A stretch of DNA of 64,000 bases, taken from positions 1-64,000 of the forward strand of contig JAOAPY010000039.1 in NCBI GenBank assembly GCA_025463135.1. Direction: 5' to 3'. The DNA comes from Acidobacteriota bacterium (GTDB taxonomy: Bacteria; Acidobacteriota; Blastocatellia; Pyrinomonadales; Pyrinomonadaceae). The stretch's first letter is position 1, and each line of letters begins with the position of its first letter. Position numbers and translations under genes: made by a program. Positions 1 through 64,000 of this stretch are shown piece after piece. The notes under the pieces were generated by a model that was not told the origin of the DNA, did not search any database, and saw only the letters and a list, made by a program, of their open reading frames with translations.

Positions 1-274
1 AGATCGCTGGGGACAACCAGATCCTCTCGGCGTTATAGCTGCTCCATCACTTACCCACCCGCTACCGCGAGGTGGTACTGACTTCATGACACGGTAGTCG
101 GAGTTTCCACACACTCTCTACCGCTCCCGGTTCTGTAACGATGGCCACAGTGGGAAATGCGTCTTACTAAATCAAACTGCACTACTACCGCCTACATCCC
201 TTCCCCTACCCCCTTACTCAGGTTAAACTCTCTGACAAATTCGTTAGTACAAACCAAACACCTGGAGGAGACCA
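1..274. other. Gene-free leader with palindromic repeat
   Basis: No convincing gene lies here. Around 50-82 there is a small palindrome (arms ccacc and ggtgg around a cgctaccgcg centre) running into ggtactgac. The same ggtggtactgac-type end recurs at 14286-14378 and near 58341-58352, so it is probably a dispersed intergenic repeat. A good ribosome binding site for the next gene (ggaggag) is at 264-270. Confidence 0.5.
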
Positions 275-1234
275 ATGCGCCGACTCAAAACCTTCCCGCT
301 GTTCTTATTGATCGCTTCGCTGATTTCGCTTGCGGCCTGTGGCGGCAGTACACCTGATAACTCCAACACGACTGCCACCACGCAGGTAACGCCACCGCAG
401 ACTCAAGTCCTAAAAGTCATACCGCGTCCGCAGGCGATCCTGGATTTGATGAAGGCTCGCGGCGAACAGGACGAAGCGAAACCGGCATTAAAGATCGTCT
501 CGCCCGCGAATAACTCCACCATCAATGGCTCCACAGTCGAAGTGAAACTGGCCCTGACCGGCGACCTCAAGGGTTACATGCCGCACAAGGATCCGGCGAC
601 CGGAAAAGGAAATCACATACACGTTATCCTGGACAATCAACCTTACGAGGCTTACTACGAGCTGGGCCAGCCGTTCGAACTGCGAAACGTAGTCGCGGGC
701 AAACACACCTTGCGCGTATTTCCTTCGCGACCATGGCATGAGAGTTTTAAGAACGAAGGCGCCTTTCAAATAGCTGTGTTCACTGTCAAAGGTGGCGGTG
801 ATGCAGCTAAACCTACGACCACCAACTCTGGCCAGACGGTGGCCGCCAACAAGGCGACACCCGCGGCGTCACCGCAACTTCCGCGCGAAGGTAAGGACAT
901 GCCGTCAAGCAGCGCCGGCGAAGTTGACCCCGCCAAACCTTTGCTCACCTACAGCCGCCCCAAGGGTGAATACAAAGGCGCGGACGCCGATCCGATCATG
1001 ATCGATTTTTGGCTTTCAAATGCGAAGCTTAAAGGCGATGGCGGTGATTACCGTGTGCGCTACACTATCGACAATGACGAGCCGCGCTTTATCGACAAAT
1101 GGGAACCTATCTGGTTGTCAGGATGGATTAGCGGCAAGCACACTGTGCGATTAGAGCTGCTGGATAAAGATGGACGGCCAGTGGAGAACGGTGGCTACAA
1201 CACAACGTCCAGAGAAATAACTGTGGTGCGTTAG
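275..1234 (+). CDS. Putative lipoprotein with two Ig-like segments
   Basis: The product is a 319-aa exported lipoprotein of unknown function. Residues 1-21 form a signal peptide ending in the lipobox LAAC, with Cys22 as the lipidation site. A low-complexity Thr/Pro/Gln linker follows. Two beta-rich segments, about residues 70-165 and 220-319, both end in a similar strand (AGKHTLRV and SGKHTVRL), which suggests an internal duplication of an Ig-like fold. The first segment has a His-rich stretch (GNHIHVILD) that could bind metal, but this is a guess. The ATG is preceded by ggaggag at 264-270, which settles the start. It converges on the cupin gene, with a hairpin between them. No named family was recognised. 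Confidence 0.8.
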   Translation: MRRLKTFPLFLLIASLISLAACGGSTPDNSNTTATTQVTPPQTQVLKVIPRPQAILDLMKARGEQDEAKPALKIVSPANNSTINGSTVEVKLALTGDLKGYMPHKDPATGKGNHIHVILDNQPYEAYYELGQPFELRNVVAGKHTLRVFPSRPWHESFKNEGAFQIAVFTVKGGGDAAKPTTTNSGQTVAANKATPAASPQLPREGKDMPSSSAGEVDPAKPLLTYSRPKGEYKGADADPIMIDFWLSNAKLKGDGGDYRVRYTIDNDEPRFIDKWEPIWLSGWISGKHTVRLELLDKDGRPVENGGYNTTSREITVVR

Positions 1235-1253
1235 GTCTTCCTTGAAAACTGAC

Positions 1254-1283
1254 GGACGTGGCTCATTCGGCTGAGCCACGTCC
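1254..1283. terminator. Bidirectional hairpin between convergent genes
   Basis: A perfect 12-bp stem (ggacgtggctca at 1254-1265 with tgagccacgtcc at 1272-1283) has a 6-nt loop containing ttcgg. It sits between the stops of two converging genes. There is no long T run on the plus side, and the minus side reads into gtcagtttt. It is probably a weak two-way terminator. Confidence 0.6.
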
Positions 1284-1296
1284 ATCTGCTTTGTGC

Positions 1297-1716
1297 TTAT
1301 TGCTTGGTGCTCGGCGTGGCGGTCTTCGTCTTCGCGGGTGGTTTGCTTCCGGGCTTTTTCGTCCCACCTTTTAATTCGACCAGTATTACCTCGAACGGTT
1401 CGTCACCAAGATTCTCGGGCAGGTGACGCCCGGCTGGAGTCGATATGACGGTTCCCGCCTTTTCCTTCCGTTCCTGGGTTTTTCCGTTGGGAAAAGTAAA
1501 TTTCGTATTTCCGTCGGTCTGGAATATGGCAATTGCCGCTGGGTGCCAGTGCATAACCGACTTCTCTTTTGGACCATACTTTACGCGCAGGACGCGCACC
1601 CGCGCGTTCTCAAACTCAACGGTGTAATGCTTGGCATCGACCTTAACGGGATCCTGGGCCAGGACACAGGGCGCCACCATCAGCAGTACTAACAACATGA
1701 ATAATCCACGGTGCAT
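1297..1716 (-). CDS. Exported cupin-domain protein
   Basis: This 139-aa protein has an N-terminal signal peptide (MHRGLFMLLVLLMVAPCVLA, cleaved near residue 20) and then a single small cupin barrel. The metal-site motif HWHP is visible near residue 57, followed by a Gly/Pro turn and the second conserved strand ending near ILVELKGG. A Lys/Pro/Thr-rich tail follows. Small secreted cupins of this shape are usually metal-binding or sugar-binding proteins without an assigned reaction, and the substrate cannot be read from the sequence. It is transcribed alone, converging on the lipoprotein gene. A gaggcc-type ribosome binding site lies just upstream of the ATG. Confidence 0.75.
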   Translation of the reverse strand: MHRGLFMLLVLLMVAPCVLAQDPVKVDAKHYTVEFENARVRVLRVKYGPKEKSVMHWHPAAIAIFQTDGNTKFTFPNGKTQERKEKAGTVISTPAGRHLPENLGDEPFEVILVELKGGTKKPGSKPPAKTKTATPSTKQ

Positions 1717-1819
1717 ATCGGGCCTCCTCTAATAGAACTAACTTGGGGATTGGTGCACGAGCAGCGAGCTTCTATTACACTTACCCGGTCAAGTCAATAA
1801 ATTTTCGCGGACGTATCAC

Positions 1820-2461
1820 ATGTCTGAATTGTCGATCTCAAAAACAACGGAGCGTTTCGCGGTCTTAGCCAGAGAAGCCGCTCGGTGTGTTCGCTGTCCG
1901 TCCATGAGTGGAAGGACAGCAGTCCTCAGCCACTTGAATGGTCCACTTACAGCGCGCATCATGTTTATCGGCGAGGCCCCGGGACGCAAGGGAGCCGATC
2001 GCACTCGTATTCCCTTTTCCGGAGATCAGTCCGGCAAGAATTTCGATCGCTTTCTGACTTCGATCAACCTGCGGCGCGATCAGATTTTCATTACCAGCGC
2101 CGCGCTTTGTAATCCACAAACAGTTTCAGGTGCGAACCGCAAACCGACGCAGCAGGAAGTAACGAACTGTTCCGGGTTTTTGCGGCGGGCAATTGAACTG
2201 GTGGATCCGTTCGTGATCGTTACGCTCGGATCAGTCGCGCTTGATGCGTTGAAGCGCATTCACTATCATCAATTCACTTTGAAGGAAGATGCGGGTCGGA
2301 TTATTGAATGGCAGGGTCGCTTACTGGTGCCCATTTATCATCCCAGCCCGCAGGTGCTGGCGTCGCATCGCCGCGAGGCGCAACAGCTCATTGACTACAA
2401 AGTCGTGGCCCAGGCGATTCAGTCTGGCCTAAAGAGGGCGATCACGGAGAACACAACCTGA
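1820..2461 (+). CDS. Uracil-DNA glycosylase, Fe-S family 4/5 type
   Basis: This is a 213-aa base-excision repair enzyme that removes uracil or other deaminated bases from DNA. Motif 1 is at residues 51-72 and begins GEAPGRKGADRTRIPF. The GEAPG part is typical of family 4, while the GA(D/N)RTxxPFxGDxSG part resembles family 5 (UDGb). Motif 2 is HPSPQVLASHR at about 174-184. Cys23, Cys26, Cys97 and Cys117 are placed as expected for the [4Fe-4S] cluster of these families. The length fits. No strong ribosome binding site precedes the ATG. It stands alone upstream of the ygfZ-like gene. Subfamily assignment is uncertain because the motifs are mixed. Confidence 0.85.
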   Translation: MSELSISKTTERFAVLAREAARCVRCPSMSGRTAVLSHLNGPLTARIMFIGEAPGRKGADRTRIPFSGDQSGKNFDRFLTSINLRRDQIFITSAALCNPQTVSGANRKPTQQEVTNCSGFLRRAIELVDPFVIVTLGSVALDALKRIHYHQFTLKEDAGRIIEWQGRLLVPIYHPSPQVLASHRREAQQLIDYKVVAQAIQSGLKRAITENTT

Positions 2462-2517
2462 AGCGGTGAGCTCCGACTCATGTGGGAGTTTTCCATGGAC
2501 TCACCTGGTTTAGTTTT

Positions 2518-3651
2518 ATGCTGACTGAAGAAATTCCGCAGAACACAATTTCATTATCGCCGCTCGAGGAAGTGCACCGGCGGTCCGGCGCCATCATGGC
2601 CGAGCGTGATGGCTGGTCGGTGCCGGCTTCCTGGGGCGACACGTTGTTTGAGTACGCGTCCGTGCGTGAGCGGGGCGCCGGCTTGATCGATCTCTCAAGT
2701 CGCGGGCGTTTGCTGGTCGCCGGCTCTGAAGCGGTGCAGTTTCTTAACGGGCTGATCACCAACGACATGAAAACGCTCGGTGAGAACCATTGGATGCCGG
2801 CAGCATTCCCGAATGTGCAGGGCCGGCTTCTGGCGAGCGTACGTGTGTTGCATCATTTGTTGAATGAGTCCGCTGGCGCGAATGCTTTCCTGATCGATAC
2901 CGAGCCCACCACCCACTTCCAGGTTCTGAAAACAATTCAGCGCTTCACGCTTGCTGGTGACTTTCAGGTTACCGACCTGACTGAGCAAACTGCTTTGCTT
3001 TCACTTCAGGGTTCGCAGGCAACTGATATTATTCGAAATTTGTTTGGTGAAAGCGCGGCCGATCTGGAACATCACGGGATCGCGCGAACGAATTGGATGC
3101 AGACCTCGCTGACCGTGGTCCGAGCTTCGCATACGGCCGAAAACGGCTTTGATCTGATCATTGAGGCCAATTCTGCCGCTGCGTTGTGGGAGGCTTTGAC
3201 GGCAGCGGGCGCGCGCCCGGTGGGCTTTGACGCGTTGGAAATCCTGCGCGTGGAGGCCGGTGAGCCGCGCTTTGGTGTCGACATGGATGAAACCAATGTC
3301 GTCTCCGAAACCGGTCTGGATGATGCGGTTAGTTTCACCAAAGGCTGTTACATCGGCCAGGAAATTATTGCGCGCATCAAGTACCGCGGCCACGTCGCGA
3401 AGAAACTATCAGGACTGCTGCTCGATCGCGGAGCTCACATAGACCACGATGCGAAGATCAACTCTGCTGATGGGAAAGAGATTGGGCGAGTGACCTCGGC
3501 GACTTTTTCGCCGCATCTGGGCAGCACGATTGCGCTCGGCTATATTAAGTATGACTATCTGGCAGCCGGCACAGTGGTTAAGGTGAGCGCAGGTGATGAA
3601 GAGTTCCCGGCAAAAGTCGTTGAGCTTCCGTTCGTGCGTGGAAGTGTGTAG
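2518..3651 (+). CDS. ygfZ: YgfZ/GcvT-like folate-binding protein
   Basis: This is a tetrahydrofolate-binding protein of the YgfZ (IbaG/IBA57-like) family, which supports maintenance of Fe-S enzymes such as MiaB. It shares the fold of the GcvT aminomethyltransferase. The hallmark KGCYIGQE motif is present near residue 270, and the preceding GVDMDETN region matches the family. GcvT proteins proper lack the Cys motif, so YgfZ is the better call. I chose the ATG at 2518. An in-frame GTG at 2482 would add 12 residues and has a weak ggtgag 11 nt upstream, so the start is not settled. It lies just downstream of the glycosylase gene on the same strand. Confidence 0.85.
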   Translation: MLTEEIPQNTISLSPLEEVHRRSGAIMAERDGWSVPASWGDTLFEYASVRERGAGLIDLSSRGRLLVAGSEAVQFLNGLITNDMKTLGENHWMPAAFPNVQGRLLASVRVLHHLLNESAGANAFLIDTEPTTHFQVLKTIQRFTLAGDFQVTDLTEQTALLSLQGSQATDIIRNLFGESAADLEHHGIARTNWMQTSLTVVRASHTAENGFDLIIEANSAAALWEALTAAGARPVGFDALEILRVEAGEPRFGVDMDETNVVSETGLDDAVSFTKGCYIGQEIIARIKYRGHVAKKLSGLLLDRGAHIDHDAKINSADGKEIGRVTSATFSPHLGSTIALGYIKYDYLAAGTVVKVSAGDEEFPAKVVELPFVRGSV

Positions 3652-3825
3652 CGAAAGGCAGCGGGGGTAGACCACCCTTCCTAACCTCGGGCTGATCTCA
3701 ATTGAATAATGATCGGACCTTGTAAGGCTTTCAAGCTCATTGAAGTCCCTTCAAGTCTGAGCGTCCAGGTCAGTAAGGGCGGCTTGCCCCCGCCGACTCT
3801 TCAAAAATCCGAACATGGAAAATAA

Positions 3826-4116
3826 TTGAGCACCGAATCCTCAGAAACCTCTGTTCCAGAAAGCCCGCGCGATCTCGATTTCGCGCAGGCCAAGCTCGCT
3901 TACTCAATTATCGAATCATTGCTTGAGCATACGCGAGTCGTTAGCGATCTGATTGCGCTGATGGCCCAGACGCTTGATGAAGATACCACCAAAGCCCTCA
4001 CCCAAACGCCGATTTGGACCGCCTACCTCGACAGTCGACGCAGTTTGGAACACACCCGCGCGGACGTTGAGCAATTCGCCGAAGTGATGAAACAACTGGA
4101 TGACGAAACCGATTAG
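3826..4116 (+). CDS. Small hypothetical helical protein
   Basis: A 96-aa acidic protein begins at a TTG codon. It is predicted to be mostly helical (two long amphipathic stretches, about residues 19-50 and 60-92) with no signal peptide, cysteine or known motif. No family was recognised. Coding character is suggested by normal codon use and an open frame of 97 codons with no competing frame. The start is uncertain, because no clear Shine-Dalgarno precedes the TTG and no ATG is available. It lies between the ygfZ-like gene and the oppositely oriented methyltransferase. Confidence 0.55.
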   Translation: MSTESSETSVPESPRDLDFAQAKLAYSIIESLLEHTRVVSDLIALMAQTLDEDTTKALTQTPIWTAYLDSRRSLEHTRADVEQFAEVMKQLDDETD

Positions 4117-4226
4117 TGTGGGGGTGTAGGGTGTAGCTTCGGGGATTTGTATTCGCTCGTGCTCATTTAGGAAGCGGACTTGTCCGCTCGCGCTGGGGCA
4201 CAAGTGCCCTTTCTAAACGGGTAGTA

Positions 4227-4820
4227 TTAAACGCTGCAGACTATGAGATTAAAGATTCCCAGGAAACGCTGATCGACCTTTAATACCTTAAGTCCGGAAG
4301 CACGCACGCAGTCGGCGGTGCGGCGATTGAAATGATCCGCAAACACTCTCGTCGTAAAGAAACTCAACAGATCGAATACCGGTCCCAATATTCCTGGAGG
4401 TCGCACGTGTTCGAGAAACACAATAGTGCCTCCTGGTGTTACGACGCGGCGCAATTCCGCAAAGGCAGTTGCCGGTGATGGCACTGAACAGAATACCAGC
4501 GTCGCGAAAGCGGCCTCGAATGAAGCATCTTTGAAAGGCAGCAGCTCCGCGTCGCTCTGCACCAGCTCCAGACCGTCGGGCTTTGCTTTGTCGCTTGCAA
4601 TTTTGAGCATCTCACAACTCAGCTCGCTGGCAACGCCATGCGCGCCGTGAGGATAGAAACGAAAATTCAAACCCGTGCCGGCGCCGACTTCGAGAATGCG
4701 ACTGTCGACCGGCAGGTGGCCCAACGTATCGGCCCGCCAGCGCGCCAGAAACCAACGCTCCAGCGGTCGCATTGCCGCCTCGTAGTGTGAGGCCAGATCG
4801 TCATAAACAGCTCGGGTCAT
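4227..4820 (-). CDS. Class I SAM-dependent methyltransferase
   Basis: A 197-aa methyltransferase of the Methyltransf_11/UbiE-like type. SAM-binding motif I is ILEVGAGTGLNF at about residues 42-53. The acidic end of strand beta2 is in the following ELSCEML region, motif II appears as DAELLPF, and motif IV/post-II as FATLVFCSVP. The C-terminal part (LEHVRPPG) is typical of small-molecule or lipid methyltransferases. The substrate cannot be deduced. It is downstream of the YjbQ gene on the same strand, separated by a palindromic element at 4831-4908 that could attenuate read-through. Confidence 0.8.
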   Translation of the reverse strand: MTRAVYDDLASHYEAAMRPLERWFLARWRADTLGHLPVDSRILEVGAGTGLNFRFYPHGAHGVASELSCEMLKIASDKAKPDGLELVQSDAELLPFKDASFEAAFATLVFCSVPSPATAFAELRRVVTPGGTIVFLEHVRPPGILGPVFDLLSFFTTRVFADHFNRRTADCVRASGLKVLKVDQRFLGIFNLIVCSV

Positions 4821-4830
4821 CAGATGTTCA

Positions 4831-4908
4831 GAGTACCGACTTCAGTCGGGTTTTTTTTCCTGAGAGGAGCCTCCGTGGTGAAGAAAAGCCCGACCTAAGT
4901 CGGTACTC
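4831..4908. repeat. Palindromic repeat abutting yjbQ stop
   Basis: Two arms, gagtaccgacttcagtcggg at 4831-4850 and a near reverse complement at 4888-4908, flank a 37-bp centre, and each arm itself contains a short hairpin. A run of eight T follows the left arm on the plus strand. The right arm overlaps the yjbQ stop codon (TAG of tagagtacc on the minus strand). It may end yjbQ transcription. Confidence 0.7.
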
Positions 4909-5309
4909 TAAACGCTCGTATGGACCATCATGATTACCTGACGCTCGCGGCCGCCATCGAATTCGCAAAGAAAGATTCCCTGCCATCTTCCCAACAAGAG
5001 CTTGCCATCGGTAAAAGGAATAGTGACGGAAGAACCCACCAGGCTGGCCTTGATGTGCGCGTCGGAATTCTCTTCTCCGTGACGAAAGCCCATACCGTGT
5101 TGCGGAAGCAGCGTCCGCAGCGCATGCAGCATGTCACGCGGCACGTCAGGGTCGGCGTTCTCATTTACCGTCAACCCGGCGGTCGTGTGTTGGACATAAA
5201 GCACTACGACGCCTTCGCTCGCAGCTATCTGCGTTAACCTTCTCTGTACATCGGCGGTGATCTCAACCAACTCTTCGCGCTGATTGGATCGGACTTTAAG
5301 CACGACCAT
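4908..5309 (-). CDS. yjbQ: YjbQ/UPF0047 family protein
   Basis: A 133-aa protein of the YjbQ family (UPF0047). E. coli YjbQ has weak thiamine-phosphate synthase activity and the true role is unsettled. Family signatures present are HTTAGLTVNENADPDV near residues 42-57, the GMGFRHGEENSDAHIKASL stretch, and the C-terminal GRWQGIFLCEFDG. The conserved His and Glu/Asp side chains that line the metal-like pocket are all retained. The frame is open upstream to 5462, but homologs are about 130-140 aa, so I chose the ATG at 5309. No strong ribosome binding site supports either start. It is followed by the methyltransferase gene. Confidence 0.85.
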   Translation of the reverse strand: MVVLKVRSNQREELVEITADVQRRLTQIAASEGVVVLYVQHTTAGLTVNENADPDVPRDMLHALRTLLPQHGMGFRHGEENSDAHIKASLVGSSVTIPFTDGKLLLGRWQGIFLCEFDGGRERQVIMMVHTSV

Positions 5310-5483
5310 GTGCTGGATTGTAACGCAAGTCCGAATGAATTCAGCGCGCAGGATTAGTGGGTAGGCCATTGAATGGCCTCGGCTGGAATTGGCGGACGCC
5401 TTTGGCGTCAGATCCTGCTTTCTATTCAATCCCAAACAGGACTTGGGCAAATGAACGCTCAATGCGTCATATATATTGACGCC

Positions 5484-5554
5484 GTTTAGACCGGGTGATT
5501 TGCGGATACCTTATTTCCTGAGCTTCAATACGCTGCCCTATCACCCGGTTTAAA
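5484..5554. repeat. Imperfect inverted repeat, accgggtgat arms
   Basis: The arms gtttagaccgggtgat (5484-5499) and atcacccggtttaaac (5539-5554) pair at 15 of 16 positions across a 39-bp spacer. The right arm also folds on itself as acccggtttaaaccgggt. It lies in the 380-bp gap between yjbQ and the YtxH gene. The rest of that gap, including a gccattgaatggc palindrome near 5366, shows no gene. Confidence 0.65.
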
Positions 5555-5690
5555 CCGGGTGTGAATGAGTCCCTGGTCCATCGCTTTCTTGCGTGGCCCC
5601 CGGCCATTTGCTATATTCCAATTCGATTAATTCTCTTGGAAAAACAACCGGCGGAGGCCATAGCTTCGCCATTTCAGAAAGGATCCCACC

Positions 5691-6107
5691 ATGGGAAACG
5701 ATAGCGACAACATTTCAACGCGTCTGACTTATCTTTTGATTGGCGGCGGTATCGGAGCAATTCTCGCTCTGTTATTCGCGCCCAAGTCAGGCCAGGAACT
5801 GCGCGGCGACATCGCCGACGCGACCCGCAAAGGCATCGACAAATCACGCGAGGCGGCCCAGGAATTGAGTCAACGGGCGGGCGAATACTACGAAGTGACG
5901 CGCGATCGCGCTTCAGAGCTTTATTCGACCGCCAGTGAAAAAGTAAGTGACGTCACCCAGAAGGCGCGCGAAGCCGCCGCTGGGCAGATTGGCACAGTCT
6001 CAGCCGCCATCGAAGCGGGCAAGAAGGCCTATCAGGAAGAGAAACGAAAGACCGAACTCTCGGGCCGCATCGAAGCCGCGCCAAACTATAGCGACAAGAC
6101 CAGCTGA
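5691..6107 (+). CDS. YtxH domain-containing protein
   Basis: A 138-aa YtxH-family envelope protein. It has a short N-terminal membrane segment, about residues 12-27 (YLLIGGGIGAILALLFAP), with the family motif LLFAPKSGQELR right after it. A long, highly charged alpha-helical or coiled-coil region of Lys/Glu/Ala/Arg repeats then extends to the C terminus. Such proteins are induced by general stress in Firmicutes and their mechanism is unknown. The ATG at 5691 is preceded by aaagga at about 5678-5683. It forms a likely two-gene unit with the next gene, which has a similar membrane anchor plus coiled coil. Confidence 0.85.
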   Translation: MGNDSDNISTRLTYLLIGGGIGAILALLFAPKSGQELRGDIADATRKGIDKSREAAQELSQRAGEYYEVTRDRASELYSTASEKVSDVTQKAREAAAGQIGTVSAAIEAGKKAYQEEKRKTELSGRIEAAPNYSDKTS

Positions 6108-6140
6108 TGATCTGAACAGCAATTGGCGATTCAATCGACC

Positions 6141-6713
6141 ATGACTTCGCTCGCGTTGCAGATGAATACGAACGACCCGGCCTTTTGGGTGCTGGTGGTA
6201 GTGGCCGTATCGTTTTTTACCATCGCCGTCGCGATGATCTTTATGGCGGTGTATGTCAGTCGCGCCGTCAAGGCAGTGAATCGGTTGGAACAGAAGCTGG
6301 AACCGCTGATCGAAAAACTTACGTTTGTCAGCGAACAGAGCAAGCAAATCGCGGTGCAAGGTAAGGAGATTGCGGAACAGTTCAACGCTGTTGCCGGCCA
6401 TCTCTCGACAGCGACCATGCACGTTTCCGAATCACTGGCCATAATCAAGAGTGAAGTATCCGAGCTGAAGGAAATTGTCAGCCATACAGCTGTGGAAGCG
6501 CGCGACAAGGTTGACCTGGTAAGCCGGACTATCGATCGCACGCACCGCCAGGTGACCACGACGACGGACTTCATCCAGGAAAAGGTCATCGAACCCGCGC
6601 GCGAAGTCGCGGCGATTATGTCGGGCTTTCGCCGCGGACTCGAGGTGCTCCTGGCGCCGGCGCCGAAGCCCATAAACACAATCTATGGAGAGGACGAGAT
6701 GTTCATCGGTTAA
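6141..6713 (+). CDS. Membrane-anchored coiled-coil protein
   Basis: A protein of about 190 aa with one N-terminal transmembrane helix (FWVLVVVAVSFFTIAVAMIF), followed by a long amphipathic helix with many Gln, Glu and Val residues. The layout resembles DUF948-type proteins, though I cannot confirm the family. The ATG at 6141 is taken as start, and a TTG at 6123 would add six residues. It directly follows the YtxH gene (33 bp) and is closed by a strong terminator, so the two form a short operon. A role in envelope stress is inferred from the partner only. Confidence 0.7.
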   Translation: MTSLALQMNTNDPAFWVLVVVAVSFFTIAVAMIFMAVYVSRAVKAVNRLEQKLEPLIEKLTFVSEQSKQIAVQGKEIAEQFNAVAGHLSTATMHVSESLAIIKSEVSELKEIVSHTAVEARDKVDLVSRTIDRTHRQVTTTTDFIQEKVIEPAREVAAIMSGFRRGLEVLLAPAPKPINTIYGEDEMFIG

Positions 6714-6743
6714 TACTCGATAGCATCAGGGGCATACCCCGGG

Positions 6744-6786
6744 ACCCGAACCATCGCCTCCTCGAGACGGTTGGTTCGGGTTTTTG
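6744..6786 (+). terminator. Rho-independent terminator
   Basis: A perfect 10-bp stem (acccgaacca at 6744-6753, tggttcgggt at 6772-6781) with an 18-nt loop runs straight into a T tract (ttttt). It closes the YtxH operon and isolates ileS from it. Confidence 0.85.
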
Positions 6787-6846
6787 ATTTTGATTGCGAG
6801 GACAAGTCTCCTGCGGCTAATATCTTGACTCTTTAACTTGAACGAC

Positions 6847-9828
6847 ATGTCATCAACTGAAGCAACACTCGATCTAAAGAAGACGATCAACCTGCCAAAG
6901 ACCGGCTTCTCGCAAAAGGCGAACCTGGCGCAGAATGAACCCGCGCGCCTGAAGAAGTGGGCGGAGATGGATCTCTATCAAATGGTCCGCGCCTCGCGCA
7001 CAGGCGCCGAAAAGTTCATCCTGCATGATGGTCCGCCGTATGCCAATGCCGACATTCACCTCGGCACGGCGATGAACAAAATCCTGAAGGATTTTATCGT
7101 CAAATCGCGCACGATGATGGGTTTTGACGCACCGTACGTACCCGGGTATGACTGTCATGGCTTGCCAATCGAGTTGTATGTTGACCGCAAACTGGGCGCC
7201 AAAAAAGCAAACATGTCGCCCGTCAGCATTCGCCGCGCTTGCCGTGAACACGCGGCGGCGGCGCTTAAGAATCAGACCCGAGACTTCAAGCGGCTCGGAA
7301 TCCTGGGCGAGTGGGACAACCCTTACCTGACAATGTCCAATCACTACGAAGCCGAGACCGCGCGCATGTTCGGCCGCTTTGTCGAGCGCGGCTATGTCTA
7401 CAAAGGCGCGCGTCCGGTCTATTGGTGCATTCACGATCAGACCGCGCTGGCCGAAGCCGAGGTTGAGTACCACCAGCACACCAGCCCCTCGGTTTACGTA
7501 AAGTTTCCACTGACCAGCGACCCATCCTTAATCGATCCGGCGCTCGCTGGTCGGAGGGTTTTCGCTCTGATCTGGACCACGACGCCATGGACGCTGCCTG
7601 CCAATCTTGGTATCGCCGTGCATCCTGACTTTGAATACTCCGCCTTCGAACATGGCGATGAAGTTTACATCGTCGCGAGCGAATTGCTTGAAGCAGTAGC
7701 GGCCAAGTGTGATTTAGGACAACGCGACAGCGAAGGCAATCGCGAGGCGCCGAAAGTCCTGGCTCGTTTTAGCGGGTCAAAGTTGGATCGGCTCGAGTGT
7801 CGCCACGCCTGGCTCGATCGAGCGTCGCTGCTGATGGTCGGCGAGCACGTGACTTTGGGTGGCGAAGCTGATGCCGAGACTGAACTCGATGTGAGCGAAG
7901 CACGCGACAAGAAGGCCACCAGCAAGGCAGGCACCGGCTTAGTTCACACCGCTCCCGGACACGGCCATGACGACTTCGTGATCGGTAAACGCTATGGGCT
8001 GGAGATCTATTGTCCGGTCGACCACTCCGGACGGTTTACACCCGAGGTAGAACACTTTGCGGGCCTCGGCGTCTTTGAGGCGAACCCGAAGATCGTCGAG
8101 TTCATGCGCGAGCGCGGCGTGCTGTTGTTTACCGAGCAATACGAACATCGCTATCCGCACTGCTGGCGCTGCAAGAACCCGGTGATCTTTCGCGCCACAC
8201 CGCAGTGGTTCATATCAATGGACAAAGCCGGCGGCGAGGTGATCGAAAAAGACGAGGACGGTCGCGATCGCACTAATTTCACCGAGAACTTTAGTGATGA
8301 CAGTCATCTGGGTTTGCGTGAGGCGGCGCTGCGCGAAATCGAGCGGGTCGAATGGCTGCCCTCATGGGGCCGCGATCGCATGCGCAACATGTTCAAAGGC
8401 CGGCCGGACTGGTGTGTTTCGCGGCAGCGTGTCTGGGGCGTTTCCATACCCGTCTTCTATTGCGCGGGTTGCACCGAAGCAGTCGCGGAACCGGCGATCA
8501 TCAATCGCGTCGCGGACGTTTTCGAAAAGGAATCGGCCGACGCCTGGTACACGCGCGAAGCTCGCGACCTGCTGCCCCCTGGGTATAAGTGTCGCAACTG
8601 CGGCGGTGATGAATGGACCAAGGAAACCGACATTCTGGATGTCTGGTTCGATAGCGGCGTGTCCTCGATCGCCGTGCTGGAAAATCGAGCGGAGTTGCGC
8701 TGGCCCGCCGATGTCTACATCGAAGGCGGCGATCAATACCGCGGCTGGTTCAATTCGTCATTGATGGTCGGATTGGCAATTCACGATCAAGCCCCCTACA
8801 AGACCGTGCTGACGCATGGTTGGACGCTGGATGCACAGGGCAAGGCCATGCACAAATCGGCAGGCAACGCCGTGGCGCCCGACGAAGTGATCAAGGATTC
8901 GGGGGCAGAGATCCTGCGGCTGTGGTCAGCCTCGTCAAACTATTTCGAAGACATGCGCTGCTCCGCGGAAATCCTGCAACGCGTGACCGACGGCTATAGA
9001 AAATTGCGCAACACCGCGCGGTTTGCACTCGGCAATCTGCACGGGTTTGATCCAGTGCGTGATAGTGTGCTTGATGATGAGTTGGAAGAAATCGATCGTT
9101 GGGCGCTGGTCGCACTTAATGAAGTTATAAGAAAGGTGCGGGCGGCCTATGACGCGTACGAGTTTCATCTCGTCTACCATACTCTCTATGACTTTTGCAC
9201 GGTGACTTTGTCGGCGCGTTACTTCGACATCATCAAAGACCGTCTCTACACGTTCGCGCCACGCAACCATAAACGACGTTCGGCGCAGACGGTGCTTTAC
9301 CGGATTGCAGACACGCTGGCGCGGATGCTGGCTCCGCTACTCGTCTTTACCGCGGACGAGATCTGGGAAAACCTGCCAGCAGAAGGAGGCGATGCGCGTT
9401 TGGCGTCGGTGCACATGTCGACATTCCCCGCGGCTGGAGGTAACGAAGACTCCGCGCTGGCCGTCGGTTGGAAGCGAGTGTTTGAAGTGCGTGACATAGT
9501 TCTCGGCGCTCTGGAAGAGGCGAGAATAGCGAAGGTTATCGGCAGCTCGCTTGAAGCGCGAATCGAACTCAAGACCAGCGGCGATACTTATGCATTGCTG
9601 CAACGGTATGAAGCCGAGTTGCGATACATTTTCATCGTGTCCCAGGTGACGTTGACGGATGACGGCGATGCTGACGTTCGAATCGCGGTGACGCGGGCGC
9701 TGGGCGAAAAGTGCGAACGATGTTGGAACTACTCGACGCACGTGGGCGAGTCGTCGCGCTATCCGACGGTATGTGAGCGATGCGTCGAGGCATTGGAAGA
9801 GATCGAGGCGGAGGCAGTAACCTCCTGA
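6847..9828 (+). CDS. ileS: Isoleucyl-tRNA synthetase
   Basis: This class I synthetase charges tRNA-Ile. The first signature reads DIHLGTAMNK near residue 71 (HLGT rather than HIGH). The second signature is AMHKS near residues 667-671, in the context GKAMHKSAGN, where most enzymes have KMSKS. The editing-domain region, the paired Cys motifs (CAGC and CRNC) of the central zinc site, and the C-terminal zinc finger CERCW..CERC are all present. The total of 993 aa is normal for the bacterial enzyme with a C-terminal finger. I took the ATG at 6847, and a TTG three codons earlier is possible. It lies upstream of lspA and lgt. Confidence 0.96.
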   Translation: MSSTEATLDLKKTINLPKTGFSQKANLAQNEPARLKKWAEMDLYQMVRASRTGAEKFILHDGPPYANADIHLGTAMNKILKDFIVKSRTMMGFDAPYVPGYDCHGLPIELYVDRKLGAKKANMSPVSIRRACREHAAAALKNQTRDFKRLGILGEWDNPYLTMSNHYEAETARMFGRFVERGYVYKGARPVYWCIHDQTALAEAEVEYHQHTSPSVYVKFPLTSDPSLIDPALAGRRVFALIWTTTPWTLPANLGIAVHPDFEYSAFEHGDEVYIVASELLEAVAAKCDLGQRDSEGNREAPKVLARFSGSKLDRLECRHAWLDRASLLMVGEHVTLGGEADAETELDVSEARDKKATSKAGTGLVHTAPGHGHDDFVIGKRYGLEIYCPVDHSGRFTPEVEHFAGLGVFEANPKIVEFMRERGVLLFTEQYEHRYPHCWRCKNPVIFRATPQWFISMDKAGGEVIEKDEDGRDRTNFTENFSDDSHLGLREAALREIERVEWLPSWGRDRMRNMFKGRPDWCVSRQRVWGVSIPVFYCAGCTEAVAEPAIINRVADVFEKESADAWYTREARDLLPPGYKCRNCGGDEWTKETDILDVWFDSGVSSIAVLENRAELRWPADVYIEGGDQYRGWFNSSLMVGLAIHDQAPYKTVLTHGWTLDAQGKAMHKSAGNAVAPDEVIKDSGAEILRLWSASSNYFEDMRCSAEILQRVTDGYRKLRNTARFALGNLHGFDPVRDSVLDDELEEIDRWALVALNEVIRKVRAAYDAYEFHLVYHTLYDFCTVTLSARYFDIIKDRLYTFAPRNHKRRSAQTVLYRIADTLARMLAPLLVFTADEIWENLPAEGGDARLASVHMSTFPAAGGNEDSALAVGWKRVFEVRDIVLGALEEARIAKVIGSSLEARIELKTSGDTYALLQRYEAELRYIFIVSQVTLTDDGDADVRIAVTRALGEKCERCWNYSTHVGESSRYPTVCERCVEALEEIEAEAVTS

Positions 9829-9844
9829 GCGTCGTTTGCGGCTT

Positions 9845-9990
9845 TGCCGCCCGATGTGCGGAAGGTCTATGACCTTCCGGGAGGTTAATCCTTAATTTCG
9901 GGGCTATGCCCCAAGCTCCTGGGCGTAGCCCCGACAAGCTGGGGAGTTCGAGATCGGTGGGGCAAAGCCACCACCGCACATCAGGCGGCC
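9845..9990. repeat. Multi-hairpin element between ileS and lspA
   Basis: The outer arms gccgcccgatgtgcgg (9847-9862) and ccgcacatcaggcggc (9974-9989) pair with one or two mismatches. Nested inside are three more hairpins: ggaaggtc/gaccttcc, ggggctatgcccc with its partner gggcgtagcccc, and ggtggggcaaagccacc. The whole could fold into a branched RNA about 145 nt long just upstream of lspA. It may be a dispersed repeat or a processing/attenuation site. Confidence 0.65.
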
Positions 9991-10046
9991 TAGCCGAAAT
10001 CGATCGACTTCTTACAATCACAAACAGTTTTCCATCACTCGAACTC

Positions 10047-10580
10047 ATGAGCGACGCTCAAATAGAATCAACACCGGCAACGCGCCTCGGCTGGCGCGCG
10101 GGATATCTGCTCGCGGCGTTCGGAATCTACATGTCCGATCAGGTGAGCAAGACGTGGGCGGTGCGGACCCTGCGGCTAACGGGGGATTTGACCATCAGCC
10201 GGCGCTTCCTCGACTTTGTCTATACTGAGAATCCCGGTATCGCCTTTGGACAACTGCAACGCACGGGCGCGCTGGGTCGCTGGTTCTTTGTGGGTTTGGC
10301 CACGGCGGCGGCGATTACCGTCCTGGTGTTCTTCCTGCGCACGCCGCGCTCTGACGATCGAGTGTTGGGCGCCTGTGCCTTGCTGCTGGCGGGCATCACC
10401 GGGAACCTGACGGACCGCATTCGTTTTGGCTTTGTGATTGACTTTATTCTTTTCCATGCCGGCTCGTATCATTGGCCTACCTTCAACATCGCCGACGCCA
10501 GTATTTGTCTCGGCGCACTGTTGCTGGCCTATGATTTACTTGTGAGCAACAAACGGAAGGAAGTGGTTGTTAGTAGTTAG
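10047..10580 (+). CDS. lspA: Lipoprotein signal peptidase II
   Basis: An inner-membrane aspartyl protease of 177 aa that cleaves signal peptides from diacylglyceryl-modified prolipoproteins. Four transmembrane helices are visible. The two catalytic Asp motifs are GNLTDR (about residue 118) and FNIADA (about residue 148), and the N-terminal SDQVSKTWAV corresponds to the conserved DxxTK region. The open frame continues upstream to 9906, but that part is repeat-derived, so the ATG at 10047 is the sensible start. Substrates in this window include the lipoprotein at 275-1234. It is followed by lgt on the same strand. Confidence 0.93.
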   Translation: MSDAQIESTPATRLGWRAGYLLAAFGIYMSDQVSKTWAVRTLRLTGDLTISRRFLDFVYTENPGIAFGQLQRTGALGRWFFVGLATAAAITVLVFFLRTPRSDDRVLGACALLLAGITGNLTDRIRFGFVIDFILFHAGSYHWPTFNIADASICLGALLLAYDLLVSNKRKEVVVSS

Positions 10581-10621
10581 TAGTCAGTTGTCAGTAGTCA
10601 GTTGTCAGTTGTCAGTTGTCA
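10569..10621. repeat. Short tandem repeat (cagttgt/cagtagt)
   Basis: Seven-base units of gtcagtt and gttagta type are repeated about seven times across the lspA stop codon. It is a simple-sequence tract with no CRISPR-like spacers. Confidence 0.7.
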
Positions 10622-10707
10622 CTGGTTGGAGACAGCGCTCGGTCTTTGTACTGGTTCTTTGTGCTTTGGCCTGGTACTTCGTAGGCGTTTTGAGCTTTTG
10701 CTTGGAA

Positions 10708-10750
10708 GCCCCGTTAGGGGCGTGATGTTTATAGAACCAGGTGCACCTTT
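10708..10750. repeat. Partial copy of MITE-like element
   Basis: The stretch gccccgttaggggcgtgatgtttatagaaccagg matches the arm of the element at 44862-45121 (cccgtagggacgaaatg and tttatagaaccag). Only one arm is kept. It ends 12 bp before the lgt start codon, so it forms the lgt leader. Confidence 0.7.
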
Positions 10751-10762
10751 TCTTCTTAATTT

Positions 10763-11590
10763 ATGTTTCCAGAACTTTTCCGCATTGGCAGCTTTCCGGT
10801 CCACACCTACGGCGTGTTCCTGGCGCTGGCTTTTCTCGGTGCGATAATGGTCACGGTCCGCCTCGGCAGTCGTGATGGGCTGCCGCGCGAGCGCATCTAC
10901 GACCTTTGCCTGTGGATGTTGCTGGCGTCGCTGATAGGCTCAAAGGCGCTGATGTTTTTTACGGAACCCGAGTACCGCGGCAATCCTCTGGCGCTGCTCT
11001 CGCTCGATTTCCTGCGCTCGGGTGGAGTTTTTTACGGCGGCTTGATCGGGGCGGTGCTGACCGGCTTTTTTCTGATGCGGCACTACAAACTGCCGTGGTG
11101 GAAAACCGCCGATGCGTGCGCGCCGGGCATTGCCCTGGGTAACGTGCTGGGTCGGCTGGGTTGCTTTTCAGCCGGATGTTGCTGGGGCAAGCCGACGACA
11201 GAACCCTGGGGGGTGCGTTTTACCGAGTTGGCCCATGAGATCACCGGAGTACCAACAGGGACGCCACTGCATCCGACCCAGTTGTATGAATCGCTGTCGA
11301 TGCTGCTGGTATTTTTCTTTTTGCTCTGGCTGCATCGCCACCGACGCTTTAGCGGACAGGTAATACTTGCGTACGCGCTGCTTTATGCGGCGATTCGCTT
11401 TGTGATCGAATTCTTCCGTGATGATCCGCGCGGGGATATTCTGGGACTAACGACGCTTACCGGTCTTTCGACCTCGCAATTGATCGGGATAGTCGTGGGA
11501 GTGCTGGCCCTCATCGCGATGATCAAGCGGTGGCGTAACGCTGAGGCTATTGAAAAAGCAGACGGGCGGGTGGCCGCGGCCCGCGCGTAA
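10763..11590 (+). CDS. lgt: Prolipoprotein diacylglyceryl transferase
   Basis: An inner-membrane enzyme of 275 aa that transfers diacylglycerol from phosphatidylglycerol to the lipobox Cys of prolipoproteins, the step before LspA. About seven hydrophobic helices are present. Family motifs are GGVFYGGLIG, the signature PLHPTQLYE (about residue 171), and RFVIEFFRDDPRG near residue 210. The central signature reads GRLGCFSAGCCWG instead of the canonical GRIGNFxNGE, a Cys-rich variant seen in some lineages. There is no obvious Shine-Dalgarno, and the leader is part of a repeat. Adjacency to lspA strongly supports the call. Confidence 0.92.
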   Translation: MFPELFRIGSFPVHTYGVFLALAFLGAIMVTVRLGSRDGLPRERIYDLCLWMLLASLIGSKALMFFTEPEYRGNPLALLSLDFLRSGGVFYGGLIGAVLTGFFLMRHYKLPWWKTADACAPGIALGNVLGRLGCFSAGCCWGKPTTEPWGVRFTELAHEITGVPTGTPLHPTQLYESLSMLLVFFFLLWLHRHRRFSGQVILAYALLYAAIRFVIEFFRDDPRGDILGLTTLTGLSTSQLIGIVVGVLALIAMIKRWRNAEAIEKADGRVAAARA

Positions 11591-11592
11591 CC

Positions 11593-11680
11593 GGTCCGAC
11601 AAACTTCAGTTTGTCGTCGATTCTCGCAACAGGCCTCTTTCGGAAAACATCGACAAACTGAAGAAGTTTGTCGGACTCCA
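11593..11680. repeat. REP-like palindromic pair, tccgacaaact family
   Basis: The left hairpin gtccgacaaacttcagtttg runs from 11594, and an opposing right copy (tcgacaaactgaagaagttt then gtcgga) is at 11650-11678. Related copies occur near 38524, 40552 and 48284. It lies between lgt and the TolB-like gene. Confidence 0.75.
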
Positions 11681-11698
11681 CTCTAACAGGAATCTCAA

Positions 11699-12763
11699 AT
11701 GAAACTCTTTGCCTGCCTTTTGGTCCTTTCGCTGCTGCTCATGACACTTGGCGCGGCCGCGCCGGCTGCCAGACAGAAGACAGCCGGTGACACGCTCGCA
11801 ATGCCCGGTGAAAAACATCTGCGCAATATCAGGCAGCTCACTTTTGGCGGCGAGAATGCCGAAGCTTACTTTTCCGCTGACGACAAGCAACTGATTTTTC
11901 AATCTACGCGCGATGGGCGCGAATGCGATCAGATCTACACCATGAACATCGATGGTTCGCATGTGAAGTTGATTTCTACCGGCCAGGGTCGCACCACCTG
12001 TTCTTATTTCTTTCCCAAGGGCAAGCGCATTCTCTACTCGTCGACGCATCTGGGCGCAAAGGAATGCCCGCCGCGTCCCGACTTTTCGAAAGGTTATGTC
12101 TGGGCGATCTATCCGGCTTTCGACATCTTCACCGCGCGTCCTGACGGTTCAGACCTTAAACGGTTGACAAGTACTCCGGGCTACGACGCGGAGAGTACGA
12201 TCACCAGAGACGGCAAAAAGATCGTCTTCACCTCGATGCGCGACGGAGATCTGGATATCTACACGATGGATGCCGACGGCAGGAATGTTAAGCGACTGAC
12301 GAGCGAACTCGGCTATGATGGCGGGCCGTTTTGGTCCTATGACGGCAAGCAGATTGTCTATCGCGCGAACCACCCGCAAACCGAAAAAGAAAAAAGCGAT
12401 TATGAGACGTTGCTGAAGACCAATTTGATCCGGCCCACTACACTCGACATTTGGGTGATGAACGCCGACGGCACGAACAAGCGACAAGTGACCCGCAATG
12501 GCAAGGCCAACTTTGCGCCCTACTTTTTTCCTGATGGCAAACGCCTCATCTTTGCTTCGAACATGAACGATCCGCGCGGGCGGAACTTTGATCTCTATAC
12601 CATCAAAGTCGACGGCACGGGGCTCGAACAGATAACGTTCAACGAAACGTTTGATGGCTTTCCGATGTTTTCCAGGAACGGCAAAAAACTGGTGTTCGCT
12701 TCAAATCGCCATAGTCAGAAACAAGGTGACACCAATGTCTTCATCGCCGACTGGGTGGAGTGA
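11699..12763 (+). CDS. Exported TolB-like beta-propeller protein
   Basis: A 354-aa secreted or periplasmic protein. Residues 1-20 form a signal peptide. The rest is a set of PD40 (TolB/WD40-like) repeats with the recurrent pattern SxDGKxIxFxSxRDGxxxIYxMNxDG, for example DGKKIVFTSMRDGDLDIYTM and GKRLIFASNMND. About six blades can be counted. Such stand-alone propellers are usually protein-binding scaffolds, and no enzymatic residues are evident. The start is supported by caggaat upstream of the ATG. The gene converges on the phosphoesterase, with only 11 bp between stops. Confidence 0.82.
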   Translation: MKLFACLLVLSLLLMTLGAAAPAARQKTAGDTLAMPGEKHLRNIRQLTFGGENAEAYFSADDKQLIFQSTRDGRECDQIYTMNIDGSHVKLISTGQGRTTCSYFFPKGKRILYSSTHLGAKECPPRPDFSKGYVWAIYPAFDIFTARPDGSDLKRLTSTPGYDAESTITRDGKKIVFTSMRDGDLDIYTMDADGRNVKRLTSELGYDGGPFWSYDGKQIVYRANHPQTEKEKSDYETLLKTNLIRPTTLDIWVMNADGTNKRQVTRNGKANFAPYFFPDGKRLIFASNMNDPRGRNFDLYTIKVDGTGLEQITFNETFDGFPMFSRNGKKLVFASNRHSQKQGDTNVFIADWVE

Positions 12764-12774
12764 CTGCTATTTCT

Positions 12775-14217
12775 TCACGGTCGGTTTCCGCGAGCGATAT
12801 GTTGTTTTAGGTTCTCGTAACGCATCGGCACTGCCTTGGCAGCCAGCTCTGAAAAAAGACGCCAGGGATTTTGATCCGGCTTGATCAAACCCAGAATGCG
12901 TTTGTGAAACGGGTTTTCAAGCGCCCCCGGATGCGTGGCCGCATTAACGGTCACTTTGTATTCCTCGGGAGTTTCCTTCTCGGTATACATCCATAGCGAC
13001 GTCGTATCATAGTTCTCGTCGACCAGGATTACTGCGCCGCCGTGCGTCGGCGCACACTTGTCAGTATCCACGACCCAACCGCCACTGTTATAGACCCTCA
13101 TCCCCGGATGAAATCCGTCATAGTTGTAATCCCTTTGCAGCGGCTTGTGCGTGTGCCCGAAAACAAAGGTGACATGCGGGGGTATATTGCCGCCACGCTC
13201 CTGAGCTATCTGGTCGAATATGGCGCCCTCGAGGTATTTCTTGAGACCCGCCTCGGCCTCTGCGCTTAAATCCCCTTCCTTGGGCGCGCACCGTTCACGG
13301 TCCCTGACTGCTTTGAGTAAAAAGTGAAAAAGCGCTCTGAGTATTTTCTTATCGGCCCAATCCCAGCCGGGTAGGTCGTAATGCTTATCCAGACCATCAA
13401 CAAGATTATCCAACAGTTTTCCGAGTGCCTTGTCGTCTTGTAACGTATCGTAGACCACCTCGACGTCACTGCCGACGTCGCCGGAGCGCCCCATGGTGGA
13501 CCAAAAGAAATCGATCCAGGCGAAGTTTTCTGCTTCGATTGTGTAGATTGTCTGCGGCGGTTTGCTGTAGGGAAACATCAGTCCCCTCAATTCGCTCATC
13601 AGCATGTACATCGATTCGATGAAGTGTCCGTGGCTGAAGACTATGCAACGGCTGGAGTCATCGCTGATGAGTCCGAAATTTGGATAGACGGTACTAACTT
13701 GTTCCTGAGTAAGATGCGGATATCTCTGAATGATGCCGTTTAGAAAAATGGCGGGCACGGGGTCGGGCTTGAACAACTTGGTCGTATGCCAGGGAATATC
13801 CAGCAGACTGCCGGGCAACTTCTGTTTGTCATTATGAGAGATGTAGTTCACATACTGTGCTTCGCGGGCCGTCTCCCACAGATGATGATCGTGGTTACCG
13901 GGAATGTAGACGATTTCCTTGAAGAGACGCTCGCCTTGCGCGGGAAAAATCAACTCGATGAAGCGTTCAAAAACCATTGCCGCCTCGTTATCTGTGGTCA
14001 AAGCAAGCTCAAGGATGTCTCCGTTTAGAATGAGGATCGGCTTCTCAATGCTTTCGTTCTGCAGAATTAGACTCTTCAAGCATTCGACCAACTGGACCAG
14101 CACCGGACTGGCAATGAGCGGATCGGTATCACTGCAGTCGTTAGTCAGGTTGGTGAGCAGACTGTTCTCGGCGCCCAGGTGCATATCCGACAAACACACG
14201 TATTTGATATCAGGCAT
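12775..14217 (-). CDS. Calcineurin-like metallophosphoesterase
   Basis: A 480-aa cytosolic dinuclear metallophosphoesterase. The full metal-ligand set is visible: SDMHLG (residues 9-14), NGDILE, PGNHDHH, SHGHF and GHTHKP near the C terminus. A large insertion between GNHD and GHTH makes it longer than the usual 250-300 aa. The start is set by ctccggagaag just upstream of the ATG at 14217. It is the last gene of the minus-strand oxidoreductase block, separated from the GMC gene by a 174-bp gap with a repeat, so it may or may not be cotranscribed. The substrate is unknown. Confidence 0.85.
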   Translation of the reverse strand: MPDIKYVCLSDMHLGAENSLLTNLTNDCSDTDPLIASPVLVQLVECLKSLILQNESIEKPILILNGDILELALTTDNEAAMVFERFIELIFPAQGERLFKEIVYIPGNHDHHLWETAREAQYVNYISHNDKQKLPGSLLDIPWHTTKLFKPDPVPAIFLNGIIQRYPHLTQEQVSTVYPNFGLISDDSSRCIVFSHGHFIESMYMLMSELRGLMFPYSKPPQTIYTIEAENFAWIDFFWSTMGRSGDVGSDVEVVYDTLQDDKALGKLLDNLVDGLDKHYDLPGWDWADKKILRALFHFLLKAVRDRERCAPKEGDLSAEAEAGLKKYLEGAIFDQIAQERGGNIPPHVTFVFGHTHKPLQRDYNYDGFHPGMRVYNSGGWVVDTDKCAPTHGGAVILVDENYDTTSLWMYTEKETPEEYKVTVNAATHPGALENPFHKRILGLIKPDQNPWRLFSELAAKAVPMRYENLKQHIARGNRP

Positions 14218-14285
14218 TTTCTTCTCCGGAGTAATGAACTCTCTTCCTCTGATGTCGCGTACTGCCGGTACCACAGCGGCAGATT

Positions 14286-14378
14286 CGTTAGTACCACCTG
14301 CATATGCGGGTGGGTCAACTCGTGGGGTGACACTTCAGCGAAGAAAGAATCCACGCGCAAACGCGTGTGGTACTGACA
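14286..14378. repeat. Palindromic repeat, ggtactgac family
   Basis: The arms gttagtaccacctgcatatg and the opposing acgcgtgtggtactgac enclose about 60 bp, and each arm also forms a small hairpin (ccacctgcatatgcgggtgg and cgcgcaaacgcg). Related ends appear near 50-82 and 58341-58352. Confidence 0.6.
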
Positions 14379-14391
14379 AATCACCGCCTCG

Positions 14392-15954
14392 CTATATTGA
14401 ACTTACAACCGCTTCCGCGATCCGTTCCGCGACGGCTGAGATTGTCATCACGGGATGAAATCCTATCGCGGTGGGAATCACCGAACCGTCCGATACGAAC
14501 ATGCCTGGATAACCATGAACTTCGCCGCGGGGAGAGACCACGCCCGTCCCAGGTGTATCGGAAAGGTGGCAACCACCCAGCGAATGCACCGTGATAATCC
14601 GGCGAAAAATGCTCCAGGAGATCAAAGGCGCAAAGGTGCCGCCATAGATGTCGCCCATCTGCTGCATGGCGGCTTTCATTTTTGCGACCAGTTCGCGGTT
14701 CTCTCGTTCGTATTTCCACTTGATGTCGAGACGATCGCCTTTCAGGACAATGCGGCCGTTGGCGTTGTCTCTGCCAATCGCGAAAAGGTTTGTCATGCGC
14801 GCCGGATCACCCGCGTTGCGCGCGGGTAGTCTGCTGGGATGACTGAGAAAGCCTTTCTTGAAAGCCCAGGGCATCAAGCTGTTCATCAGCGGCCATAAAA
14901 GAGGTGATAAAGGACGCAAGAGTTTACCGCTTCCCTGCCCCAGCGAGGCCAGCACTTCCATGACCTTTCGATTAAAGGTGGGAGCGGCCATGGTAAAGCC
15001 GGGCTGCGAATCAAAATAGCGGATCACAGAAGTCACATCCGGTCCTTCCCAGGGATGCAGATTGGCTCTGCTGTTTTGAATTGAACCGAGAAAGTCGCCA
15101 TTGCCTGAGTAGCCATAGCCCAACCTGCTGCTCAAGTTCGGCAGCGTACGCAGCACATCGCGACAGCGCAGCAGGATTTCGTTTGTGCCCAGCGTACCGG
15201 CGGCCATCACCACCCGAGCGCCCATGACTTTGGCGGAGTTGCCCGTGGCCAAATCTTTGTAAGTTACGCGATAAGCCTTATCTGCTGGTTCGATGCTGCT
15301 AACCAAACATCCAGGTCTGATAACCGCGCCCAAACTTTCGGCCTGGGCCAGGTAGTTAAAGTCCAAAGAGTTCTTGGCTCCGTACTGACAACCGAACTCG
15401 CACTCCGCGACCATGCGGCACGGCTCGCGTCCGTGCTCCGTGGCGCCCTTCCAGCGCACCGCCATGTCCGGATCAAACACCTGGCGACCGGCTTTGGCCG
15501 CTGCATCACGATAGATGTTTCGCTTGACCAAATTGATTTCGGGAGGAATGGGCGCGACCTCGAGCATCGCCGCCACCTTGTCATAGTAAGGGTCAAGGCT
15601 TTGACGATTTAGCTCGCGCGGCCAACGCGGATCCTCGAACACTATGCTGTCCGGGCGAATGTGAATGTTGGCGTAGACCAGCGAACCGCCACCCACACCG
15701 CTGGCGACGACAGTGGCGATTCCTGACAGGAATCGCATGTCATATAACCCTCTCGACTCGGGCCGTTTGGGATAGCGCCAAAAGATACTGTTGACATCCC
15801 TCACATCGCGCGGGAACTCGCCGGGTTTATAGCGACGGCCCCGCTCCAACACGAGCACGGATTTGCCGGCCTGGGCCAGACGCAGGGCATTGATGGATCC
15901 ACCGAAGCCTGAACCGATGATCACTGCATCGAATTGCTCGTGGGTTTCACTCAT
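14392..15954 (-). CDS. GMC oxidoreductase, cholesterol oxidase-like
   Basis: A 520-aa FAD-dependent alcohol oxidase or dehydrogenase of the GMC family. The dinucleotide fold is GSGFGG at residues 14-19, followed by LERGRRYKPGEFP. The region CRMVAECEFGC is a degenerate form of the Cys motif seen in ChoD-like proteins. The C-terminal active-site segment runs HSLGGCHLSDTPG and then VSDGSVIPTAIGFHP, where the two His residues occupy the usual catalytic pair. The organisation most resembles ChoD-type sterol oxidases. The 32-bp gap to the VAO-type gene upstream implies cotranscription. The natural substrate is unknown, and a sterol, terpenoid or long alcohol is plausible. Confidence 0.85.
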   Translation of the reverse strand: MSETHEQFDAVIIGSGFGGSINALRLAQAGKSVLVLERGRRYKPGEFPRDVRDVNSIFWRYPKRPESRGLYDMRFLSGIATVVASGVGGGSLVYANIHIRPDSIVFEDPRWPRELNRQSLDPYYDKVAAMLEVAPIPPEINLVKRNIYRDAAAKAGRQVFDPDMAVRWKGATEHGREPCRMVAECEFGCQYGAKNSLDFNYLAQAESLGAVIRPGCLVSSIEPADKAYRVTYKDLATGNSAKVMGARVVMAAGTLGTNEILLRCRDVLRTLPNLSSRLGYGYSGNGDFLGSIQNSRANLHPWEGPDVTSVIRYFDSQPGFTMAAPTFNRKVMEVLASLGQGSGKLLRPLSPLLWPLMNSLMPWAFKKGFLSHPSRLPARNAGDPARMTNLFAIGRDNANGRIVLKGDRLDIKWKYERENRELVAKMKAAMQQMGDIYGGTFAPLISWSIFRRIITVHSLGGCHLSDTPGTGVVSPRGEVHGYPGMFVSDGSVIPTAIGFHPVMTISAVAERIAEAVVSSI

Positions 15955-15986
15955 GCTGTCATCGCCTTCTTAATGGTGAGTATTTT

Positions 15987-17639
15987 TCACACCTGCTGTT
16001 CGGGAAGACCGATGCCGTACCGACCCGGGGCAATGATGTTGTCCGGGTCGATCGACGCTTTCATCGTATTCATCAACCTTTGGAACTCAGGCGCGCCGTT
16101 TAGAATTCGATCTCCAAAAGCGATGCTGGTGCGATACTGCTGGAAGCCGGCCGCAACGGTTTTTTCCGCCAGTTCGTTGTAAAGGGCCTGAGCGCGGGAC
16201 GCTTCGTCAGCGTTTGCCTTCTCATAGAAAATCTCAATCAATCCCACCGCCGACCGCGGGCTGACCATGACGAACGTGCACGACCAATCAAAGCCATGTT
16301 TGTAAAAAATCGGCTTACAAATTTTCTCGAGTTCCCCGGTGTGCCTGCCGGTGAGCGGCGAGATCACGGCCAGCCAGATTAGCCCGGCTCCATCCCGCGC
16401 CGGATCAACGTTGGTGCGCGGTCGTGGCCCACGCGATTTGAAGTAAGCAAAACCAACGATAAATTCGCCCGGAGTACCCTTGAAAATTGGATAAATGTGA
16501 GGAATCACTTCGAGCTTCTCGAGTGAACCGCCGGTGGCCCACCTGAGAACTGAAGACAACAACGAGTTGTTCTGGTGCTTTTTCCAGAACTTAAGCAGCG
16601 CCTTCATCACACCGAACATTCGATCGTCCAGAAATGAGAGGCGTCCGTAACCCGACAGTCCGGACTTGACGATATGGCGGCAGGCCCGGACCTGGGATCG
16701 CGTGCCATAGATACCACCCGTAACTGTCCACGGTCTGATCTTCAGTTTCTTACGCAGCGCGGCCCGGGTATCTTCGGAAAGATAGGTCTTGCCGTCGAGC
16801 AAATCATATGGATACTGGATCATCTGGGCCATGAACATAACGTCATTGATCATGTGCACGTTGCTCTCCAGCACGTCGTCCAGAGCGAGGCGACGGATTG
16901 TATCAATGACAGCGGGCAGGTCACGTTCGTCCTTAATTTCGCAAGTAAACGAATTGAAGCTTTCGGGCTCGGGCAGCAGCCAGATGCCGGCTTTGGTGAC
17001 AATCCCAAAATTCGACTGGCTGAAAAGTCCCTCAATGTATGGCCCGGAACCCCATTTGTGCGTGTGCCACGTCAGAGAGTTTTCCGCGCCGCCGCCGGTG
17101 CGCACGAATTCACCGTTGGCAAGCACAACCTCTAAACCGCACAAGTGTCCGAAGTGGTCCCAATAGGGTGTATAACCAAAGCCGCGTTCGAGCGCATTGC
17201 CAATGACGCTGCCTTCGGTGGTTGAATCGGTGCAGTCGGCCCAGAGTTTGATGTTGTTGGCTTTCAAATAATCATCGAGCTGTTTCTGCGTCACGCCCGG
17301 CTCGATCACTGCGTAGGCAAGTTCTTCGTTGACTTCGATGATCCGGTTCATGCGTTCGAGAATCAGAATCAACGCGCCGTCTCTGTAGCCCATGGTGGCG
17401 CCATAACCCCAGTTCTTTCCTTTACTGTAGGTCCAGATCGGTATCTTATATTCCGCGGCGATTTTTACAATTCGCGCGACTTCGGCGGCTGTTCCCGGAT
17501 AAACCACGGCGGCACAGACACGATGCCACATGCTCGTGTCGCGCGAGTGAGCCTCTCGGTCGTTGGTGCGAGTCAGGATGTGGTCATCGCCAACGACCGC
17601 ACCAATCTTTTTAATGGCTTCTGGGAACAGGTTTTCCAT
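15987..17639 (-). CDS. VAO/PCMH-type FAD-linked oxidoreductase
   Basis: A 550-aa flavoprotein of the vanillyl-alcohol oxidase/p-cresol methylhydroxylase superfamily. The N-terminal FAD-binding domain begins with CAAVVYPGTAAEVARIVKIA and has the characteristic SKGKNWGYGATMG loop near residue 95. TEGSVIGNALERGFGYTPY then follows near residue 143. The C-terminal substrate domain ends with DPDNIIAPGRYGIG, the conserved tail of this family. Enzymes of this group oxidise 4-alkylphenols or related aromatic alcohols. Some pair with a cytochrome subunit, and none is visible nearby. It lies between the two GMC genes in one transcription direction, so the three may act on one substrate series. Confidence 0.85.
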   Translation of the reverse strand: MENLFPEAIKKIGAVVGDDHILTRTNDREAHSRDTSMWHRVCAAVVYPGTAAEVARIVKIAAEYKIPIWTYSKGKNWGYGATMGYRDGALILILERMNRIIEVNEELAYAVIEPGVTQKQLDDYLKANNIKLWADCTDSTTEGSVIGNALERGFGYTPYWDHFGHLCGLEVVLANGEFVRTGGGAENSLTWHTHKWGSGPYIEGLFSQSNFGIVTKAGIWLLPEPESFNSFTCEIKDERDLPAVIDTIRRLALDDVLESNVHMINDVMFMAQMIQYPYDLLDGKTYLSEDTRAALRKKLKIRPWTVTGGIYGTRSQVRACRHIVKSGLSGYGRLSFLDDRMFGVMKALLKFWKKHQNNSLLSSVLRWATGGSLEKLEVIPHIYPIFKGTPGEFIVGFAYFKSRGPRPRTNVDPARDGAGLIWLAVISPLTGRHTGELEKICKPIFYKHGFDWSCTFVMVSPRSAVGLIEIFYEKANADEASRAQALYNELAEKTVAAGFQQYRTSIAFGDRILNGAPEFQRLMNTMKASIDPDNIIAPGRYGIGLPEQQV

Positions 17640-17748
17640 CTTGAAGTAGCACAGACTAGTCTGTGATTGTTTGGTGCCTCGAGTCCGATGAGTAGTTCCG
17701 CAGGCGACTCAGACTCTCTTAACACTCACCGCAGGGTTAAGTTTGTTT

Positions 17749-17998
17749 CAGCCCGCGTAGCGGACGAAAGCGTAGAGCCTGGGGTAAAGCGCAGCGGAAC
17801 CCCAGGTGCAAAGGGACATTGATGTTGAGCCCGTGAAACGGGCTACTCAGACGTGGCATTAAATAAGATTGGCACTTACCTTAATATCGGGCTGTCGCCC
17901 ACTTTCGTGGGCTCTGGTTTTTCTGACCTCATCCATCCCGGGGTTGCGCTGCGCTTGACCCCAGGCTTTATGCTTACACCCGCTACGCGGGTTCAGGC
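17749..17998. repeat. Large nested palindromic element
   Basis: About 250 bp of nested inverted arms. The outer pair is cagcccgcgtagcgg (17749-17763) with acccgctacgcgggtt (17978-17993). The next pair is agcctggggtaaagcgcagc (from 17775) with its opposing copy ending ccccaggct (17967). Inner hairpins are gagcccgtgaaacgggct and a cgggctgtcgcccac stem. The right end supplies the stop codon of the GMC-hydrolase gene. Confidence 0.75.
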
Positions 17999-20900
17999 GC
18001 CGGGTCCTTCGAGGTGCTGCAAAATGAAAGGATATACGTCCTTCGCAGCGTCCTTCCCGTAAATACAATCAATGTGCCCGTAGCCGGGGATGACGTGGCG
18101 ACTGTACAAGTTGCTCCCATTTTTTTCCCGTAGCGCGTCGTACGTCAGGCGCGTGCTTTCGGGCAGGAAGCAGGCATTTTCGGCGCCATGAATGAACGCA
18201 ATCGGAATTGCCAGGCGCTCCAGATGCGGCATATAGACATCACCACCGCCGGCGCCCACCAGTCGTCCCTCGCGAACCAGCAAGGCCAGATGCTCAAAAC
18301 AAGTGACGTTGGCGACACCAAACATCTCGTGCAGCGCATCGTGCGTCGCCGTATTTAACTGATCGTGTTCATAGAGATTCGAGTACATGAAGGTTATGCG
18401 ATGACAGGTAGGGTTGTTGCAACGCTCTTCGGCCTGCATCGGATAAAGGCTGAGGGCTTTGTCGTAAAGCTTTTCATACCACTTGGCATGAGTATCGACA
18501 TAAGCATTTAACGACTCGATACCCAGATCGTCCATCAGCGAAGGCATGTGCAAGCCGCACTTAATTTTGGTCATCAGCGGCGCGACGATGTTCGTGGCGA
18601 TTTGCGAGCAGACTGCCGAGCGCACTCCCTGTAAACCGGCCAGCATGGCCATGAAAAAAGTGGTCGAGCCGAAACAGTGCGCGACCATCTGCACGCTGTC
18701 AGCGCCTGTCAACTCTCTCACTTTAGCGACTGCGGCCGGATAATCTTTGGTCGCAATGTCATCACCGGAAAATTGCGCGAGCGCCGCCGGCAGATCAATG
18801 CTGGCGCGAAAATCCAACAACCACACATCGAAGCCATGCGCAAAAAGGTACTCAACCAGATTGGTGCCGATCGTATCGATGGAAAAGATCAAGCTCGATA
18901 CGCCGAGGCCGTGTGACAAGATGACCGGACCCTTGCTGCCGCCCTGATAACGGGTCAGGCGCAGTTGCACTCCATCAGAAGTGCTGAAGGTATGCACCTC
19001 CGGCGCGGTTACACGCAACGGCCGCTTCTTGCGCGGCGGCGCATCCGGATTGAAGGGAGTCGCCTTGGCAAAGATGCCGCCGTATGTCTCATACATCACA
19101 CCGGCAAATGAACGCCCAAAGCGCATTTGCGCCTCCAAACGCTCTTTGGTAGTCGGAGCATTGGTAATTTGCATGGTCGTCAGTTGGCGCATGAAGTCGT
19201 CGGGAGAGATTCTTAAAATTCCTCTGCCGAAAACAGGGCCGGTCGCATCCGCGCCGGCATATACCGTGGTATACAAAGTGGTGGTATCCGGCCAGGCATC
19301 AAACGCCGCATCGTGATGTACAACTTTGAAGCCTTCGAAGTAGAACAGCTTGCCCTCCTCGCTGGTCAGCTTCATGCGGTAACGCATGTTGGTGGTATCG
19401 ACATGCTCAGGATCGATAGTAAAGAGATTGAAAACTCCCTCCGAAACTGTCAGCGGTTGGTTTGAAAGCAATTCACAGACTACGGTGCCGGCTGTGCGAA
19501 ACTCGTGCGCTGCATCATTGATCGCATTATCAAGATCATCAGACGCGATAGTCAGCACAAACTCCAATGTCGTCCCCGCGGCCTTGCCCTGACTGGCAGC
19601 TGACTGGTACTCATCCTTGACGTCAGTAGAGAAGTAGCCGTGCATTCTTTCCGTGAATTGCACGCCGATCTTCTGTGGCGGCGCGGACGACGGCGAGGGC
19701 GCATGGAATTCATAGTCAATCTTCCAGCCGTGATCGTTGGCCATCAGGACACAGCAGCGTTCGGCAAGGGCCGATATCGTCAAAAGCGGATTGACCCCCA
19801 ACGAGCGTGGCACCACGGAACCATCGCTGACATAAAGGCCATCGTAAACTTCACTGCCCTGAGTAGCAGCAAACACCTGGCCTTTGTGATTTACCACACC
19901 ATGTTCGGCGCTCTCGCCCATAGGACAGCCACCCAACGGATGCACCGTGATCAGTTCGCGCTTGAGCATCTTGCTCCAGATTGGATCTTCAACATATGTG
20001 CCGCCCAAAGGCCGCGTTGCGGCTTGCAGCTTTCCGTTGGCCATCTGGAAGATCGGTTTAGAGCCGACACCCGGCCAGGCGATACGTAACCGGTCGTCAT
20101 CCAGGTACATGCGCCCGTCGCTGTCGTCATGCGTCATGATCAAATAGGTTTGCGTGTTGTGCGCCGCTCCGTGATATGCACCGCGTACGAGGCTGTCAAG
20201 TTCGCGTTTTTTCTCGCTCACAAAATCGACCAAACCGCTGTCGGTGTCTACGCCGACGGCGGCGGCGGCAGCAGCCAGCCCGGCCGGTAAAGTTGGGCCA
20301 AGCGCGCCCGGGACTGCTCCTTCTTCAATAACGAGGCCGCTATCCAGCTCTGTCTTATTGCGGGCATCTATGATGCCGGTGATGGTCGGTCCCACGGGTT
20401 CGCGGCCCTCCGCCGGCAACGTGCCGTAACCCACGCCGTTGATTTCGACATCGTTGTTATAGCCAAAGGCCAGTACATCACCATTGCCGGTAAAGCTTTC
20501 GCCCACCTTGTCCGAGGTTGCGAGGCCCGCTGCTTTTGAGCGCAGCAGAATCTCCGTTGAGCCCAGCGTTCCCGCAGAGAGAATCACGATATCGGCAGTA
20601 ACAAACATGGTCGGCGCGTCAAACTTTTCGCGCCCCGAATCCAACAGTTGGTAGTGGACCACCCAGCGTCCATTCTCACGTTCGAGCCGGCGCACGGAAA
20701 CCTGCGTGTAAATTTCAGCACCGTGGTTCCTGGCATCCGGCAGGTAATTCATCAACACGGTGTTCTTGGAATGATAATTACAGCCGGTCACGCAATCACC
20801 GCAGAGTTTGCAGGCATGCTGTTCAACGCCTACGTGATTGAGCCCGTTGGGCGGTTCTTCAAAGGTAACGTTGAGGGGTGGACGATAAAACTTTTCATTC

Positions 20901-21403
20901 AGTTCGGCGGCTGATTTTTCAAGCGCCAATAGTTTTGGCAATTGAATGCTGTCCGGCAACGGCGCCGGTCGCAGCATCTCCAAAGCGTGCCGGTAGCCAT
21001 CTTCGATCAGCGTATTCAGATCGTCGCGCACGGCCTGCGGCCAGCGCGGGTCGTCGAAGACGCGCGGTTCGGCCCGCAATACGACGTTGGCATTGACCAG
21101 CGAGGTGCCGCCCAGACCACAACCAAGAAAGACATTCACTTCATCGTTGACGCGAAAGTCATATAATCCGGTGCGCGTCCCCACATGAGCGTGCGGGAAA
21201 TCAGTTTGCATTTCGGATACTGCTTCCCACTCGGTGTCCGGATACTCTCCGGGCTGGAATTCTTTTCCTCTCTCCAACAGACAAACACTCTGGCCCGCCC
21301 GCGCCAAGCGCGAGGCAGAAATTCCTCCGCCATAACCCGAGCCCACTATCACGGCAGAGTAATGGTCTTTGATTTCGTTGATGGGAGATGATACGCGCGT
21401 CAT
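17993..21403 (-). CDS. GMC oxidoreductase fused to alpha/beta hydrolase
   Basis: This 1136-aa protein has three parts. Residues 1-565 are a ChoD-like GMC oxidase: GSGYGG at 21-26, a ferredoxin-like Cys motif CKLCGDCVTGC (Cys198, 201, 204, 208), and the active-site His488 (HPLGGCPMG) and Asn538 (GVNPLLT). Residues 580-790 are a beta-rich linker domain I do not recognise. Residues 800-1133 are an alpha/beta hydrolase with oxyanion loop SHGLG and a C-terminal GYGHID (His1110). The nucleophile elbow reads AHCFGS, so Cys910 replaces Ser, as in PHA synthases. The expected acid position reads HGAEN. A ribosome binding site, aaagga, precedes the ATG. The fusion suggests oxidation coupled to ester or thioester chemistry on one lipid-like substrate. 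Confidence 0.88.
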   Translation of the reverse strand: MTRVSSPINEIKDHYSAVIVGSGYGGGISASRLARAGQSVCLLERGKEFQPGEYPDTEWEAVSEMQTDFPHAHVGTRTGLYDFRVNDEVNVFLGCGLGGTSLVNANVVLRAEPRVFDDPRWPQAVRDDLNTLIEDGYRHALEMLRPAPLPDSIQLPKLLALEKSAAELNEKFYRPPLNVTFEEPPNGLNHVGVEQHACKLCGDCVTGCNYHSKNTVLMNYLPDARNHGAEIYTQVSVRRLERENGRWVVHYQLLDSGREKFDAPTMFVTADIVILSAGTLGSTEILLRSKAAGLATSDKVGESFTGNGDVLAFGYNNDVEINGVGYGTLPAEGREPVGPTITGIIDARNKTELDSGLVIEEGAVPGALGPTLPAGLAAAAAAVGVDTDSGLVDFVSEKKRELDSLVRGAYHGAAHNTQTYLIMTHDDSDGRMYLDDDRLRIAWPGVGSKPIFQMANGKLQAATRPLGGTYVEDPIWSKMLKRELITVHPLGGCPMGESAEHGVVNHKGQVFAATQGSEVYDGLYVSDGSVVPRSLGVNPLLTISALAERCCVLMANDHGWKIDYEFHAPSPSSAPPQKIGVQFTERMHGYFSTDVKDEYQSAASQGKAAGTTLEFVLTIASDDLDNAINDAAHEFRTAGTVVCELLSNQPLTVSEGVFNLFTIDPEHVDTTNMRYRMKLTSEEGKLFYFEGFKVVHHDAAFDAWPDTTTLYTTVYAGADATGPVFGRGILRISPDDFMRQLTTMQITNAPTTKERLEAQMRFGRSFAGVMYETYGGIFAKATPFNPDAPPRKKRPLRVTAPEVHTFSTSDGVQLRLTRYQGGSKGPVILSHGLGVSSLIFSIDTIGTNLVEYLFAHGFDVWLLDFRASIDLPAALAQFSGDDIATKDYPAAVAKVRELTGADSVQMVAHCFGSTTFFMAMLAGLQGVRSAVCSQIATNIVAPLMTKIKCGLHMPSLMDDLGIESLNAYVDTHAKWYEKLYDKALSLYPMQAEERCNNPTCHRITFMYSNLYEHDQLNTATHDALHEMFGVANVTCFEHLALLVREGRLVGAGGGDVYMPHLERLAIPIAFIHGAENACFLPESTRLTYDALREKNGSNLYSRHVIPGYGHIDCIYGKDAAKDVYPFILQHLEGPGA

Positions 21404-21449
21404 GATTAACGTCCTTTCTGGATCTGAGGGCAGTCAATAGGATTTGTAG

Positions 21450-22262
21450 CTACGGCTTTTTCTTTGGCGCCTCTACATCTGCTGCGGCGGCGGGTTGTCT
21501 GATCACGAAATAGCCGGTGGGCACGATGCCAATCGCCTGCTGGCCCGCTCTTGCACCTGAGGTTTCGTCGTAAAAGCTTTGCCACCATTTGGCGGCGTGC
21601 CAGATTGCTTCCGGACAGATCGAACCGCTGGAAAGACCCGGCGCCATCTCTATTCCAGCAGTGCCGTAGGCTGTGGCCACAAATGCCGAACCGGGTAAAC
21701 CAATACCTGCCAGCAGCGGATTGCCCCGCTCACCGACGGCCCAGACGTAGCCCAACCAGGCCACAATCAACGCCGGCAGATCAATGATCCCGCGCTGGCC
21801 CTGGATGCTTTCGACGATGCTGCGTTCAGGCGGCTGCTTCTCCGGCCCACTAAAAACGAACTCAGGATTATCCGCGAAGCGCAACACGGCGACATTCGGA
21901 AACAGTTGCGGATCTTTGTAGTCGGCAAGTGAACAAGTCTGTACCCCATTGGTGTTGGGAGTTTCGGAAATGTCTCCACAGATTTCCAAGGGAACCGACA
22001 CGAACGATTTGTCATCTTTGAATAGCCCAGCCAGCGACCAGTAGCTGGGTAACAGATCGCTTCTGACGTGCGATTGCGCCACGCGAATTCGAAAATGGGA
22101 AGGCGAAGCACCGCCAAACATAACCACACCATCCGTCGCTTTCGGATTGAGGGCGCGCACGCGTTCGAGCCACTGCAAATTGTTTTCCCGCTTGTTGAGC
22201 GGTTCTAATTCCTGGATCTTGTCGTTGGGGCGCGTGGCGCCTGATTGCCGACTGGCGAGCAT
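21450..22262 (-). CDS. Unknown protein in GMC cluster
   Basis: A 270-aa protein with no signal peptide and no motif I recognise. It has a compact N-terminal half with DGVVMFGGASPSHFRIRVAQ. The C-terminal half contains a hydrophobic stretch (IDLPALIVAWLGYVWAVG), a Gly/Ala-rich part and a Trp-rich segment (WHAAKWWQSFYDE). The tail is Ala/Lys/Pro-rich. It sits 9 bp after the PhoD-like gene, and its ribosome binding site (aggagaa) overlaps that gene's end, so translation is probably coupled. It lies 46 bp before the GMC-hydrolase fusion. Its conserved place in the block suggests an accessory or chaperone-like role, but this is inference only. Confidence 0.7.
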   Translation of the reverse strand: MLASRQSGATRPNDKIQELEPLNKRENNLQWLERVRALNPKATDGVVMFGGASPSHFRIRVAQSHVRSDLLPSYWSLAGLFKDDKSFVSVPLEICGDISETPNTNGVQTCSLADYKDPQLFPNVAVLRFADNPEFVFSGPEKQPPERSIVESIQGQRGIIDLPALIVAWLGYVWAVGERGNPLLAGIGLPGSAFVATAYGTAGIEMAPGLSSGSICPEAIWHAAKWWQSFYDETSGARAGQQAIGIVPTGYFVIRQPAAAADVEAPKKKP

Positions 22263-22271
22263 AAAATTCTC

Positions 22272-23600
22272 CTATTGCAAATTGTGAGTAGAAATTGTTC
22301 TGCCGGGTTGGGACGAGGGCGAGCCATCCTGCTTGAAAGGCCAATCTCTGACAACTAATTCAGCGCCGGCGCCTTTCGCACGAAATTCGAGCGTTAGAAA
22401 GTGATTGCGCGCGAAGTTAAAAGTTTCGTCGGTTGTGATCGCGGGAGAGCCGGGCACGTTGAGAGTATTAGGCGCTTTGCCCCAGCCACCCAGGAGATTG
22501 AAGCCGGGGGGCGCTTCGACCAGAGACATCGGCGAAGAAATGATTTCAATCAATTCCGTTCCGTTGAACAACCTACAGGTAGCAACGCGGCCATAGTGGA
22601 CATCGCCCGTGAGAATCACGACGGTGTGACGCGCTGCGGCCAGCGCGGTCGTCAGCCGGCTATATTGCCAACCAAAATCCGGTAAACCTAAGTCCGCCCA
22701 CTTTGCAAACAGTCCGCCTTTCTTGGTAAACACCGGCTGCCCGACGACGAGCACGCCCGGTCCGCTTAAGTTTCCGATCCAATTAACCAGGACATCCAGG
22801 TCGGGCTCATTCATGAACTGGCCGTTTCTATCGTCGCGGTTTGTGCGTGTGTCGGCGGTAAAGAACGAGACCGGGTTCACAGTGAAGGGCTGCGGTCTTC
22901 CCTGGAAGACGTCGTAAAACTGGCGCGCCAGCCGCCGCCAATCCTCTTTGCGCTCTTTGTTTCGTGAGTCGCGCACGGCAACGGCTTCGTTGGGAGCGTT
23001 GTTCCAGAATTCGTGATCGTCCGGAGAAAAATAATTACCGCCAGAGCGCAGCAGATCGTAGAGCGTTACCCTGCCCCCAACCGGTCCAAACGTTTGCAGG
23101 TAGGTATTCAAAAACATCGCTCGTAATTCATCGGCGCTGTGCTTAGCCGAAATGAAGTTATAGTAAGGAGCATCAAGGTAAACCTGATCGCCGCACAAGA
23201 ACTTTACGTGGGGCGCACCGTTTCCACGCAAACGGTTGAAGGCAGCGCTGGCCGCTCCCTTATCTTCTTTCCAGTAGAAGCATGAGCCAAGTAAGACCGT
23301 GAAAGGTGTGGGATCAGTCAGGCTGGGAAGCTGGGCCGGTAAAGTGGTCAGATCACCCTGGGCAACGACTTGACCATTGATCCGCAGCGCCAATGAATAG
23401 AGCTTAAAGGAATCCAGGTTATTGAGTTGCAGGCGTTGAAACCTTACGGTGCCTGAAGGATCCTGTTCCCAAACCGCCCCCAACTGGATCTGCCCGCCGG
23501 TAAACTCGAGTATCGCCGGCCCGGGATTCTCGTTGGCAACTCCCACCCAGACGCTGGCAGAGTTTGTACCGACCTCATGGGGGATAATCAGAAATGCCAT
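22272..23600 (-). CDS. PhoD-like metallophosphatase
   Basis: A 442-aa protein related to alkaline phosphatase D. The metal-site motifs are LLGSCFYW, CGDQVYLDAPYYNF, a DDHEFWNN segment and LTGDVHYGRVA. The preceding 100 residues form a beta-sandwich like the N-terminal domain of PhoD proteins. No Tat or Sec signal is obvious at the N terminus (MAFLIIPHEVGTNSASVWVG), which is unlike secreted PhoD, so it may be cytoplasmic. It is the first gene of the minus-strand block and its leader has ggtgact before the ATG. The presumed substrate is a phosphodiester, perhaps of a lipid head group, given the neighbours. Confidence 0.8.
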   Translation of the reverse strand: MAFLIIPHEVGTNSASVWVGVANENPGPAILEFTGGQIQLGAVWEQDPSGTVRFQRLQLNNLDSFKLYSLALRINGQVVAQGDLTTLPAQLPSLTDPTPFTVLLGSCFYWKEDKGAASAAFNRLRGNGAPHVKFLCGDQVYLDAPYYNFISAKHSADELRAMFLNTYLQTFGPVGGRVTLYDLLRSGGNYFSPDDHEFWNNAPNEAVAVRDSRNKERKEDWRRLARQFYDVFQGRPQPFTVNPVSFFTADTRTNRDDRNGQFMNEPDLDVLVNWIGNLSGPGVLVVGQPVFTKKGGLFAKWADLGLPDFGWQYSRLTTALAAARHTVVILTGDVHYGRVATCRLFNGTELIEIISSPMSLVEAPPGFNLLGGWGKAPNTLNVPGSPAITTDETFNFARNHFLTLEFRAKGAGAELVVRDWPFKQDGSPSSQPGRTISTHNLQ

Positions 23601-24037
23601 TTGTAGTCACCCGCGACTCGCGAGTCATCGCCGGGCGATTGTTCAGAGCAACGCGGCGTACGTTAGACGGAGCACGACGACGTAGCGATACGCAATAGTA
23701 GTGTTGTGGAATTCCAACATTTTATTACCGATAACCCAGAGGAGGTTTTCGATAACAGGACTATTCAGGCTGGATTTAGCGAGTAAGCATTGCTGCGCTC
23801 TCGTGAGCATTCAGCCGTGATTCAAGTAACGGCCGGACAATAAGCTGGACGCAGTGGAATTGTCAATGATTATTGACGTCCGATGTAACGCAAGCTATTA
23901 GTTTGCAGCTGCGTTGAATGCCTGGGCGACTGACGCAAACCCGGGGTCCCCAGCGGGGCATCCCCGTTGGGGTGGCCTTACAGTTTGCGTTACACTCACC
24001 AAGACACGCCCTGATTTTCAGCGAGGTAACCCAAAAG
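23601..24037. promoter_or_regulatory. Divergent intergenic region
   Basis: This 437-bp gap separates the minus-strand oxidoreductase block from the plus-strand M28 peptidase, so it must hold both promoters. No confident -35/-10 boxes could be picked. An inverted pair (tgtaacgcaa near 23883, ttgcgttaca near 23984-23993) encloses a GC-rich hairpin (ggggtccccagcggggcatc and onward), and may be another repeat element. No gene is seen. Confidence 0.45.
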
Positions 24038-26056
24038 ATGATTCGCAAAATATTTCCACGCTTAGCACCTTACTTCCTTTTGGTGACCGCCTTATGCGGT
24101 GCCGGCCTGGCCCAGCAATCGACCCTGAACGTTACCCCAGACGCAGAGCGTCTGCGCCAGCACATCACCTATCTGGCGTCAGACAAGTTGGAAGGCCGCC
24201 GCACCGGAAGCAGTGGAGCTAATCTCGCCGCCGAATACGTTGCCAAAGAGTTTTCGCGCTACGGCCTAAAGCGCAGCATCGGCATTGACCTGCCCGGTAT
24301 GTCGATACTCGAGGCTGACTCGCCCCACCGTTACCTGCAGGAGTTTCCTTATGTTGCCGGAGTTGAGTTGGGTGAGAACAATCTGTTTTATGTGAACCCG
24401 GGGCGCGCGGATGACATCGCGGCAATGAAAGTTGGCGAAGATTGGATGCCGCTGGGTTTTTCGTCCAACGGCGAGATCCGGAAAGCACAGTATGTGTTTG
24501 TCGGCTATGGCATCACCGCCGCGGAATTGAAGTATGACAGTTACGCCGGACACTCAATGAAGAACACGGTGGCCATTGCGTTGGCCGGCACACCCGACGG
24601 TGATAATCCCCATGGACAGTTTGCGCGCTATGAAGCCGTGCGCTGGAAGGCAATTGCGGCGCGAAATGCCGGCGCGAGTGGACTGCTGGTGATTGCGGAG
24701 CAGGAAAATTTCAAAGACGATCGCCTGGCACAACTGACTTACGATAACAGCGCGGGCGCTGCCGGACTTCCCGTCGCTGTGATCTCTCAACAAGCAGCTG
24801 CCAGGCTGTTCTCTTCATCACGCGATGCCAGGGAGACTCTCTTAGCATTGGAAAAAATAGCGAAGCCTCAGCCGGCAGACTCGGCGCCACTTGAGGGGAG
24901 GTCGACGGCCCTGATGCTTTTGGAAAATGGCGTCACTCTTTCCATCTCTATCAACATCAAGCGCAACGAGGTCAAGGCCACCAACGTCGTAGGCATTCTG
25001 TCCGGCTCTGATCCGCTCTTGAAAAATGAAGTCATAGTGATTGGCGCGCATTACGATCATCTGGGCCTTGGCGGCGAAGGCAGCCTGGCGCCGCGCTCAG
25101 GTGAGATACACCACGGCGCGGACGACAACGCTTCCGGTGTCGCGGGCTTGCTGGAACTCGCGCGCATTTTTTCTCCCCGGGAGGCGCGCCCACGACGCAC
25201 CATCGTCTTCATGGCATTCAGTGGTGAAGAAGAAGGACTTTTGGGTTCGAACTACTACGTCAATCATCCGCTCGTGCCGCTCGCCAACACCGTCGCCATG
25301 ATCAATATGGACATGATTGGCCGGATGAAAGACAACAAACTAATCATCGGCGGACTGGGCACGTCTCAGGAGTGGCGGGCAATGATCGAGAACGCCAATG
25401 TTCTGCAAGGCGTCACTGTCAGTGCCACTGTTTTGAGCGGAAACGGCGGGACGCTTTCGCAAGGTGTCTATCCGGTGGTTGTCTCAGCCAATGGCAGGCC
25501 GGTGGTGAGTTCCAATCCCAGTAAACAATTTCAACTAACGCTTAACGAAGATGGCTATGGTCCCAGCGATCATTCTTCGTTTTACGCCAAGCAAATTCCC
25601 GTGCTCTTTTTCTGGACCGGCACGCACGATGATTATCACAAGCCTTCGGACACGGCTGACAAGATCAACTATGCAGACGAAGCGCGCGTGGTCGCCCTGA
25701 TTGCGCGCGTCGTCAACGATGTTGATAAGTCCGCCAAGCGACCGACCTATGCGGTAGCCAAGAGTGACTCAACCGGTCGTTCATCAGGCTTCCGTGTTTA
25801 TCTCGGAACGATTCCGAACTATGGCGACTCAAACGATGGCTTGCTGTTGGATGGCGTGCGTGACGATTCTCCGGCGTCGAAGGCTGGATTAAAAGCCGGC
25901 GACAAGATCGTCAAGCTTGCCGGTCGTGACATCCGCAATGTTTATGATTACACCTACGCGCTGGGCGAGATGAAGGCCGGCCAGGAATATGAAATCGAAG
26001 TGTTGCGCGGGGGCGGTCGGTTGAAATTGAAACTGGTACCAGCAGCCAGAAAGTAA
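24038..26056 (+). CDS. M28 aminopeptidase with PA and PDZ domains
   Basis: A 672-aa exported zinc aminopeptidase. A signal peptide covers about residues 1-27. A PA-like insert spans about 140-260. The M28 catalytic domain has GAHYDHLG, HHGADDNASG, FSGEEEGLLG, NMDMIGR and the last ligand region DDYHKPSDT. A C-terminal PDZ domain, about residues 585-670, has the motif SPASKAGLKAGDKIVK. The frame is open from 23918, but the ATG at 24038 gives a proper signal peptide and has gaggta 11 nt upstream. It is probably scavenging peptides in the periplasm. It is transcribed divergently from the oxidoreductase block and ends at a hairpin. Confidence 0.9.
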   Translation: MIRKIFPRLAPYFLLVTALCGAGLAQQSTLNVTPDAERLRQHITYLASDKLEGRRTGSSGANLAAEYVAKEFSRYGLKRSIGIDLPGMSILEADSPHRYLQEFPYVAGVELGENNLFYVNPGRADDIAAMKVGEDWMPLGFSSNGEIRKAQYVFVGYGITAAELKYDSYAGHSMKNTVAIALAGTPDGDNPHGQFARYEAVRWKAIAARNAGASGLLVIAEQENFKDDRLAQLTYDNSAGAAGLPVAVISQQAAARLFSSSRDARETLLALEKIAKPQPADSAPLEGRSTALMLLENGVTLSISINIKRNEVKATNVVGILSGSDPLLKNEVIVIGAHYDHLGLGGEGSLAPRSGEIHHGADDNASGVAGLLELARIFSPREARPRRTIVFMAFSGEEEGLLGSNYYVNHPLVPLANTVAMINMDMIGRMKDNKLIIGGLGTSQEWRAMIENANVLQGVTVSATVLSGNGGTLSQGVYPVVVSANGRPVVSSNPSKQFQLTLNEDGYGPSDHSSFYAKQIPVLFFWTGTHDDYHKPSDTADKINYADEARVVALIARVVNDVDKSAKRPTYAVAKSDSTGRSSGFRVYLGTIPNYGDSNDGLLLDGVRDDSPASKAGLKAGDKIVKLAGRDIRNVYDYTYALGEMKAGQEYEIEVLRGGGRLKLKLVPAARK

Positions 26057-26061
26057 AAATG

Positions 26062-26131
26062 AAAAGTAAAAAGGCAAAAGTTAGACAAACGCTGACGCGT
26101 CTGCACTTTTGCCTTTTACCTTTTTACTTTT
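26062..26131. terminator. Bidirectional terminator, A/T-rich stem
   Basis: The arm aaaaggcaaaagt (26069-26081) pairs perfectly with acttttgcctttt (26105-26117), and A-rich and T-rich flanks extend the stem. It lies between convergent genes and has T runs in both directions, so it can serve both. Confidence 0.75.
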
Positions 26132-26141
26132 GACTTGTTTC

Positions 26142-26498
26142 CTACCAGCGCGGTTCGCGGTCGCTGCCGCGATCTCGATCGCGACCTCCGCCGCCACCGT
26201 AATCGCCTCGTCCGCCGCCACCACCGTAGCCACCACCGCCGCCGCGTTCGGTTCTGGGCTTGGCCTCATTGACGGTCAGGTTGCGGCCGCCAAGGTCCTT
26301 GCCATTGAATTGCTCGATCGCCGCGGCTGCTTCCTCCGGTGTCGCCATTTCGACAAAGCCGAATCCGCGCGAGCGTCCCGTATCACGATCCTCAATTACC
26401 GTTGCCGATTCGACCGCACCCACGCTCGCAAAAGCTTCGCGCAAGTCATCACTGGTCGTGCGAAATGACAAATTTCCAACGTAAAGTTTCGTAGCCAT
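26142..26498 (-). CDS. Glycine-rich RRM RNA-binding protein
   Basis: A 118-aa RNA-binding protein with one RRM domain and a Gly/Arg/Asp-rich tail. RNP2 is LYVGNL at residues 5-10 and RNP1 is RGFGFVEM near residue 45. The tail from about residue 85 consists of [10 protein letters not shown]-type repeats ending in DREPRW. The arrangement matches the cold-inducible Rbp proteins of cyanobacteria and other bacteria, which bind single-stranded RNA. The frame extends upstream to 26633, but the ATG at 26498 has an excellent site (ggagagga) and starts the domain correctly. It has a long leader, which could carry thermoregulation, though nothing specific was seen. Confidence 0.92.
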
Positions 26499-27001
26499 GC
26501 TAACTAATCCTCTCCAATCGAGCTCGGAGCATCGATTTCCGATCTGGGGAAGCACGGGCGGGTTGGGAATCGCGGATACTGACGGGGAGCCAGCCTGAAC
26601 TGACGCGAAGCGCGACGTGCCCGATGCTCTCACAGGGTGAGAGCTGCTTCTAACCTGGTTGACAAACTACCTCACTCTCTCCTCGGCCGAACGTCGTCGC
26701 TCTAACGGTCACGGACAGCGCAGCCACCAATGGTGCGCGAGAGCAGGAAACTAATGGGCAATAAAGTACAAGACATCCCGCGGTCAGCGCAAGAGGGTAC
26801 GGCTGACTAATAAGATTCCCTTGCGTGCTTTGCGTGCTTTGCGGGAAATTCTTGGTCGCCGTTTAGGATCCTCCCGCAAACACGCAAAGCCCGCAACGAA
26901 AGGTCGATTCAATTGCTTGCACTCGCGTTATCGCTTATATTGCTCCCTTCCCGAGCTTAACTTTACCCTGAAACTTTCCGAAGAGAGGCACTAATACACT
27001 T
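26499..27001. promoter_or_regulatory. Divergent intergenic region with palindrome
   Basis: This 503-bp gap holds the promoters of the RRM gene and the isocitrate dehydrogenase gene. A palindromic pair is visible (gcgtgctttgcgggaa near 26832 with ttcctcccgcaaacacgc-like sequence at 26869-26888), including a repeated tttgcgtgc unit. It resembles the other intergenic repeats in the window. No small gene or known riboswitch was found. Confidence 0.45.
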
Positions 27002-28459
27002 ATGTCTGAACCTGTATCTATTACCGTCGCGCATGGTGACGGAATTGGCCCGGAGATCATGGCAGCGACCCTCCATATCCTCGAGCAATCCGGTGCGGCG
27101 CTTAAGATCGAGACGATTGAAATTGGCGAAAAGGTTTATCTGGCCGGCAACAGTTCGGGTATAGAGGAAAGCTCCTGGGAATCGCTGCGACGCACCAAAG
27201 TTTTTTTGAAGGCGCCTATTACCACGCCGCAGGGTGGTGGCTTTAAGAGCCTGAACGTTACGGTTCGCAAGACTCTGGGTCTTTATGCCAACGTTCGTCC
27301 CTGCGTTTCTTATCATCCCTTTGTCCAAACCAAACATCCCGGCATGGATGTCGTTATCGTGCGCGAAAATGAAGAGGACGTTTACGGCGGCATCGAGTAT
27401 CGGCAAACGGATCAGGTGACGCAATGTCTCAAGCTTATTTCGCGGCCCGGTTCGGAAAAGATCGTGCGCTATGCTTTTGAATATGCGCGGCGCAACAATC
27501 GCAAGAAGGTCACATGCTTCACGAAAGACAACATCATGAAGATTACGGATGGTCTCTTTCACAAGGTCTTTGACGAGATCGCCACCCAGTATCCGGAGAT
27601 CGAAAACGAACACTGGATCGTGGACATTGGCGCCGCGAAACTTGCTGATACTCCGACCGCCTTTGACTGTGTTGTGATGCCCAACCTTTATGGCGATGTG
27701 TTGTCGGATGTGGCCGCGCAGATCGCTGGATCGGTGGGACTGGCCGGGTCGGCAAATATCGGCGAGAAGGTCGCCATGTTCGAAGCCATTCACGGTTCAG
27801 CGCCGCGCCGAGCGGGGCAAAATCTTGCCAACCCTTCAGGCTTGCTGCTGGGCGCGGTGATGATGCTGGTCCATATCAACCAGACCGAAGCCGCGGAACG
27901 CGTGCACAACGCGTGGCTGCGCACGATGGAAGACGGCGTGCATACTTACGACATTTATAAGGAAGGTATCAGCAAGGAAAAGGTGGGCACCAAAGAGTTC
28001 GCGGAGGCGGTGGTCCAACGCCTGGGCCAATCACCGCAAATATTAAAGAGCGCCAAATATCAGAAGGTTGAGCGCAAGGCCGCGCCGGAAGAGACTGTGA
28101 CCATTATTAGAACAAAGGCCAAAAAAGAGTTGGTGGGCGTGGACGTTTTTCTTGACTGGTCCGCAGGTTCGGCAAGTGAGCTGGGCATGGCAATCAGTGG
28201 ACTCGATGCAGGCGATCTGAAGCTGGGCACCATCAGCAACCGCGGCGTCAAGGTCTGGCCCGGCGGGCATGCGGAAACATTTTGTTCGGACCATTGGCGC
28301 TGCCGCTTTCTGCCGCAAATCGAGGGGTCAATAATCGGCCCTGAAGAAATAGTCTCTCTGCTCAAACGACTGAACGAGGCAGGTTACGATTCTATCAAGA
28401 CCGAAAACCTCTACAACTTTGACGGCGAGCGAGGGTATTCGCTGGACCAGGGAGCGTAA
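27002..28459 (+). CDS. icd: Isocitrate dehydrogenase, long form
   Basis: A TCA-cycle enzyme converting isocitrate to 2-oxoglutarate with NAD(P). The catalytic domain, about residues 1-335, has AHGDGIGPEIM, the substrate loop SLNVTVRKTLGLYANVRP, ENEEDVYGGIE, the metal-binding segment VVMPNLYGDVLSDVAAQIAG, and the cofactor loop HGSAPRRAGQNLANPSG. A C-terminal extension of about 130 residues (LDWSAGSASELG and onward, ending LYNFDGERGYSLDQG) marks the Thermus/Rickettsia-type long enzyme. Cofactor preference was not determined from sequence. It is followed closely by purE on the same strand. Confidence 0.92.
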   Translation: MSEPVSITVAHGDGIGPEIMAATLHILEQSGAALKIETIEIGEKVYLAGNSSGIEESSWESLRRTKVFLKAPITTPQGGGFKSLNVTVRKTLGLYANVRPCVSYHPFVQTKHPGMDVVIVRENEEDVYGGIEYRQTDQVTQCLKLISRPGSEKIVRYAFEYARRNNRKKVTCFTKDNIMKITDGLFHKVFDEIATQYPEIENEHWIVDIGAAKLADTPTAFDCVVMPNLYGDVLSDVAAQIAGSVGLAGSANIGEKVAMFEAIHGSAPRRAGQNLANPSGLLLGAVMMLVHINQTEAAERVHNAWLRTMEDGVHTYDIYKEGISKEKVGTKEFAEAVVQRLGQSPQILKSAKYQKVERKAAPEETVTIIRTKAKKELVGVDVFLDWSAGSASELGMAISGLDAGDLKLGTISNRGVKVWPGGHAETFCSDHWRCRFLPQIEGSIIGPEEIVSLLKRLNEAGYDSIKTENLYNFDGERGYSLDQGA

Positions 28460-28555
28460 GGATTGCTGCTTTGAGTTTTCAGAGTGCGGATTGGAATGAC
28501 CTTTGAACTTTTGAGTTCACGTAATTATACGATTGAAGATCAGGCGAAATTAACG

Positions 28556-29110
28556 ATGGCAAAAAAGAAGGATTCGAAACAACCTGGCAGCGCGACTTCG
28601 AGACTCCGCAGTCAGCAATCAGCAATGAGCAATCCGCTGGTCCTCGTCCTCATGGGCAGCAAATCCGACTGGGAAGTAATGCGCAGCGCCGATCAGACGC
28701 TAAGTGATTTTGGCGTGGCGCATGAGTGCCGGGTTGTATCGGCGCATCGTTCACCGGCACTGGCCGCTGAGTTGGCTGCGACCGCTGAAGCGCGCGGTAT
28801 TGAAGTCATCATTGCCGCCGCGGGCGGCGCGGCGCATCTGGCGGGCGTCATGGCGGCACATACCACCCTGCCGGTCCTGGGCGTGCCCATGAAAAGCGAT
28901 GCGCTCAACGGACTCGATTCCCTTTTGGCTACGGTGCAAATGCCGGCCGGTATTCCCGTGGGTACGCTAGCCATCGGAAAAGCCGGCGCTACCAACGCGG
29001 CGTTGTTGGCCCTGGCCATTCTGGCTCTGGCTCGTCCTGAGTTGCGAGAGAAACTCAAAAAGTTTCGTCGCGATCAGGAAACAAAGATCCTCGCGACGGT
29101 ACTTGAGTAA
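28556..29110 (+). CDS. purE: N5-carboxyaminoimidazole ribonucleotide mutase
   Basis: A purine biosynthesis enzyme that converts N5-CAIR to CAIR. The substrate-binding motifs are GSKSDWEVM, VVSAHRSP (catalytic His), AAAGGAAHLAGVMA and PVLGVPMKSDALNGLDSLL. It is normally paired with PurK, which is not in the window. The conserved domain starts at about MSNPLVLVLMGS (ATG 28625). I chose the ATG at 28556, which adds a short Lys/Ser/Gln-rich leader, and a GTG at 28484 is also in frame. No start has a convincing ribosome binding site. The gene lies about 100 bp after icd. Confidence 0.92.
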   Translation: MAKKKDSKQPGSATSRLRSQQSAMSNPLVLVLMGSKSDWEVMRSADQTLSDFGVAHECRVVSAHRSPALAAELAATAEARGIEVIIAAAGGAAHLAGVMAAHTTLPVLGVPMKSDALNGLDSLLATVQMPAGIPVGTLAIGKAGATNAALLALAILALARPELREKLKKFRRDQETKILATVLE

Positions 29111-29511
29111 GCTCTCTGCAAACGTGGTACAAGTACTTCTCGATGATCGATCTTCCCACGCCAAAGGCGCGCGCGAATTCCAGCCCAGTGTCGTTCCAAC
29201 CCTGCGATCAAATTTGTAAATGCATCAAACTCTGAAGGAGTTTGCGAAGAGTAGCACCAGCCAGGGACCTGAACTGACCGGCCAAAGCCACAATTCGCAT
29301 ACGCCTTCGGCGTAAATCTTCCCAATCCTGCCGTTGCTATTCCTTGCGCAGCATAAATCTCCTTGTACTATCGTGACCTTTGGCGGACAATGCCGCCATC
29401 ACTGTTTTGGTCCGGAGTAACGACTGGTTCCGGCGACCTCGCTCATTCCGTCGTCTCCTCGCATCTCGTAGCGAAGTAACCTCAGAAGGTAACCTCAAAG
29501 GAAGCTCAATA
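29111..29511. promoter_or_regulatory. Leader region of the first kinase
   Basis: This 401-bp gap contains two small hairpins (aaactctgaaggagttt near 29226 and tacgccttcggcgta at about 29299-29313). Near 29378 there is ctttggcggacaatgccgcc, which is closely matched upstream of the second kinase (near 33040). No gene is supported. An open frame starts at a TTG at 29380, but the part before 29512 is unlikely to be translated. Confidence 0.5.
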
Positions 29512-32500
29512 GTGCTCGGTCGGCTTGTATCACGCTATGACCTGATCGAACAGCTCGGTAAGGGCGGTATGGGTGTGGTTTTTCTGGCCCGCGATACGCG
29601 CCTTTCTCGTGATGTGGCCATTAAGTTCCTGACCTCAACTGATCCTCACTATCGCGCCCGCTTTCAGCGCGAAGCCCATGCCCTTTCTTCCTTCAGTCAC
29701 CCCAATATCGCCACCGTGCATGACTCCGGAGAGACCGATGGGGGCCAGCCCTTCATTGTCATGGAGCTGGTTGACGGCTCGACCTTAAGCGCCATTCTCG
29801 ACGGGCCGGGCATCACCATGGCCCAGGCGATTGACACCGCGATCGCCATTGCCGAGGCCCTCGCCGAGGCCCATCGCCACGGCATCATTCACCGCGACGT
29901 CAAACCCGCAAACGTGATGATCAACGAACGAGGCCATGTAAAGGTGCTCGACTTCGGACTGGCAAAGCAAATCCATGAAGAGTTCGCGGGCAGCGAGGCC
30001 GTGAGCCAGTCTCATTTGATGAATACACAAAGCGATGTGGCGGTGGGCACGCCGCTATATTTTTCTCCCGAGCAAGCCGGTGGTCGCCCAGTGGATGAAC
30101 GCAGCGATCTGTTTGCACTGGGCGCGCTGTTATACGAATGCATCACCGGACGTTCGGCGTTTTCCGGCTCCAGCGCCATCGATATCGGCGCCCAGGTTAT
30201 TCACTTTGATCCTCCGCCACCTTCGAAAATAAACCCCCGCGTGCCGGCACAGTTGGATCGGATCATCATGAAAGCGCTCGCCAAAAAGCCGGCCGCGCGC
30301 TATCAATCAGCGGACGAGATGATCCGGGATCTGCGGTTGGCGCGGGCGAAACTCTCGAGTGATGGACAGCCCATCCGCCGCCTGGGCGCGGGTACGACTT
30401 CGCCGTCGCATGTAATGCGCACCAGCGCTTTGTCGACCATTATCGAACCACTGCGACGGCCACGCCTGTCGGTTGCCAGCTTCGGGTTGGGAATAGTTCT
30501 GCTCGCTCTCGGCATTTGGGCCATAGTCTACTTTTCACGCGCCCGCGCCCACGTCCCTTCTACCGCAGCCCTCGAAGCGTACAACCAGGGAACCGCCTCT
30601 TTTCGCAACGGCGCGTTGGTCCATGCCGGCAAATCGTATGAGCAAGCGATTGCCCTGGACGACAAATTTGCGCTGGCCCACGCGCGTTTGGCCGAAGTGT
30701 GCACTGAACTGGACAACACCGACAGAGCGAAAGATGAGTTATTGCGAGTAAGTACTCTCGTGCCGGATCGTTCGGTCTTTCCTCAGCAAGACGCGCTGTA
30801 TCTACAGGGCATCACGGCCACGGCGACGCGTGATTTTCCTGTGGCCATCGAATCTTATCGCCAGCTTGCTTCTCTTGCTTCCGAACGACCCGAGGTTCAT
30901 GCGGATCTGGGCCGTGCTTATGAAAAGAATGAAGAGATCGGGAAAGCCATTGCGAGCTATCTGGAAGCCACGAATCGCGGTCCCCGATACGCTACCGCGT
31001 TTCTTCGGCTGGGATATTTGTATGGTCGCGATCAGAATCTGGCGGCGGCGGAAGCGGCATTCAGCAAGGCTGAGGAACTCTATCAAAGTCAGGATAATCT
31101 CGAGGGACGCACTGAGGTTTTTTATCAGCGAGGCCAACTCTACAACAAGTTAAGCAAGCTGGCTGAGGCGCGCCAGCAGTTGCAACAGGCACTGGATGGG
31201 GCGCGGGTTACCAATAATGAATATCAACTGGTAAAGACGCTCTTGCAGCTGGGCAGCGTTACCGATAGCGAAGGCAACCGCGTGCAGGCCAGGGAGTATG
31301 TTCAGCAAGCGATGAATCTGGCCCAGGCGAATGGGATGCAGAGTTTGGTGGCGCAGGGCCTCATCGATATGGGTAACGTTTTCTTCAACCACGGTGAAAA
31401 CGATGAAGCGGAAAAATATTTCACTGAAGGCCTGGAATATGCGCGCAAGTACAAACTGCGGGCCAGCAGTGCGCGAGCGCTCTTGTCGTTAGGCAGTCTG
31501 CGCCTGCAGAGATTCATGGATCCTGAAAAAGCATTGGTCTATCTGGAACAAGCTCTCCCGTTTTATCAGCAGGGCAACTATCGCAAAGAAGCCTCACAGG
31601 CATTGCTTCTGATCAGTCGCGCCAACTCGCTCAGAGGAAATTACGCGGCCGGACAGAAAGCCATGGAAGAGCAGCTTCAACTCGCCGTCAATGCGGGTGA
31701 CCAGGCCCAGATTGCGCTCGCGCATGGTGAGATTGGTACTTTCCTGGTGCAGCAGGAATTGTATCGCGCTGCTATCGATCACTTCGAAAAGCACCTCGAA
31801 ATCAACAAGGCGTTGGGTAGTCAGCAGAGCATCGGTTACAGCCTGACCAACCGCGGCAACGCACTCTGGCAGTTAGGACGTTACCCGGAAGCGCAGGCAG
31901 CGTTTGCCGAGGCAGCCGCCATTGCTGATCGACCCGACGGGCAATTCAAGTCCCTGCAGGTATGGCTCTCGCTCACTCGAGCGCACCTGGCAATGAGCGA
32001 AGAAAAATACGCCGCGGCCATTACCGAAGCGACGACCGCGGCCCAGCTGGCCGACGCACAGGATAATAGTCGCGCTGCTGAGACCAAGTCAGTGATCGGA
32101 CTGGCCCAGGTATTGTCGGGAAAGAAAGCAATCGGCGAACGCGATTGTGCCGCTGGTTTTGCGGTGGCCGCGCGTTTGAATAATCAGAATCTGCTTTGCG
32201 CAACCCAGCTGGCCCTGGCTGAGGCTCTGGTTGAAACGGGCAATGGGTCCGGCGCATTGCAAAACGCTCTTCAGGTAAAAGACCGTTGCCACCATCTGGG
32301 AAAACAGGAATCGGAATGGCGAGCGGCGTTGCTGGCGGCCCGCGCCGCTCACCTGTTGAATGATCGCTCAAAGACCGCGGAGTATGCGGCGCTTGCTTCC
32401 ACATTGCTGTCCGGCCTCGAACAAAAATGGGAAACTGAAGACTACCAAAAGTATCTAACCAGACCCGACCTGCGACGCTATACCAATCAACTCAAAGACC

Positions 32501-32523
32501 TTGTCTCGTCGGGAAGTCAGTAA
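29512..32523 (+). CDS. Ser/Thr kinase with TPR tail (first paralog)
   Basis: A membrane-anchored Hanks-type kinase of 1003 aa. The kinase domain is at 9-280: glycine loop GKGGMG (16-21), Lys38, HRD at 127-129, DFG at 147-149, and a conserved activation segment with GTPLYFSPEQ. All catalytic residues are present. A single transmembrane helix lies at about 320-343. The rest is a string of about 15 tetratricopeptide repeats, probably outside the membrane and used for protein binding. The GTG at 29512 is chosen because aaagga is 8 nt upstream and the N terminus then aligns with the second kinase. It is followed at once by a small ORF. Confidence 0.92.
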   Translation: MLGRLVSRYDLIEQLGKGGMGVVFLARDTRLSRDVAIKFLTSTDPHYRARFQREAHALSSFSHPNIATVHDSGETDGGQPFIVMELVDGSTLSAILDGPGITMAQAIDTAIAIAEALAEAHRHGIIHRDVKPANVMINERGHVKVLDFGLAKQIHEEFAGSEAVSQSHLMNTQSDVAVGTPLYFSPEQAGGRPVDERSDLFALGALLYECITGRSAFSGSSAIDIGAQVIHFDPPPPSKINPRVPAQLDRIIMKALAKKPAARYQSADEMIRDLRLARAKLSSDGQPIRRLGAGTTSPSHVMRTSALSTIIEPLRRPRLSVASFGLGIVLLALGIWAIVYFSRARAHVPSTAALEAYNQGTASFRNGALVHAGKSYEQAIALDDKFALAHARLAEVCTELDNTDRAKDELLRVSTLVPDRSVFPQQDALYLQGITATATRDFPVAIESYRQLASLASERPEVHADLGRAYEKNEEIGKAIASYLEATNRGPRYATAFLRLGYLYGRDQNLAAAEAAFSKAEELYQSQDNLEGRTEVFYQRGQLYNKLSKLAEARQQLQQALDGARVTNNEYQLVKTLLQLGSVTDSEGNRVQAREYVQQAMNLAQANGMQSLVAQGLIDMGNVFFNHGENDEAEKYFTEGLEYARKYKLRASSARALLSLGSLRLQRFMDPEKALVYLEQALPFYQQGNYRKEASQALLLISRANSLRGNYAAGQKAMEEQLQLAVNAGDQAQIALAHGEIGTFLVQQELYRAAIDHFEKHLEINKALGSQQSIGYSLTNRGNALWQLGRYPEAQAAFAEAAAIADRPDGQFKSLQVWLSLTRAHLAMSEEKYAAAITEATTAAQLADAQDNSRAAETKSVIGLAQVLSGKKAIGERDCAAGFAVAARLNNQNLLCATQLALAEALVETGNGSGALQNALQVKDRCHHLGKQESEWRAALLAARAAHLLNDRSKTAEYAALASTLLSGLEQKWETEDYQKYLTRPDLRRYTNQLKDLVSSGSQ

Positions 32524-32542
32524 GCACCAACAAGGAGAAATA

Positions 32543-32764
32543 ATGTCAAACGGAGAACCAATCATCATCAAGGGCGGCGGCTCAATCGAGGTAGTGCTGT
32601 CCAAGGATACTTTTCCTCACGACTCTGCAAACTCTGACCGGCATTACAACGCTGAACGGAGAATCACGCAAGTCAGCATCACTGATGACGATACGGGCGG
32701 GGTGACTATGTGCCCAATTCCAGCCGGTGGAAAATTTACGATTAGTGTTGAGCACAGTAAATAG
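32543..32764 (+). CDS. Small protein downstream of first kinase
   Basis: A 73-aa protein with no signal peptide. It is beta-rich, with a Gly-rich start (IIIKGGGSIEVVL), a hydrophilic middle rich in Asp, Ser and Arg, and a single Cys near residue 57. No family was recognised. The ATG at 32543 has a perfect aaggag site 5 nt upstream. It follows the kinase stop by only 19 bp, so it is almost certainly cotranscribed with the kinase. A role as substrate or partner of the kinase is a guess based on this position. The second kinase also has a small ORF behind it, though with an unrelated sequence. Confidence 0.75.
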   Translation: MSNGEPIIIKGGGSIEVVLSKDTFPHDSANSDRHYNAERRITQVSITDDDTGGVTMCPIPAGGKFTISVEHSK

Positions 32765-33143
32765 TCTGGGCATTACCGGGCCAGATCGACATTCTCTCAT
32801 TCCCTGAGGATCCTAAAGCTTACGGACCTCTAATCATTCAGTAAGCTGCGGTGGTCACGTCGAGGTATGTCCACAACAGGCTGCCAGCCTGTTGACGGCC
32901 ATTCAAAGTCACAGCACCGTGTGATAACGAGCAACGGATAGTGTCACCCCCGAGCTGTGGAGACTCGTAGTCGCGACAATGACCTGGCGCTCTGCTTCGC
33001 GCCGCTCGTCAAGCTTCCGGCTTGAATTATCCGCGGCTTTGGCCCACAATGCGCCCATTGAAACACTTTGCCTGGTCCAGAGCCGCTTCTGGCGTTAGTC
33101 CCTTGTCGATTTAACCCCATCTCGTATCTGAAGGACCCCGAAC
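32765..33143. promoter_or_regulatory. Leader region of the second kinase
   Basis: This 379-bp gap holds a palindrome with arms around caggctgccagcctg (near 32876-32892), also found near 57061. From about 33038 it is similar to the leader of the first kinase (ctttggcccacaatgcgccc versus the copy at 29378), with related sequence continuing to the ribosome binding site aagga at 33131-33135. The match may mark a shared promoter or simply the duplication. No gene was found. Confidence 0.5.
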
Positions 33144-36134
33144 TTGATAGGCCAAACAGTCTCCCATTACCGAATTCTCGAGAAACTGGGCGAAGGCGGA
33201 ATGGGCATGGTCTATCTTGCCGAAGACACGCACCTGGCCCGGCGTGTGGCAATCAAGTTCCTTACTTCATTCGACAAACACTATCGAGCGCGTTTCTTGC
33301 GAGAGGCGCGGGCCGTATCCGCGTTGAGCCATGCGAATATCGCCGCCGTCTTTGACTATGGAGAGACTGCCGACCAGCGGCCCTACATCGTCATGGAGTT
33401 GGTTAAGGGTAAGACGGTTAGCGAGTTGCTGCGCACCGATGGAGTGACCCTGGCGCAGGCCGTCGAGATCTGCGCGTCCGTGGCTGAGGCCCTCGCTGAA
33501 GCTCATCATCTGGGAATTGTTCACCGCGATATCAAGCCCTCGAACGTGGTCCTGACAGATCGCGGCCAGGTCAAGGTGCTCGACTTTGGCCTCGTAAAGC
33601 ATTTGCTTGAAGAGCCTTCCGCTACTGCTGATCCGGAAGCACAAACTCTCTTTTCGACAAAGACGCGAAGTGACGTCATCGTGGGTACCCCCCTCTACCT
33701 TTCTCCGGAACAGGCCTCGGGCAAACCCGTGGATGGGCGCAGCGATTTGTTCAGTCTGGGGGCCATGCTGTACGAATGCATAACCGGGCGATCGGCGTTC
33801 GCCGGAGACAGTGTGCTGGAGATTGGGGCCCAGGTTATTCATATCAACCCTCCTGTTCCGTCAACGCTTAACCCCGCGATCCCGCCGGCGTTGGATCGCA
33901 TCAACATGAAGGCGCTGGACAAGAATGTTGAGACCCGCTACCAATCTGCGGCAGAGATGCTCAAGGATCTGCGCGGTGTGCTAACCACTGTCAGCAGTGA
34001 CGGCCGGCGCACGTTGATGAACGCAGAGCGCGTTACTCCGATTTCGCAACCAATGCCGACGGGCGCGCTCGCCACTTTGACGCAAACCTTTAAGCGTAAG
34101 CGAGTTTCACTTGGCACTCTGATCATGGCCATTGTGATAAGCGGCCTGGCGATTTGGGCCGTCTTTCACTGGTGGCGACCATCCCCATACAAACCCTCAG
34201 CCGTGGTGCTGGATTTGTACAATCGGGGCACAGAGGCGTTGCGAAACGGTGCCTACTATCAGGCCAGCACCGCGTTGGACCAGGCGGTTCACGCCGACGA
34301 CAATTTCGCGCTGGCCCATGCGCGTCTGGCCGAAGCCTGGACCGAACTCGATTATAGTGAAAAAGCGAAGGACGAACTCTTGCGGGCCCAGAGCCTGGTG
34401 TCTGACCGATCAGCACTGGCGCCGATCGATGCTCTTTATCTTGACGCAATTAACGGCACTGTTACGAGAGACTATGGCGCCGCCATCAAAGCCTATAGCG
34501 AGATCGTTCAGAATTCTCCCGAAGCCGCGGAGGTTTATGTCGACCTGGGCCGCGCCTATGAGAAGAACGAACAGCCTGACAAGGCCGTCGAGAACTATCT
34601 CAGGGCAGCCAGCCTCAATCCCCAATACGCGACTGCTTACCTGCGAGCCGGCGTCGTGCAGGCGCGACGGCAAGACACTGCCAACGCCGCTGCCAATTTT
34701 GACAAGGCCGAAACGCTTTATCGCACGCTGGGGAATTTCGAGGGCGTTGCCGACGTACTGCGGCAGCGTGGTGTGCTGTTCCGCGGTATGGGTAAGTATG
34801 ACGAAGCGCGCGCTCAGTTTAAGAGTGCTGTTGATACGGCGCGTACCACCCATAATGAGCCGCAGCAAATCCTTGCTCTCACCGAGTTGAGTTATTCAGC
34901 GTCCGGCGAAGGGAAGACGGCCGAAGCTCAGAGCTATGCAAAGCAAGCGGTGGAGTTGGCCCAACAGAATCATTTGGAAAGTCTGGCCGCGGGTGGCTTG
35001 CTCGAACTTGGCAACTCATTTTTTGGTCGCGGCGATTACGACGAAGCCGAGAAGTATTTCAAGCAGGGAATAGATCTCGCCAGCGACAACAAGGTCAAGC
35101 GCCGCGAAGCAATGGGCCAATTCAATCTGGGCTCCCTCTACATCGTAAAGTTGCGCACCGATGAAGGCCTGGCGTTAGTTGAACAGGCCCTGAAGTTTTT
35201 CCAGCAGGGAAACTATGGCCGCGACGTGTCTCTTTGTCTGACCCAGATAGCGCGCGCGCAGCGACGGAAAGGAAAGTATCAGGCCGCGATCAGCGCCCTG
35301 GGTGAAAAGCTGGAACGGGCGCAAAAGGGCGGGGACCAGCCGCAGGTCGCCGTCTCTTACGGAGAAATCGGCGCAGTATTGATCGAGCAGGAACACTATC
35401 CCGAAGCCCTGGAAAACTATGAGAAGGCACTTGCAATTAACAAAGCTATTGGTAATCGCATCAATATTGCCTTTAATCAGGCCAATCGCGGGGACATTCT
35501 CTGGAAACTGGGTCGCTATGACGAAGCTCAACAAGCTTTGGACGAGGCCCTGGCCATTGCCCGCCAGCCTGATAGCGGGTATAAACAGTTAATTCCCGAG
35601 ATCGAGCGCAGCCTCGCGCAGATGGCCCTGACCCAGCGCCGCTTACCGGAAGCAAAGGCTAAGGCCGAAAGCTCGCTAACCCTGGCCGGAATGCAGTATA
35701 AGAATGTTACCATTGAGGCCAGATTCACATTGGGACTCGTGAAGGCATTTAGCGGCGGGGCTGCCGAAGGAATTAAGCTTTGTCAGGAAGCCGTGAATCT
35801 GGCCACTGATGCCGGTGACTCGGCCCTGCTCTCCCGAGCAATGTTGGCGTTAGCCGAAGTTACACTGGAGAGTGGTAACGCGCGCTCCGCTCTTGACCTC
35901 GCGACTCAGGCCCAGGTGAGGTTGGCCAATGGAGGACAGCAGGAGTCCGAGTGGCGGGCCTGGCTAATAGCCGCGCGAGCCAGTGAACGCCTGGGAGACA
36001 AGACAACGGCCACCCAACAACTGGCCAACGGTAAAGCGGTTTGTGCTCAGCTCCAACAGAAATGGGGCACGGATGTTTTTAATCGATACATAACACGGCC
36101 TGATATTCAGGTTTTTTACAAACAACTCGGCTAA
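33144..36134 (+). CDS. Ser/Thr kinase with TPR tail (second paralog)
   Basis: A close paralog of the preceding kinase, 996 aa and colinear from end to end. It has GEGGMG at 16-21, Lys38, HRD at 127-129, the DFG motif near 147, a transmembrane helix at about 320-342, and a TPR region to the C terminus with repeated A..Y..A..xxA patterns. It is translated from TTG at 33144 with aagga 8 nt upstream. The pair arose by tandem duplication, because the gene, the leader and the downstream-ORF layout are all repeated. A small ORF with a perfect Shine-Dalgarno follows. The signal sensed is unknown. Confidence 0.92.
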   Translation: MIGQTVSHYRILEKLGEGGMGMVYLAEDTHLARRVAIKFLTSFDKHYRARFLREARAVSALSHANIAAVFDYGETADQRPYIVMELVKGKTVSELLRTDGVTLAQAVEICASVAEALAEAHHLGIVHRDIKPSNVVLTDRGQVKVLDFGLVKHLLEEPSATADPEAQTLFSTKTRSDVIVGTPLYLSPEQASGKPVDGRSDLFSLGAMLYECITGRSAFAGDSVLEIGAQVIHINPPVPSTLNPAIPPALDRINMKALDKNVETRYQSAAEMLKDLRGVLTTVSSDGRRTLMNAERVTPISQPMPTGALATLTQTFKRKRVSLGTLIMAIVISGLAIWAVFHWWRPSPYKPSAVVLDLYNRGTEALRNGAYYQASTALDQAVHADDNFALAHARLAEAWTELDYSEKAKDELLRAQSLVSDRSALAPIDALYLDAINGTVTRDYGAAIKAYSEIVQNSPEAAEVYVDLGRAYEKNEQPDKAVENYLRAASLNPQYATAYLRAGVVQARRQDTANAAANFDKAETLYRTLGNFEGVADVLRQRGVLFRGMGKYDEARAQFKSAVDTARTTHNEPQQILALTELSYSASGEGKTAEAQSYAKQAVELAQQNHLESLAAGGLLELGNSFFGRGDYDEAEKYFKQGIDLASDNKVKRREAMGQFNLGSLYIVKLRTDEGLALVEQALKFFQQGNYGRDVSLCLTQIARAQRRKGKYQAAISALGEKLERAQKGGDQPQVAVSYGEIGAVLIEQEHYPEALENYEKALAINKAIGNRINIAFNQANRGDILWKLGRYDEAQQALDEALAIARQPDSGYKQLIPEIERSLAQMALTQRRLPEAKAKAESSLTLAGMQYKNVTIEARFTLGLVKAFSGGAAEGIKLCQEAVNLATDAGDSALLSRAMLALAEVTLESGNARSALDLATQAQVRLANGGQQESEWRAWLIAARASERLGDKTTATQQLANGKAVCAQLQQKWGTDVFNRYITRPDIQVFYKQLG

Positions 36135-36189
36135 GAATTACACGCCGGGTCCGACAGACTCCCAAAAGAACTGCCAAGGAGATAACGAA

Positions 36190-36336
36190 ATGTCAGAAGA
36201 AAGAATGAGTGACCCTAACGAGGAATCAGCCGCGATCGATCCGCCGGGAAACACAGGTCCAGAAGAGAGCGCAAACCTCGACTCCGCTCTCAGCGCTGAG
36301 GGCGATGGCGCCATCGATCCTCCGGGAAACACCTAA
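36190..36336 (+). CDS. 48-aa acidic peptide with duplicated AIDPPGNT
   Basis: A tiny ORF behind the second kinase. It encodes 48 residues rich in Glu, Asp, Ser, Ala and Pro, with no hydrophobic stretch and no Cys. The octapeptide AIDPPGNT occurs at residues 15-22 and again at 41-48, the very C terminus. The two DNA copies differ only at three third-codon positions (gcg/gcc, ccg/cct, aca/acc), which points to selection on the protein. The ATG is preceded by aaggagat with 6-7 nt spacing, among the best sites in the window. It lies 55 bp after the kinase stop. It could be a kinase-linked substrate, a peptide signal or a precursor, and no family was recognised. Confidence 0.72.
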   Translation: MSEERMSDPNEESAAIDPPGNTGPEESANLDSALSAEGDGAIDPPGNT

Positions 36337-36424
36337 ACAGCCCGGAAGCAAACACGTTGCAGTGGGCCCGGACAGAAATATCCGCGGCCCACTGCTCGTT
36401 ATCCGAACGCCTTTTCCAATTCCT

Positions 36425-36700
36425 CTAATCGCGCCGCCGGGTCAAGAGAGTAATTAGCGCGACAAACAGCGCTGAGCCGATAATCGACCAGACTATCGGG
36501 AAACTCGTCGTGCCGATATGCACCGAGAATAACTCTGGCAGTCGTAGTGTGCGCGCCAGCCATAGTCCGATTAGCGCACCAATGAAACCCAGCGCAATCG
36601 ACACCAAACACCCGCCGTGCGAGTAGCCGCTAATCGACCGGCCAATAGCACCGCAGAGTCCCGCCACGATTAACAGGATAAGTAAATCAGTTATGGTCAT
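36425..36700 (-). CDS. GlsB/YeaQ/YmgE family membrane protein
   Basis: A 91-aa inner-membrane protein with three hydrophobic helices. It matches the GlsB/YeaQ/YmgE (transglycosylase-associated) pattern: an IVAGLCGAIGRSISGY opening, a Gly-rich centre (GGCLVSIALGFIGALIG) and a C-terminal helix ending in RRRD. Members are stress-induced and their biochemical role is unknown. It is an isolated gene on the minus strand, converging on the kinase/peptide unit. Confidence 0.82.
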   Translation of the reverse strand: MTITDLLILLIVAGLCGAIGRSISGYSHGGCLVSIALGFIGALIGLWLARTLRLPELFSVHIGTTSFPIVWSIIGSALFVALITLLTRRRD

Positions 36701-36747
36701 TATTCCTCCGCTCTAGTGTATTAAGGACCAACACATGCAACATGAAA

Positions 36748-36872
36748 CCATTTTCCATTTGTCATTCTCACTGATCATTTTTCATCGCCTGCGTGTCATT
36801 ACATCTCGCACTCAACCGACCAATGACAAATGAGAAATGATCATTGTCAAATTTTGTCAAATGGAAAATGAT
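36748..36872. repeat. Inverted repeat, attttccatttg family
   Basis: An A/T-rich inverted pair: accattttccatttgtcatt at the left, and caatgacaaatg plus tcaaatggaaaatgat at the right. The right arm runs into the 3' end of the ABC permease gene and provides its stop codon (TCA at 36857-36859 on the plus strand) and last residues (SFSI). A similar element is at 48383-48492. Confidence 0.7.
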
Positions 36873-38512
36873 TTCTCTAACTTCGTCCTTGGGATGACTT
36901 TGGTGATTACCGCCTGGTGGCATGGGCATCCCTGCCCCTGTGCGTATAGTCCCTTTGCATGCAGCCATTCTCGCACAACTTCGGACTGCCCTCGCTTATT
37001 CCCATCGACTTCGTAGTTCAAACGGCGCATCTCTGCCGTGGAGATCGTACCAGCCAACTTCGCCAGTACTTCTTTTACCGCCGGCACTCGCGCGAGTGTG
37101 TCCTGGCGCGCGAAATAGATCGCTTCGTAAGGTGGAAAATAATGTCGATCGTCTTCGAGCTGAAACAGGTCCAGCGCCGCGATTCGGCCTTCGGTTGAAT
37201 TGCCGGCAATGAGATCGACTTTGCCCGAAGACAAGGCGATGTAGGTAAGCGAGAGATCCATTTCCCGCGGTTGATCCGCGAACTGCAATCCATATGCTTT
37301 CACAAAACCAGGATAGCCGTCCGCGCGGGACATGAAATCCTGCCCAAAGCCCGCGCGCCAACTGCGAGCATGCGGCACGGCATCGGAAATGGTTTTCAAA
37401 TGCAACCGCCGGGCTTCCGCTCCGCGCACAAGAATCGCAAATGTGTTATCGAAGCCCAGCGGCTGACTTGTTTCCACCTTAAACTTCTCGGCGTATTGGG
37501 TTCTTACCTGATCATAAACAGCATGCGGGTCCGTGATCGGAGGGTGATGCAGGATCGCGGTGTAAGCTGTACCCGTGTATTCGGGATAGAGATCGATCCG
37601 CCCTGAGAGCAACGCCTCATGAGAAAGATTCCCACCCAGCTCAAACTGCCGTTCGACGACTATGCCGCGAGCCTCGAGCAGCTGCGCCACGATTTCCGCC
37701 AGCAGCACTGACTCGGTGAAATCCTTTGAACCAATTGTCACCCTTTGGGCGCCGGCCGGAGCTTGTGTCCTCGCCCGCGAACCATGCCAGATAAAGTAAC
37801 CGCCCGTTGCAATGAGCAGGCCAGCCGCGACCAGAATCAGATTGCGCAGCCGGCGATTGGTCTTTTGTTTTCTGCTTCGGGCTTCAACTGAGAAATGTTT
37901 CTCCAGCAGACCCAGCGAAAAGTCCGCCACCAACGCCATCAACGCCGCTGGCACGGCGCCGGCCAGCAGCAGATTGTTATCGTACTGTCGCAGTCCGCGA
38001 AAAATATAAACCCCCAGTCCGCCCGCGCCCACTGCTGCCGCAATGGTCGTGACGCCGACGGAAATGACCGTGGCCACTCTGACGCCTGTCAGAATCACGC
38101 TCATTGCCAGTGGTATCTCTACCTGCCACAGGATTTGACTGCTGGTCATCCCCATGGCGACGGCTGCTTCGCGGACATTGGGATCAACGCCCACGATGCC
38201 CGTCACGGTGTTGCGGATAATTGGCAGCAATGCATAAACCACGAGGGCCACGATTGCGGTGCGCGCGCCGATGCCGCCAATAAACGGTAAAGGAATCAGG
38301 AATCCAAACAATGCCAGACTGGGAATAGTCTGCATGATGTTTGCCAGGCCCAGCACTGGACTGCGCCAGGCCTTATTTCTGGTCAGCAGGATGCCGGTGG
38401 GAATTCCGATTACGACAGCGACGAGAGTGGAAACAAAGACAAGCACCAGATGCTGACGCAAAAGCGTCAGGAGTTCAGAACCATTCTGCTGTAGGAATTG
38501 CGGGAAACTCAT
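36857..38512 (-). CDS. Osmoprotectant ABC permease-binding protein fusion
   Basis: An ABC-importer subunit for glycine betaine, choline or related compatible solutes. The N-terminal 220 residues are a ProW/OpuCB-type permease with five or six membrane helices and the EAA-like loop AAVAMGMTSSQILWQVEIPLA. After a transmembrane link (about 225-245), residues 260-520 form an OpuAC-type periplasmic ligand-binding domain with VTIGSKDFTESVLLAEIVAQ. The fused layout resembles OpuCBC/QAT transporters. The ATG at 38512 is used, and a TTG seven codons upstream lies inside a repeat. It is followed upstream by the ATPase gene, so the two make a complete transporter. The C terminus (SFSI) comes from a repeat. 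Confidence 0.88.
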   Translation of the reverse strand: MSFPQFLQQNGSELLTLLRQHLVLVFVSTLVAVVIGIPTGILLTRNKAWRSPVLGLANIMQTIPSLALFGFLIPLPFIGGIGARTAIVALVVYALLPIIRNTVTGIVGVDPNVREAAVAMGMTSSQILWQVEIPLAMSVILTGVRVATVISVGVTTIAAAVGAGGLGVYIFRGLRQYDNNLLLAGAVPAALMALVADFSLGLLEKHFSVEARSRKQKTNRRLRNLILVAAGLLIATGGYFIWHGSRARTQAPAGAQRVTIGSKDFTESVLLAEIVAQLLEARGIVVERQFELGGNLSHEALLSGRIDLYPEYTGTAYTAILHHPPITDPHAVYDQVRTQYAEKFKVETSQPLGFDNTFAILVRGAEARRLHLKTISDAVPHARSWRAGFGQDFMSRADGYPGFVKAYGLQFADQPREMDLSLTYIALSSGKVDLIAGNSTEGRIAALDLFQLEDDRHYFPPYEAIYFARQDTLARVPAVKEVLAKLAGTISTAEMRRLNYEVDGNKRGQSEVVREWLHAKGLYAQGQGCPCHQAVITKVIPRTKLEKSFSI

Positions 38513-38523
38513 CTGTTCACCAC

Positions 38524-38616
38524 TGTCCGACAAGCTTCAGCTTGTCGTCGACATTGTCTATTTGCCTCCTGGTCGAAATCAAATAACGTCAACGACAAGC
38601 TCAAGCTTGTCGGACC
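38524..38616. repeat. REP-like pair between transporter genes
   Basis: A gtccgacaagcttcagcttg arm, followed after about 35 bp by the opposing gacaagctcaagcttgtcgg arm. The right arm supplies the last four codons (VRQA) and the stop codon of the ATPase gene. It belongs to the same family as 11593, 40552 and 48284. Confidence 0.75.
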
Positions 38617-39365
38617 AGTTGCAGTGTCTCGAGGTACGCTTGCGCGTGCGGCTCCTTGGACTTCAGAAAATTTTCGGGCGTTTCCAACAGCAGTAACCGT
38701 CCAGCGGCCATTAATCCGATCCGTGAGCCCAACAGCAGCGCCTCGCGCACATCGTGGGTCACGAAGATCGCGGTTTTGCCGAGCCGCTTTGCCAGGTCCA
38801 GGAATTCACGTTGCAGGCTGGCCCGCGTTAAAGGGTCAAGCGCGCCAAACGGTTCGTCCAGCAACAGCAACGGCGGTTCAGCTGCCAGCGCTCGTGCCAC
38901 GCCGACGCGCTGTCGTTGCCCTCCAGATAATTCCGCCGGATAGCGTCCCGCAAATTCGTTTGAGCCTAATCCCACCAGTGACAGCAACTGGCTCACGCGC
39001 TCTCTGGTGCGGGCTTCATCCCATTTCTCGAGTCGCGGTACCAGGGCGATATTCTGCTCCACAGTAAAATGGGGGAACAATCCGCCTTCCTGAATCACGT
39101 AACCGGTGCGCCGCCGCAAACGAATGGCGTCCCACTCGACGGTGCTCTGGCCTTCAACCAGCACTGTGCCGGTCGTAGGTAACAAAAGCCTGTTTACTAA
39201 TTTAAGCGTGGTAGTTTTCCCGCATCCCGATTCGCCGAGCAGGACCAGGGTCTCGCCGTTGCGCACGGTTAAGTTCAGGTGGGAAATAATCGGCGCGGAG
39301 ACAGCCGGGACCGTATAGCTTACGTCGCGAAATTCAACCAGGATTTGTTGGTTTGTTGCACCCAT
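38601..39365 (-). CDS. Osmoprotectant ABC transporter ATP-binding protein
   Basis: A 254-aa ABC ATPase, OpuCA/ProV-type, that powers the fused permease-binding subunit downstream. Walker A is GESGCGKTT at about residues 38-46, the Q-loop is YVIQEGGLFPH, the signature is LSGGQRQRVGVARALA, and Walker B is LLLLDEPFGALDP. The switch His is in FVTHDVREALLL. It lacks the two CBS domains that make OpuCA/ProV sense ionic strength. Its last residues (VRQA) and stop lie inside a REP-like element, which may have shortened an original C-terminal domain. It is the first gene of the transporter unit. Confidence 0.88.
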   Translation of the reverse strand: MGATNQQILVEFRDVSYTVPAVSAPIISHLNLTVRNGETLVLLGESGCGKTTTLKLVNRLLLPTTGTVLVEGQSTVEWDAIRLRRRTGYVIQEGGLFPHFTVEQNIALVPRLEKWDEARTRERVSQLLSLVGLGSNEFAGRYPAELSGGQRQRVGVARALAAEPPLLLLDEPFGALDPLTRASLQREFLDLAKRLGKTAIFVTHDVREALLLGSRIGLMAAGRLLLLETPENFLKSKEPHAQAYLETLQLVRQA

Positions 39366-39416
39366 TGCAGGCCAATTTGTTGGAGGTGCCGCAGGCGGAA
39401 TTGGGTCCGTCAGATG

Positions 39417-40427
39417 TTAGCCTTCTGCCAGCAGCAGGTTACTGCTGAACCGGTTTTGTGAATCAAGCCAGGTGCGTCCACAGACAAACCCCGTTTGCGA
39501 GGCCAATGCTGCAATCCCTGCGAGATCATATTTGTAGGAGTTCTCGGTGTGAATCAATTCTCCTTCGCCAAGTTCGACTTCCATGTCCAGCTTGCGTATC
39601 GCCACTTTTTGCGGCTGCAAACTCTCGACACAGATTTCAATGCGGCTGGCCGTTTCATTAAAGACTGCGCGATGACGAAAGGCCGGGAGATCGAAATCAG
39701 CGTCCAGGGCGCGATTGATCCGCACCAGCAGATTGCGACTGAAGGCTGCGGTAACACCGAGAGTGTCGTTGTAAGCTGCCTCTAAGATATGCTTGTCTTT
39801 CTTCAGGTCCGCACCCAGCAACAGCGCATCACCAGCTCGCAAAACACTGCGCATCGCGCGCAGGAAAGCTCGTGCTTCCTCTGGCTCAAAATTGCTGATG
39901 TTCGATCCCAGAAAAAGCGCGAGCGTGCGTCCCCGCTGCTTTTTCGCCAACTCTGCCAGTCCATCAAAGTACTCGGCCGCAAAAGCTTCAATCCACAGAC
40001 GCGGATACGATTGCAGCAAGATGCGAGAACTGCGTTCCAAAGCGGAGGCTGAAATATCAACGGGCACGAACAACAATTCCGATTGGTCTCGCAGCAGCGT
40101 TTCGATAATCAGACGCGTCTTCGAGGCACTGCCGCTTCCCATTTCGATCAGGGTATTCGGCATAGCAATCGCACCCACAATTTCGCCGGCATAGCGCGAG
40201 AGGATTTCGTTTTCCGCGCGCGTCAGATAGTACTCAGGCAACAGGCAGATGGCCTCGAACAACTGCGAGCCCAACTCGTCGTAGAGGTATTTGGGAAAAA
40301 GATATTTCGGATTTGCGGCAAGTCCGCGACGCACATCCTCGGCGAAATCCGCGAGCGGGTCGCGCTTCACCAGGTTGTGTATGACGAGCCTGTCTTCGTG
40401 CATGCGGGACATCTCAGGCTGCGACAT
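39417..40427 (-). CDS. egtD: EgtD-like L-histidine N-alpha-methyltransferase
   Basis: A 336-aa SAM-dependent enzyme of the EgtD family, which makes hercynine (trimethylhistidine), the first step of ergothioneine synthesis. Motif I is LIEMGSGSASKTRLI, and the family-specific segments PKYLYDELGSQLFE, FLGSNISNFEP and AYNDTLGVTAAF are present. The C-terminal TENSYKY carries the Glu-x-Ser pair that selects histidine. The ATG at 40427 is preceded by aaggagcaacag, which decides the start over the TTG at 40448. No EgtB sulfoxide synthase is adjacent, so hercynine or ergothioneine output cannot be concluded from this window. Confidence 0.87.
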   Translation of the reverse strand: MSQPEMSRMHEDRLVIHNLVKRDPLADFAEDVRRGLAANPKYLFPKYLYDELGSQLFEAICLLPEYYLTRAENEILSRYAGEIVGAIAMPNTLIEMGSGSASKTRLIIETLLRDQSELLFVPVDISASALERSSRILLQSYPRLWIEAFAAEYFDGLAELAKKQRGRTLALFLGSNISNFEPEEARAFLRAMRSVLRAGDALLLGADLKKDKHILEAAYNDTLGVTAAFSRNLLVRINRALDADFDLPAFRHRAVFNETASRIEICVESLQPQKVAIRKLDMEVELGEGELIHTENSYKYDLAGIAALASQTGFVCGRTWLDSQNRFSSNLLLAEG

Positions 40428-40551
40428 CTGTTGCTCCTTGCGTTCCATGGACCGGGATTAGAGGAACCCAGCTGTGAAATTTTCTTAAACGTGTCGCGCT
40501 ATGATAGCCGATTGCAACTCATTAGCAACCCCGAAAGCGCCACGGTGCTCA

Positions 40552-40653
40552 GGTCCGACAAACTTCAGTTTGTCGTCGACTCAATCATTCGACCCCCTAA
40601 AATGCGGGCGAGTGTCAGTCCCGGCACGCGACAAACAGAAGTTTGTCGAACAA
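40552..40653. repeat. REP-like palindromic pair upstream of VWFA gene
   Basis: ggtccgacaaacttcagttt begins at 40552, and the opposing cgcgacaaacagaagtttgt ends near 40653. It is the third copy of the tccgaca family. It lies between the egtD start and the VWFA gene, in the leader of the latter. Confidence 0.75.
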
Positions 40654-40704
40654 GGGCGCGAACGCTTGACCCTTGGCACACTCACAGGCAAGATCGAGCG
40701 CGCT

Positions 40705-42477
40705 ATGTTGTCGCAGAAATACGCCCCCGCGAGAGCCCTTCGCACTGCCCTTTTTGTTGCAGCCCTCCTTTGCCTACCGGCTGGTTCGTTCCCAGCCGGG
40801 GCACAAAGCACACTCCGAGAGTTTGACACGCCCGAAAAGGTTTCCGTGTCCATTGCCAATCGTAATGGCCGTGTCAGCGTTATCGCCGCAGACGATCAGA
40901 AAAAGGTGACGGTTAACGCCAGCTCGGCTGGTGCGATGATAGAACCCGGTGATGTGCAAACCGTCGTCAAGGGCGGGAATGTCGATATCGATGTGCGCGC
41001 CCGGCGCGACCAAGATCGGATTGACGTCACAGTCCGCGTCCCGGCGCGTTCGCGGATCCGTATCGCGAGTGGCGCCGGCTCGGTTGACGTCGTCGGTAAC
41101 GTGGAATACGCGGACGTGCAAACCAATACCGGCACCATCCACGCTGACGTACCACTCGATCGCCTGAACTTTAATTTTCTGTGGCACGCCAGCCGGCCGC
41201 GGTTCTTGAGCGATGTCGAGTTGCCGGAAGTGAAAGAGAAGGCCGGCGGCATTTTCACGATTTCCGGAAGCCTGGACGGCGATCAGCTCAGCAAGAAAAA
41301 AGCAAAGAAGGAAAAGAAGCCGAAAGAGTCGGAGGCCGGCCAGACGGCGCCCACCCGCGAGCTGGTAAGCCTCAACCTCCGCACCGAACGCGGCGTGATT
41401 CTATTGAATGTCGATCCCAGCATGGTTCCCAGCGACCTGCACGAACGACCATTGACCGAAGCAGCCAAAGCGATTGTGCGCAGCGGTGATCTGACCTTGA
41501 TCGAAGCCATCCGCAAAGTCTCGCCGAAAATGTTTGGCGACTATGCAAAGACCCTGCCGCCTTTCGAAAAGGAACCAACGCTCAACAGAGGTTCAGCGCC
41601 AATGCAGTTTGTGACAACCGTGGCGCCCCAGACGATGCGCATTCACGCCAGCGTCACCGACCGCAACGGCCGCGCTATTGGTGATTTGAAAAGTTCGGAT
41701 TTTACGATTCTCGAAAATGGATCCGAGCGCAAAGTCATGAGCGTGGCTCCGGCTAACGAACCGTTCAATCTGGTGATGTTGCTGGATGTTTCGGGGAGCG
41801 TCGAAGAGCGCCTGGACTTTATTCGCAAAGCGGCGCGCGATTTTCTGAAGACGGCGAGCCCGCAGGATCGGATATCGATTATCAGTTTTCGTGACGACAT
41901 TCAGGTTATCTCGAACTTCAGCACGGACCGGCGGCTGCTTTCAAAAAAATTGGATGAGATCGAAGCGGGTGGCGCGACGGCGCTTTACGATTCCCTGGCG
42001 TATGTTTTGTCGAACACGTTGAAACCATTGCGCGGCGATCGGACGGCCATTGTGGTCCTGTCGGATGGTGATGACAACAAATCGTTCGTTCCCCTTCCCG
42101 CGTTGTTGGCGGCAACCAGTGAATCCGGTGCATTAATTTATCCGTTGTATGTGCCCTCGGGTTTGATACCGGAAAACAGCGTAGCCAAACCGGAAATCAC
42201 TGCCGATCCTCTGCGTTCGCGTTATCTGACGCTGACTACGCGCGCGGACGAAGACGGCCGCAAGCTCGCCCAGGCTTCGGGTGGAGTTTACTACCCGATC
42301 CACCGGCTGGAAGATCTGCAACGCGCCTACGACGATGTCGTGGCCCAGCTGCGCACGGCCTATACAATCACCTACGCGTCCAACTCTGAGCCCACCCACC
42401 GCAGCGTCAAGGTTCGGGCCCATCGCGACGGTTCTTCAGTGCGCCTGAGTCCCGTGGTTGGTGTGGCAACACCCTGA
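40705..42477 (+). CDS. Exported VWFA-domain protein
   Basis: A 590-aa secreted protein. A signal peptide covers about residues 1-34 (ending PAGAQ). Residues 40-150 contain the repetitive beta-helix-like pattern of DUF4097-type adhesin domains (RVSVIAADDQKKVTV, RIRIASGAGSVDVVG). A Lys/Glu-rich linker near 195 (KKKAKKEKKPKE) and a Bacteroidetes/acidobacterial-type lead-in follow. The von Willebrand A domain at about 345-560 has MLLDVSGSV (an intact metal-ion-dependent DxSxS motif) and VLSDGDDN. It resembles the VWFA-related Acidobacterial domain family. A surface adhesion or assembly role is likely. The start at 40705 is taken because the upstream frame would not encode a signal peptide. Confidence 0.85.
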   Translation: MLSQKYAPARALRTALFVAALLCLPAGSFPAGAQSTLREFDTPEKVSVSIANRNGRVSVIAADDQKKVTVNASSAGAMIEPGDVQTVVKGGNVDIDVRARRDQDRIDVTVRVPARSRIRIASGAGSVDVVGNVEYADVQTNTGTIHADVPLDRLNFNFLWHASRPRFLSDVELPEVKEKAGGIFTISGSLDGDQLSKKKAKKEKKPKESEAGQTAPTRELVSLNLRTERGVILLNVDPSMVPSDLHERPLTEAAKAIVRSGDLTLIEAIRKVSPKMFGDYAKTLPPFEKEPTLNRGSAPMQFVTTVAPQTMRIHASVTDRNGRAIGDLKSSDFTILENGSERKVMSVAPANEPFNLVMLLDVSGSVEERLDFIRKAARDFLKTASPQDRISIISFRDDIQVISNFSTDRRLLSKKLDEIEAGGATALYDSLAYVLSNTLKPLRGDRTAIVVLSDGDDNKSFVPLPALLAATSESGALIYPLYVPSGLIPENSVAKPEITADPLRSRYLTLTTRADEDGRKLAQASGGVYYPIHRLEDLQRAYDDVVAQLRTAYTITYASNSEPTHRSVKVRAHRDGSSVRLSPVVGVATP

Positions 42478-42617
42478 CAATTCCAACTCAACAAATTTTC
42501 GTTAGGGCCATAAAGACGGTGAGCAATGACAACAAGCAACGAGCTAACACTTGTGAGGCTGGATATTAGAGAACTGCTTTCGACGCGTAGCGTCGATAAG
42601 TAGTTACCAGGTTTACG

Positions 42618-44021
42618 ATGAGCCAACCCCTGTTCGCAGCCCTTTTCGACGAAGCTGAAAGCCGCCCGCTGAGCGTGTCGGAGCTGACGAATTCCGTACG
42701 CGTCGCCCTCGAGACGCGCTTTGCCTCAGTCTGGGTCGAAGGCGAAATCTCCAATTTCAAAGCACATTCATCGGGCCACTGGTATTTCACTTTGAAGGAC
42801 GCAGGCGCACAGCTGCGCGCGAAATGCTTTCGCTCTTCGAATACTCGGATTCGTTTTCGTCCCCAGGATGGTTTGCGTGTGCGCGCGCGCGGCCGGCTCA
42901 GTGTTTATGTGCCGCGTGGTGAATATGAATTAGTGGTTGAGTCGCTGGATCCGGTTGGGGCCGGCGCGCTGCGCGTCGCTTTCGAGCAACTGCGCGACCG
43001 GCTCAAAGCCGAAGGGTTGTTCGCGGCCGAGCTAAAGCGTCCCCTGCCCGTCTTTCCTCGTCGGGTAGGCGTCATCACCTCACCCACCGGCGCTGCGATT
43101 CGCGATATTCTCAATGTCATCTCCCGTCGCACGCGCACCGTCCACGTCTTGTTTACCCCCGCCCGAGTACAGGGCGAGGGCGCGAGTCGAGAGGTTGCCC
43201 GCGCGATCCGCTTTATCAACCAATATCACCAGCGCGCTCTTGCTGAAGGCCGCCACGAAGACGCAGTCGACGTTTTGATTGTGGGACGCGGCGGCGGCTC
43301 GACCGAAGACTTGTGGGCTTTCAATGAAGAAGAGGTGGCCCGGGCGATTCGCGGTTCTGTGATACCCGTTATTTCCGCGGTGGGCCACGAAACCGATTTC
43401 AGCATCGCAGATTTCGTCGCCGACCTGCGCGCCCCAACCCCTTCCGCAGCCGCTGAACTGGTCGCCGCGCACGAGGATGAACTTTGTACCCGGCTCGCGC
43501 AGTTGGACCGCAACCTGCAACGGTTAATGCGTTACAAGATCATCGACGCTCGCACTCGAGTGCAGCAGCATGCGCTGTCGCAGGTGTTTGATGAAGTACG
43601 GGGCAAGCTGCGCGAGGCCCGGCGGGAAACAGACCAGGCCACTCGTGAGTTGCAAACGCTGGTGCATCTCGCATTTCAAAATGCGCGGCGACGCGCGGAC
43701 CAGATCGCCCTGCGGCTGGCGCCGGCGCAACTGCGGGAACACCTGACCGAGGCGCGCGCGCGCTTTGATTACGTTTATACTGGTTGCCAGACAGCAACCG
43801 TGGCCCGCCTGGACGAAAAGAAAAAACGGTTGGGCCTCGCGGCCGCTTCGCTCGACGCCCTCTCGCCTCTGGCGGTGTTACAACGCGGCTATGCGATTGC
43901 TCAGGATGCAAATGGGCGGCTGGTGCGCGATGCACAAGCGGTCGCGCCCGGTGATATGTTGCGGGTGCGCCTGGCCAGGGGAAACCTGAACTGTCGCGTC
44001 GAGGATGCAAAGGAGAATTGA
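42618..44021 (+). CDS. xseA: Exodeoxyribonuclease VII large subunit
   Basis: The catalytic subunit of exonuclease VII, which degrades single-stranded DNA in both directions. The N-terminal OB fold (VWVEGEISNFKAHSSGHWYFTLKD) is followed by the nuclease core with RVGVITSPTGAAIRDIL and VDVLIVGRGGGSTEDLWAFNEE. SAVGHETDFSIADFVADLRAPTPSAAAEL follows. The long coiled-coil region from about 280 to 400 and the C-terminal end are complete. The length of 467 aa is normal. It is immediately followed by a membrane protein gene, and the partner xseB comes about 1.1 kb later after a MITE-like insertion. Confidence 0.96.
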   Translation: MSQPLFAALFDEAESRPLSVSELTNSVRVALETRFASVWVEGEISNFKAHSSGHWYFTLKDAGAQLRAKCFRSSNTRIRFRPQDGLRVRARGRLSVYVPRGEYELVVESLDPVGAGALRVAFEQLRDRLKAEGLFAAELKRPLPVFPRRVGVITSPTGAAIRDILNVISRRTRTVHVLFTPARVQGEGASREVARAIRFINQYHQRALAEGRHEDAVDVLIVGRGGGSTEDLWAFNEEEVARAIRGSVIPVISAVGHETDFSIADFVADLRAPTPSAAAELVAAHEDELCTRLAQLDRNLQRLMRYKIIDARTRVQQHALSQVFDEVRGKLREARRETDQATRELQTLVHLAFQNARRRADQIALRLAPAQLREHLTEARARFDYVYTGCQTATVARLDEKKKRLGLAAASLDALSPLAVLQRGYAIAQDANGRLVRDAQAVAPGDMLRVRLARGNLNCRVEDAKEN

Positions 44022-44825
44022 TTGTCAGCTGATCCCAATCAACCAAATGAAGGTGCGCGACGTCGCATTGTGATTCCGCTCGGTCAACAACAGGGCGGCT
44101 CTCCGGCGCGGGCTCGAGGTAAAGGCGATAATCCGAAAGCTGTCCCCGGCCCGCGCCGAAGTCGCCTGAGTAAGATCCTGGCAGTATTGGGAATCGCCGT
44201 TGTCGCCGTCGTGTTGTTGACGGCCGCCGGCATTTTCTTTTGGTGGCAACATTACAAGACAACTCCCTCTTATTCGCTCGCGCTGCTGGTTGATGCCGCC
44301 CAGCGAAATGACATGGCCACCGTTGATACGATCATCGATACGGATAAAGTGGTCGCCAACTTTGCCGGACAGTTGACCGATAAGGCAGCCGGTCGTTATG
44401 GTGTCGCGCTCGGCGACGGAATGAGAAAGCAGATCGAATCGCTGACCCCGAAACTGCTGCCGTCTATCAAGGAAGTTACGCGCACGGCAATGGTGGCCCG
44501 CGTCAAGGAACTTTCGCAGCAGGCAAACCAAAAGCCCTTTATTTTGGTGGCGCTGGGGATGCCTTACCTGGTGAATGTCGCGACCAGCGGAGACACCGCG
44601 AAAGCTGTGGCCGTGGTTCGCGATCAACGAGTCGAACTTGACCTGGCGCGCGCCGGTGAAGGTTGGAAAGTCGTGGCGTTCCGAGACGATGCCCTGGTGC
44701 AGCAGGCTGTCGATCAGGTTATCAAGAGTCTCCCGGTGATTGGTGCGGATAACGCGACCAAAAAATCCGGAGCGCACAGGAATCGTGGAGTCTTGCCATC
44801 GATTCCAGAGTTGAGACTGCCGTAG
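44022..44825 (+). CDS. DUF2939-like membrane protein
   Basis: A 267-aa protein with one transmembrane helix at about residues 50-72, after a basic, Gly/Arg-rich cytoplasmic head. The extracytoplasmic part starts with YSLALLVDAAQRNDMATVD, which resembles the DUF2939 opening, and has a repeated helix/strand layout. The family assignment is tentative. Translation starts at TTG immediately after the xseA stop (tga ttg), with ggag 8-9 nt upstream, suggesting coupled translation with xseA. Function unknown. A MITE-like element separates it from xseB. Confidence 0.7.
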   Translation: MSADPNQPNEGARRRIVIPLGQQQGGSPARARGKGDNPKAVPGPRRSRLSKILAVLGIAVVAVVLLTAAGIFFWWQHYKTTPSYSLALLVDAAQRNDMATVDTIIDTDKVVANFAGQLTDKAAGRYGVALGDGMRKQIESLTPKLLPSIKEVTRTAMVARVKELSQQANQKPFILVALGMPYLVNVATSGDTAKAVAVVRDQRVELDLARAGEGWKVVAFRDDALVQQAVDQVIKSLPVIGADNATKKSGAHRNRGVLPSIPELRLP

Positions 44826-44861
44826 AGAGCACTCAACTGTCTCTGTATTGCCAGCGTCTTA

Positions 44862-45121
44862 TTACTAAAGTTCGCGTAACAAGAGCGGCTGTTATCCGGC
44901 GCCTGTAGTCTTTCAGTCCCGTAGGGACGAAATGTTTATAGAACCAGCAACCCACAGAACTTGAAAGCTTCGAAGGAGCGAAAGCTTCGGGTTAGTCAGG
45001 GCAGATTGCGCTCCTTCGGAGCCGAGACGGTATTTTTCGGATTGTGTTCTATAAACATTTCGTCCCTACGGGACTGAAGCCCATGCGATCAGAGATTCAT
45101 TGTTTAAAAGAACTTTAGTAA
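44862..45121. mobile_element. MITE-like inverted-repeat element
   Basis: A 260-bp element. The outer 12-bp perfect terminal inverted repeats are ttactaaagttc (44862-44873) and gaactttagtaa (45110-45121). The inner arms are 31 bp and perfectly complementary (44914-44944 with 45046-45076). The centre holds a smaller cgaaggagcg/cgctccttcg hairpin. It encodes no protein. A second copy is at 46372-46601 and a partial one at 10708-10750. It separates the xseA/DUF2939 pair from xseB. Confidence 0.82.
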
Positions 45122-45159
45122 CACGACACTAGACTTCCGCGGACCAACGAGATCTCTAT

Positions 45160-45441
45160 ATGAAAAACGACGAACCGCCGGTAAAGAGTTTCGAAACGTC
45201 GCTCGAAGCACTCGAAGAAATCGTGCATAAATTGGAGCAGGGCGATCTGGCGCTGGAAGAAAGCCTCGGACTTTTTGAACAAGGCATTCGTCTCTCGCGC
45301 GAATGCCAGGAAAGATTGAGCCAGGCAGAGCGGCGTATTGAGGTCCTGCTGCGCGATCAGCAGGGACGCCCAATCGTGACTCCATTCGAGGACCAGGGTC
45401 CTGAAGGATCTGAGATTACCCAGGATGACGAGCCCTTCTGA
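45160..45441 (+). CDS. xseB: Exodeoxyribonuclease VII small subunit
   Basis: A 93-aa small subunit that binds the coiled coil of XseA to make active exonuclease VII. It has the conserved opening [32 protein letters not shown], with the helical hairpin of the family, then an acidic tail. Its stop overlaps the start of ispA by 17 bp, a coupling common in bacteria (xseB-ispA). Its distance from xseA is caused by the DUF2939 gene and the MITE-like element. Confidence 0.93.
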
Positions 45442-46345
45442 ATTGTCAGCCGAGGCCTTGACGGACCTGCAAGAGTTCCTGGCGCAATGTCGTGTTCAAG
45501 TTGACGCGGAGTTGGACCGCCTGGTTCCCGCGGAGTCCATTTCACCCACCACCGTGCACGCCGCTATGCGCTGGAGCCTCTTTGCCGGCGGCAAACGTTT
45601 TCGCCCCGCGTTGTTGTTCGCGGTCGGCAATACCTTTGCCGCGCCCACGGATTATTTGCTGAAGAGTGCCTGCGCCCTCGAGATGATTCATACATATTCG
45701 CTCATTCACGACGATCTGCCTTCAATGGACGATGACGACCTGCGCCGCGGGCGATCCACCTGTCACGTGCGTTTTGGTGAAGCCACGGCCACGCTGGCCG
45801 GCGACGCGTTGCAGACCCTGGCTTTTCAAACTGTTGCTGAGGATGATCATCTTTCGGCGGCAACACGGGTGCAGGTTCTCAGTGAAATCGCGCGCGGAGC
45901 GGGAACGCCGCACGGAATGGTCGCGGGCCAGGCCCGGGACCTGGAAGCAGAATCACAAAACGTCACCGGCAATGATCTGGAGTGGATTCATAAGTTGAAA
46001 ACGGGCGCCCTGATCGTGGCGGCCGCGCGCTGTGGCGCGATCATCGCCAATGCCGATGAAGCGGAGTTGGCGGCAATCAGCGACTATGCCGCGCGGCTGG
46101 GATTACTGTTTCAGATTACGGACGATTTGCTTGATGTGACGGCGACAGCACAGGATTTGGGGAAGACTCCCGGTAAGGATGCGCGCGCGAACAAGGCCAC
46201 CTACCCGGCGCTTTATGGAATCGAATCAGCGCGGCAGCAGGCGGCCCAGATTCATGAACATACTATCGCCGCACTAAAGCCCCTGAACAGACGTGCTGAT
46301 CTTCTAACCACAATCGCCGACTACATCCTGCAGCGCAATGCATAG
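45425..46345 (+). CDS. ispA: Farnesyl/geranylgeranyl diphosphate synthase
   Basis: A 306-aa trans-prenyltransferase that builds C15 or C20 isoprenyl diphosphates. The first Asp-rich motif is [17 protein letters not shown] at about residues 94-110. The second is QITDDLLDV near residue 230. The conserved GGKRFRP near residue 55, and [12 protein letters not shown] near the C-terminal end, are also present. Its chain length cannot be read safely from the residues before the first motif. It overlaps xseB by 17 bp. Products would feed quinone, carotenoid or hopanoid-type lipids, of possible interest given the GMC oxidase cluster, though no direct link is shown. Confidence 0.92.
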
Positions 46346-46371
46346 GTGAATAGCTGTCGACATTGTATCCT

Positions 46372-46601
46372 CTGTTTCTGGTTTCCGTCCCAGAGGAATG
46401 AAATGTTTATAGATCAGGCACACCATAAAACTTGAAAAGCTCCGAAGGAGCGAAATGTTTAGGTTAATCGGGGTCCGTTGCGCTCCTTCGGAGCTGAGCT
46501 GGCTAAATTTCGAGCCGTGTTCCATAAACATTTCGTCCCCTATGGGACTGAAGCCCAAATGATTGGATTCACAGACTCATGGTTACAAGAACCTTAGAGA
46601 G
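46372..46601. mobile_element. Second copy of the MITE-like element
   Basis: A diverged copy of 44862-45121. It includes aaatgtttatagatcagg at the left, a tccgaaggagcg/cgctccttcggagc centre, and ccataaacatttcgtccc then tatgggactgaag at the right. The following gattcacagactcatgg and aagaaccttag match the right end of the first copy. The left terminal repeat is not preserved. It lies between ispA and the Uma2 gene. Confidence 0.75.
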
Positions 46602-46722
46602 CCACACACCACAATCGCTCTACCAACTACCGTGGCGATGATGCAGGTCCTAAGCGAATGGCTGTCGTGTTTGGGCTATAAGAAGTTCTCGATCAGAACC
46701 GAAGCAACGCATAACAGTTTCT

Positions 46723-47382
46723 CTAAAGCCTGGACGCTCGCAGCCAATCGCGGAACGCTCGCCTGGTTGCGGTTTGGCCTTCTGTTTTGCCCTGCTCCAA
46801 AAATCGCGACAGCACATCGGGAGTGAAAACAGGAAGAACTAGGCTGGCATCTACCTCAACGTAATCCTGGCCTACTAGCTGATAGATGTCAGTTCTCTTT
46901 CCATCGTAACGCCACACTTCAGGGACCCCCATTGCGGCATAGATAGCTAGCTTGCGGGTAGATTCGCGCGAGATATCAATTTCGACGACAATGTCCGGCG
47001 GGGGATCGGTCTTCAAGTCAATCTGTTCTTTCCCAATTATCGCCCCGGCATTTGAGACGTAAAAGCAGGCATCCGGTTCGACGCCTTTGGCCAACCATTT
47101 CTGCTTGTACGTAGTTGTGCCTGCACCCTCAATGACGATATTCAACTCCTCGGCGGCGGTAAACACCAACAAGGTAATCACCAATGCAAGCTTTTCATGC
47201 TTTGAAGATGGACTCATGATCTCCAGCCTTCCCTGGTCATAGGTGACTCGAACTCCAGCACTGTCTCCCAGATCGGCTAGCAACTGTTCATACTCATCCC
47301 ACGGAACTTCATTCAAAATGAGAGTCCCACCGGCCGGCAGGTGTGCAATGGCGTCGATGTAATTTAGGGTTTGGGTGGCCAT
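46723..47382 (-). CDS. Uma2 family endonuclease-like protein
   Basis: A 219-aa protein of the Uma2/DUF820 restriction-endonuclease-like fold. The family motifs are RVTYDQGRLEIMSPSSKHEKL, EPDACFYV, PPDIVVEIDISRES and GVPEVWRYDG, with the PD-(D/E)xK-like acidic residues in place. Members are numerous in cyanobacteria and acidobacteria, often in mobile neighbourhoods, and their cellular role is unknown. The ATG at 47382 is chosen over the earlier in-frame codon because gaggatt precedes it. It lies 37 bp behind the phosphatase gene on the same strand. MITE sequence flanks it on the other side. Confidence 0.82.
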   Translation of the reverse strand: MATQTLNYIDAIAHLPAGGTLILNEVPWDEYEQLLADLGDSAGVRVTYDQGRLEIMSPSSKHEKLALVITLLVFTAAEELNIVIEGAGTTTYKQKWLAKGVEPDACFYVSNAGAIIGKEQIDLKTDPPPDIVVEIDISRESTRKLAIYAAMGVPEVWRYDGKRTDIYQLVGQDYVEVDASLVLPVFTPDVLSRFLEQGKTEGQTATRRAFRDWLRASRL

Positions 47383-47419
47383 CAGAATCCTCAATGCGAA
47401 TACTTGCTCATGATCTAAA

Positions 47420-48214
47420 TCACACAACAATCCCCGCGCGCTTTTGCATCGCCTTCAGCGCTTCGGGAATGAACGAAGTGATGTGGTGAGTCTCTTCGCG
47501 GCCGTCGGCGAAGGTCTGATACAACGTAAAGTCCGGTAGTGAAAGACCGCTCAGCGGCGACTGGTGGTTGTATCCGCTATCGATGCCGATGGCACTGTTG
47601 GAAATATAAATCCCATGGCGCCCCAACCGGCCCCGCAACGGCAGAAAAGCGGTCGGCGTATGGCCAAACACGCAGGGCTTGCCGCGATAGTTTTTGTAGA
47701 ACTCCATATCTCTAAGCCAAAGCAGAGACTGCGGCCTGCTATCGCGCGGATGCTTGCCCTGGTCCAACCCCGCATGAACATAAAATGCGTATTCGTCTTC
47801 GTGATAAAACGGCAGGCGGCGAAAGAAGGCGAGGTGCTCGGCGGGCACGCTGCTGGATATCAGGCGCCGAGCCTCGTCGAGTTCTGCCTCGGTACGGGCG
47901 CTCAAGAGCCGTCCGGTGTACTGTTCGAAGGTCCGCTCTCCGCCCGTTACCGGAGTTACCCAGATATCGCCGGAGCCGTCGATAAAATCGAGCATCATCT
48001 GCTCGTGATTGCCGCGCAAACAGATGACGCGCTCGGGGTTGCCGCGACAAAGATTGAACACCTGCTCCACACAACCAGGCGCATCGAAGCCGCGATCGAT
48101 CAAGTCACCGAGGAATATGAGAGTGTCCGCGGACGGGTCCCGCGGCAACATGTCCAGCAAACTGGTGAGCTGCGCGCAGCGACCGTGAATGTCTCCGATG
48201 ACGAAGGTCTTCAT
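47420..48214 (-). CDS. PP1/ApaH-like Ser/Thr phosphatase
   Basis: A 264-aa calcineurin-type phosphatase of the PP1/bis(5'-nucleosyl)-tetraphosphatase branch. The metal motifs are GDIHG (residues 7-11), GDLIDRG and LRGNHEQMMLDF. The later HAGLDQGKHP and CVFGHTPT complete the site. These are the hallmarks of bacterial PrpA/PrpE-type protein or diadenosine-polyphosphate phosphatases. It could reverse phosphorylation by the kinases in this window, particularly the one at 48564-51053, but this is speculation. A 350-bp gap with two repeats separates them. Confidence 0.87.
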   Translation of the reverse strand: MKTFVIGDIHGRCAQLTSLLDMLPRDPSADTLIFLGDLIDRGFDAPGCVEQVFNLCRGNPERVICLRGNHEQMMLDFIDGSGDIWVTPVTGGERTFEQYTGRLLSARTEAELDEARRLISSSVPAEHLAFFRRLPFYHEDEYAFYVHAGLDQGKHPRDSRPQSLLWLRDMEFYKNYRGKPCVFGHTPTAFLPLRGRLGRHGIYISNSAIGIDSGYNHQSPLSGLSLPDFTLYQTFADGREETHHITSFIPEALKAMQKRAGIVV

Positions 48215-48283
48215 GCTCTTACCGTAGCACAGAATTAGGGTTTAGGGGATGGGGTGTAGGGCGTAGGTAGTGGGTCAGTTTGA

Positions 48284-48340
48284 TGTCCGATAAGCTTTTA
48301 GCTTGTCGTAACGCCGCGACAAACTAAAGTTTGTCGGACA
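48284..48340. repeat. REP-like palindromic pair, fourth copy
   Basis: tgtccgataagcttttagct starts at 48284 and the opposing cgacaaactaaagtttgtcg ends near 48336, with only a short spacer. It is the most compact member of the tccgaca family. It lies in the 350-bp gap between the phosphatase and the third kinase. Confidence 0.75.
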
Positions 48341-48382
48341 TTTGCCGCGTAGACGTGCACACCGACGACGTGCCCCGAACCC

Positions 48383-48492
48383 ATTTTCCATTTTCCATTT
48401 GGCATTTTTCATTTGGCAGAAACGATCTTTAGGTTCACCTGCAGCATCGTCGTCTCGCGCCAATGAAAACGGGAAATGGAAAATGGAAAATC
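48383..48492. repeat. Inverted repeat, attttccatttg family
   Basis: The left arm cattttccattttccatttg faces the right arm gggaaatggaaaatggaaaa across about 75 bp. It is related to the element at 36748-36872. No gene is present from 48215 to 48563. Confidence 0.7.
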
Positions 48493-48563
48493 TCCAGGCG
48501 TATTGAGAACTCCATAATAGCCGCCTGCGAATCTCTAACCGGTGACAGCCTAACGCCTTCCGC

Positions 48564-51053
48564 TTACACCCGACCCCCAACACCCTTTCCCCCACTCGCT
48601 TGCCGCGACCTGAATTCACTTTCCAGCCGCTCCAACAAACGCTGGTATTCCGGATTATTTCTGACTGAGGCCCAGTTGGAATCTGAGGCGAACCACAAAT
48701 AGTTCTCATTACCCAGTTTGATGGCCGCCGCCAGCCAATTCAACGCCTCTGTTTCCTCTCCCAGCAACGCGTAAGCTGAGCCCAGCCAGTAGGCGATATC
48801 GTGATCCGCTGCTGCCACCTCCTTGATCTTGGGAGTCAATTGCTCGAGTGCTTCCTCTCGTTTGCCTTGCGCCGCCAGGCAGGTGGCAAGAATTGGCCGG
48901 ATGCCATCCATCTTCGGATGGTTTTCAAGGACCTGTTCCAGCAAGCGCCGGGCCGCCTCGACCTCGCCGCGATAGAAAAGGACCCGCGCGCGGAAGGTCC
49001 TGATGAGGGGATGATCGGGTTCCATCGCCGCTCCCAAATCCAGTTCCGCCAGAGCCTCTTCCCAGCGATGCTGGTACATGAAAATACGCGAGCGATTGTA
49101 GCTGACCACCACGCGCTCAGCCGGGTTCAGCCGCACCATTCGATCAAAACTGCGCAGCGCGCGATCGTAATCTCCGTCGAGTCGGGCCAGCACCCCGCGC
49201 ACAAAGTGGACGCCCACGTCGTTGGGAAATTCGTTACGCAGCCGCTCAACCTCGGCGCGCGCTTCCACCTTTTGATTTCGTGACAGATAGATGAAGACCA
49301 TGTGCATGCGCGCTTCGAGCAGTTTCGGTTCGAGCTCGAGCGCCCGGTTAAAGGCAGCCTCGGCCACCTCATGATCGCCGAGCTCTCCCAAACCCTTGAG
49401 CACGCGATTAACGTAACAGCCACCCAGCGCCGAATAAGCGAGCGCGAACTTCTCGTCGAGTTTGATGGCGCGCTGAAAATGTTCGATGGCGGCATCAACG
49501 TGCTCGCGCGCCACTGTGTGATAGATGAAGCGGCCCATGCAATCGCGACCGCGTAAATACTCTTCCGCCGCCGCGGCGTTGGTCGAAAGACCTTTGGCAA
49601 GCTCACCCTTTTCGTCGGGACTCAGTTCCAGGCGCAACCCATCGACGATGTGCTGCACAATGGCGTCCTGAACAGCAATGATGTCGCCGGCGTCGGCGTC
49701 GATACGATCGCTCCACAGAATCTCGCTGGTCCTGACGTCAAGTAATTGCGCGGTCACGCGTATATGTTGACCGGCGCGCAGGAACGATGCTGTCAGGATG
49801 GCCCCGACACTCAACTGTCGCCCGATTTCCAGAGGGTCCTCCTGCTGCGTTTGGTATTTAACGATCGCCGAGGAGGGGCGCACGACAAGCGAGCGAACGT
49901 GGGCCAACTCAGTTATGACAGCGTCGGCCAGCGAGAACTCATAGAAGCTCATCTCCTTATCGTTGCCGACGTTCTTAAACGGGAGGATGGCCACGCTTGT
50001 GCGTGCCTTATCACCCACACTGGTCGAAGGTGTCTCGTGAAATTCCGCGGGCTGCGAACGCGGCGCGGAGGTTGCAGCGGCAGACGACTCACTGCCCGTG
50101 ATTGACTTAAACCAGCGCAGCGCGCGGGCCATCGGTCCCTGTGAATTCAAGTGACGCGGCGCCACCAACGACGCTGCATCGTCAAATTGCGACGCTGCGG
50201 GCGAGCGGCTCTCGCTCAATACGCTTTTCAATTCATCGCGCAGCTCCGAGACCTTTTGATAGCGATCGCGCGGATCTTTTGCCAAAGCGCGATCCAAAAT
50301 TTGCTGCAAACGGGGCGGCGTTTGTCCGGGACGAGCAGCCGCCAGCGGCGCGGGATCGTCGTGCAGCACGGCATGGCGCACGTCAACCGCTGTCTTGCCA
50401 CGAAAGGGCCAAAGCCCCGTCAACATCTCGTAGAGCAGCACGCCCGTCGAAAAAATGTCCGCGCGCGAGTCGACCCGATCGCCGCGCGCCTGTTCGGGCG
50501 CCGCATAGGTAGCGGTGCCGTACGGGACACCAAACTCAGTCAGTTCGGTGTGATGAATACCCGAAGTGCGGGCGGCATCTTCATCCAACAGTTTGGCCAA
50601 ACCAAAGTCCAGCACCTTTGCCTGCCCGCTGCTGCTGACCATGACATTGCCGGCTTTGATATCACGATGAATGATGCCGCGCGCGTGGGCCGCCACCAGG
50701 GCATCGGTTACCTGGATCGCGATCGAGAGGGCGCTTTCCAACTCCAGCGGCCGGCCACCGACGAGCTCGCGAACGTTGCGCCCTTCGAGGTACTGCATCG
50801 CGATAAAGTTGATGCCGTTGATTTCGTTGAGATCAAAGATAGTGCAGATGTTGGGATGATCCAGGGCTGACGCGAGTTTGGCCTCGCGCTCAAAGCGCTT
50901 CAGATTTGCTTCCCTGGCAGTCAACTCGGCGGGCAGGACCTTGATGACCACAGTGCGGCCCAGCTTGTTATCAAGCGCTTTGTAAACAGTCCCCTGCCCG
51001 CCCGCACCGAGCTTGTCGAGGATCCGATAATTTCCCAACGTGCTGCCGATCAT
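48564..51053 (-). CDS. Ser/Thr kinase with TolB-like and TPR domains
   Basis: An 829-aa kinase of the Hanks type. The kinase domain is at 9-275: GAGGQG (16-21), Lys38, HRDIKAGN, DFGLAK and GTATYAAPEQ, all intact. A linker follows. About residues 350-480 form a TolB-like domain (SVAILPFKNVGNDKEMSF and onward) found in adenylate-cyclase-type sensors. From about 500 to the end there are TPR repeats. No transmembrane segment is evident, so it may be soluble, unlike the two kinases at 29.5-36 kb. It starts at ATG 51053 with no clear Shine-Dalgarno. Upstream lies a HEPN relic. Confidence 0.9.
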   Translation of the reverse strand: MIGSTLGNYRILDKLGAGGQGTVYKALDNKLGRTVVIKVLPAELTAREANLKRFEREAKLASALDHPNICTIFDLNEINGINFIAMQYLEGRNVRELVGGRPLELESALSIAIQVTDALVAAHARGIIHRDIKAGNVMVSSSGQAKVLDFGLAKLLDEDAARTSGIHHTELTEFGVPYGTATYAAPEQARGDRVDSRADIFSTGVLLYEMLTGLWPFRGKTAVDVRHAVLHDDPAPLAAARPGQTPPRLQQILDRALAKDPRDRYQKVSELRDELKSVLSESRSPAASQFDDAASLVAPRHLNSQGPMARALRWFKSITGSESSAAATSAPRSQPAEFHETPSTSVGDKARTSVAILPFKNVGNDKEMSFYEFSLADAVITELAHVRSLVVRPSSAIVKYQTQQEDPLEIGRQLSVGAILTASFLRAGQHIRVTAQLLDVRTSEILWSDRIDADAGDIIAVQDAIVQHIVDGLRLELSPDEKGELAKGLSTNAAAAEEYLRGRDCMGRFIYHTVAREHVDAAIEHFQRAIKLDEKFALAYSALGGCYVNRVLKGLGELGDHEVAEAAFNRALELEPKLLEARMHMVFIYLSRNQKVEARAEVERLRNEFPNDVGVHFVRGVLARLDGDYDRALRSFDRMVRLNPAERVVVSYNRSRIFMYQHRWEEALAELDLGAAMEPDHPLIRTFRARVLFYRGEVEAARRLLEQVLENHPKMDGIRPILATCLAAQGKREEALEQLTPKIKEVAAADHDIAYWLGSAYALLGEETEALNWLAAAIKLGNENYLWFASDSNWASVRNNPEYQRLLERLESEFRSRQASGGKGVGGRV

Positions 51054-51166
51054 TGTATTGCTTGACGACTCTATTTAACTCCCAACCCATGCGAATCGCA
51101 AAGGGCGCGATTCAGTCTTCCGCATCGATTCTTAACGCCTACTGGATCGAATGCTAAAAGCTCCCT

Positions 51167-51283
51167 GTGGAATGGAAAGACTATTGGGCCAAGGCAAATG
51201 AGAATCTCGAGATGGCGTTGTTGGCCTATGAACGTAAAAGGCATGATGTCTGTGCGAGTCGAGCATGTTATTGCCGTGGGTGA
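51167..51283 (+). pseudogene. Remnant of a HEPN-domain protein
   Basis: A short reading frame from GTG 51167 encodes EWKDYWAKANENLEMALLA and continues to DVCASRACYCRG before a TGA at about 51281. The start (W..kA.enLe.A) and the CASRA(Y) stretch match the first helices of HEPN proteins, which usually continue with YYAMF. The domain is cut after about 38 residues, so this is a decayed fragment. HEPN proteins often belong to toxin-antitoxin pairs, and no MNT partner was found here. The rest of the 407-bp gap shows no gene. Confidence 0.5.
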
Positions 51284-51460
51284 ATACCTGCTTGCTCTCG
51301 AGCCGATGATCCTATAAAACAAATCCTGATCCTCGCGTTGACGTTGCGGGCCCTCTCGCCTCTCGCGGCACAGGAACACAGGCTCTAAAGCATAGCGTCT
51401 GCGGGTAGACATTTTCTATAATCCAGCAGGTAGACTTAGGTCGCTCGCGAGCCCCGGGCT

Positions 51461-52855
51461 TTGCAAAGAATTTCTTCGCCAAAATCAAATACTACCTTGC
51501 GATACACGAGAAAATTACAAACCTGTCTGCTGGCGCTCGGTATCTTCATTGCATCGGTGCCCGGCGCTGCCGCGCCTCGCCCGCTCGTAACCTTTCAGGC
51601 CCCGGCGCCCACAAACGAGCCGTTCAAATTTGGTAGAGTCGATCTTGATCTGCTGGCCCAAATAAATTTACTGGACCAGCGTTTTGAAAAAGAAGGGCTG
51701 ATTTATCATGAAGCAGCGCTGGATGCTTACCTCGAACGAGTTGGCAAAGCGGTGTTGGGCGACAGGCAGATAGAGAACGTCAACTGGAAGTTTCGCGTTT
51801 TACGTGATCCGGTGCCGAATGCCTTTGCGCTTCCCAATGGATCAATCTATCTCAACACCGGACTGCTCGCCCTGTTGGAGGATGAAGGACAACTGGCCAG
51901 TGTGCTGGCCCATGAAGTTACTCACGTTGACCACCGTCATACCTATCAGCAGAATCGCAGCATCAGGAAAAAAGTCCTGGCTATCAACATCCTCAACACC
52001 GTTGCTGCCTGGAACCCGGTGGGCGGACCGGCCGGTCTCGCCATCGACCTGATCGCGAATGTCTCGCCCTTCATGCTGGCACTCAGCGTGTTTGGCTACA
52101 GCAGAGAGCTCGAGAAAGAAGCAGACCTCGAGGGGTTAAAGAATTTGACCGCTGCCGGATACACACCCGTGGAAATGGTTGAGGTCTTCAAGCTTTTGCA
52201 AAAGGACATCGAAGGTGAACAGTTGAACTCGTTCTATAGCGATCATCCAAAACTTCAGGAGCGAGTTACCTATGTCAACAGCAGCCTCAAGGGTCAGGCA
52301 AAAAAAATCTCGGAGGAACAGCTACGCGACGCCAGGACCCAATACCTGGCAGTGATGGAACGTCTTGACCGTCACGACGTGGAATTAGCCATCAACAACG
52401 GACGCTTGCGCTCGGCTTACTATGTCAGTCACAAGCTGGTCGACTTTCATCCGGACTCTTCGGAAAACGTTTTCTATCTGGCGGAATCCTACCGGGCGCT
52501 GGGACCGCGGACGCCGGAGGTGTCGGCCAACGAACTTACCGGAGGCGCAAAGAAGAAGGCGGCTAAATCTCGCAACAAGCGGACGCTCGAAGAACTGGAC
52601 GCGGAATTGCTGAAGACCCCGGACGGTCAGCAGTCGTGGAAAACAAATCAGCAAAAGGCCGAGGAGCTTTACCTAAAGGTTTTGGAGCTGAACCGATTCA
52701 ATTCCTCCGCCCACCGGGGCCTCGGGATGCTGTACGAAAAGATTGGAAAGAAGGACGAGGCCGCGGGCGAATATCGAAAGTACCTGGAGCTGGCGCCAAA
52801 TGCTTTTGACAGCGAAAGGATCAAGCGGCGACTCGAATCGCTGAAAGGGCCTTGA
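51461..52855 (+). CDS. M48 metallopeptidase with TPR region
   Basis: A 464-aa exported zinc peptidase of the M48 family (BepA/YfgC- or Loi-like). A signal or anchor segment is at about residues 19-37. The zinc motif is HEVTH at 151-155 (context VLAHEVTHVDHRH). The third ligand is in ELEKEADLEGL near residue 218. The C-terminal third carries TPR-like helices (YRALGPR..., LNRFNSSAHRGLGMLYEKIG). A role in outer-membrane protein quality control is suggested by the family. Translation begins at a TTG (51461), and no ATG is available before the signal region. The stop at 52855 overlaps the start of a longer frame that is not used. Confidence 0.85.
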   Translation: MQRISSPKSNTTLRYTRKLQTCLLALGIFIASVPGAAAPRPLVTFQAPAPTNEPFKFGRVDLDLLAQINLLDQRFEKEGLIYHEAALDAYLERVGKAVLGDRQIENVNWKFRVLRDPVPNAFALPNGSIYLNTGLLALLEDEGQLASVLAHEVTHVDHRHTYQQNRSIRKKVLAINILNTVAAWNPVGGPAGLAIDLIANVSPFMLALSVFGYSRELEKEADLEGLKNLTAAGYTPVEMVEVFKLLQKDIEGEQLNSFYSDHPKLQERVTYVNSSLKGQAKKISEEQLRDARTQYLAVMERLDRHDVELAINNGRLRSAYYVSHKLVDFHPDSSENVFYLAESYRALGPRTPEVSANELTGGAKKKAAKSRNKRTLEELDAELLKTPDGQQSWKTNQQKAEELYLKVLELNRFNSSAHRGLGMLYEKIGKKDEAAGEYRKYLELAPNAFDSERIKRRLESLKGP

Positions 52856-52983
52856 TCGAAAAAGTGTTTCTAAACCCGCGGAGCGGGCAGCAGCGTAAAG
52901 TCTCGCTCGCTCCGCGGCCTCTCATAGTTCCATCAACTTGTCCAGAGTACCTAAAGACAGTTGGAATCAGGAGACTAGTTCGC

Positions 52984-53670
52984 ATGAAAATCTCGCCGCG
53001 TCTTGCCCTGTTGTTTCTAGCCTGTCTATTGTTCCGCGGAGCCGTGGACGCACAGTACCTTCACCCCCGGATAGTTGAAAAGAAAGCTGCGATTCATTAC
53101 GCCGTGCTGCTTCCGGCCAAGGTGGAGATTACGAAAGAAAGCGCGAAAGGATCGGAAATGATGGCGGCGGAGTCCGAGGAGACAAGCAGAAAAGTGGCCG
53201 AAGCGGTTGGCGAAACTCTAAAGGAGAAAAGAATCAGCCTGCTGAAGAGTCCGTTTGAAGGTGAGTCCGCCACTACGGATGACAATCACAAATACCTGCT
53301 CGCGAACATCCAGACGCGCTATGACTCGCTCTTGCCCAAACTTGTCAGCAAGTCCAAAGACGTGAAGAAAGGACGATTTACTCTCGGCGACGAAGTGATG
53401 TTGTTGAACGTGGATAAGAGCGCGGATGTACTGGTGTTTATTCGCGGCCAGGGACGAGTGTTTACCAAAGGCAAGACCGCTTTCTCTCTGCTGAATCCCT
53501 TCAGCTTTGATTTCCCGTTCGTCTTTATCACGATTGGAATGGTTGATGCGCACACCGGTGAGGTGTTGGTTTTCACGAAACCGGTTTCGGCCACCAATGT
53601 CCTCAAGAATCCCAAGGGCCTTAACAAACTGATCACAAAATCGCTTAAGAAACTTCCGGTGGCGTCGTAG
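52984..53670 (+). CDS. Exported protein of unknown function
   Basis: A 228-aa protein with a signal peptide of about 22 residues (MKISPRLALLFLACLLFRG), no lipobox Cys at the correct spacing, and an alpha/beta body that I do not recognise. A KYLLANIQTRYDSLLPKL helix and a beta-rich C-terminal half with GDEVMLLNVDKSADVLVFIR are visible. The ATG at 52984 has caggaga upstream, and the earlier in-frame start at 52852 lacks a signal peptide. It lies about 130 bp after the M48 gene and may be cotranscribed with it. Confidence 0.7.
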   Translation: MKISPRLALLFLACLLFRGAVDAQYLHPRIVEKKAAIHYAVLLPAKVEITKESAKGSEMMAAESEETSRKVAEAVGETLKEKRISLLKSPFEGESATTDDNHKYLLANIQTRYDSLLPKLVSKSKDVKKGRFTLGDEVMLLNVDKSADVLVFIRGQGRVFTKGKTAFSLLNPFSFDFPFVFITIGMVDAHTGEVLVFTKPVSATNVLKNPKGLNKLITKSLKKLPVAS

Positions 53671-53899
53671 TGGTCCGTGAGCACATCCTGGCCGCAGAGC
53701 GGCCAAATATTTATGGTCCGAGTAGCCACGACATGATTCTTCCGCTCCAGAGGACAACTCTCTACTTAATTTTGAACTTGAGCCATCCGAAATCACTTGA
53801 ATGTGTTGCCGGCTCAGCGGGGACAGGGTCCCCTTCCTGACTGCCCAATGCAACCTTGAAAGCTTTTAGATCGAAGGTTGAGAAGTCGCACAGAAAATA

Positions 53900-53930
53900 A
53901 AAAAGGCGGATCATGACGAGCCGCCTTTCC
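53900..53930 (-). terminator. Rho-independent terminator of S9 peptidase
   Basis: The stem aaaggcgg (53902-53909) with ccgccttt (53921-53928) has an 11-nt loop. Read on the minus strand, the stem runs into a T-rich tail (ttttttatttt). It fits the end of the S9 gene. The 291-bp gap on the plus side shows no gene. Confidence 0.8.
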
Positions 53931-53961
53931 TTTACCACCTTGGGTGTTTCTCAATTAACAT

Positions 53962-56103
53962 TCAGTCCGCTTTGCCCATTTGCCAAAGCATGAACGCGTA
54001 ATCGAAAGCGGTTTCCTTCAACGCGTCATATCTTCCCGACGAGCCGCCGTGCCCGGCGCCAAAATTGACTTTCAATAAAAGTGGATTGCTGTCGGTCTTC
54101 GTCACTCGCAACCTGGCGACAAACTTTGCGCCTTCCCAGTACGGCACCTGGCTGTCGTTATAGGAAACCTTAACCAGCATCGTCGGGTAATCCGCTTTCC
54201 TGATGTTGTCATAAGGCGAATACTGCTTCATGTAATCGTAGGCGGGTTTCTCCGCGGGGTTGCCCCACTCGATGAACTCGCTCGTGGTTAGCGGCAAAGA
54301 AGCATCGAGCATGGTGTTGATAACGTCAACGAACGGAACCTGGGCTATGACCGCCTTGAACAGATCGGGTCGCATGTTTGAGACGGCGCCCACCAGCAGG
54401 CCGCCGGCGCTGCCACCCTGAATAACCAACCGATCCTTTGAAGTATATTTCTCTTTGACTAAGTGTTCGGCGCAGGCGATGAAATCCGTGAAGGTCGTGA
54501 TCTTCTTCATCATGCGGCCCTGGTCGCGCCATTCTTCGCCCAACTCACCGCCGCCGCGGATGTGTCCGATGACAAAAATGACGCCGCGATCGAGCAAAGC
54601 CAGGCGACTAGAGCTGAAGGTCGGTGGTATCGAGATGCCGTACGAGCCATAGCCGTATAGCAACAGCGGCGCCGAGCCATCCAGCTTCACACCGCGCCGA
54701 TAGACCATCGACATGGGAACTTTTGTCCCGTCAACGGCAGTCGCAAACACGCGTTCCGCTTTGTAATTCGCCTTGTCGAAACCGCCGGGAATTTCATTTT
54801 GCTTTAGCAGCGTCGCCTGCCGGGTATTCATGTCATAGTCGAATACCGAGCTGGGCGTAACCATCGACTGGTAGTTGTAGCGGAGCACGCTGGTCTTGAA
54901 TTCTTGATTGTTGCTGAGGCCGGCGGCGTACACGGGTTCGGGAAATTCGATGCGGTGGCGCTTGTTCGTTTTGAAGTCAACGATCTCAAGCTGCTCCAGA
55001 CCGTTCTCCCATTCGCTCAACACAGCGTGGTCGGCGAATAAACTAACGTCTTCAACTTTTACCGCGGGCCGGTGTGCGACAAACTCTTTCCAATTCTTTT
55101 CCGCCGGATCGGCCACTGGAGCAGTTACGACGCGAAAATTCTTGGCCCCCTTGTTCGTCCGTATATAAAAAAGATCGCCGCGATGATCCACGTCGTATTC
55201 ATGGTCCGATGCCCGCGCCGAAATGACTTTCAATTCGGCCTGCGGATCGCCGGCCGGGAGCCAGCGGACTTCAGACGAGGTCTTGCTGCTCGCCTGGAGT
55301 ATGATTACCGCCTTGTCGCGCGAACGTCCCGTGCCAAGGTCGAACAGCTCGTCCTTTTCCTCATAAATTAGATCGTTTTTATCGGTGCCCAGCACGTGGC
55401 GGAAAAACTTGTCACTGCGCTTGGTGACTGCATCTTCCGTGACGTAAAACATCGTCTTGTTGTCCGTGGCCCAGGTGACGTTGTCGACACGCTCGATGCG
55501 TTCCGGGAAAAGCTCACCGGTTTTCAGATTCTTGATTTGCAGTGTGTACTGGCGATAGCCGGTGTTGTCAGTGGTAAAGGCGAGCAGGTTACCGTCGTCG
55601 CTGGGTGCGAAGGCGCCGACGCTCATGAATTTCTGTCCTTTGGCCAGTTCGTTCTGATCCAAAATGACTTCTTCCGCGGCGGTCTGGCTGCCTTTGCGGC
55701 GACAGAAGATCGGATACTGCTTACCCTCTTCGGTGCGCGAGTAGTAAAAGTATCCGTCCTGACGATAAGGAACATTCACGTCGGTCTGCTTGATGTGACT
55801 GAGCATCTCTTTGTAAAGCTTGTCCTGCAACGGCTCAGTTGGCTTCATCAGGGCCTGAGCGTACGCGTCTTCCGCTTTCAGATGCTCGAGCACCTGCGGA
55901 TTTTCCTTCTCGCGCAGCCAGAAATAATCGTCGACGAGTGTCTCGCCGTGAATTTTCGTTGTCTTGGGTTTCTTTTCCGCCATTGGTGGTAGGGGTGCTG
56001 TCGACGCGCGGTCGGCTTGTACGCGCGTAGCAGCGTCAATTGATAGGATCGCCAGGGAGATCAGGAACAAAAACAGCACTAAGCGCTTGGGGTTGATTTT
56101 CAT
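53962..56103 (-). CDS. S9 prolyl oligopeptidase family protein
   Basis: A 713-aa exported serine peptidase of the S9A prolyl-oligopeptidase/oligopeptidase B branch. A signal peptide covers about residues 1-24. The N-terminal beta-propeller is followed by the alpha/beta hydrolase domain. The catalytic Ser is in GGSAGGLL (about residue 563), the Asp region is KVSYNDSQVPYWE, and the His is in FGAGHGGSSGRY (about residue 686). Members cut short peptides after proline or basic residues. The ATG at 56103 has aggaagg just upstream. It is a single-gene unit with its own terminator. Confidence 0.9.
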   Translation of the reverse strand: MKINPKRLVLFLFLISLAILSIDAATRVQADRASTAPLPPMAEKKPKTTKIHGETLVDDYFWLREKENPQVLEHLKAEDAYAQALMKPTEPLQDKLYKEMLSHIKQTDVNVPYRQDGYFYYSRTEEGKQYPIFCRRKGSQTAAEEVILDQNELAKGQKFMSVGAFAPSDDGNLLAFTTDNTGYRQYTLQIKNLKTGELFPERIERVDNVTWATDNKTMFYVTEDAVTKRSDKFFRHVLGTDKNDLIYEEKDELFDLGTGRSRDKAVIILQASSKTSSEVRWLPAGDPQAELKVISARASDHEYDVDHRGDLFYIRTNKGAKNFRVVTAPVADPAEKNWKEFVAHRPAVKVEDVSLFADHAVLSEWENGLEQLEIVDFKTNKRHRIEFPEPVYAAGLSNNQEFKTSVLRYNYQSMVTPSSVFDYDMNTRQATLLKQNEIPGGFDKANYKAERVFATAVDGTKVPMSMVYRRGVKLDGSAPLLLYGYGSYGISIPPTFSSSRLALLDRGVIFVIGHIRGGGELGEEWRDQGRMMKKITTFTDFIACAEHLVKEKYTSKDRLVIQGGSAGGLLVGAVSNMRPDLFKAVIAQVPFVDVINTMLDASLPLTTSEFIEWGNPAEKPAYDYMKQYSPYDNIRKADYPTMLVKVSYNDSQVPYWEGAKFVARLRVTKTDSNPLLLKVNFGAGHGGSSGRYDALKETAFDYAFMLWQMGKAD

Positions 56104-56252
56104 TTTGGACCTTCCTCGAAACAGATTTGAGCCTTCGGAGATTCTCCGCGTAGAGCAACGCAGGTCCACCTCGTTCACAATTCCGCATCAATCTTGCGAT
56201 GGCTAACTGGGGAAATCGTTGGCGGCGCCCGGCCGGCTCAATCATGCACCGT

Positions 56253-56474
56253 TCAACCACGCAGGGGGTCGCCCCAGCCTGATTGAACATACCTGCCATC
56301 CTCGACGATGCACGGCACGGTCGGATCGCCATTCGAGTAAGCAAACATTTCAGCCCGTCGCGCGCGATCAGTTTGGGCATCGTAATCCGTGAAAGATGTG
56401 CCTTGAGACTTGTAATGATCCCGCGCCTGCTGGCAATAGGGACAACCCGGCTTGGTATAGATCACTAAACCCAT
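56253..56474 (-). CDS. Small glutaredoxin
   Basis: A 73-aa thiol oxidoreductase with the active site CPYC (context KPGCPYCQQA at residues 8-17). The rest of the fold follows, with the cis-Pro region TVPCIVEDGRYVQSG. It reduces disulfides with glutathione or a related thiol. The ATG at 56474 has an excellent ggaggtg site. A longer upstream frame (to 56564) lacks support. It lies in a group of redox genes (2Fe-2S protein, rhodanese, TrxR-like). No reductase partner is adjacent. Confidence 0.85.
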   Translation of the reverse strand: MGLVIYTKPGCPYCQQARDHYKSQGTSFTDYDAQTDRARRAEMFAYSNGDPTVPCIVEDGRYVQSGWGDPLRG

Positions 56475-56543
56475 TTTCACCTCCGCAAGAGGTGTTAGTT
56501 TAGCAATGTCGTCGGCAAGATGCGAAGCGTGGAGGCGCACCGC

Positions 56544-56655
56544 GAGCCCCGGGAGCCCACGCAATCCTGCGTGCTGGACTCACCTAACAGGTCGTCTGCG
56601 ATTTTAAGATTTGCTCCGCGACCAAAGCACCGGGGATGCATGCGGTCCCGGGAAG
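56544..56655. repeat. Inverted repeat, gtgcggtcccgg family (copy A)
   Basis: The left arm gagccccgggagcccacgca runs from 56544 and the right arm gatgcatgcggtcccgggaa ends near 56655. The interior gtctgcgattttaagat is the reverse complement of the interior of copy B at 57660-57770, so the two copies lie in opposite orientations. It is upstream of the 2Fe-2S gene. Confidence 0.75.
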
Positions 56656-56702
56656 CCTGGCAAATCTATCCATAATCCCAATCTAAAGTTATACTCACGC
56701 GC

Positions 56703-57044
56703 ATGTCCGAGCAGAGTTCTCAAGTGGCCACACCGGCTTCGCTGGAAGGCGATCTACTCGATCCCTATGAGAAGCTGGTGACAATCGAGATTCTCGGTCA
56801 GCGCATCGAGGTGCCGGAAAAGAACCGCCTGCTGCGTTGCTTCCAATATCTTTCCCTTAAGACCATCTCGTATGGAGATTTTTGCTGGAACGGCGAGTGC
56901 ACGAATTGCCAGATTTGGTATCACCAGAAGGGACAGACCGAAGCTGACGATCGGCCCGGTCTCGCCTGCCGCATGGAAGTGACGGAAGAAATGGTCATCA
57001 CCAAACTAAATTCTTTTATTCAGTTGGAAGGGATAAATAAGTGA
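56703..57044 (+). CDS. 2Fe-2S ferredoxin-like protein
   Basis: A 113-aa protein with the Cys spacing C-x4-C-x2-C-x19-C: FCWNGECTNC near residue 60, then LACRM near 84. The spacing is plant-ferredoxin-like ([2Fe-2S]), as in small ferredoxins or subunits of larger oxidoreductases. The N terminus is acidic and Ser/Thr-rich. No partner enzyme is adjacent except possibly the TrxR-like flavoprotein at 59441. The ribosome binding site is weak. It is a stand-alone gene with an inverted repeat on each side. Confidence 0.75.
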   Translation: MSEQSSQVATPASLEGDLLDPYEKLVTIEILGQRIEVPEKNRLLRCFQYLSLKTISYGDFCWNGECTNCQIWYHQKGQTEADDRPGLACRMEVTEEMVITKLNSFIQLEGINK

Positions 57045-57055
57045 GGCCGGGCGTT

Positions 57056-57127
57056 GTACTGCAGGCTGCCAGCCTGCAGTACTCGTTAACAGATTGCCCA
57101 CGACCGCACCAGGCCGGCAGCCTGTTT
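57056..57127. repeat. Palindrome, caggctgccagcctg family
   Basis: A perfect 12-bp palindrome (57056-57067 with 57071-57082), centred on caggctgccagcctg, is followed by a partial arm caggccggcagcctg at 57113-57127. The same core appears near 32876. It fills the gap between the 2Fe-2S gene and the stop of the RD-repeat gene. Confidence 0.7.
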
Positions 57128-57131
57128 TACC

Positions 57132-57521
57132 TTAATTGCGGTGGGCGTGTCGGCGGTCCTGATGGAAGTCGCGCACGTCACCGCGGCGATCTCCAAAATC
57201 GGCGCGCAAGTCGCGTCGATCATGCCGCAGGTCAAAGGTGTCGGATCTAATCTCGCGACGATCCGCGCGCAACTCAGCTCTTGACGCTCCTTCACGCCGA
57301 TCCTGTCGATACTCGCGCACGTCACCCCGGCGATCGATTGCGTCACCGCGAATATCGCGACGGTCGGAACGAATGTCCCTGGTATCGGACCTGATCTCGT
57401 GGCGATCAGCGCGCAATTCGCGGTGCTCCCAACGATTGATGTTTCCCTGTGCGGCGACGGTTGCAGCGGTAACAGCCAGCGTTGCTGTTAACAAAAATAA
57501 GCTGCGGACAAGTGTTTTCAT
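57132..57521 (-). CDS. Exported Arg/Asp heptad-repeat protein
   Basis: A 129-aa protein with a signal peptide of about 24 residues (MKTLVRSLFLLTATLAVTAA). The mature part is almost entirely Arg, Asp, Ile and Gly in a roughly seven-residue pattern (RRDIRGD, RREIRSD, RRDLRAD), repeated about ten times. Such sequences probably form a very highly charged helix that binds a charged surface or polyphosphate. The ATG at 57521 has ggaggga upstream. The pattern is known as a small family in other soil bacteria, but no function has been assigned. Its extreme composition makes homology by eye unsafe. Confidence 0.75.
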   Translation of the reverse strand: MKTLVRSLFLLTATLAVTAATVAAQGNINRWEHRELRADRHEIRSDTRDIRSDRRDIRGDAIDRRGDVREYRQDRREGASRAELRADRREIRSDTFDLRHDRRDLRADFGDRRGDVRDFHQDRRHAHRN

Positions 57522-57659
57522 TTTGATCCCTCCATTTCTCGTGCTTTGTCTGATTGATTAATAACAACTGGCCGGCGCCAAATTGCGGAGGAGAGACCTG
57601 ACCCTTGCTATTTGGTTAGACGTCTGGAGGTGAGGTACGGACGAAGTTTTTCTGAGGCC

Positions 57660-57770
57660 GACCTGGGAGCGCACGCCGCCGGCATGCGTGCCTGTTCGCC
57701 AGAGAAGATCTCAAAATCGCAGACGGCCTGTTACGTGAGTCAAGCACGCAGGGTGCGTGCGGTCCCAGGC
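57660..57770. repeat. Inverted repeat, gtgcggtcccgg family (copy B)
   Basis: The left arm gacctgggagcgcacgccgc runs from 57660 and the right arm gcagggtgcgtgcggtccca ends near 57768. The interior gatctcaaaatcgcagacgg is the reverse complement of copy A. The rhodanese stop codon is about 10 bp away. Confidence 0.75.
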
Positions 57771-57779
57771 CGATCCAGG

Positions 57780-58124
57780 TCAGTACTTCGGCACGCTGGG
57801 ATCTACTTCATTGGACCAGGCGGTGATGCCGCCTTTCAGGTTCGTCAGATTTCCGGAAAAGCCCGAGCGCTTAAGGGCCTCGATTGCTCTGGCGCTGCGG
57901 CCACCCATCTTGCAGTGCACGACGGTTTCTCTTTCGCTATCGATTTCAGTCATGCGATTAATGACCTGGCCCAGCGGAATATGAATCGCATTCGGAATCT
58001 TCGCTATTGCCACTTCATCGGCTTCACGCACATCGATGATTTGAATATCTTCACCATTGTCCAGGCGTTGTTTAAGTTCCGTCGCCGTGATTTCGGGCAT
58101 TTGTTGTTGCGTAGCTTCGTTCAT
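57780..58124 (-). CDS. Rhodanese-domain protein
   Basis: A single-domain rhodanese of 114 aa. It has the catalytic Cys in the loop HCKMGGRSARA (about residue 71), together with IIDVREADEVAIAKIPNAIHIPL and the C-terminal LKGGITAWSNEVDP. It moves sulfane sulfur between thiols. The ATG at 58124 has a perfect cggaggat site, while the longer frame (to 58202) has none. It may work with the glutaredoxin and other redox proteins in the neighbourhood. The 284-bp gap upstream has only short palindromes. Confidence 0.88.
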   Translation of the reverse strand: MNEATQQQMPEITATELKQRLDNGEDIQIIDVREADEVAIAKIPNAIHIPLGQVINRMTEIDSERETVVHCKMGGRSARAIEALKRSGFSGNLTNLKGGITAWSNEVDPSVPKY

Positions 58125-58408
58125 AAATCCTCCGAGTTTAAAAGCGTCGTTAGCGAGTGGTTGTTGGTTCGTTATTCTATCCGCGCGGCAACACGGCGAC
58201 AAGGCGAGGGATGATTAGAGGAAGAATAAGTTCCGCAGCTGGGGTTTTGCCTTAGCCCGCGAAACGGGTTGAAGAGTTCTCACGACCTATCAATGACAAA
58301 GTTCTTATTCACAAGGAACTTCAGCCCACTCCCTCACTCAGGTGGTACTGACAATCAGGCTGGGCTACACTTTTACAGCAGTTTGATCTTTTCAAAGGAA
58401 GCAACACC

Positions 58409-59428
58409 ATGAGATTCGAGTTCTATCATGCAGGTCTGGAAAACGTTCCCAAGCTTTCTGTGGATGGGACGGTCGACAACGCTCTTCACTTCTCGCATTG
58501 GGTTGGGAATGAAACACCGGCGGAACTAAAGGCCGACACGTCTACGGAAATTGCCCTCAACCTGGTGGCCGCACCGCACCGGAAAAGATTGACCCAAGGC
58601 ATCGAGCTGGTCACCAACAATCACTTTGATACCGATGGAGTGCTTTCCGTTTGGACCGTTCTGACGGGAGAAAAGGCATTGGATCTCAACGACCAACTGG
58701 TGGCCGCTGCCGAGGCCGGCGACTTTTCCGAATTCACAAACGAGTCGGCCGTGCGCGCCAGCATAGTCATTCAAGGTTCAGACCAGGCTGCGCCAAACGA
58801 AGCAGGCGGATCGCCATTGGCGATCAAGCTCGCCGGGGCGCAGGTGGACGACGCGCGCGCTTACGATTTGGTCTTGCCGGAAGTTGAACGGGTCCTTACG
58901 CACGTTGATGAATTTGAGCCGCTCTGGCGCGACGCCTGGCAGAAAATCGCAACTGCCCTGGAGAGTTTCGAACGCGGTGCTTCGACGGTAACCGAAATGG
59001 CTGCGGCAAAGCTTTCGCTCATCACCCTGGCGCCGGAAATATTCAGTCCCTCGGGCTTTAATCCGACCCGGCACGCCGCGCCCTACACCGCGATCTCCAA
59101 ATATGCGCGCGGCCACATTTTTCTGATCGCTACGCCCGTTGAGCATGGCTGGAGTTATCGCATTGACTATCCGTATTACTCCTGGGCCGAAACGCTGGTG
59201 CGACCACGAATCAAACGCCGCGATTTGTCGTCAGTGCTATCACAGTTAAATGAAGTCGAAGACAATCGCGACGGCAAATGGCAATTCGATTCCAGCGAGA
59301 TGACTTCGGCGGCCAAGTTTATCGGTGTTGACGGAGCACTTGGTCTTTCGCATTTAGCGCCTGCGAAAGTGGCCGACATTCTCAGCACGGTATCGTCGGG
59401 CGGGGAAGCGGCAGTTGCCGGCACCTGA
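58409..59428 (+). CDS. Unknown protein, possible DUF6687
   Basis: A 339-aa cytoplasmic protein of unknown function. A distinctive NNHFDTDGVLSVWTVL motif lies near residues 71-86. A long helical part (about 130-190) and a Trp/Tyr-rich C-terminal half with SYRIDYPYYSWAE follow. I think it may belong to DUF6687, but this comes from memory and is not verified. It starts at ATG 58409, preceded by aaaggaag. It lies 12 bp upstream of the TrxR-like gene on the same strand, so the pair is very likely an operon. Confidence 0.65.
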   Translation: MRFEFYHAGLENVPKLSVDGTVDNALHFSHWVGNETPAELKADTSTEIALNLVAAPHRKRLTQGIELVTNNHFDTDGVLSVWTVLTGEKALDLNDQLVAAAEAGDFSEFTNESAVRASIVIQGSDQAAPNEAGGSPLAIKLAGAQVDDARAYDLVLPEVERVLTHVDEFEPLWRDAWQKIATALESFERGASTVTEMAAAKLSLITLAPEIFSPSGFNPTRHAAPYTAISKYARGHIFLIATPVEHGWSYRIDYPYYSWAETLVRPRIKRRDLSSVLSQLNEVEDNRDGKWQFDSSEMTSAAKFIGVDGALGLSHLAPAKVADILSTVSSGGEAAVAGT

Positions 59429-59440
59429 ATGTGAATTCAA

Positions 59441-60355
59441 ATGCATGACGTGATCATCATCGGCGCAGGCTCAGGCGGTTTATCCGCGGCATCCTGGTGT
59501 GATGAACTCGGCCTGGACACGCTCGTGCTCGAGCAGGCTGAAACGGTCGGCGGTCAGCTCTTAAGCATTTACAATCCAATTGAAAACTACCTGGGACTGA
59601 GTGCGGCGAACGGGCAGGAGTTGCTCCAGCGATTTGCCACAGGCATCGATGAAGCTGACTTTGATCTGTGGACGAACGTTGTGGTCGAAAATGTCGACCT
59701 CCGAACGCGGCGTATCAGGCTCATGAGCGGCGAGGAATTGCAGTCAATCAGTATCATCATCGCCACGGGCGTGCGGCGCAGAAAAGCAGGCATTCTCGGC
59801 GAGGATGAGTTTGTCGGACGCGGTATCATCGAATCAGGCACGCGTGATGCCCAACTATTTGCCGGTAAGGATGTGTGCGTGATTGGCGGCGGCGACGCAG
59901 CTGCAGAGAATGCGTTGCTGCTTGCCGAAGTTTGTCCGACCGTTACCGTGGTCCATCGAGGCAAGGCGTTGCGTGCGCGCCGCGAGTTCGTCGAACGCCT
60001 GCAAAGCAGTCATTGCGTTACCGTCTTCAAGGAAGCGACAGTGCAACGGATCCTGGGTAGCGAGCAAATAGACGCGGTCGAGATCCTGCGCGCCGGCGCC
60101 ATCAAGCCTTTTCAGATGGCCGTCGGTGGTGTGCTGATCCGTGTTGGAGTTGAGCCAAACACCGAGCTGTTTCGCGACCAATTGCAACTTGACGCGCGGG
60201 GCTACATCATTGCCAATGGTGACTGCGAAACCAGCGTCAAGAATGTGTTTGCCATTGGGGATGTTTCGAGTCCGATGGCGCCCACAATCAGCGGCGCTAC
60301 CGGTGCGGGCGCAACAGCCGCGAAAGTGATCGGCTTCCGATTGACGCGTCAATAA
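59441..60355 (+). CDS. TrxR-like FAD oxidoreductase without CxxC
   Basis: A 304-aa flavoprotein of the thioredoxin-reductase fold. The FAD motif IIGAGSGGLSAA is at residues 6-17 and the NAD(P) motif VIGGGDAAAEN near 148. The C-terminal FAD motif FAIGDVSSPMAPTISGATGAG is present. The Cys-x-x-Cys redox pair of true TrxR is absent; the matching region has GIIESGTRDAQ. That loss marks FNR-like or electron-transfer members, often reducing ferredoxins. The 2Fe-2S protein at 56703 is a possible partner, though not in the same operon. It follows the gene at 58409 by 12 bp. Confidence 0.82.
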   Translation: MHDVIIIGAGSGGLSAASWCDELGLDTLVLEQAETVGGQLLSIYNPIENYLGLSAANGQELLQRFATGIDEADFDLWTNVVVENVDLRTRRIRLMSGEELQSISIIIATGVRRRKAGILGEDEFVGRGIIESGTRDAQLFAGKDVCVIGGGDAAAENALLLAEVCPTVTVVHRGKALRARREFVERLQSSHCVTVFKEATVQRILGSEQIDAVEILRAGAIKPFQMAVGGVLIRVGVEPNTELFRDQLQLDARGYIIANGDCETSVKNVFAIGDVSSPMAPTISGATGAGATAAKVIGFRLTRQ

Positions 60356-60387
60356 AGGTCGTTGGAAAGCAAAATGAGAGTGCAAAT

Positions 60388-60924
60388 GTGGCAGGCGACG
60401 ACAATTGGGGGACGCACTGGTTTTCTATGCCCTCAGCACTTCGATTTTTTGATCTGGTCTCTCCGCAAATGAACATTCAGGCTCCCGATGAACTTACTCA
60501 AGAGTGTCTGGCGTATACCGACGCTCACCTGCTGGCCTATCCCGTTGAATACATCGCCGGGATTGATCTCTACAATGCCGGCGAGTTTCACGCCGCGCAC
60601 GATGCCTGGGAAGATCGCTGGATGGGAGAAGTCGGTAGGGACGAGAAGCTGTTTCTACAGGCAATGATCCAGTCGGCCGTGGCGTTTCATCATTTACAAA
60701 TTAGCCGTCCAGGCGCGGCGCGCCAAATGTACCTGAGGGCAACGGAAAAATTTGAACGGCTGGGAAAGAACGTATTCATGTCGCTCGATATCAAAGGCTA
60801 TCAAGAGCAGTTGGACTGTGCGCTGTCATGGTTGTTGACCGCGCCTGATCCGCGCGACGTGGCGCCGCCGGAGATAGTACCGCCAACCATTCGTTTGCTG
60901 CCGGAGATTGGTGAGTATGATTAG
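60388..60924 (+). CDS. DUF309 domain protein
   Basis: A 178-aa protein ending in the DUF309 region, with the family motif IDLYNAGEFHAAHDAWEDRW near residue 62 and QAMIQSAVAFHHLQISRPGAAR after it. The fold is a helical bundle of unknown function. The start is uncertain: GTG 60388 is used, but ATG at 60427 or 60469 would also keep the domain. It is only 32 bp after the flavoprotein gene, so it may belong to the same transcript. An inverted-repeat copy begins at its stop codon. Confidence 0.75.
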   Translation: MAGDDNWGTHWFSMPSALRFFDLVSPQMNIQAPDELTQECLAYTDAHLLAYPVEYIAGIDLYNAGEFHAAHDAWEDRWMGEVGRDEKLFLQAMIQSAVAFHHLQISRPGAARQMYLRATEKFERLGKNVFMSLDIKGYQEQLDCALSWLLTAPDPRDVAPPEIVPPTIRLLPEIGEYD

Positions 60925-61031
60925 ACCTGGGACCGCACGCATCCGGCGTGCTGACTTCCCATGAGAAGTGTCCCTCTGAGAATTGAAGATTGGAAAGTTG
61001 AGGCAGGCAGGATGCCTGCGGTCCCCGGGAG
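60925..61031. repeat. Inverted repeat, gtgcggtcccgg family (copy C)
   Basis: The left arm acctgggaccgcacgcatcc starts right after the DUF309 stop codon. The right arm gcaggatgcctgcggtcccc ends immediately before the ATG of the next gene. The whole 107-bp intergenic gap is this element. Its interior differs from copies A and B. Confidence 0.72.
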
Positions 61032-61547
61032 ATGACTAACTTACTTAGGTCGAGTCTGGTCGCGGCATGGTTGGGCGCGGCATTATTTTTCAGCACCGTG
61101 GTGGCGCCGGCGGCGTTCGGCGTGCTGCGCCAATTCAATCTCGCCAATGCAAACGAGATCGCCGGCACACTCGTATCGCGCACGCTCACCGTTATTAATA
61201 TCAGTGGCTTCCTTATCGGTATCGTTTTGCTGGCGGCCGCATTGATTTGGAAAAGGGGTCGTGTTGGACCGGTGGTCGTAGTGCAATGGTTATCGCTTGC
61301 GGTGTTGACTACTTCTACAGCGGTGGGTAACTGGATAGTTGCCGCACGCATGCTCGCGCTGCGTACCGCCATGGCGGTCCCAATCGATCGCGTACCCGCG
61401 GACGATCCCCGGCGACAAGTCTTTGAGAGCCTGCATCACTATTCCGTTGCGCTTCTAAGCGCGGCCATGATTGCCGCAATTGTGGCCCTGGTCCTTTTTG
61501 GAGTGCGGAGGCAAGCGGAGCGCGACTCCGCTTTCGGTCGTGTTTGA
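61032..61547 (+). CDS. DUF4149-like membrane protein
   Basis: A 171-aa integral membrane protein with four hydrophobic helices. The N-terminal segment (AAWLGAALFFSTVVAPAAF) and the overall four-helix layout match DUF4149 proteins. No catalytic motif is known. The ATG at 61032 follows a gggag only 3 nt upstream, a poor spacing, and the site lies at the edge of a repeat. It is codirectional with the DUF309 gene and the S41 peptidase. Confidence 0.72.
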   Translation: MTNLLRSSLVAAWLGAALFFSTVVAPAAFGVLRQFNLANANEIAGTLVSRTLTVINISGFLIGIVLLAAALIWKRGRVGPVVVVQWLSLAVLTTSTAVGNWIVAARMLALRTAMAVPIDRVPADDPRRQVFESLHHYSVALLSAAMIAAIVALVLFGVRRQAERDSAFGRV

Positions 61548-61685
61548 AACATGGTCCAAAGCAGATTTCCGCAAGGGTGCAAAGAAGCAAAGGACGGACA
61601 ACATATTCATTTTCAGACTGCTCTTATACTGTAAACATTTTTCGGTTAAAACTAATTCGGAAAACTGATCACCGGTTTTATACAA

Positions 61686-63983
61686 ATGAAAAGAATTCTC
61701 TCACTAGTCTGTTTGTTCCTCATGGCAGCCGGCGCCGCCCTCTCAACCGGAGCGCAGGTTCAGCCCCTGGCGGCGCCGCCCGCTGAGATTTCAGACGCGC
61801 AAAAAAGACAAGAGTCCTTTGAGATAGTCTGGAAAACCGTGAATGAACGCTTCTACGATCCCACCTTTGGCGGTGTTGATTGGCAGAAAGTACGCGAGCG
61901 CTATGCTCCTTTGGTGGCCGCGGCCCAAAGCGATCAGGAGGTTCATCGGCTTTTGCAGCAAATGATTAGCGAGTTGCACCAATCGCATTTCGTGATCATA
62001 CCCAGGGAGGCTATCCCCAAGCTGATCACGCGAAATAAAGGCGACGCAGCAACTGGCGACGACGAAATGGACGACGAAGAGGCGCTTGCCGAACTTGAGA
62101 ACGACGACGCAACCACGCCGCTTGATCGCATTGGCTACAAATTGACCGAGCGCTTGTCGAATGGTATTGGCATCGACCTGCGCATAATAAAGGGGGCAGC
62201 GGTAATCACTCGCGTGGAACCGGCTTCGACTGCGGCGCGCGCGGGCCTGCGTCCCGGGTTTGTTATTCAGAGTGTCGGCGGCCGTTCGCTGGCATCTGTC
62301 ATCGCAAAATTTCAAAGTAATCCCACTTTTCAATCTGTATTCCGCGGCGAGCTGCCCGTAATTCTACTGGCGGGTTTTATTAACGGCGAGCGCCAGTCAC
62401 CAATCAACCTGGTCTATCTTGACGGCCGCAATCGCCCGCATGCCGTGCGCCTCAACCGCGAAAAACTCAAAGGAGAAATGTCGCCGGCCATCGGCAACCT
62501 GCCGGCAATGTACACCGAGTTTGTCTCAAGAGAGCTGCCGGGTGGATTTGGCTATCTTCGCTTCAATGCTTTCATGCCGAACCTGATGAAAAAAGTTTGC
62601 GCCGCGTTGCGTGCCCATCACGAGGATCGAGGCTTGATCCTCGACCTGCGCGGCAACCAGGGCGGACTGCTGGGTATGATTGGTGGTTTGAGCGGGCTGT
62701 TGGAAACAGATGCAGTTCCGCTGGGCATTATGAAATCACGCGCCGGGAGCGCCTCTGTAATGGCCTATCCACAAAGGATGCCCTACTCCGGACCAATCGT
62801 GATCTTGATCGACGGCGGGACCCAATCGGCCGCGGAAATGTTTGCCAGCGGTCTGCAGGAAGTCGGCAGGGCCACAGTCATAGGTGAACAAAGCGCGGGC
62901 AATACCCTGCCCTCGGCAATAACGAAGCTGCCGACGGGCGCACTTTTTCAATATGGCTTTGCGGATTATGAAACGGTCTCAGGCCTCAGGCTTGAAGGGC
63001 GCGGCATAACTCCGGACCTGACAGTGGTACTGAGTCGTCGATCGTTGTTAGCTGGTCCTGATCCACAGCTCGCCGCCGCCGCGAAAAAGATTCACGAACT
63101 GGCTCGCCTCTTATCTACAGGTCGCCGTCAGGAATTAATTGCAGACGTGAGTGTGACATCGCTGTCGGTCCAGGCTCCGCCCGTCAAACAAGGACCAACG
63201 AGGATTGAGATCGCGCAACCCACCGGCGGGACGCCCGTGCTACAAGGGCCGCCGCCACCGCCGCAGCCAGCACCTAAGCGAGCCAAAGTGATGGGCGAGC
63301 CCTACAAGAGACCGGACGTTTCCGGATTGCCTTCAGTCGATGAAATAGTCGGGCATTATCTCGAGGCCATCGGCGGTCGCGCGGCACTAGAGAAATTAAA
63401 CAGCCGCGTTTCGCGCGGCACTGTTGAGTTACAGTCCATGGGACTCAGTGGTACTGCCGTGATTTACGAACAAGCCCCCGATAAATCCACGCTGGTCCTA
63501 AACGTCGATGGCCTGGGAACTATTCAGCAGACCTTTGACGGCACCAGCGCGTGGTTGCAGGATCCATTGGACGGTTACATAAAATTCGCGCCCACCGCCG
63601 CAGCCAGAATTCACGACCAGTCAATTTTCCAGCGCGAGCTGCGCCTTAAGGAATTGAATCCCGGTCTGGTATTGATCGGAAAGGACAAAGTAGGCGAGCA
63701 CGAGGCGTTTGTATTGCATTCTTTCTCGCCGCGTGTCTTCGAGAAATGGTACTTCGATACGCAGACGGGCCTGCTACTGCGCAAAGGAAACATTTACTAT
63801 GATGATTACCGCGAGGTTGACGGCATAAAACTTCCCTTCAAGGTAACCGACGACTCTTCGTATGGTTTTGGCGTTGTGGTTCGCTTGACCGAAATCAAGC
63901 ATAATGTCCCCATCGACCAGGCAAAATTCGCGGAGTACCCGGACTGCTTCACCAAACCGGAGCAGGTGTGGGAGAAGAAGTAG
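61686..63983 (+). CDS. S41 peptidase with PDZ and C-terminal domain
   Basis: A 765-aa exported serine peptidase. A signal peptide covers about residues 1-23. The N-terminal helical domain (FYDPTFGGVDWQKVRERYAP) is followed by a PDZ domain, about 155-215 (PASTAARAGLRPGFVIQSVGG), and the S41 protease domain. The catalytic Ser is in GGTQSAAEMF near residue 381. The Lys of S41A enzymes is not seen (GEQSAGN in its place), so it is more S41B-like. A Pro-rich linker at about 515-540 leads to a C-terminal beta-rich domain (YLEAIGGRAALEKLNSRVSRG). The stop lies 17 bp before the window end. Confidence 0.88.
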   Translation: MKRILSLVCLFLMAAGAALSTGAQVQPLAAPPAEISDAQKRQESFEIVWKTVNERFYDPTFGGVDWQKVRERYAPLVAAAQSDQEVHRLLQQMISELHQSHFVIIPREAIPKLITRNKGDAATGDDEMDDEEALAELENDDATTPLDRIGYKLTERLSNGIGIDLRIIKGAAVITRVEPASTAARAGLRPGFVIQSVGGRSLASVIAKFQSNPTFQSVFRGELPVILLAGFINGERQSPINLVYLDGRNRPHAVRLNREKLKGEMSPAIGNLPAMYTEFVSRELPGGFGYLRFNAFMPNLMKKVCAALRAHHEDRGLILDLRGNQGGLLGMIGGLSGLLETDAVPLGIMKSRAGSASVMAYPQRMPYSGPIVILIDGGTQSAAEMFASGLQEVGRATVIGEQSAGNTLPSAITKLPTGALFQYGFADYETVSGLRLEGRGITPDLTVVLSRRSLLAGPDPQLAAAAKKIHELARLLSTGRRQELIADVSVTSLSVQAPPVKQGPTRIEIAQPTGGTPVLQGPPPPPQPAPKRAKVMGEPYKRPDVSGLPSVDEIVGHYLEAIGGRAALEKLNSRVSRGTVELQSMGLSGTAVIYEQAPDKSTLVLNVDGLGTIQQTFDGTSAWLQDPLDGYIKFAPTAAARIHDQSIFQRELRLKELNPGLVLIGKDKVGEHEAFVLHSFSPRVFEKWYFDTQTGLLLRKGNIYYDDYREVDGIKLPFKVTDDSSYGFGVVVRLTEIKHNVPIDQAKFAEYPDCFTKPEQVWEKK

Positions 63984-64000
63984 CTAGCGAAACGGAATTC

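Follow-up and report, generated by a model that had tools for sequence, protein, structure and literature searches.

Several described enzymes serve as reference points for the gene block analysed here. PHA synthases use a cysteine nucleophile, and the acyltransferase PLAAT1 is not known to have the alpha/beta hydrolase fold. PLAAT1 carries out phospholipid acyl transfer with a Cys-His-Asn triad, according to an excerpt of the source (PMC11989323). For FAD-glucose dehydrogenase of the 3Fe-4S type, from Burkholderia cepacia, the cluster ligands are given as Cys212, Cys218 and Cys222 in an excerpt of a second article (PMC6719666). The block combines relatives of such enzymes with two phosphoesterases; full-text literature searches for the combination gave no relevant paper, in agreement with the first-pass annotation, which knew of no named pathway with this gene set. 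We tentatively favour, while stopping short of even confidence, a reading in which these genes represent one form of a recurrent metabolic module, so far undescribed, that would act on a hydrophobic alcohol by removing phosphate, by dehydrogenation and by transferring or cleaving an acyl group, here with a phenolic branch.

The window is a stretch of 64,000 nucleotides from an Acidobacteriota contig. As first annotated, six long open reading frames lie together on its minus strand, in the transcription order PhoD-like phosphoesterase, a 270-aa protein, a fusion of GMC oxidoreductase and alpha/beta hydrolase, a VAO/PCMH-type flavoprotein, a second GMC flavoprotein (GMC2) and a calcineurin-type metallophosphoesterase. 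The intergenic gaps, in the same order, are 9, 46, 353, 32 and 117 bp. Cotranscription of most of the block had been proposed from the gaps of 9, 46 and 32 bp; these gaps stand, but those of 353 and 117 bp had gone unnamed. Because the close gaps fall within the first three genes and within the VAO-GMC2 pair, two units are favoured, and the spacing supports a predicted arrangement of PhoD-like gene, 270-aa gene and fusion as one unit and VAO-GMC2 as another, with the calcineurin-type gene looser. Within the 353 bp that separate the VAO gene from the fusion lies a palindromic element of about 240 nt (17752..17991, minus strand) with a 19-mer present in inverted copies; folding of the stretch 17735-17995 gave an MFE of -131 kcal/mol (z -8.98). 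A promoter scan returned 5 sites against 6.9 expected and a terminator scan 21 against 13.0 expected (sd 3.9); the unit borders are not based on these scans. The GC content of the block (0.527-0.554) is like that of its surroundings (0.52-0.58), so that composition shows no sign of recent transfer, and we rejected an argument for recent arrival from base composition. The scatter across taxa described below is the only hint of transfer.

The fusion protein (P0004; 1136 aa, 17993..21403, minus strand) was divided by Pfam matches and alignments into a GMC part (residues ~1-560), a domain that we call X (~573-790) and an alpha/beta hydrolase, ABH (~800-1136). Both the fusion and GMC2 (520 aa, 14392..15954, minus strand) have GMC_oxred_N and GMC_oxred_C domains (PF00732/PF05199) over the Pfam cut-offs. 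The fusion has a CxxCGDCxxGC motif at residue 198 and GMC2 a C-x5-C-x3-C motif at 179, and the latter pattern is present in 38 of the 39 GMC sequences compared (L036, L037, L039, L040, L043, L083, L093 and L113 being left out of the count). The catalytic subunit of FAD-glucose dehydrogenase has the same x5, x3 cysteine spacing in the stretch matched by a GMC profile (residues 203-314), although the overall similarity is weak (E 0.033). The block is also without a cytochrome c gene: none of the six proteins, and no open frame of at least 60 aa within the block, contains a cytochrome-type CxxCH acceptor motif. The GMC proteins, with their cysteine set of the iron-sulphur type, look more like dehydrogenases, and the term 'oxidase' of the first-pass annotation may be wrong.

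The GMC is nearest to cholesterol oxidase, with which the fusion has in common the GMC fold, the FAD motif and a His and an Asn that we take to be active-site residues of the cholesterol-oxidase type. It differs in the extra cysteine set, in the fused X and ABH domains and in having no secretion signal that could be seen by eye. The predicted model of X is fairly good, and the fold searches were dominated by hydrolase matches. Depending on the locus, X is fused either to GMC or to patatin, which suggests that X-bearing GMC and patatin proteins may share a lipid-like substrate.

In the ABH domain, which matches Abhydrolase_1 in Pfam, the candidate catalytic residues are Cys910, His1110 and Asn1076. 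An apparent Cys-His-Asn triad is present in 25/25 ABH sequences, a count that omits L090 (where the match is short and partial, has Ser in place of the Cys and is blank at the positions of His and Asn), and the nucleophile is Cys in 25/26. By sequence the domain resembles gastric lipase (E 7.5e-6), and acid lipases (gastric and lysosomal) top both fold-search lists, although in the second their Z scores (17.9 and 17.8) are close to those of an archaeal esterase (17.5) and a thioesterase (17.4). However, the Ser-His-Asp triad of acid lipases is replaced by Cys-His-Asn. PHA synthases share the Cys nucleophile but have Cys-His-Asp, and the two NCBIfam PHA synthase models each gave 20.6 bits against cut-offs of 622.65 and 365.3. 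The triad matches that of PLAAT1 as described in the excerpt cited above, a likeness of the triad alone from which we claim no kinship.

These likenesses to cholesterol oxidase and to gastric and lysosomal acid lipase could be read as a unit for sterol or steryl-ester degradation, in which an acid-lipase-like ABH would free a sterol and a cholesterol-oxidase-like GMC would oxidise its 3-hydroxyl. We consider this improbable. At 186.6 and 155.5 bits, GMC2 and the fusion fall far short of the 850 bits that serve as cut-off for cholesterol oxidases in NF058674, the GMC cysteines are missing from cholesterol oxidases at the alignment columns compared, the ABH nucleophile is Cys rather than Ser, and the phosphoesterases would be left unexplained.

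The VAO/PCMH-type flavoprotein (550 aa, 15987..17639, minus strand) has a FAD_binding_4 domain and matches p-cresol methylhydroxylase (PCMH) with E 6.6e-91. Its Tyr79, Tyr502 and Arg503 align with PCMH Tyr95, Tyr473 and Arg474, which we take to be the phenol-site residues, so that all three are kept; the cytochrome c subunit of PCMH, however, is absent from the block. Asp412 lies opposite the FAD-linking Tyr384 of PCMH when the alignment is extended 3 residues past its end, where it is uncertain. The protein also differs from vanillyl alcohol oxidase, since the residue aligned with the presumably FAD-linking His of 8s7r is Leu420. Its gene adjoins that of GMC2 both in the window and in L044, the nearest relative of the window, where GMC2 is 76% identical; a PDB search with a short GMC2 fragment gave no match. 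The kept phenol pocket and this pairing would fit catabolism of plant phenols of the lignin or eugenol type, with VAO and GMC2 as the main enzymes. As an account of the whole block we find this improbable: only two of the loci in the set of 41 compared below have the VAO gene, the core recurs without it, and there is no ring-cleavage function among the six genes.

Turning to the phosphoesterases, the PhoD-like protein (P0006; 442 aa, 22272..23600, minus strand) scores 23.7 bits for PF09423, under the Pfam cut-off of 27, but has in common with PhoD phosphatase the motifs GSC, GDQ, DDHE and GDVH, which we assume to be those of the metal site. No twin-arginine signal was seen at its start. The calcineurin-type protein (P0001; 499 aa as listed, 12775..14274, minus strand) matches Metallophos PF00149 over the cut-off (24.7 against 21.5 bits) with metal motifs intact, and its gene probably starts at ATG 14217 rather than GTG 14274, because the homologue in L111 shares an MPDI-YIC stretch near its own start. 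Neither phosphoesterase has a sequence relative in the PDB at E 0.1. An anti-phage role for the calcineurin-type protein was rejected, its NCBIfam matches to antiphage proteins being weak (16.1 bits where the cut-off is 420, and 14.7 where it is 790). The 270-aa protein (P0005; 21450..22262, minus strand) matches no Pfam family over cut-off, and a resemblance to a permuted papain-like fold was an impression only that we rejected (predicted-fold pLDDT 28.5). Its relatives lie upstream of GMC in L035, L045, L061 and L079 and beside PhoD in L107, and this recurrence makes it a candidate partner of the PhoD-like protein.

To place the block among other genomes, 41 loci chosen by GMC/fusion similarity (the window and 40 others) were compared, together with 10 further loci around relatives of the other block genes, giving 50 other loci in all. 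The ratios describe the set so chosen, which includes near relatives (L042/L043, L038/L039/L040 and, from one genus, L112/L113). GMC and X occur together in 32/41 loci, and among these 32 an ABH is present in 24 and a phosphoesterase in 15. The 15 phosphoesterases belong to three distinct families and each is matched by a query from another locus; the other 17 loci have none by these queries, some being cut by contig ends. The same queries gave no match in 126 kb of unselected DNA (six stretches), nor in a wider control of 275 kb (14 stretches) that included eight loci known to be phosphoesterase-free, three of them with GMC and X. PhoD relatives lie beside GMC in L035, L045 and L081, and calcineurin-type relatives adjoin it in L053, L112 and L113. 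In the soil bacterium Ensifer (L055), one polypeptide of 1908 aa joins GMC, ABH and PhoD (79.5 bits for PhoD), with a middle part that matches no X query; in Azospirillum (L049) the unit consists of two genes. Phosphatase-oxidoreductase loci were seen in Acidobacteriota, Actinomycetes, Cytophagales and Pseudomonadota, and the association of phosphatase with oxidoreductase in the first-pass annotation is borne out by this recurrence and by the Ensifer chain. Judged from these loci, GMC, X, Cys-type ABH and metallophosphoesterase form a recurrent core.

Around this core the block varies, and its conservation as one unit of six did not hold: none of the 50 other loci has all six genes. The block might instead place two or three independent functions side by side, namely the PhoD-like, 270-aa and fusion genes, phenol oxidation by VAO-GMC2, and the calcineurin-type gene as an unrelated neighbour. 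The palindrome-bearing 353-bp gap and the at least 117 bp ahead of the calcineurin-type gene fit such a division, as do loci in which the parts stand apart: a PhoD and 270-aa pair in 20 kb free of matches to GMC, X and ABH (L107), PhoD relatives alone (L108, L109), the calcineurin type without GMC (L111, L114, L115) and VAO alone (L110, L116). Against it, L044 keeps the order fusion-VAO-GMC2 with a gap of ~120 bp, L050 has GMC2 after the fusion, and L053 of Variovorax has the calcineurin type beside the fusion. We regard such independence as somewhat unlikely. PhoD, 270-aa protein and fusion also occur together in L035 and L045 (with the hydrolase as a separate ORF in L045). In the sister locus L044 the phosphoesterase is of the longer type, where the window has PhoD and calcineurin types, and no PhoD relative was found in the L044 genome; the family is thus exchanged with the position kept.

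In a phylum sample of 247 genomes, the window genome included, the full-length fusion was found in 3, PhoD relatives (E 1e-10) in 5, VAO (E 1e-30) in 3 and the calcineurin type (E 1e-10) in 6. Because each is rare in the phylum yet they occur together here, a chance grouping is unlikely. In the other genomes of the sample, there was no GMC beside the relative in 3/5 cases for the calcineurin type, 3/4 for PhoD and 2/2 for VAO. Synteny in near relatives, proposed earlier as a check, was not seen: none of the 16 other same-family genomes sampled had a match to the fusion (E 1e-20), nor to PhoD, VAO or calcineurin type at the cut-offs above. Scans of other groups with the fusion (E 1e-60) found it in 9/296, 7/345 and 3/201 genomes, these being samples with the centre genome counted in.

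From the recurrent gene content, the Ensifer fusion and the conserved residues we infer an order of steps for the module favoured above. A phosphoesterase, cytosolic as judged by eye (here a PhoD-type enzyme, accompanied by one of the calcineurin type), would take phosphate off a hydrophobic substrate. The fusion GMC would then dehydrogenate an alcohol on that substrate, with electrons probably passing from FAD through an iron-sulphur cluster, while X would bind or present the substrate and the Cys-nucleophile hydrolase would transfer or cleave an acyl chain. In the window variant, the VAO-type enzyme would act on a para-alkyl phenol, oxidising its side chain, and GMC2 would oxidise the alcohol so formed. 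The pathway probably acts on lipid-like alcohols; the identity of the substrate is a guess. A bolder version, rather unlikely in our view, is a new, horizontally scattered pathway for a phosphorylated, acylated hydrophobic alcohol, with an iron-sulphur GMC dehydrogenase, a Cys-His-Asn alpha/beta acyltransferase, a lipid-presenting X shared with patatin, three phosphoesterase families in one slot and a long form ending in an acetoacetate-decarboxylase-like decarboxylation. In the window genome, the sole PF06314 match has no tblastn match to the decarboxylase-like queries of the module, and a patatin-X query finds only the X of the fusion.

Taken together, the results point to a gene block that is rare in bacteria and to a pathway that is undescribed. 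The fused proteins allow testing with one or two genes, and the apparent Cys-His-Asn triad and the iron-sulphur cysteine set make sharp biochemical predictions. If the favoured reading is true, proteins listed apart in databases as 'alpha/beta fold hydrolase', 'GMC family oxidoreductase', 'metallophosphoesterase' and patatin would belong to one pathway in at least four phyla, and the swapping of phosphoesterase families at one position would offer a clear example of a step that persists while its enzyme is replaced.

The six open reading frames of the block (12775-23600, minus strand) were borne out as the first-pass annotation had described them, by ORF and family checks. In transcription order they encode a PhoD-like phosphatase (22272-23600), an unknown protein (21450-22262), a 1136-aa fusion (17993-21403), a VAO/PCMH-type flavoprotein (15987-17639), a second GMC oxidoreductase (GMC2, 14392-15954) and a calcineurin-type phosphoesterase (12775-14274, probably starting at 14217), with gaps of 9, 46, 353, 32 and 117 bp. 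Since no signal peptide was evident in any of the six proteins (protein starts were judged by eye), we take the block, by eye only, to be cytosolic. The fusion-VAO gap of 353 bp compares with about 120 bp in L044, the nearest relative, and holds an imperfect palindrome some 240 nt long (17752-17991), identified by folding and as an inverted repeat. The 261 nt at 17735-17995 have an MFE of -131 kcal/mol (z -8.98), equalled by 0 of 200 shuffles. A 19-mer of the palindrome has no other copy in the window with up to 3 mismatches, and its exact form was absent from the 116 loci searched except three spanning this very place. The palindrome is possibly a miniature inverted-repeat element.

The fusion comprises a GMC domain (residues 1-560), an unnamed domain X (about 573-790), for which a Pfam search returned no family at E 10, and an alpha/beta hydrolase (about 800-1136). 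X and the hydrolase are also encoded as stand-alone genes in other loci, and in L038 and L042 X is joined C-terminally to a patatin, which marks each of the three domains as a natural unit. A structure model of X plus hydrolase had a mean pLDDT of 59.8 (X mostly 81-92, with dips to 52-69; second half of the hydrolase mostly <50). With this model, the first four Foldseek rows were gastric and lysosomal acid lipase. A second fold comparison also placed acid lipases first (Z 17.9, rmsd 5.3, 247 residues; Z 17.8, rmsd 4.6, 247 residues), tied with an archaeal esterase (Z 17.5) and the thioesterase DcsB (17.4). Gastric lipase was matched by sequence too (E 7.5e-6 and 1.5e-5).

Cys, a nucleophile known from PHA synthases, holds the nucleophile position in 25 of the 26 hydrolase copies aligned; the remaining one is a partial match. 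A His, an Asp two residues later and an Asn at the usual acid place are each present in 25/25. The acyltransferase PLAAT1 is given a Cys-His-Asn triad in an excerpt of a review (PMC11989323); the triad common to both would be an analogy only. The GMC domains carry Cys-x5-Cys-x3-Cys in 38/39 copies, and the fusion type adds a fourth Cys. This spacing is identical to that of Cys212, Cys218 and Cys222, which hold the 3Fe-4S cluster of FAD-glucose dehydrogenase according to an extract of its description (PMC6719666). A profile of the GMC stretch matched residues 203-314 of that enzyme (E 0.033), and, provided that stretch has no gaps, the offset of the match would align the three cysteines with 212, 218 and 222. 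Cholesterol oxidases are nearer to these GMCs overall but lack the cysteines at the columns compared. No cytochrome c is encoded within the block. In the VAO protein, Tyr79, Tyr502 and Arg503 align with PCMH Tyr95, Tyr473 and Arg474, the phenol-holding residues; L044 retains the same motifs. Where VAO relatives have the His that links FAD, the window protein has Leu.

Of 247 genomes sampled across the phylum, 3 hold the full-length fusion (the window, G008 and G137); the 16 other sampled genomes of the same family gave no match at E 1e-20. In the same phylum sample, window included, there were PhoD-like matches in five genomes (E 1e-10), VAO matches in three (E 1e-30) and calcineurin-type matches in six (E 1e-10). 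Groups around other relatives gave matches at E 1e-60 in 9/296, 7/345 and 3/201 genomes, counts that take in the centre genome and many partial matches. Scanning genome contigs once yielded 5 loci. Of 83 matching plasmid records, 8 covered at least 80% of the query (Azospirillum, Leptospira, Persicobacter, Bernardetia, two Rhizobium, Variovorax and Arthrobacter), the Arthrobacter match being to separate genes with no fusion. On a Leptospira borgpetersenii plasmid (L050:5507-10520) the fusion is followed by a GMC2 relative, matched in two frames. Downstream of the fusion in G137 (L035:14627-19786) lies another GMC copy with 51-52% identity to that of the window.

Chosen for their resemblance to the fusion, 41 loci, one of them the window, were compared using queries for each part. 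GMC was matched in all 41 and X as well in 32; these 32 had a hydrolase (24/32), a phosphoesterase (15/32), a patatin (10/32) or an acetoacetate-decarboxylase-like protein (8/32; PF06314 at 50 and 57.5 bits in two members, cut-off 29.8), which small membrane proteins adjoin in most of its loci. A longer neighbourhood is conserved in varied orders in L082, L087, L088, L091, L042, L043 and L057: long-type metallophosphoesterase (not found in L091), GMC, X, Cys-hydrolase, decarboxylase-like protein, patatin (alone or joined to X) and small membrane proteins, of which one is a DUF4345 protein and another weakly resembles anthrone oxygenase. Two distant genomes encode, next to the fusion or the hydrolase, a 486-aa protein that exceeds the cut-off of no family (L034:12063-13478 and L092:7915-9375; 54% identical), and a FAD_binding_4 flavoprotein lies between X and hydrolase at L079:3335-4795.

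The phosphoesterases belong to three families that these queries separate. The long type (10 loci) has hydrophobic stretches and matches Pfam Metallophos weakly, the L044 member having merely 25-27% similarity to the others; PhoD occurs in 4 loci, including the window; and the calcineurin type occurs in Variovorax (L053) and as the window's second phosphoesterase. All 15 loci were matched by a query from a different locus. The other 17 GMC+X loci had no phosphoesterase by these queries, several being short contigs. The phosphoesterase queries gave no match in 126 kb of other DNA or, as a weaker control, in 275 kb. A tree built from 39 GMC domains places the window fusion as sister to L044 (support 1.0), with PhoD and calcineurin type in the window versus the long type in L044, whose genome, a metagenome assembly of completeness not given, has no PhoD relative at E 0.001. 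The phosphoesterase slot is kept while the family changes, the strongest backing for the pairing of phosphate removal and oxidation first proposed for the block. In Ensifer, a single 1908-aa chain (P0010, L055:8812-14538), annotated as an alpha/beta fold hydrolase and nothing more, contains GMC, hydrolase and PhoD (79.5 bits; 26% identical to the window's PhoD); its middle part had no match to X queries.

The leading alternative is that VAO-GMC2 on one hand and the calcineurin gene on the other serve separate functions. VAO relatives in two other phylum-sample genomes have the module beside them in 0/2, and calcineurin-type relatives lie beside a GMC in two of five such genomes (one genus) and not in three; those GMCs, in L112 and L113, are distant, and the one that was aligned, in L112, lacks the cysteine set. 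Speaking against this alternative, L044 has the order fusion-VAO-GMC2-long phosphoesterase, and in Variovorax the gene upstream of the fusion is of calcineurin type (29%). Among PhoD relatives in four other phylum-sample genomes, the module adjoins only in G137. The PhoD-unknown pair recurs in L035, L045 and L107, yet in L107 a 20-kb stretch shows no match to GMC, X or hydrolase, and its pair is preceded upstream by another calcineurin-type phosphoesterase (L107:11872-13338). In L061 and L079 the unknown protein is upstream of GMC at a contig edge.

The genes, their recurrence, the Ensifer chain and the residues are observed. We commit to a module whose steps act on one hydrophobic substrate, presumably held by X, and infer the step order, substrate class, cluster and acyl chemistry. 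The phosphoesterase would strip phosphate from this substrate, an alcohol on it would be dehydrogenated, and an acyl chain would be transferred or cleaved; in the window variant, VAO and GMC2 would add oxidation of a para-alkyl phenol. Each enzyme is in a known superfamily; the fusion, GMC2, VAO and PhoD-like proteins each fall short of the nearest named families in one or more defining tests; and a full-text search for the gene combination found nothing relevant, a weak negative as most subscription journals and preprints lie outside its coverage. We therefore regard the block as known enzyme folds put together in a new way.
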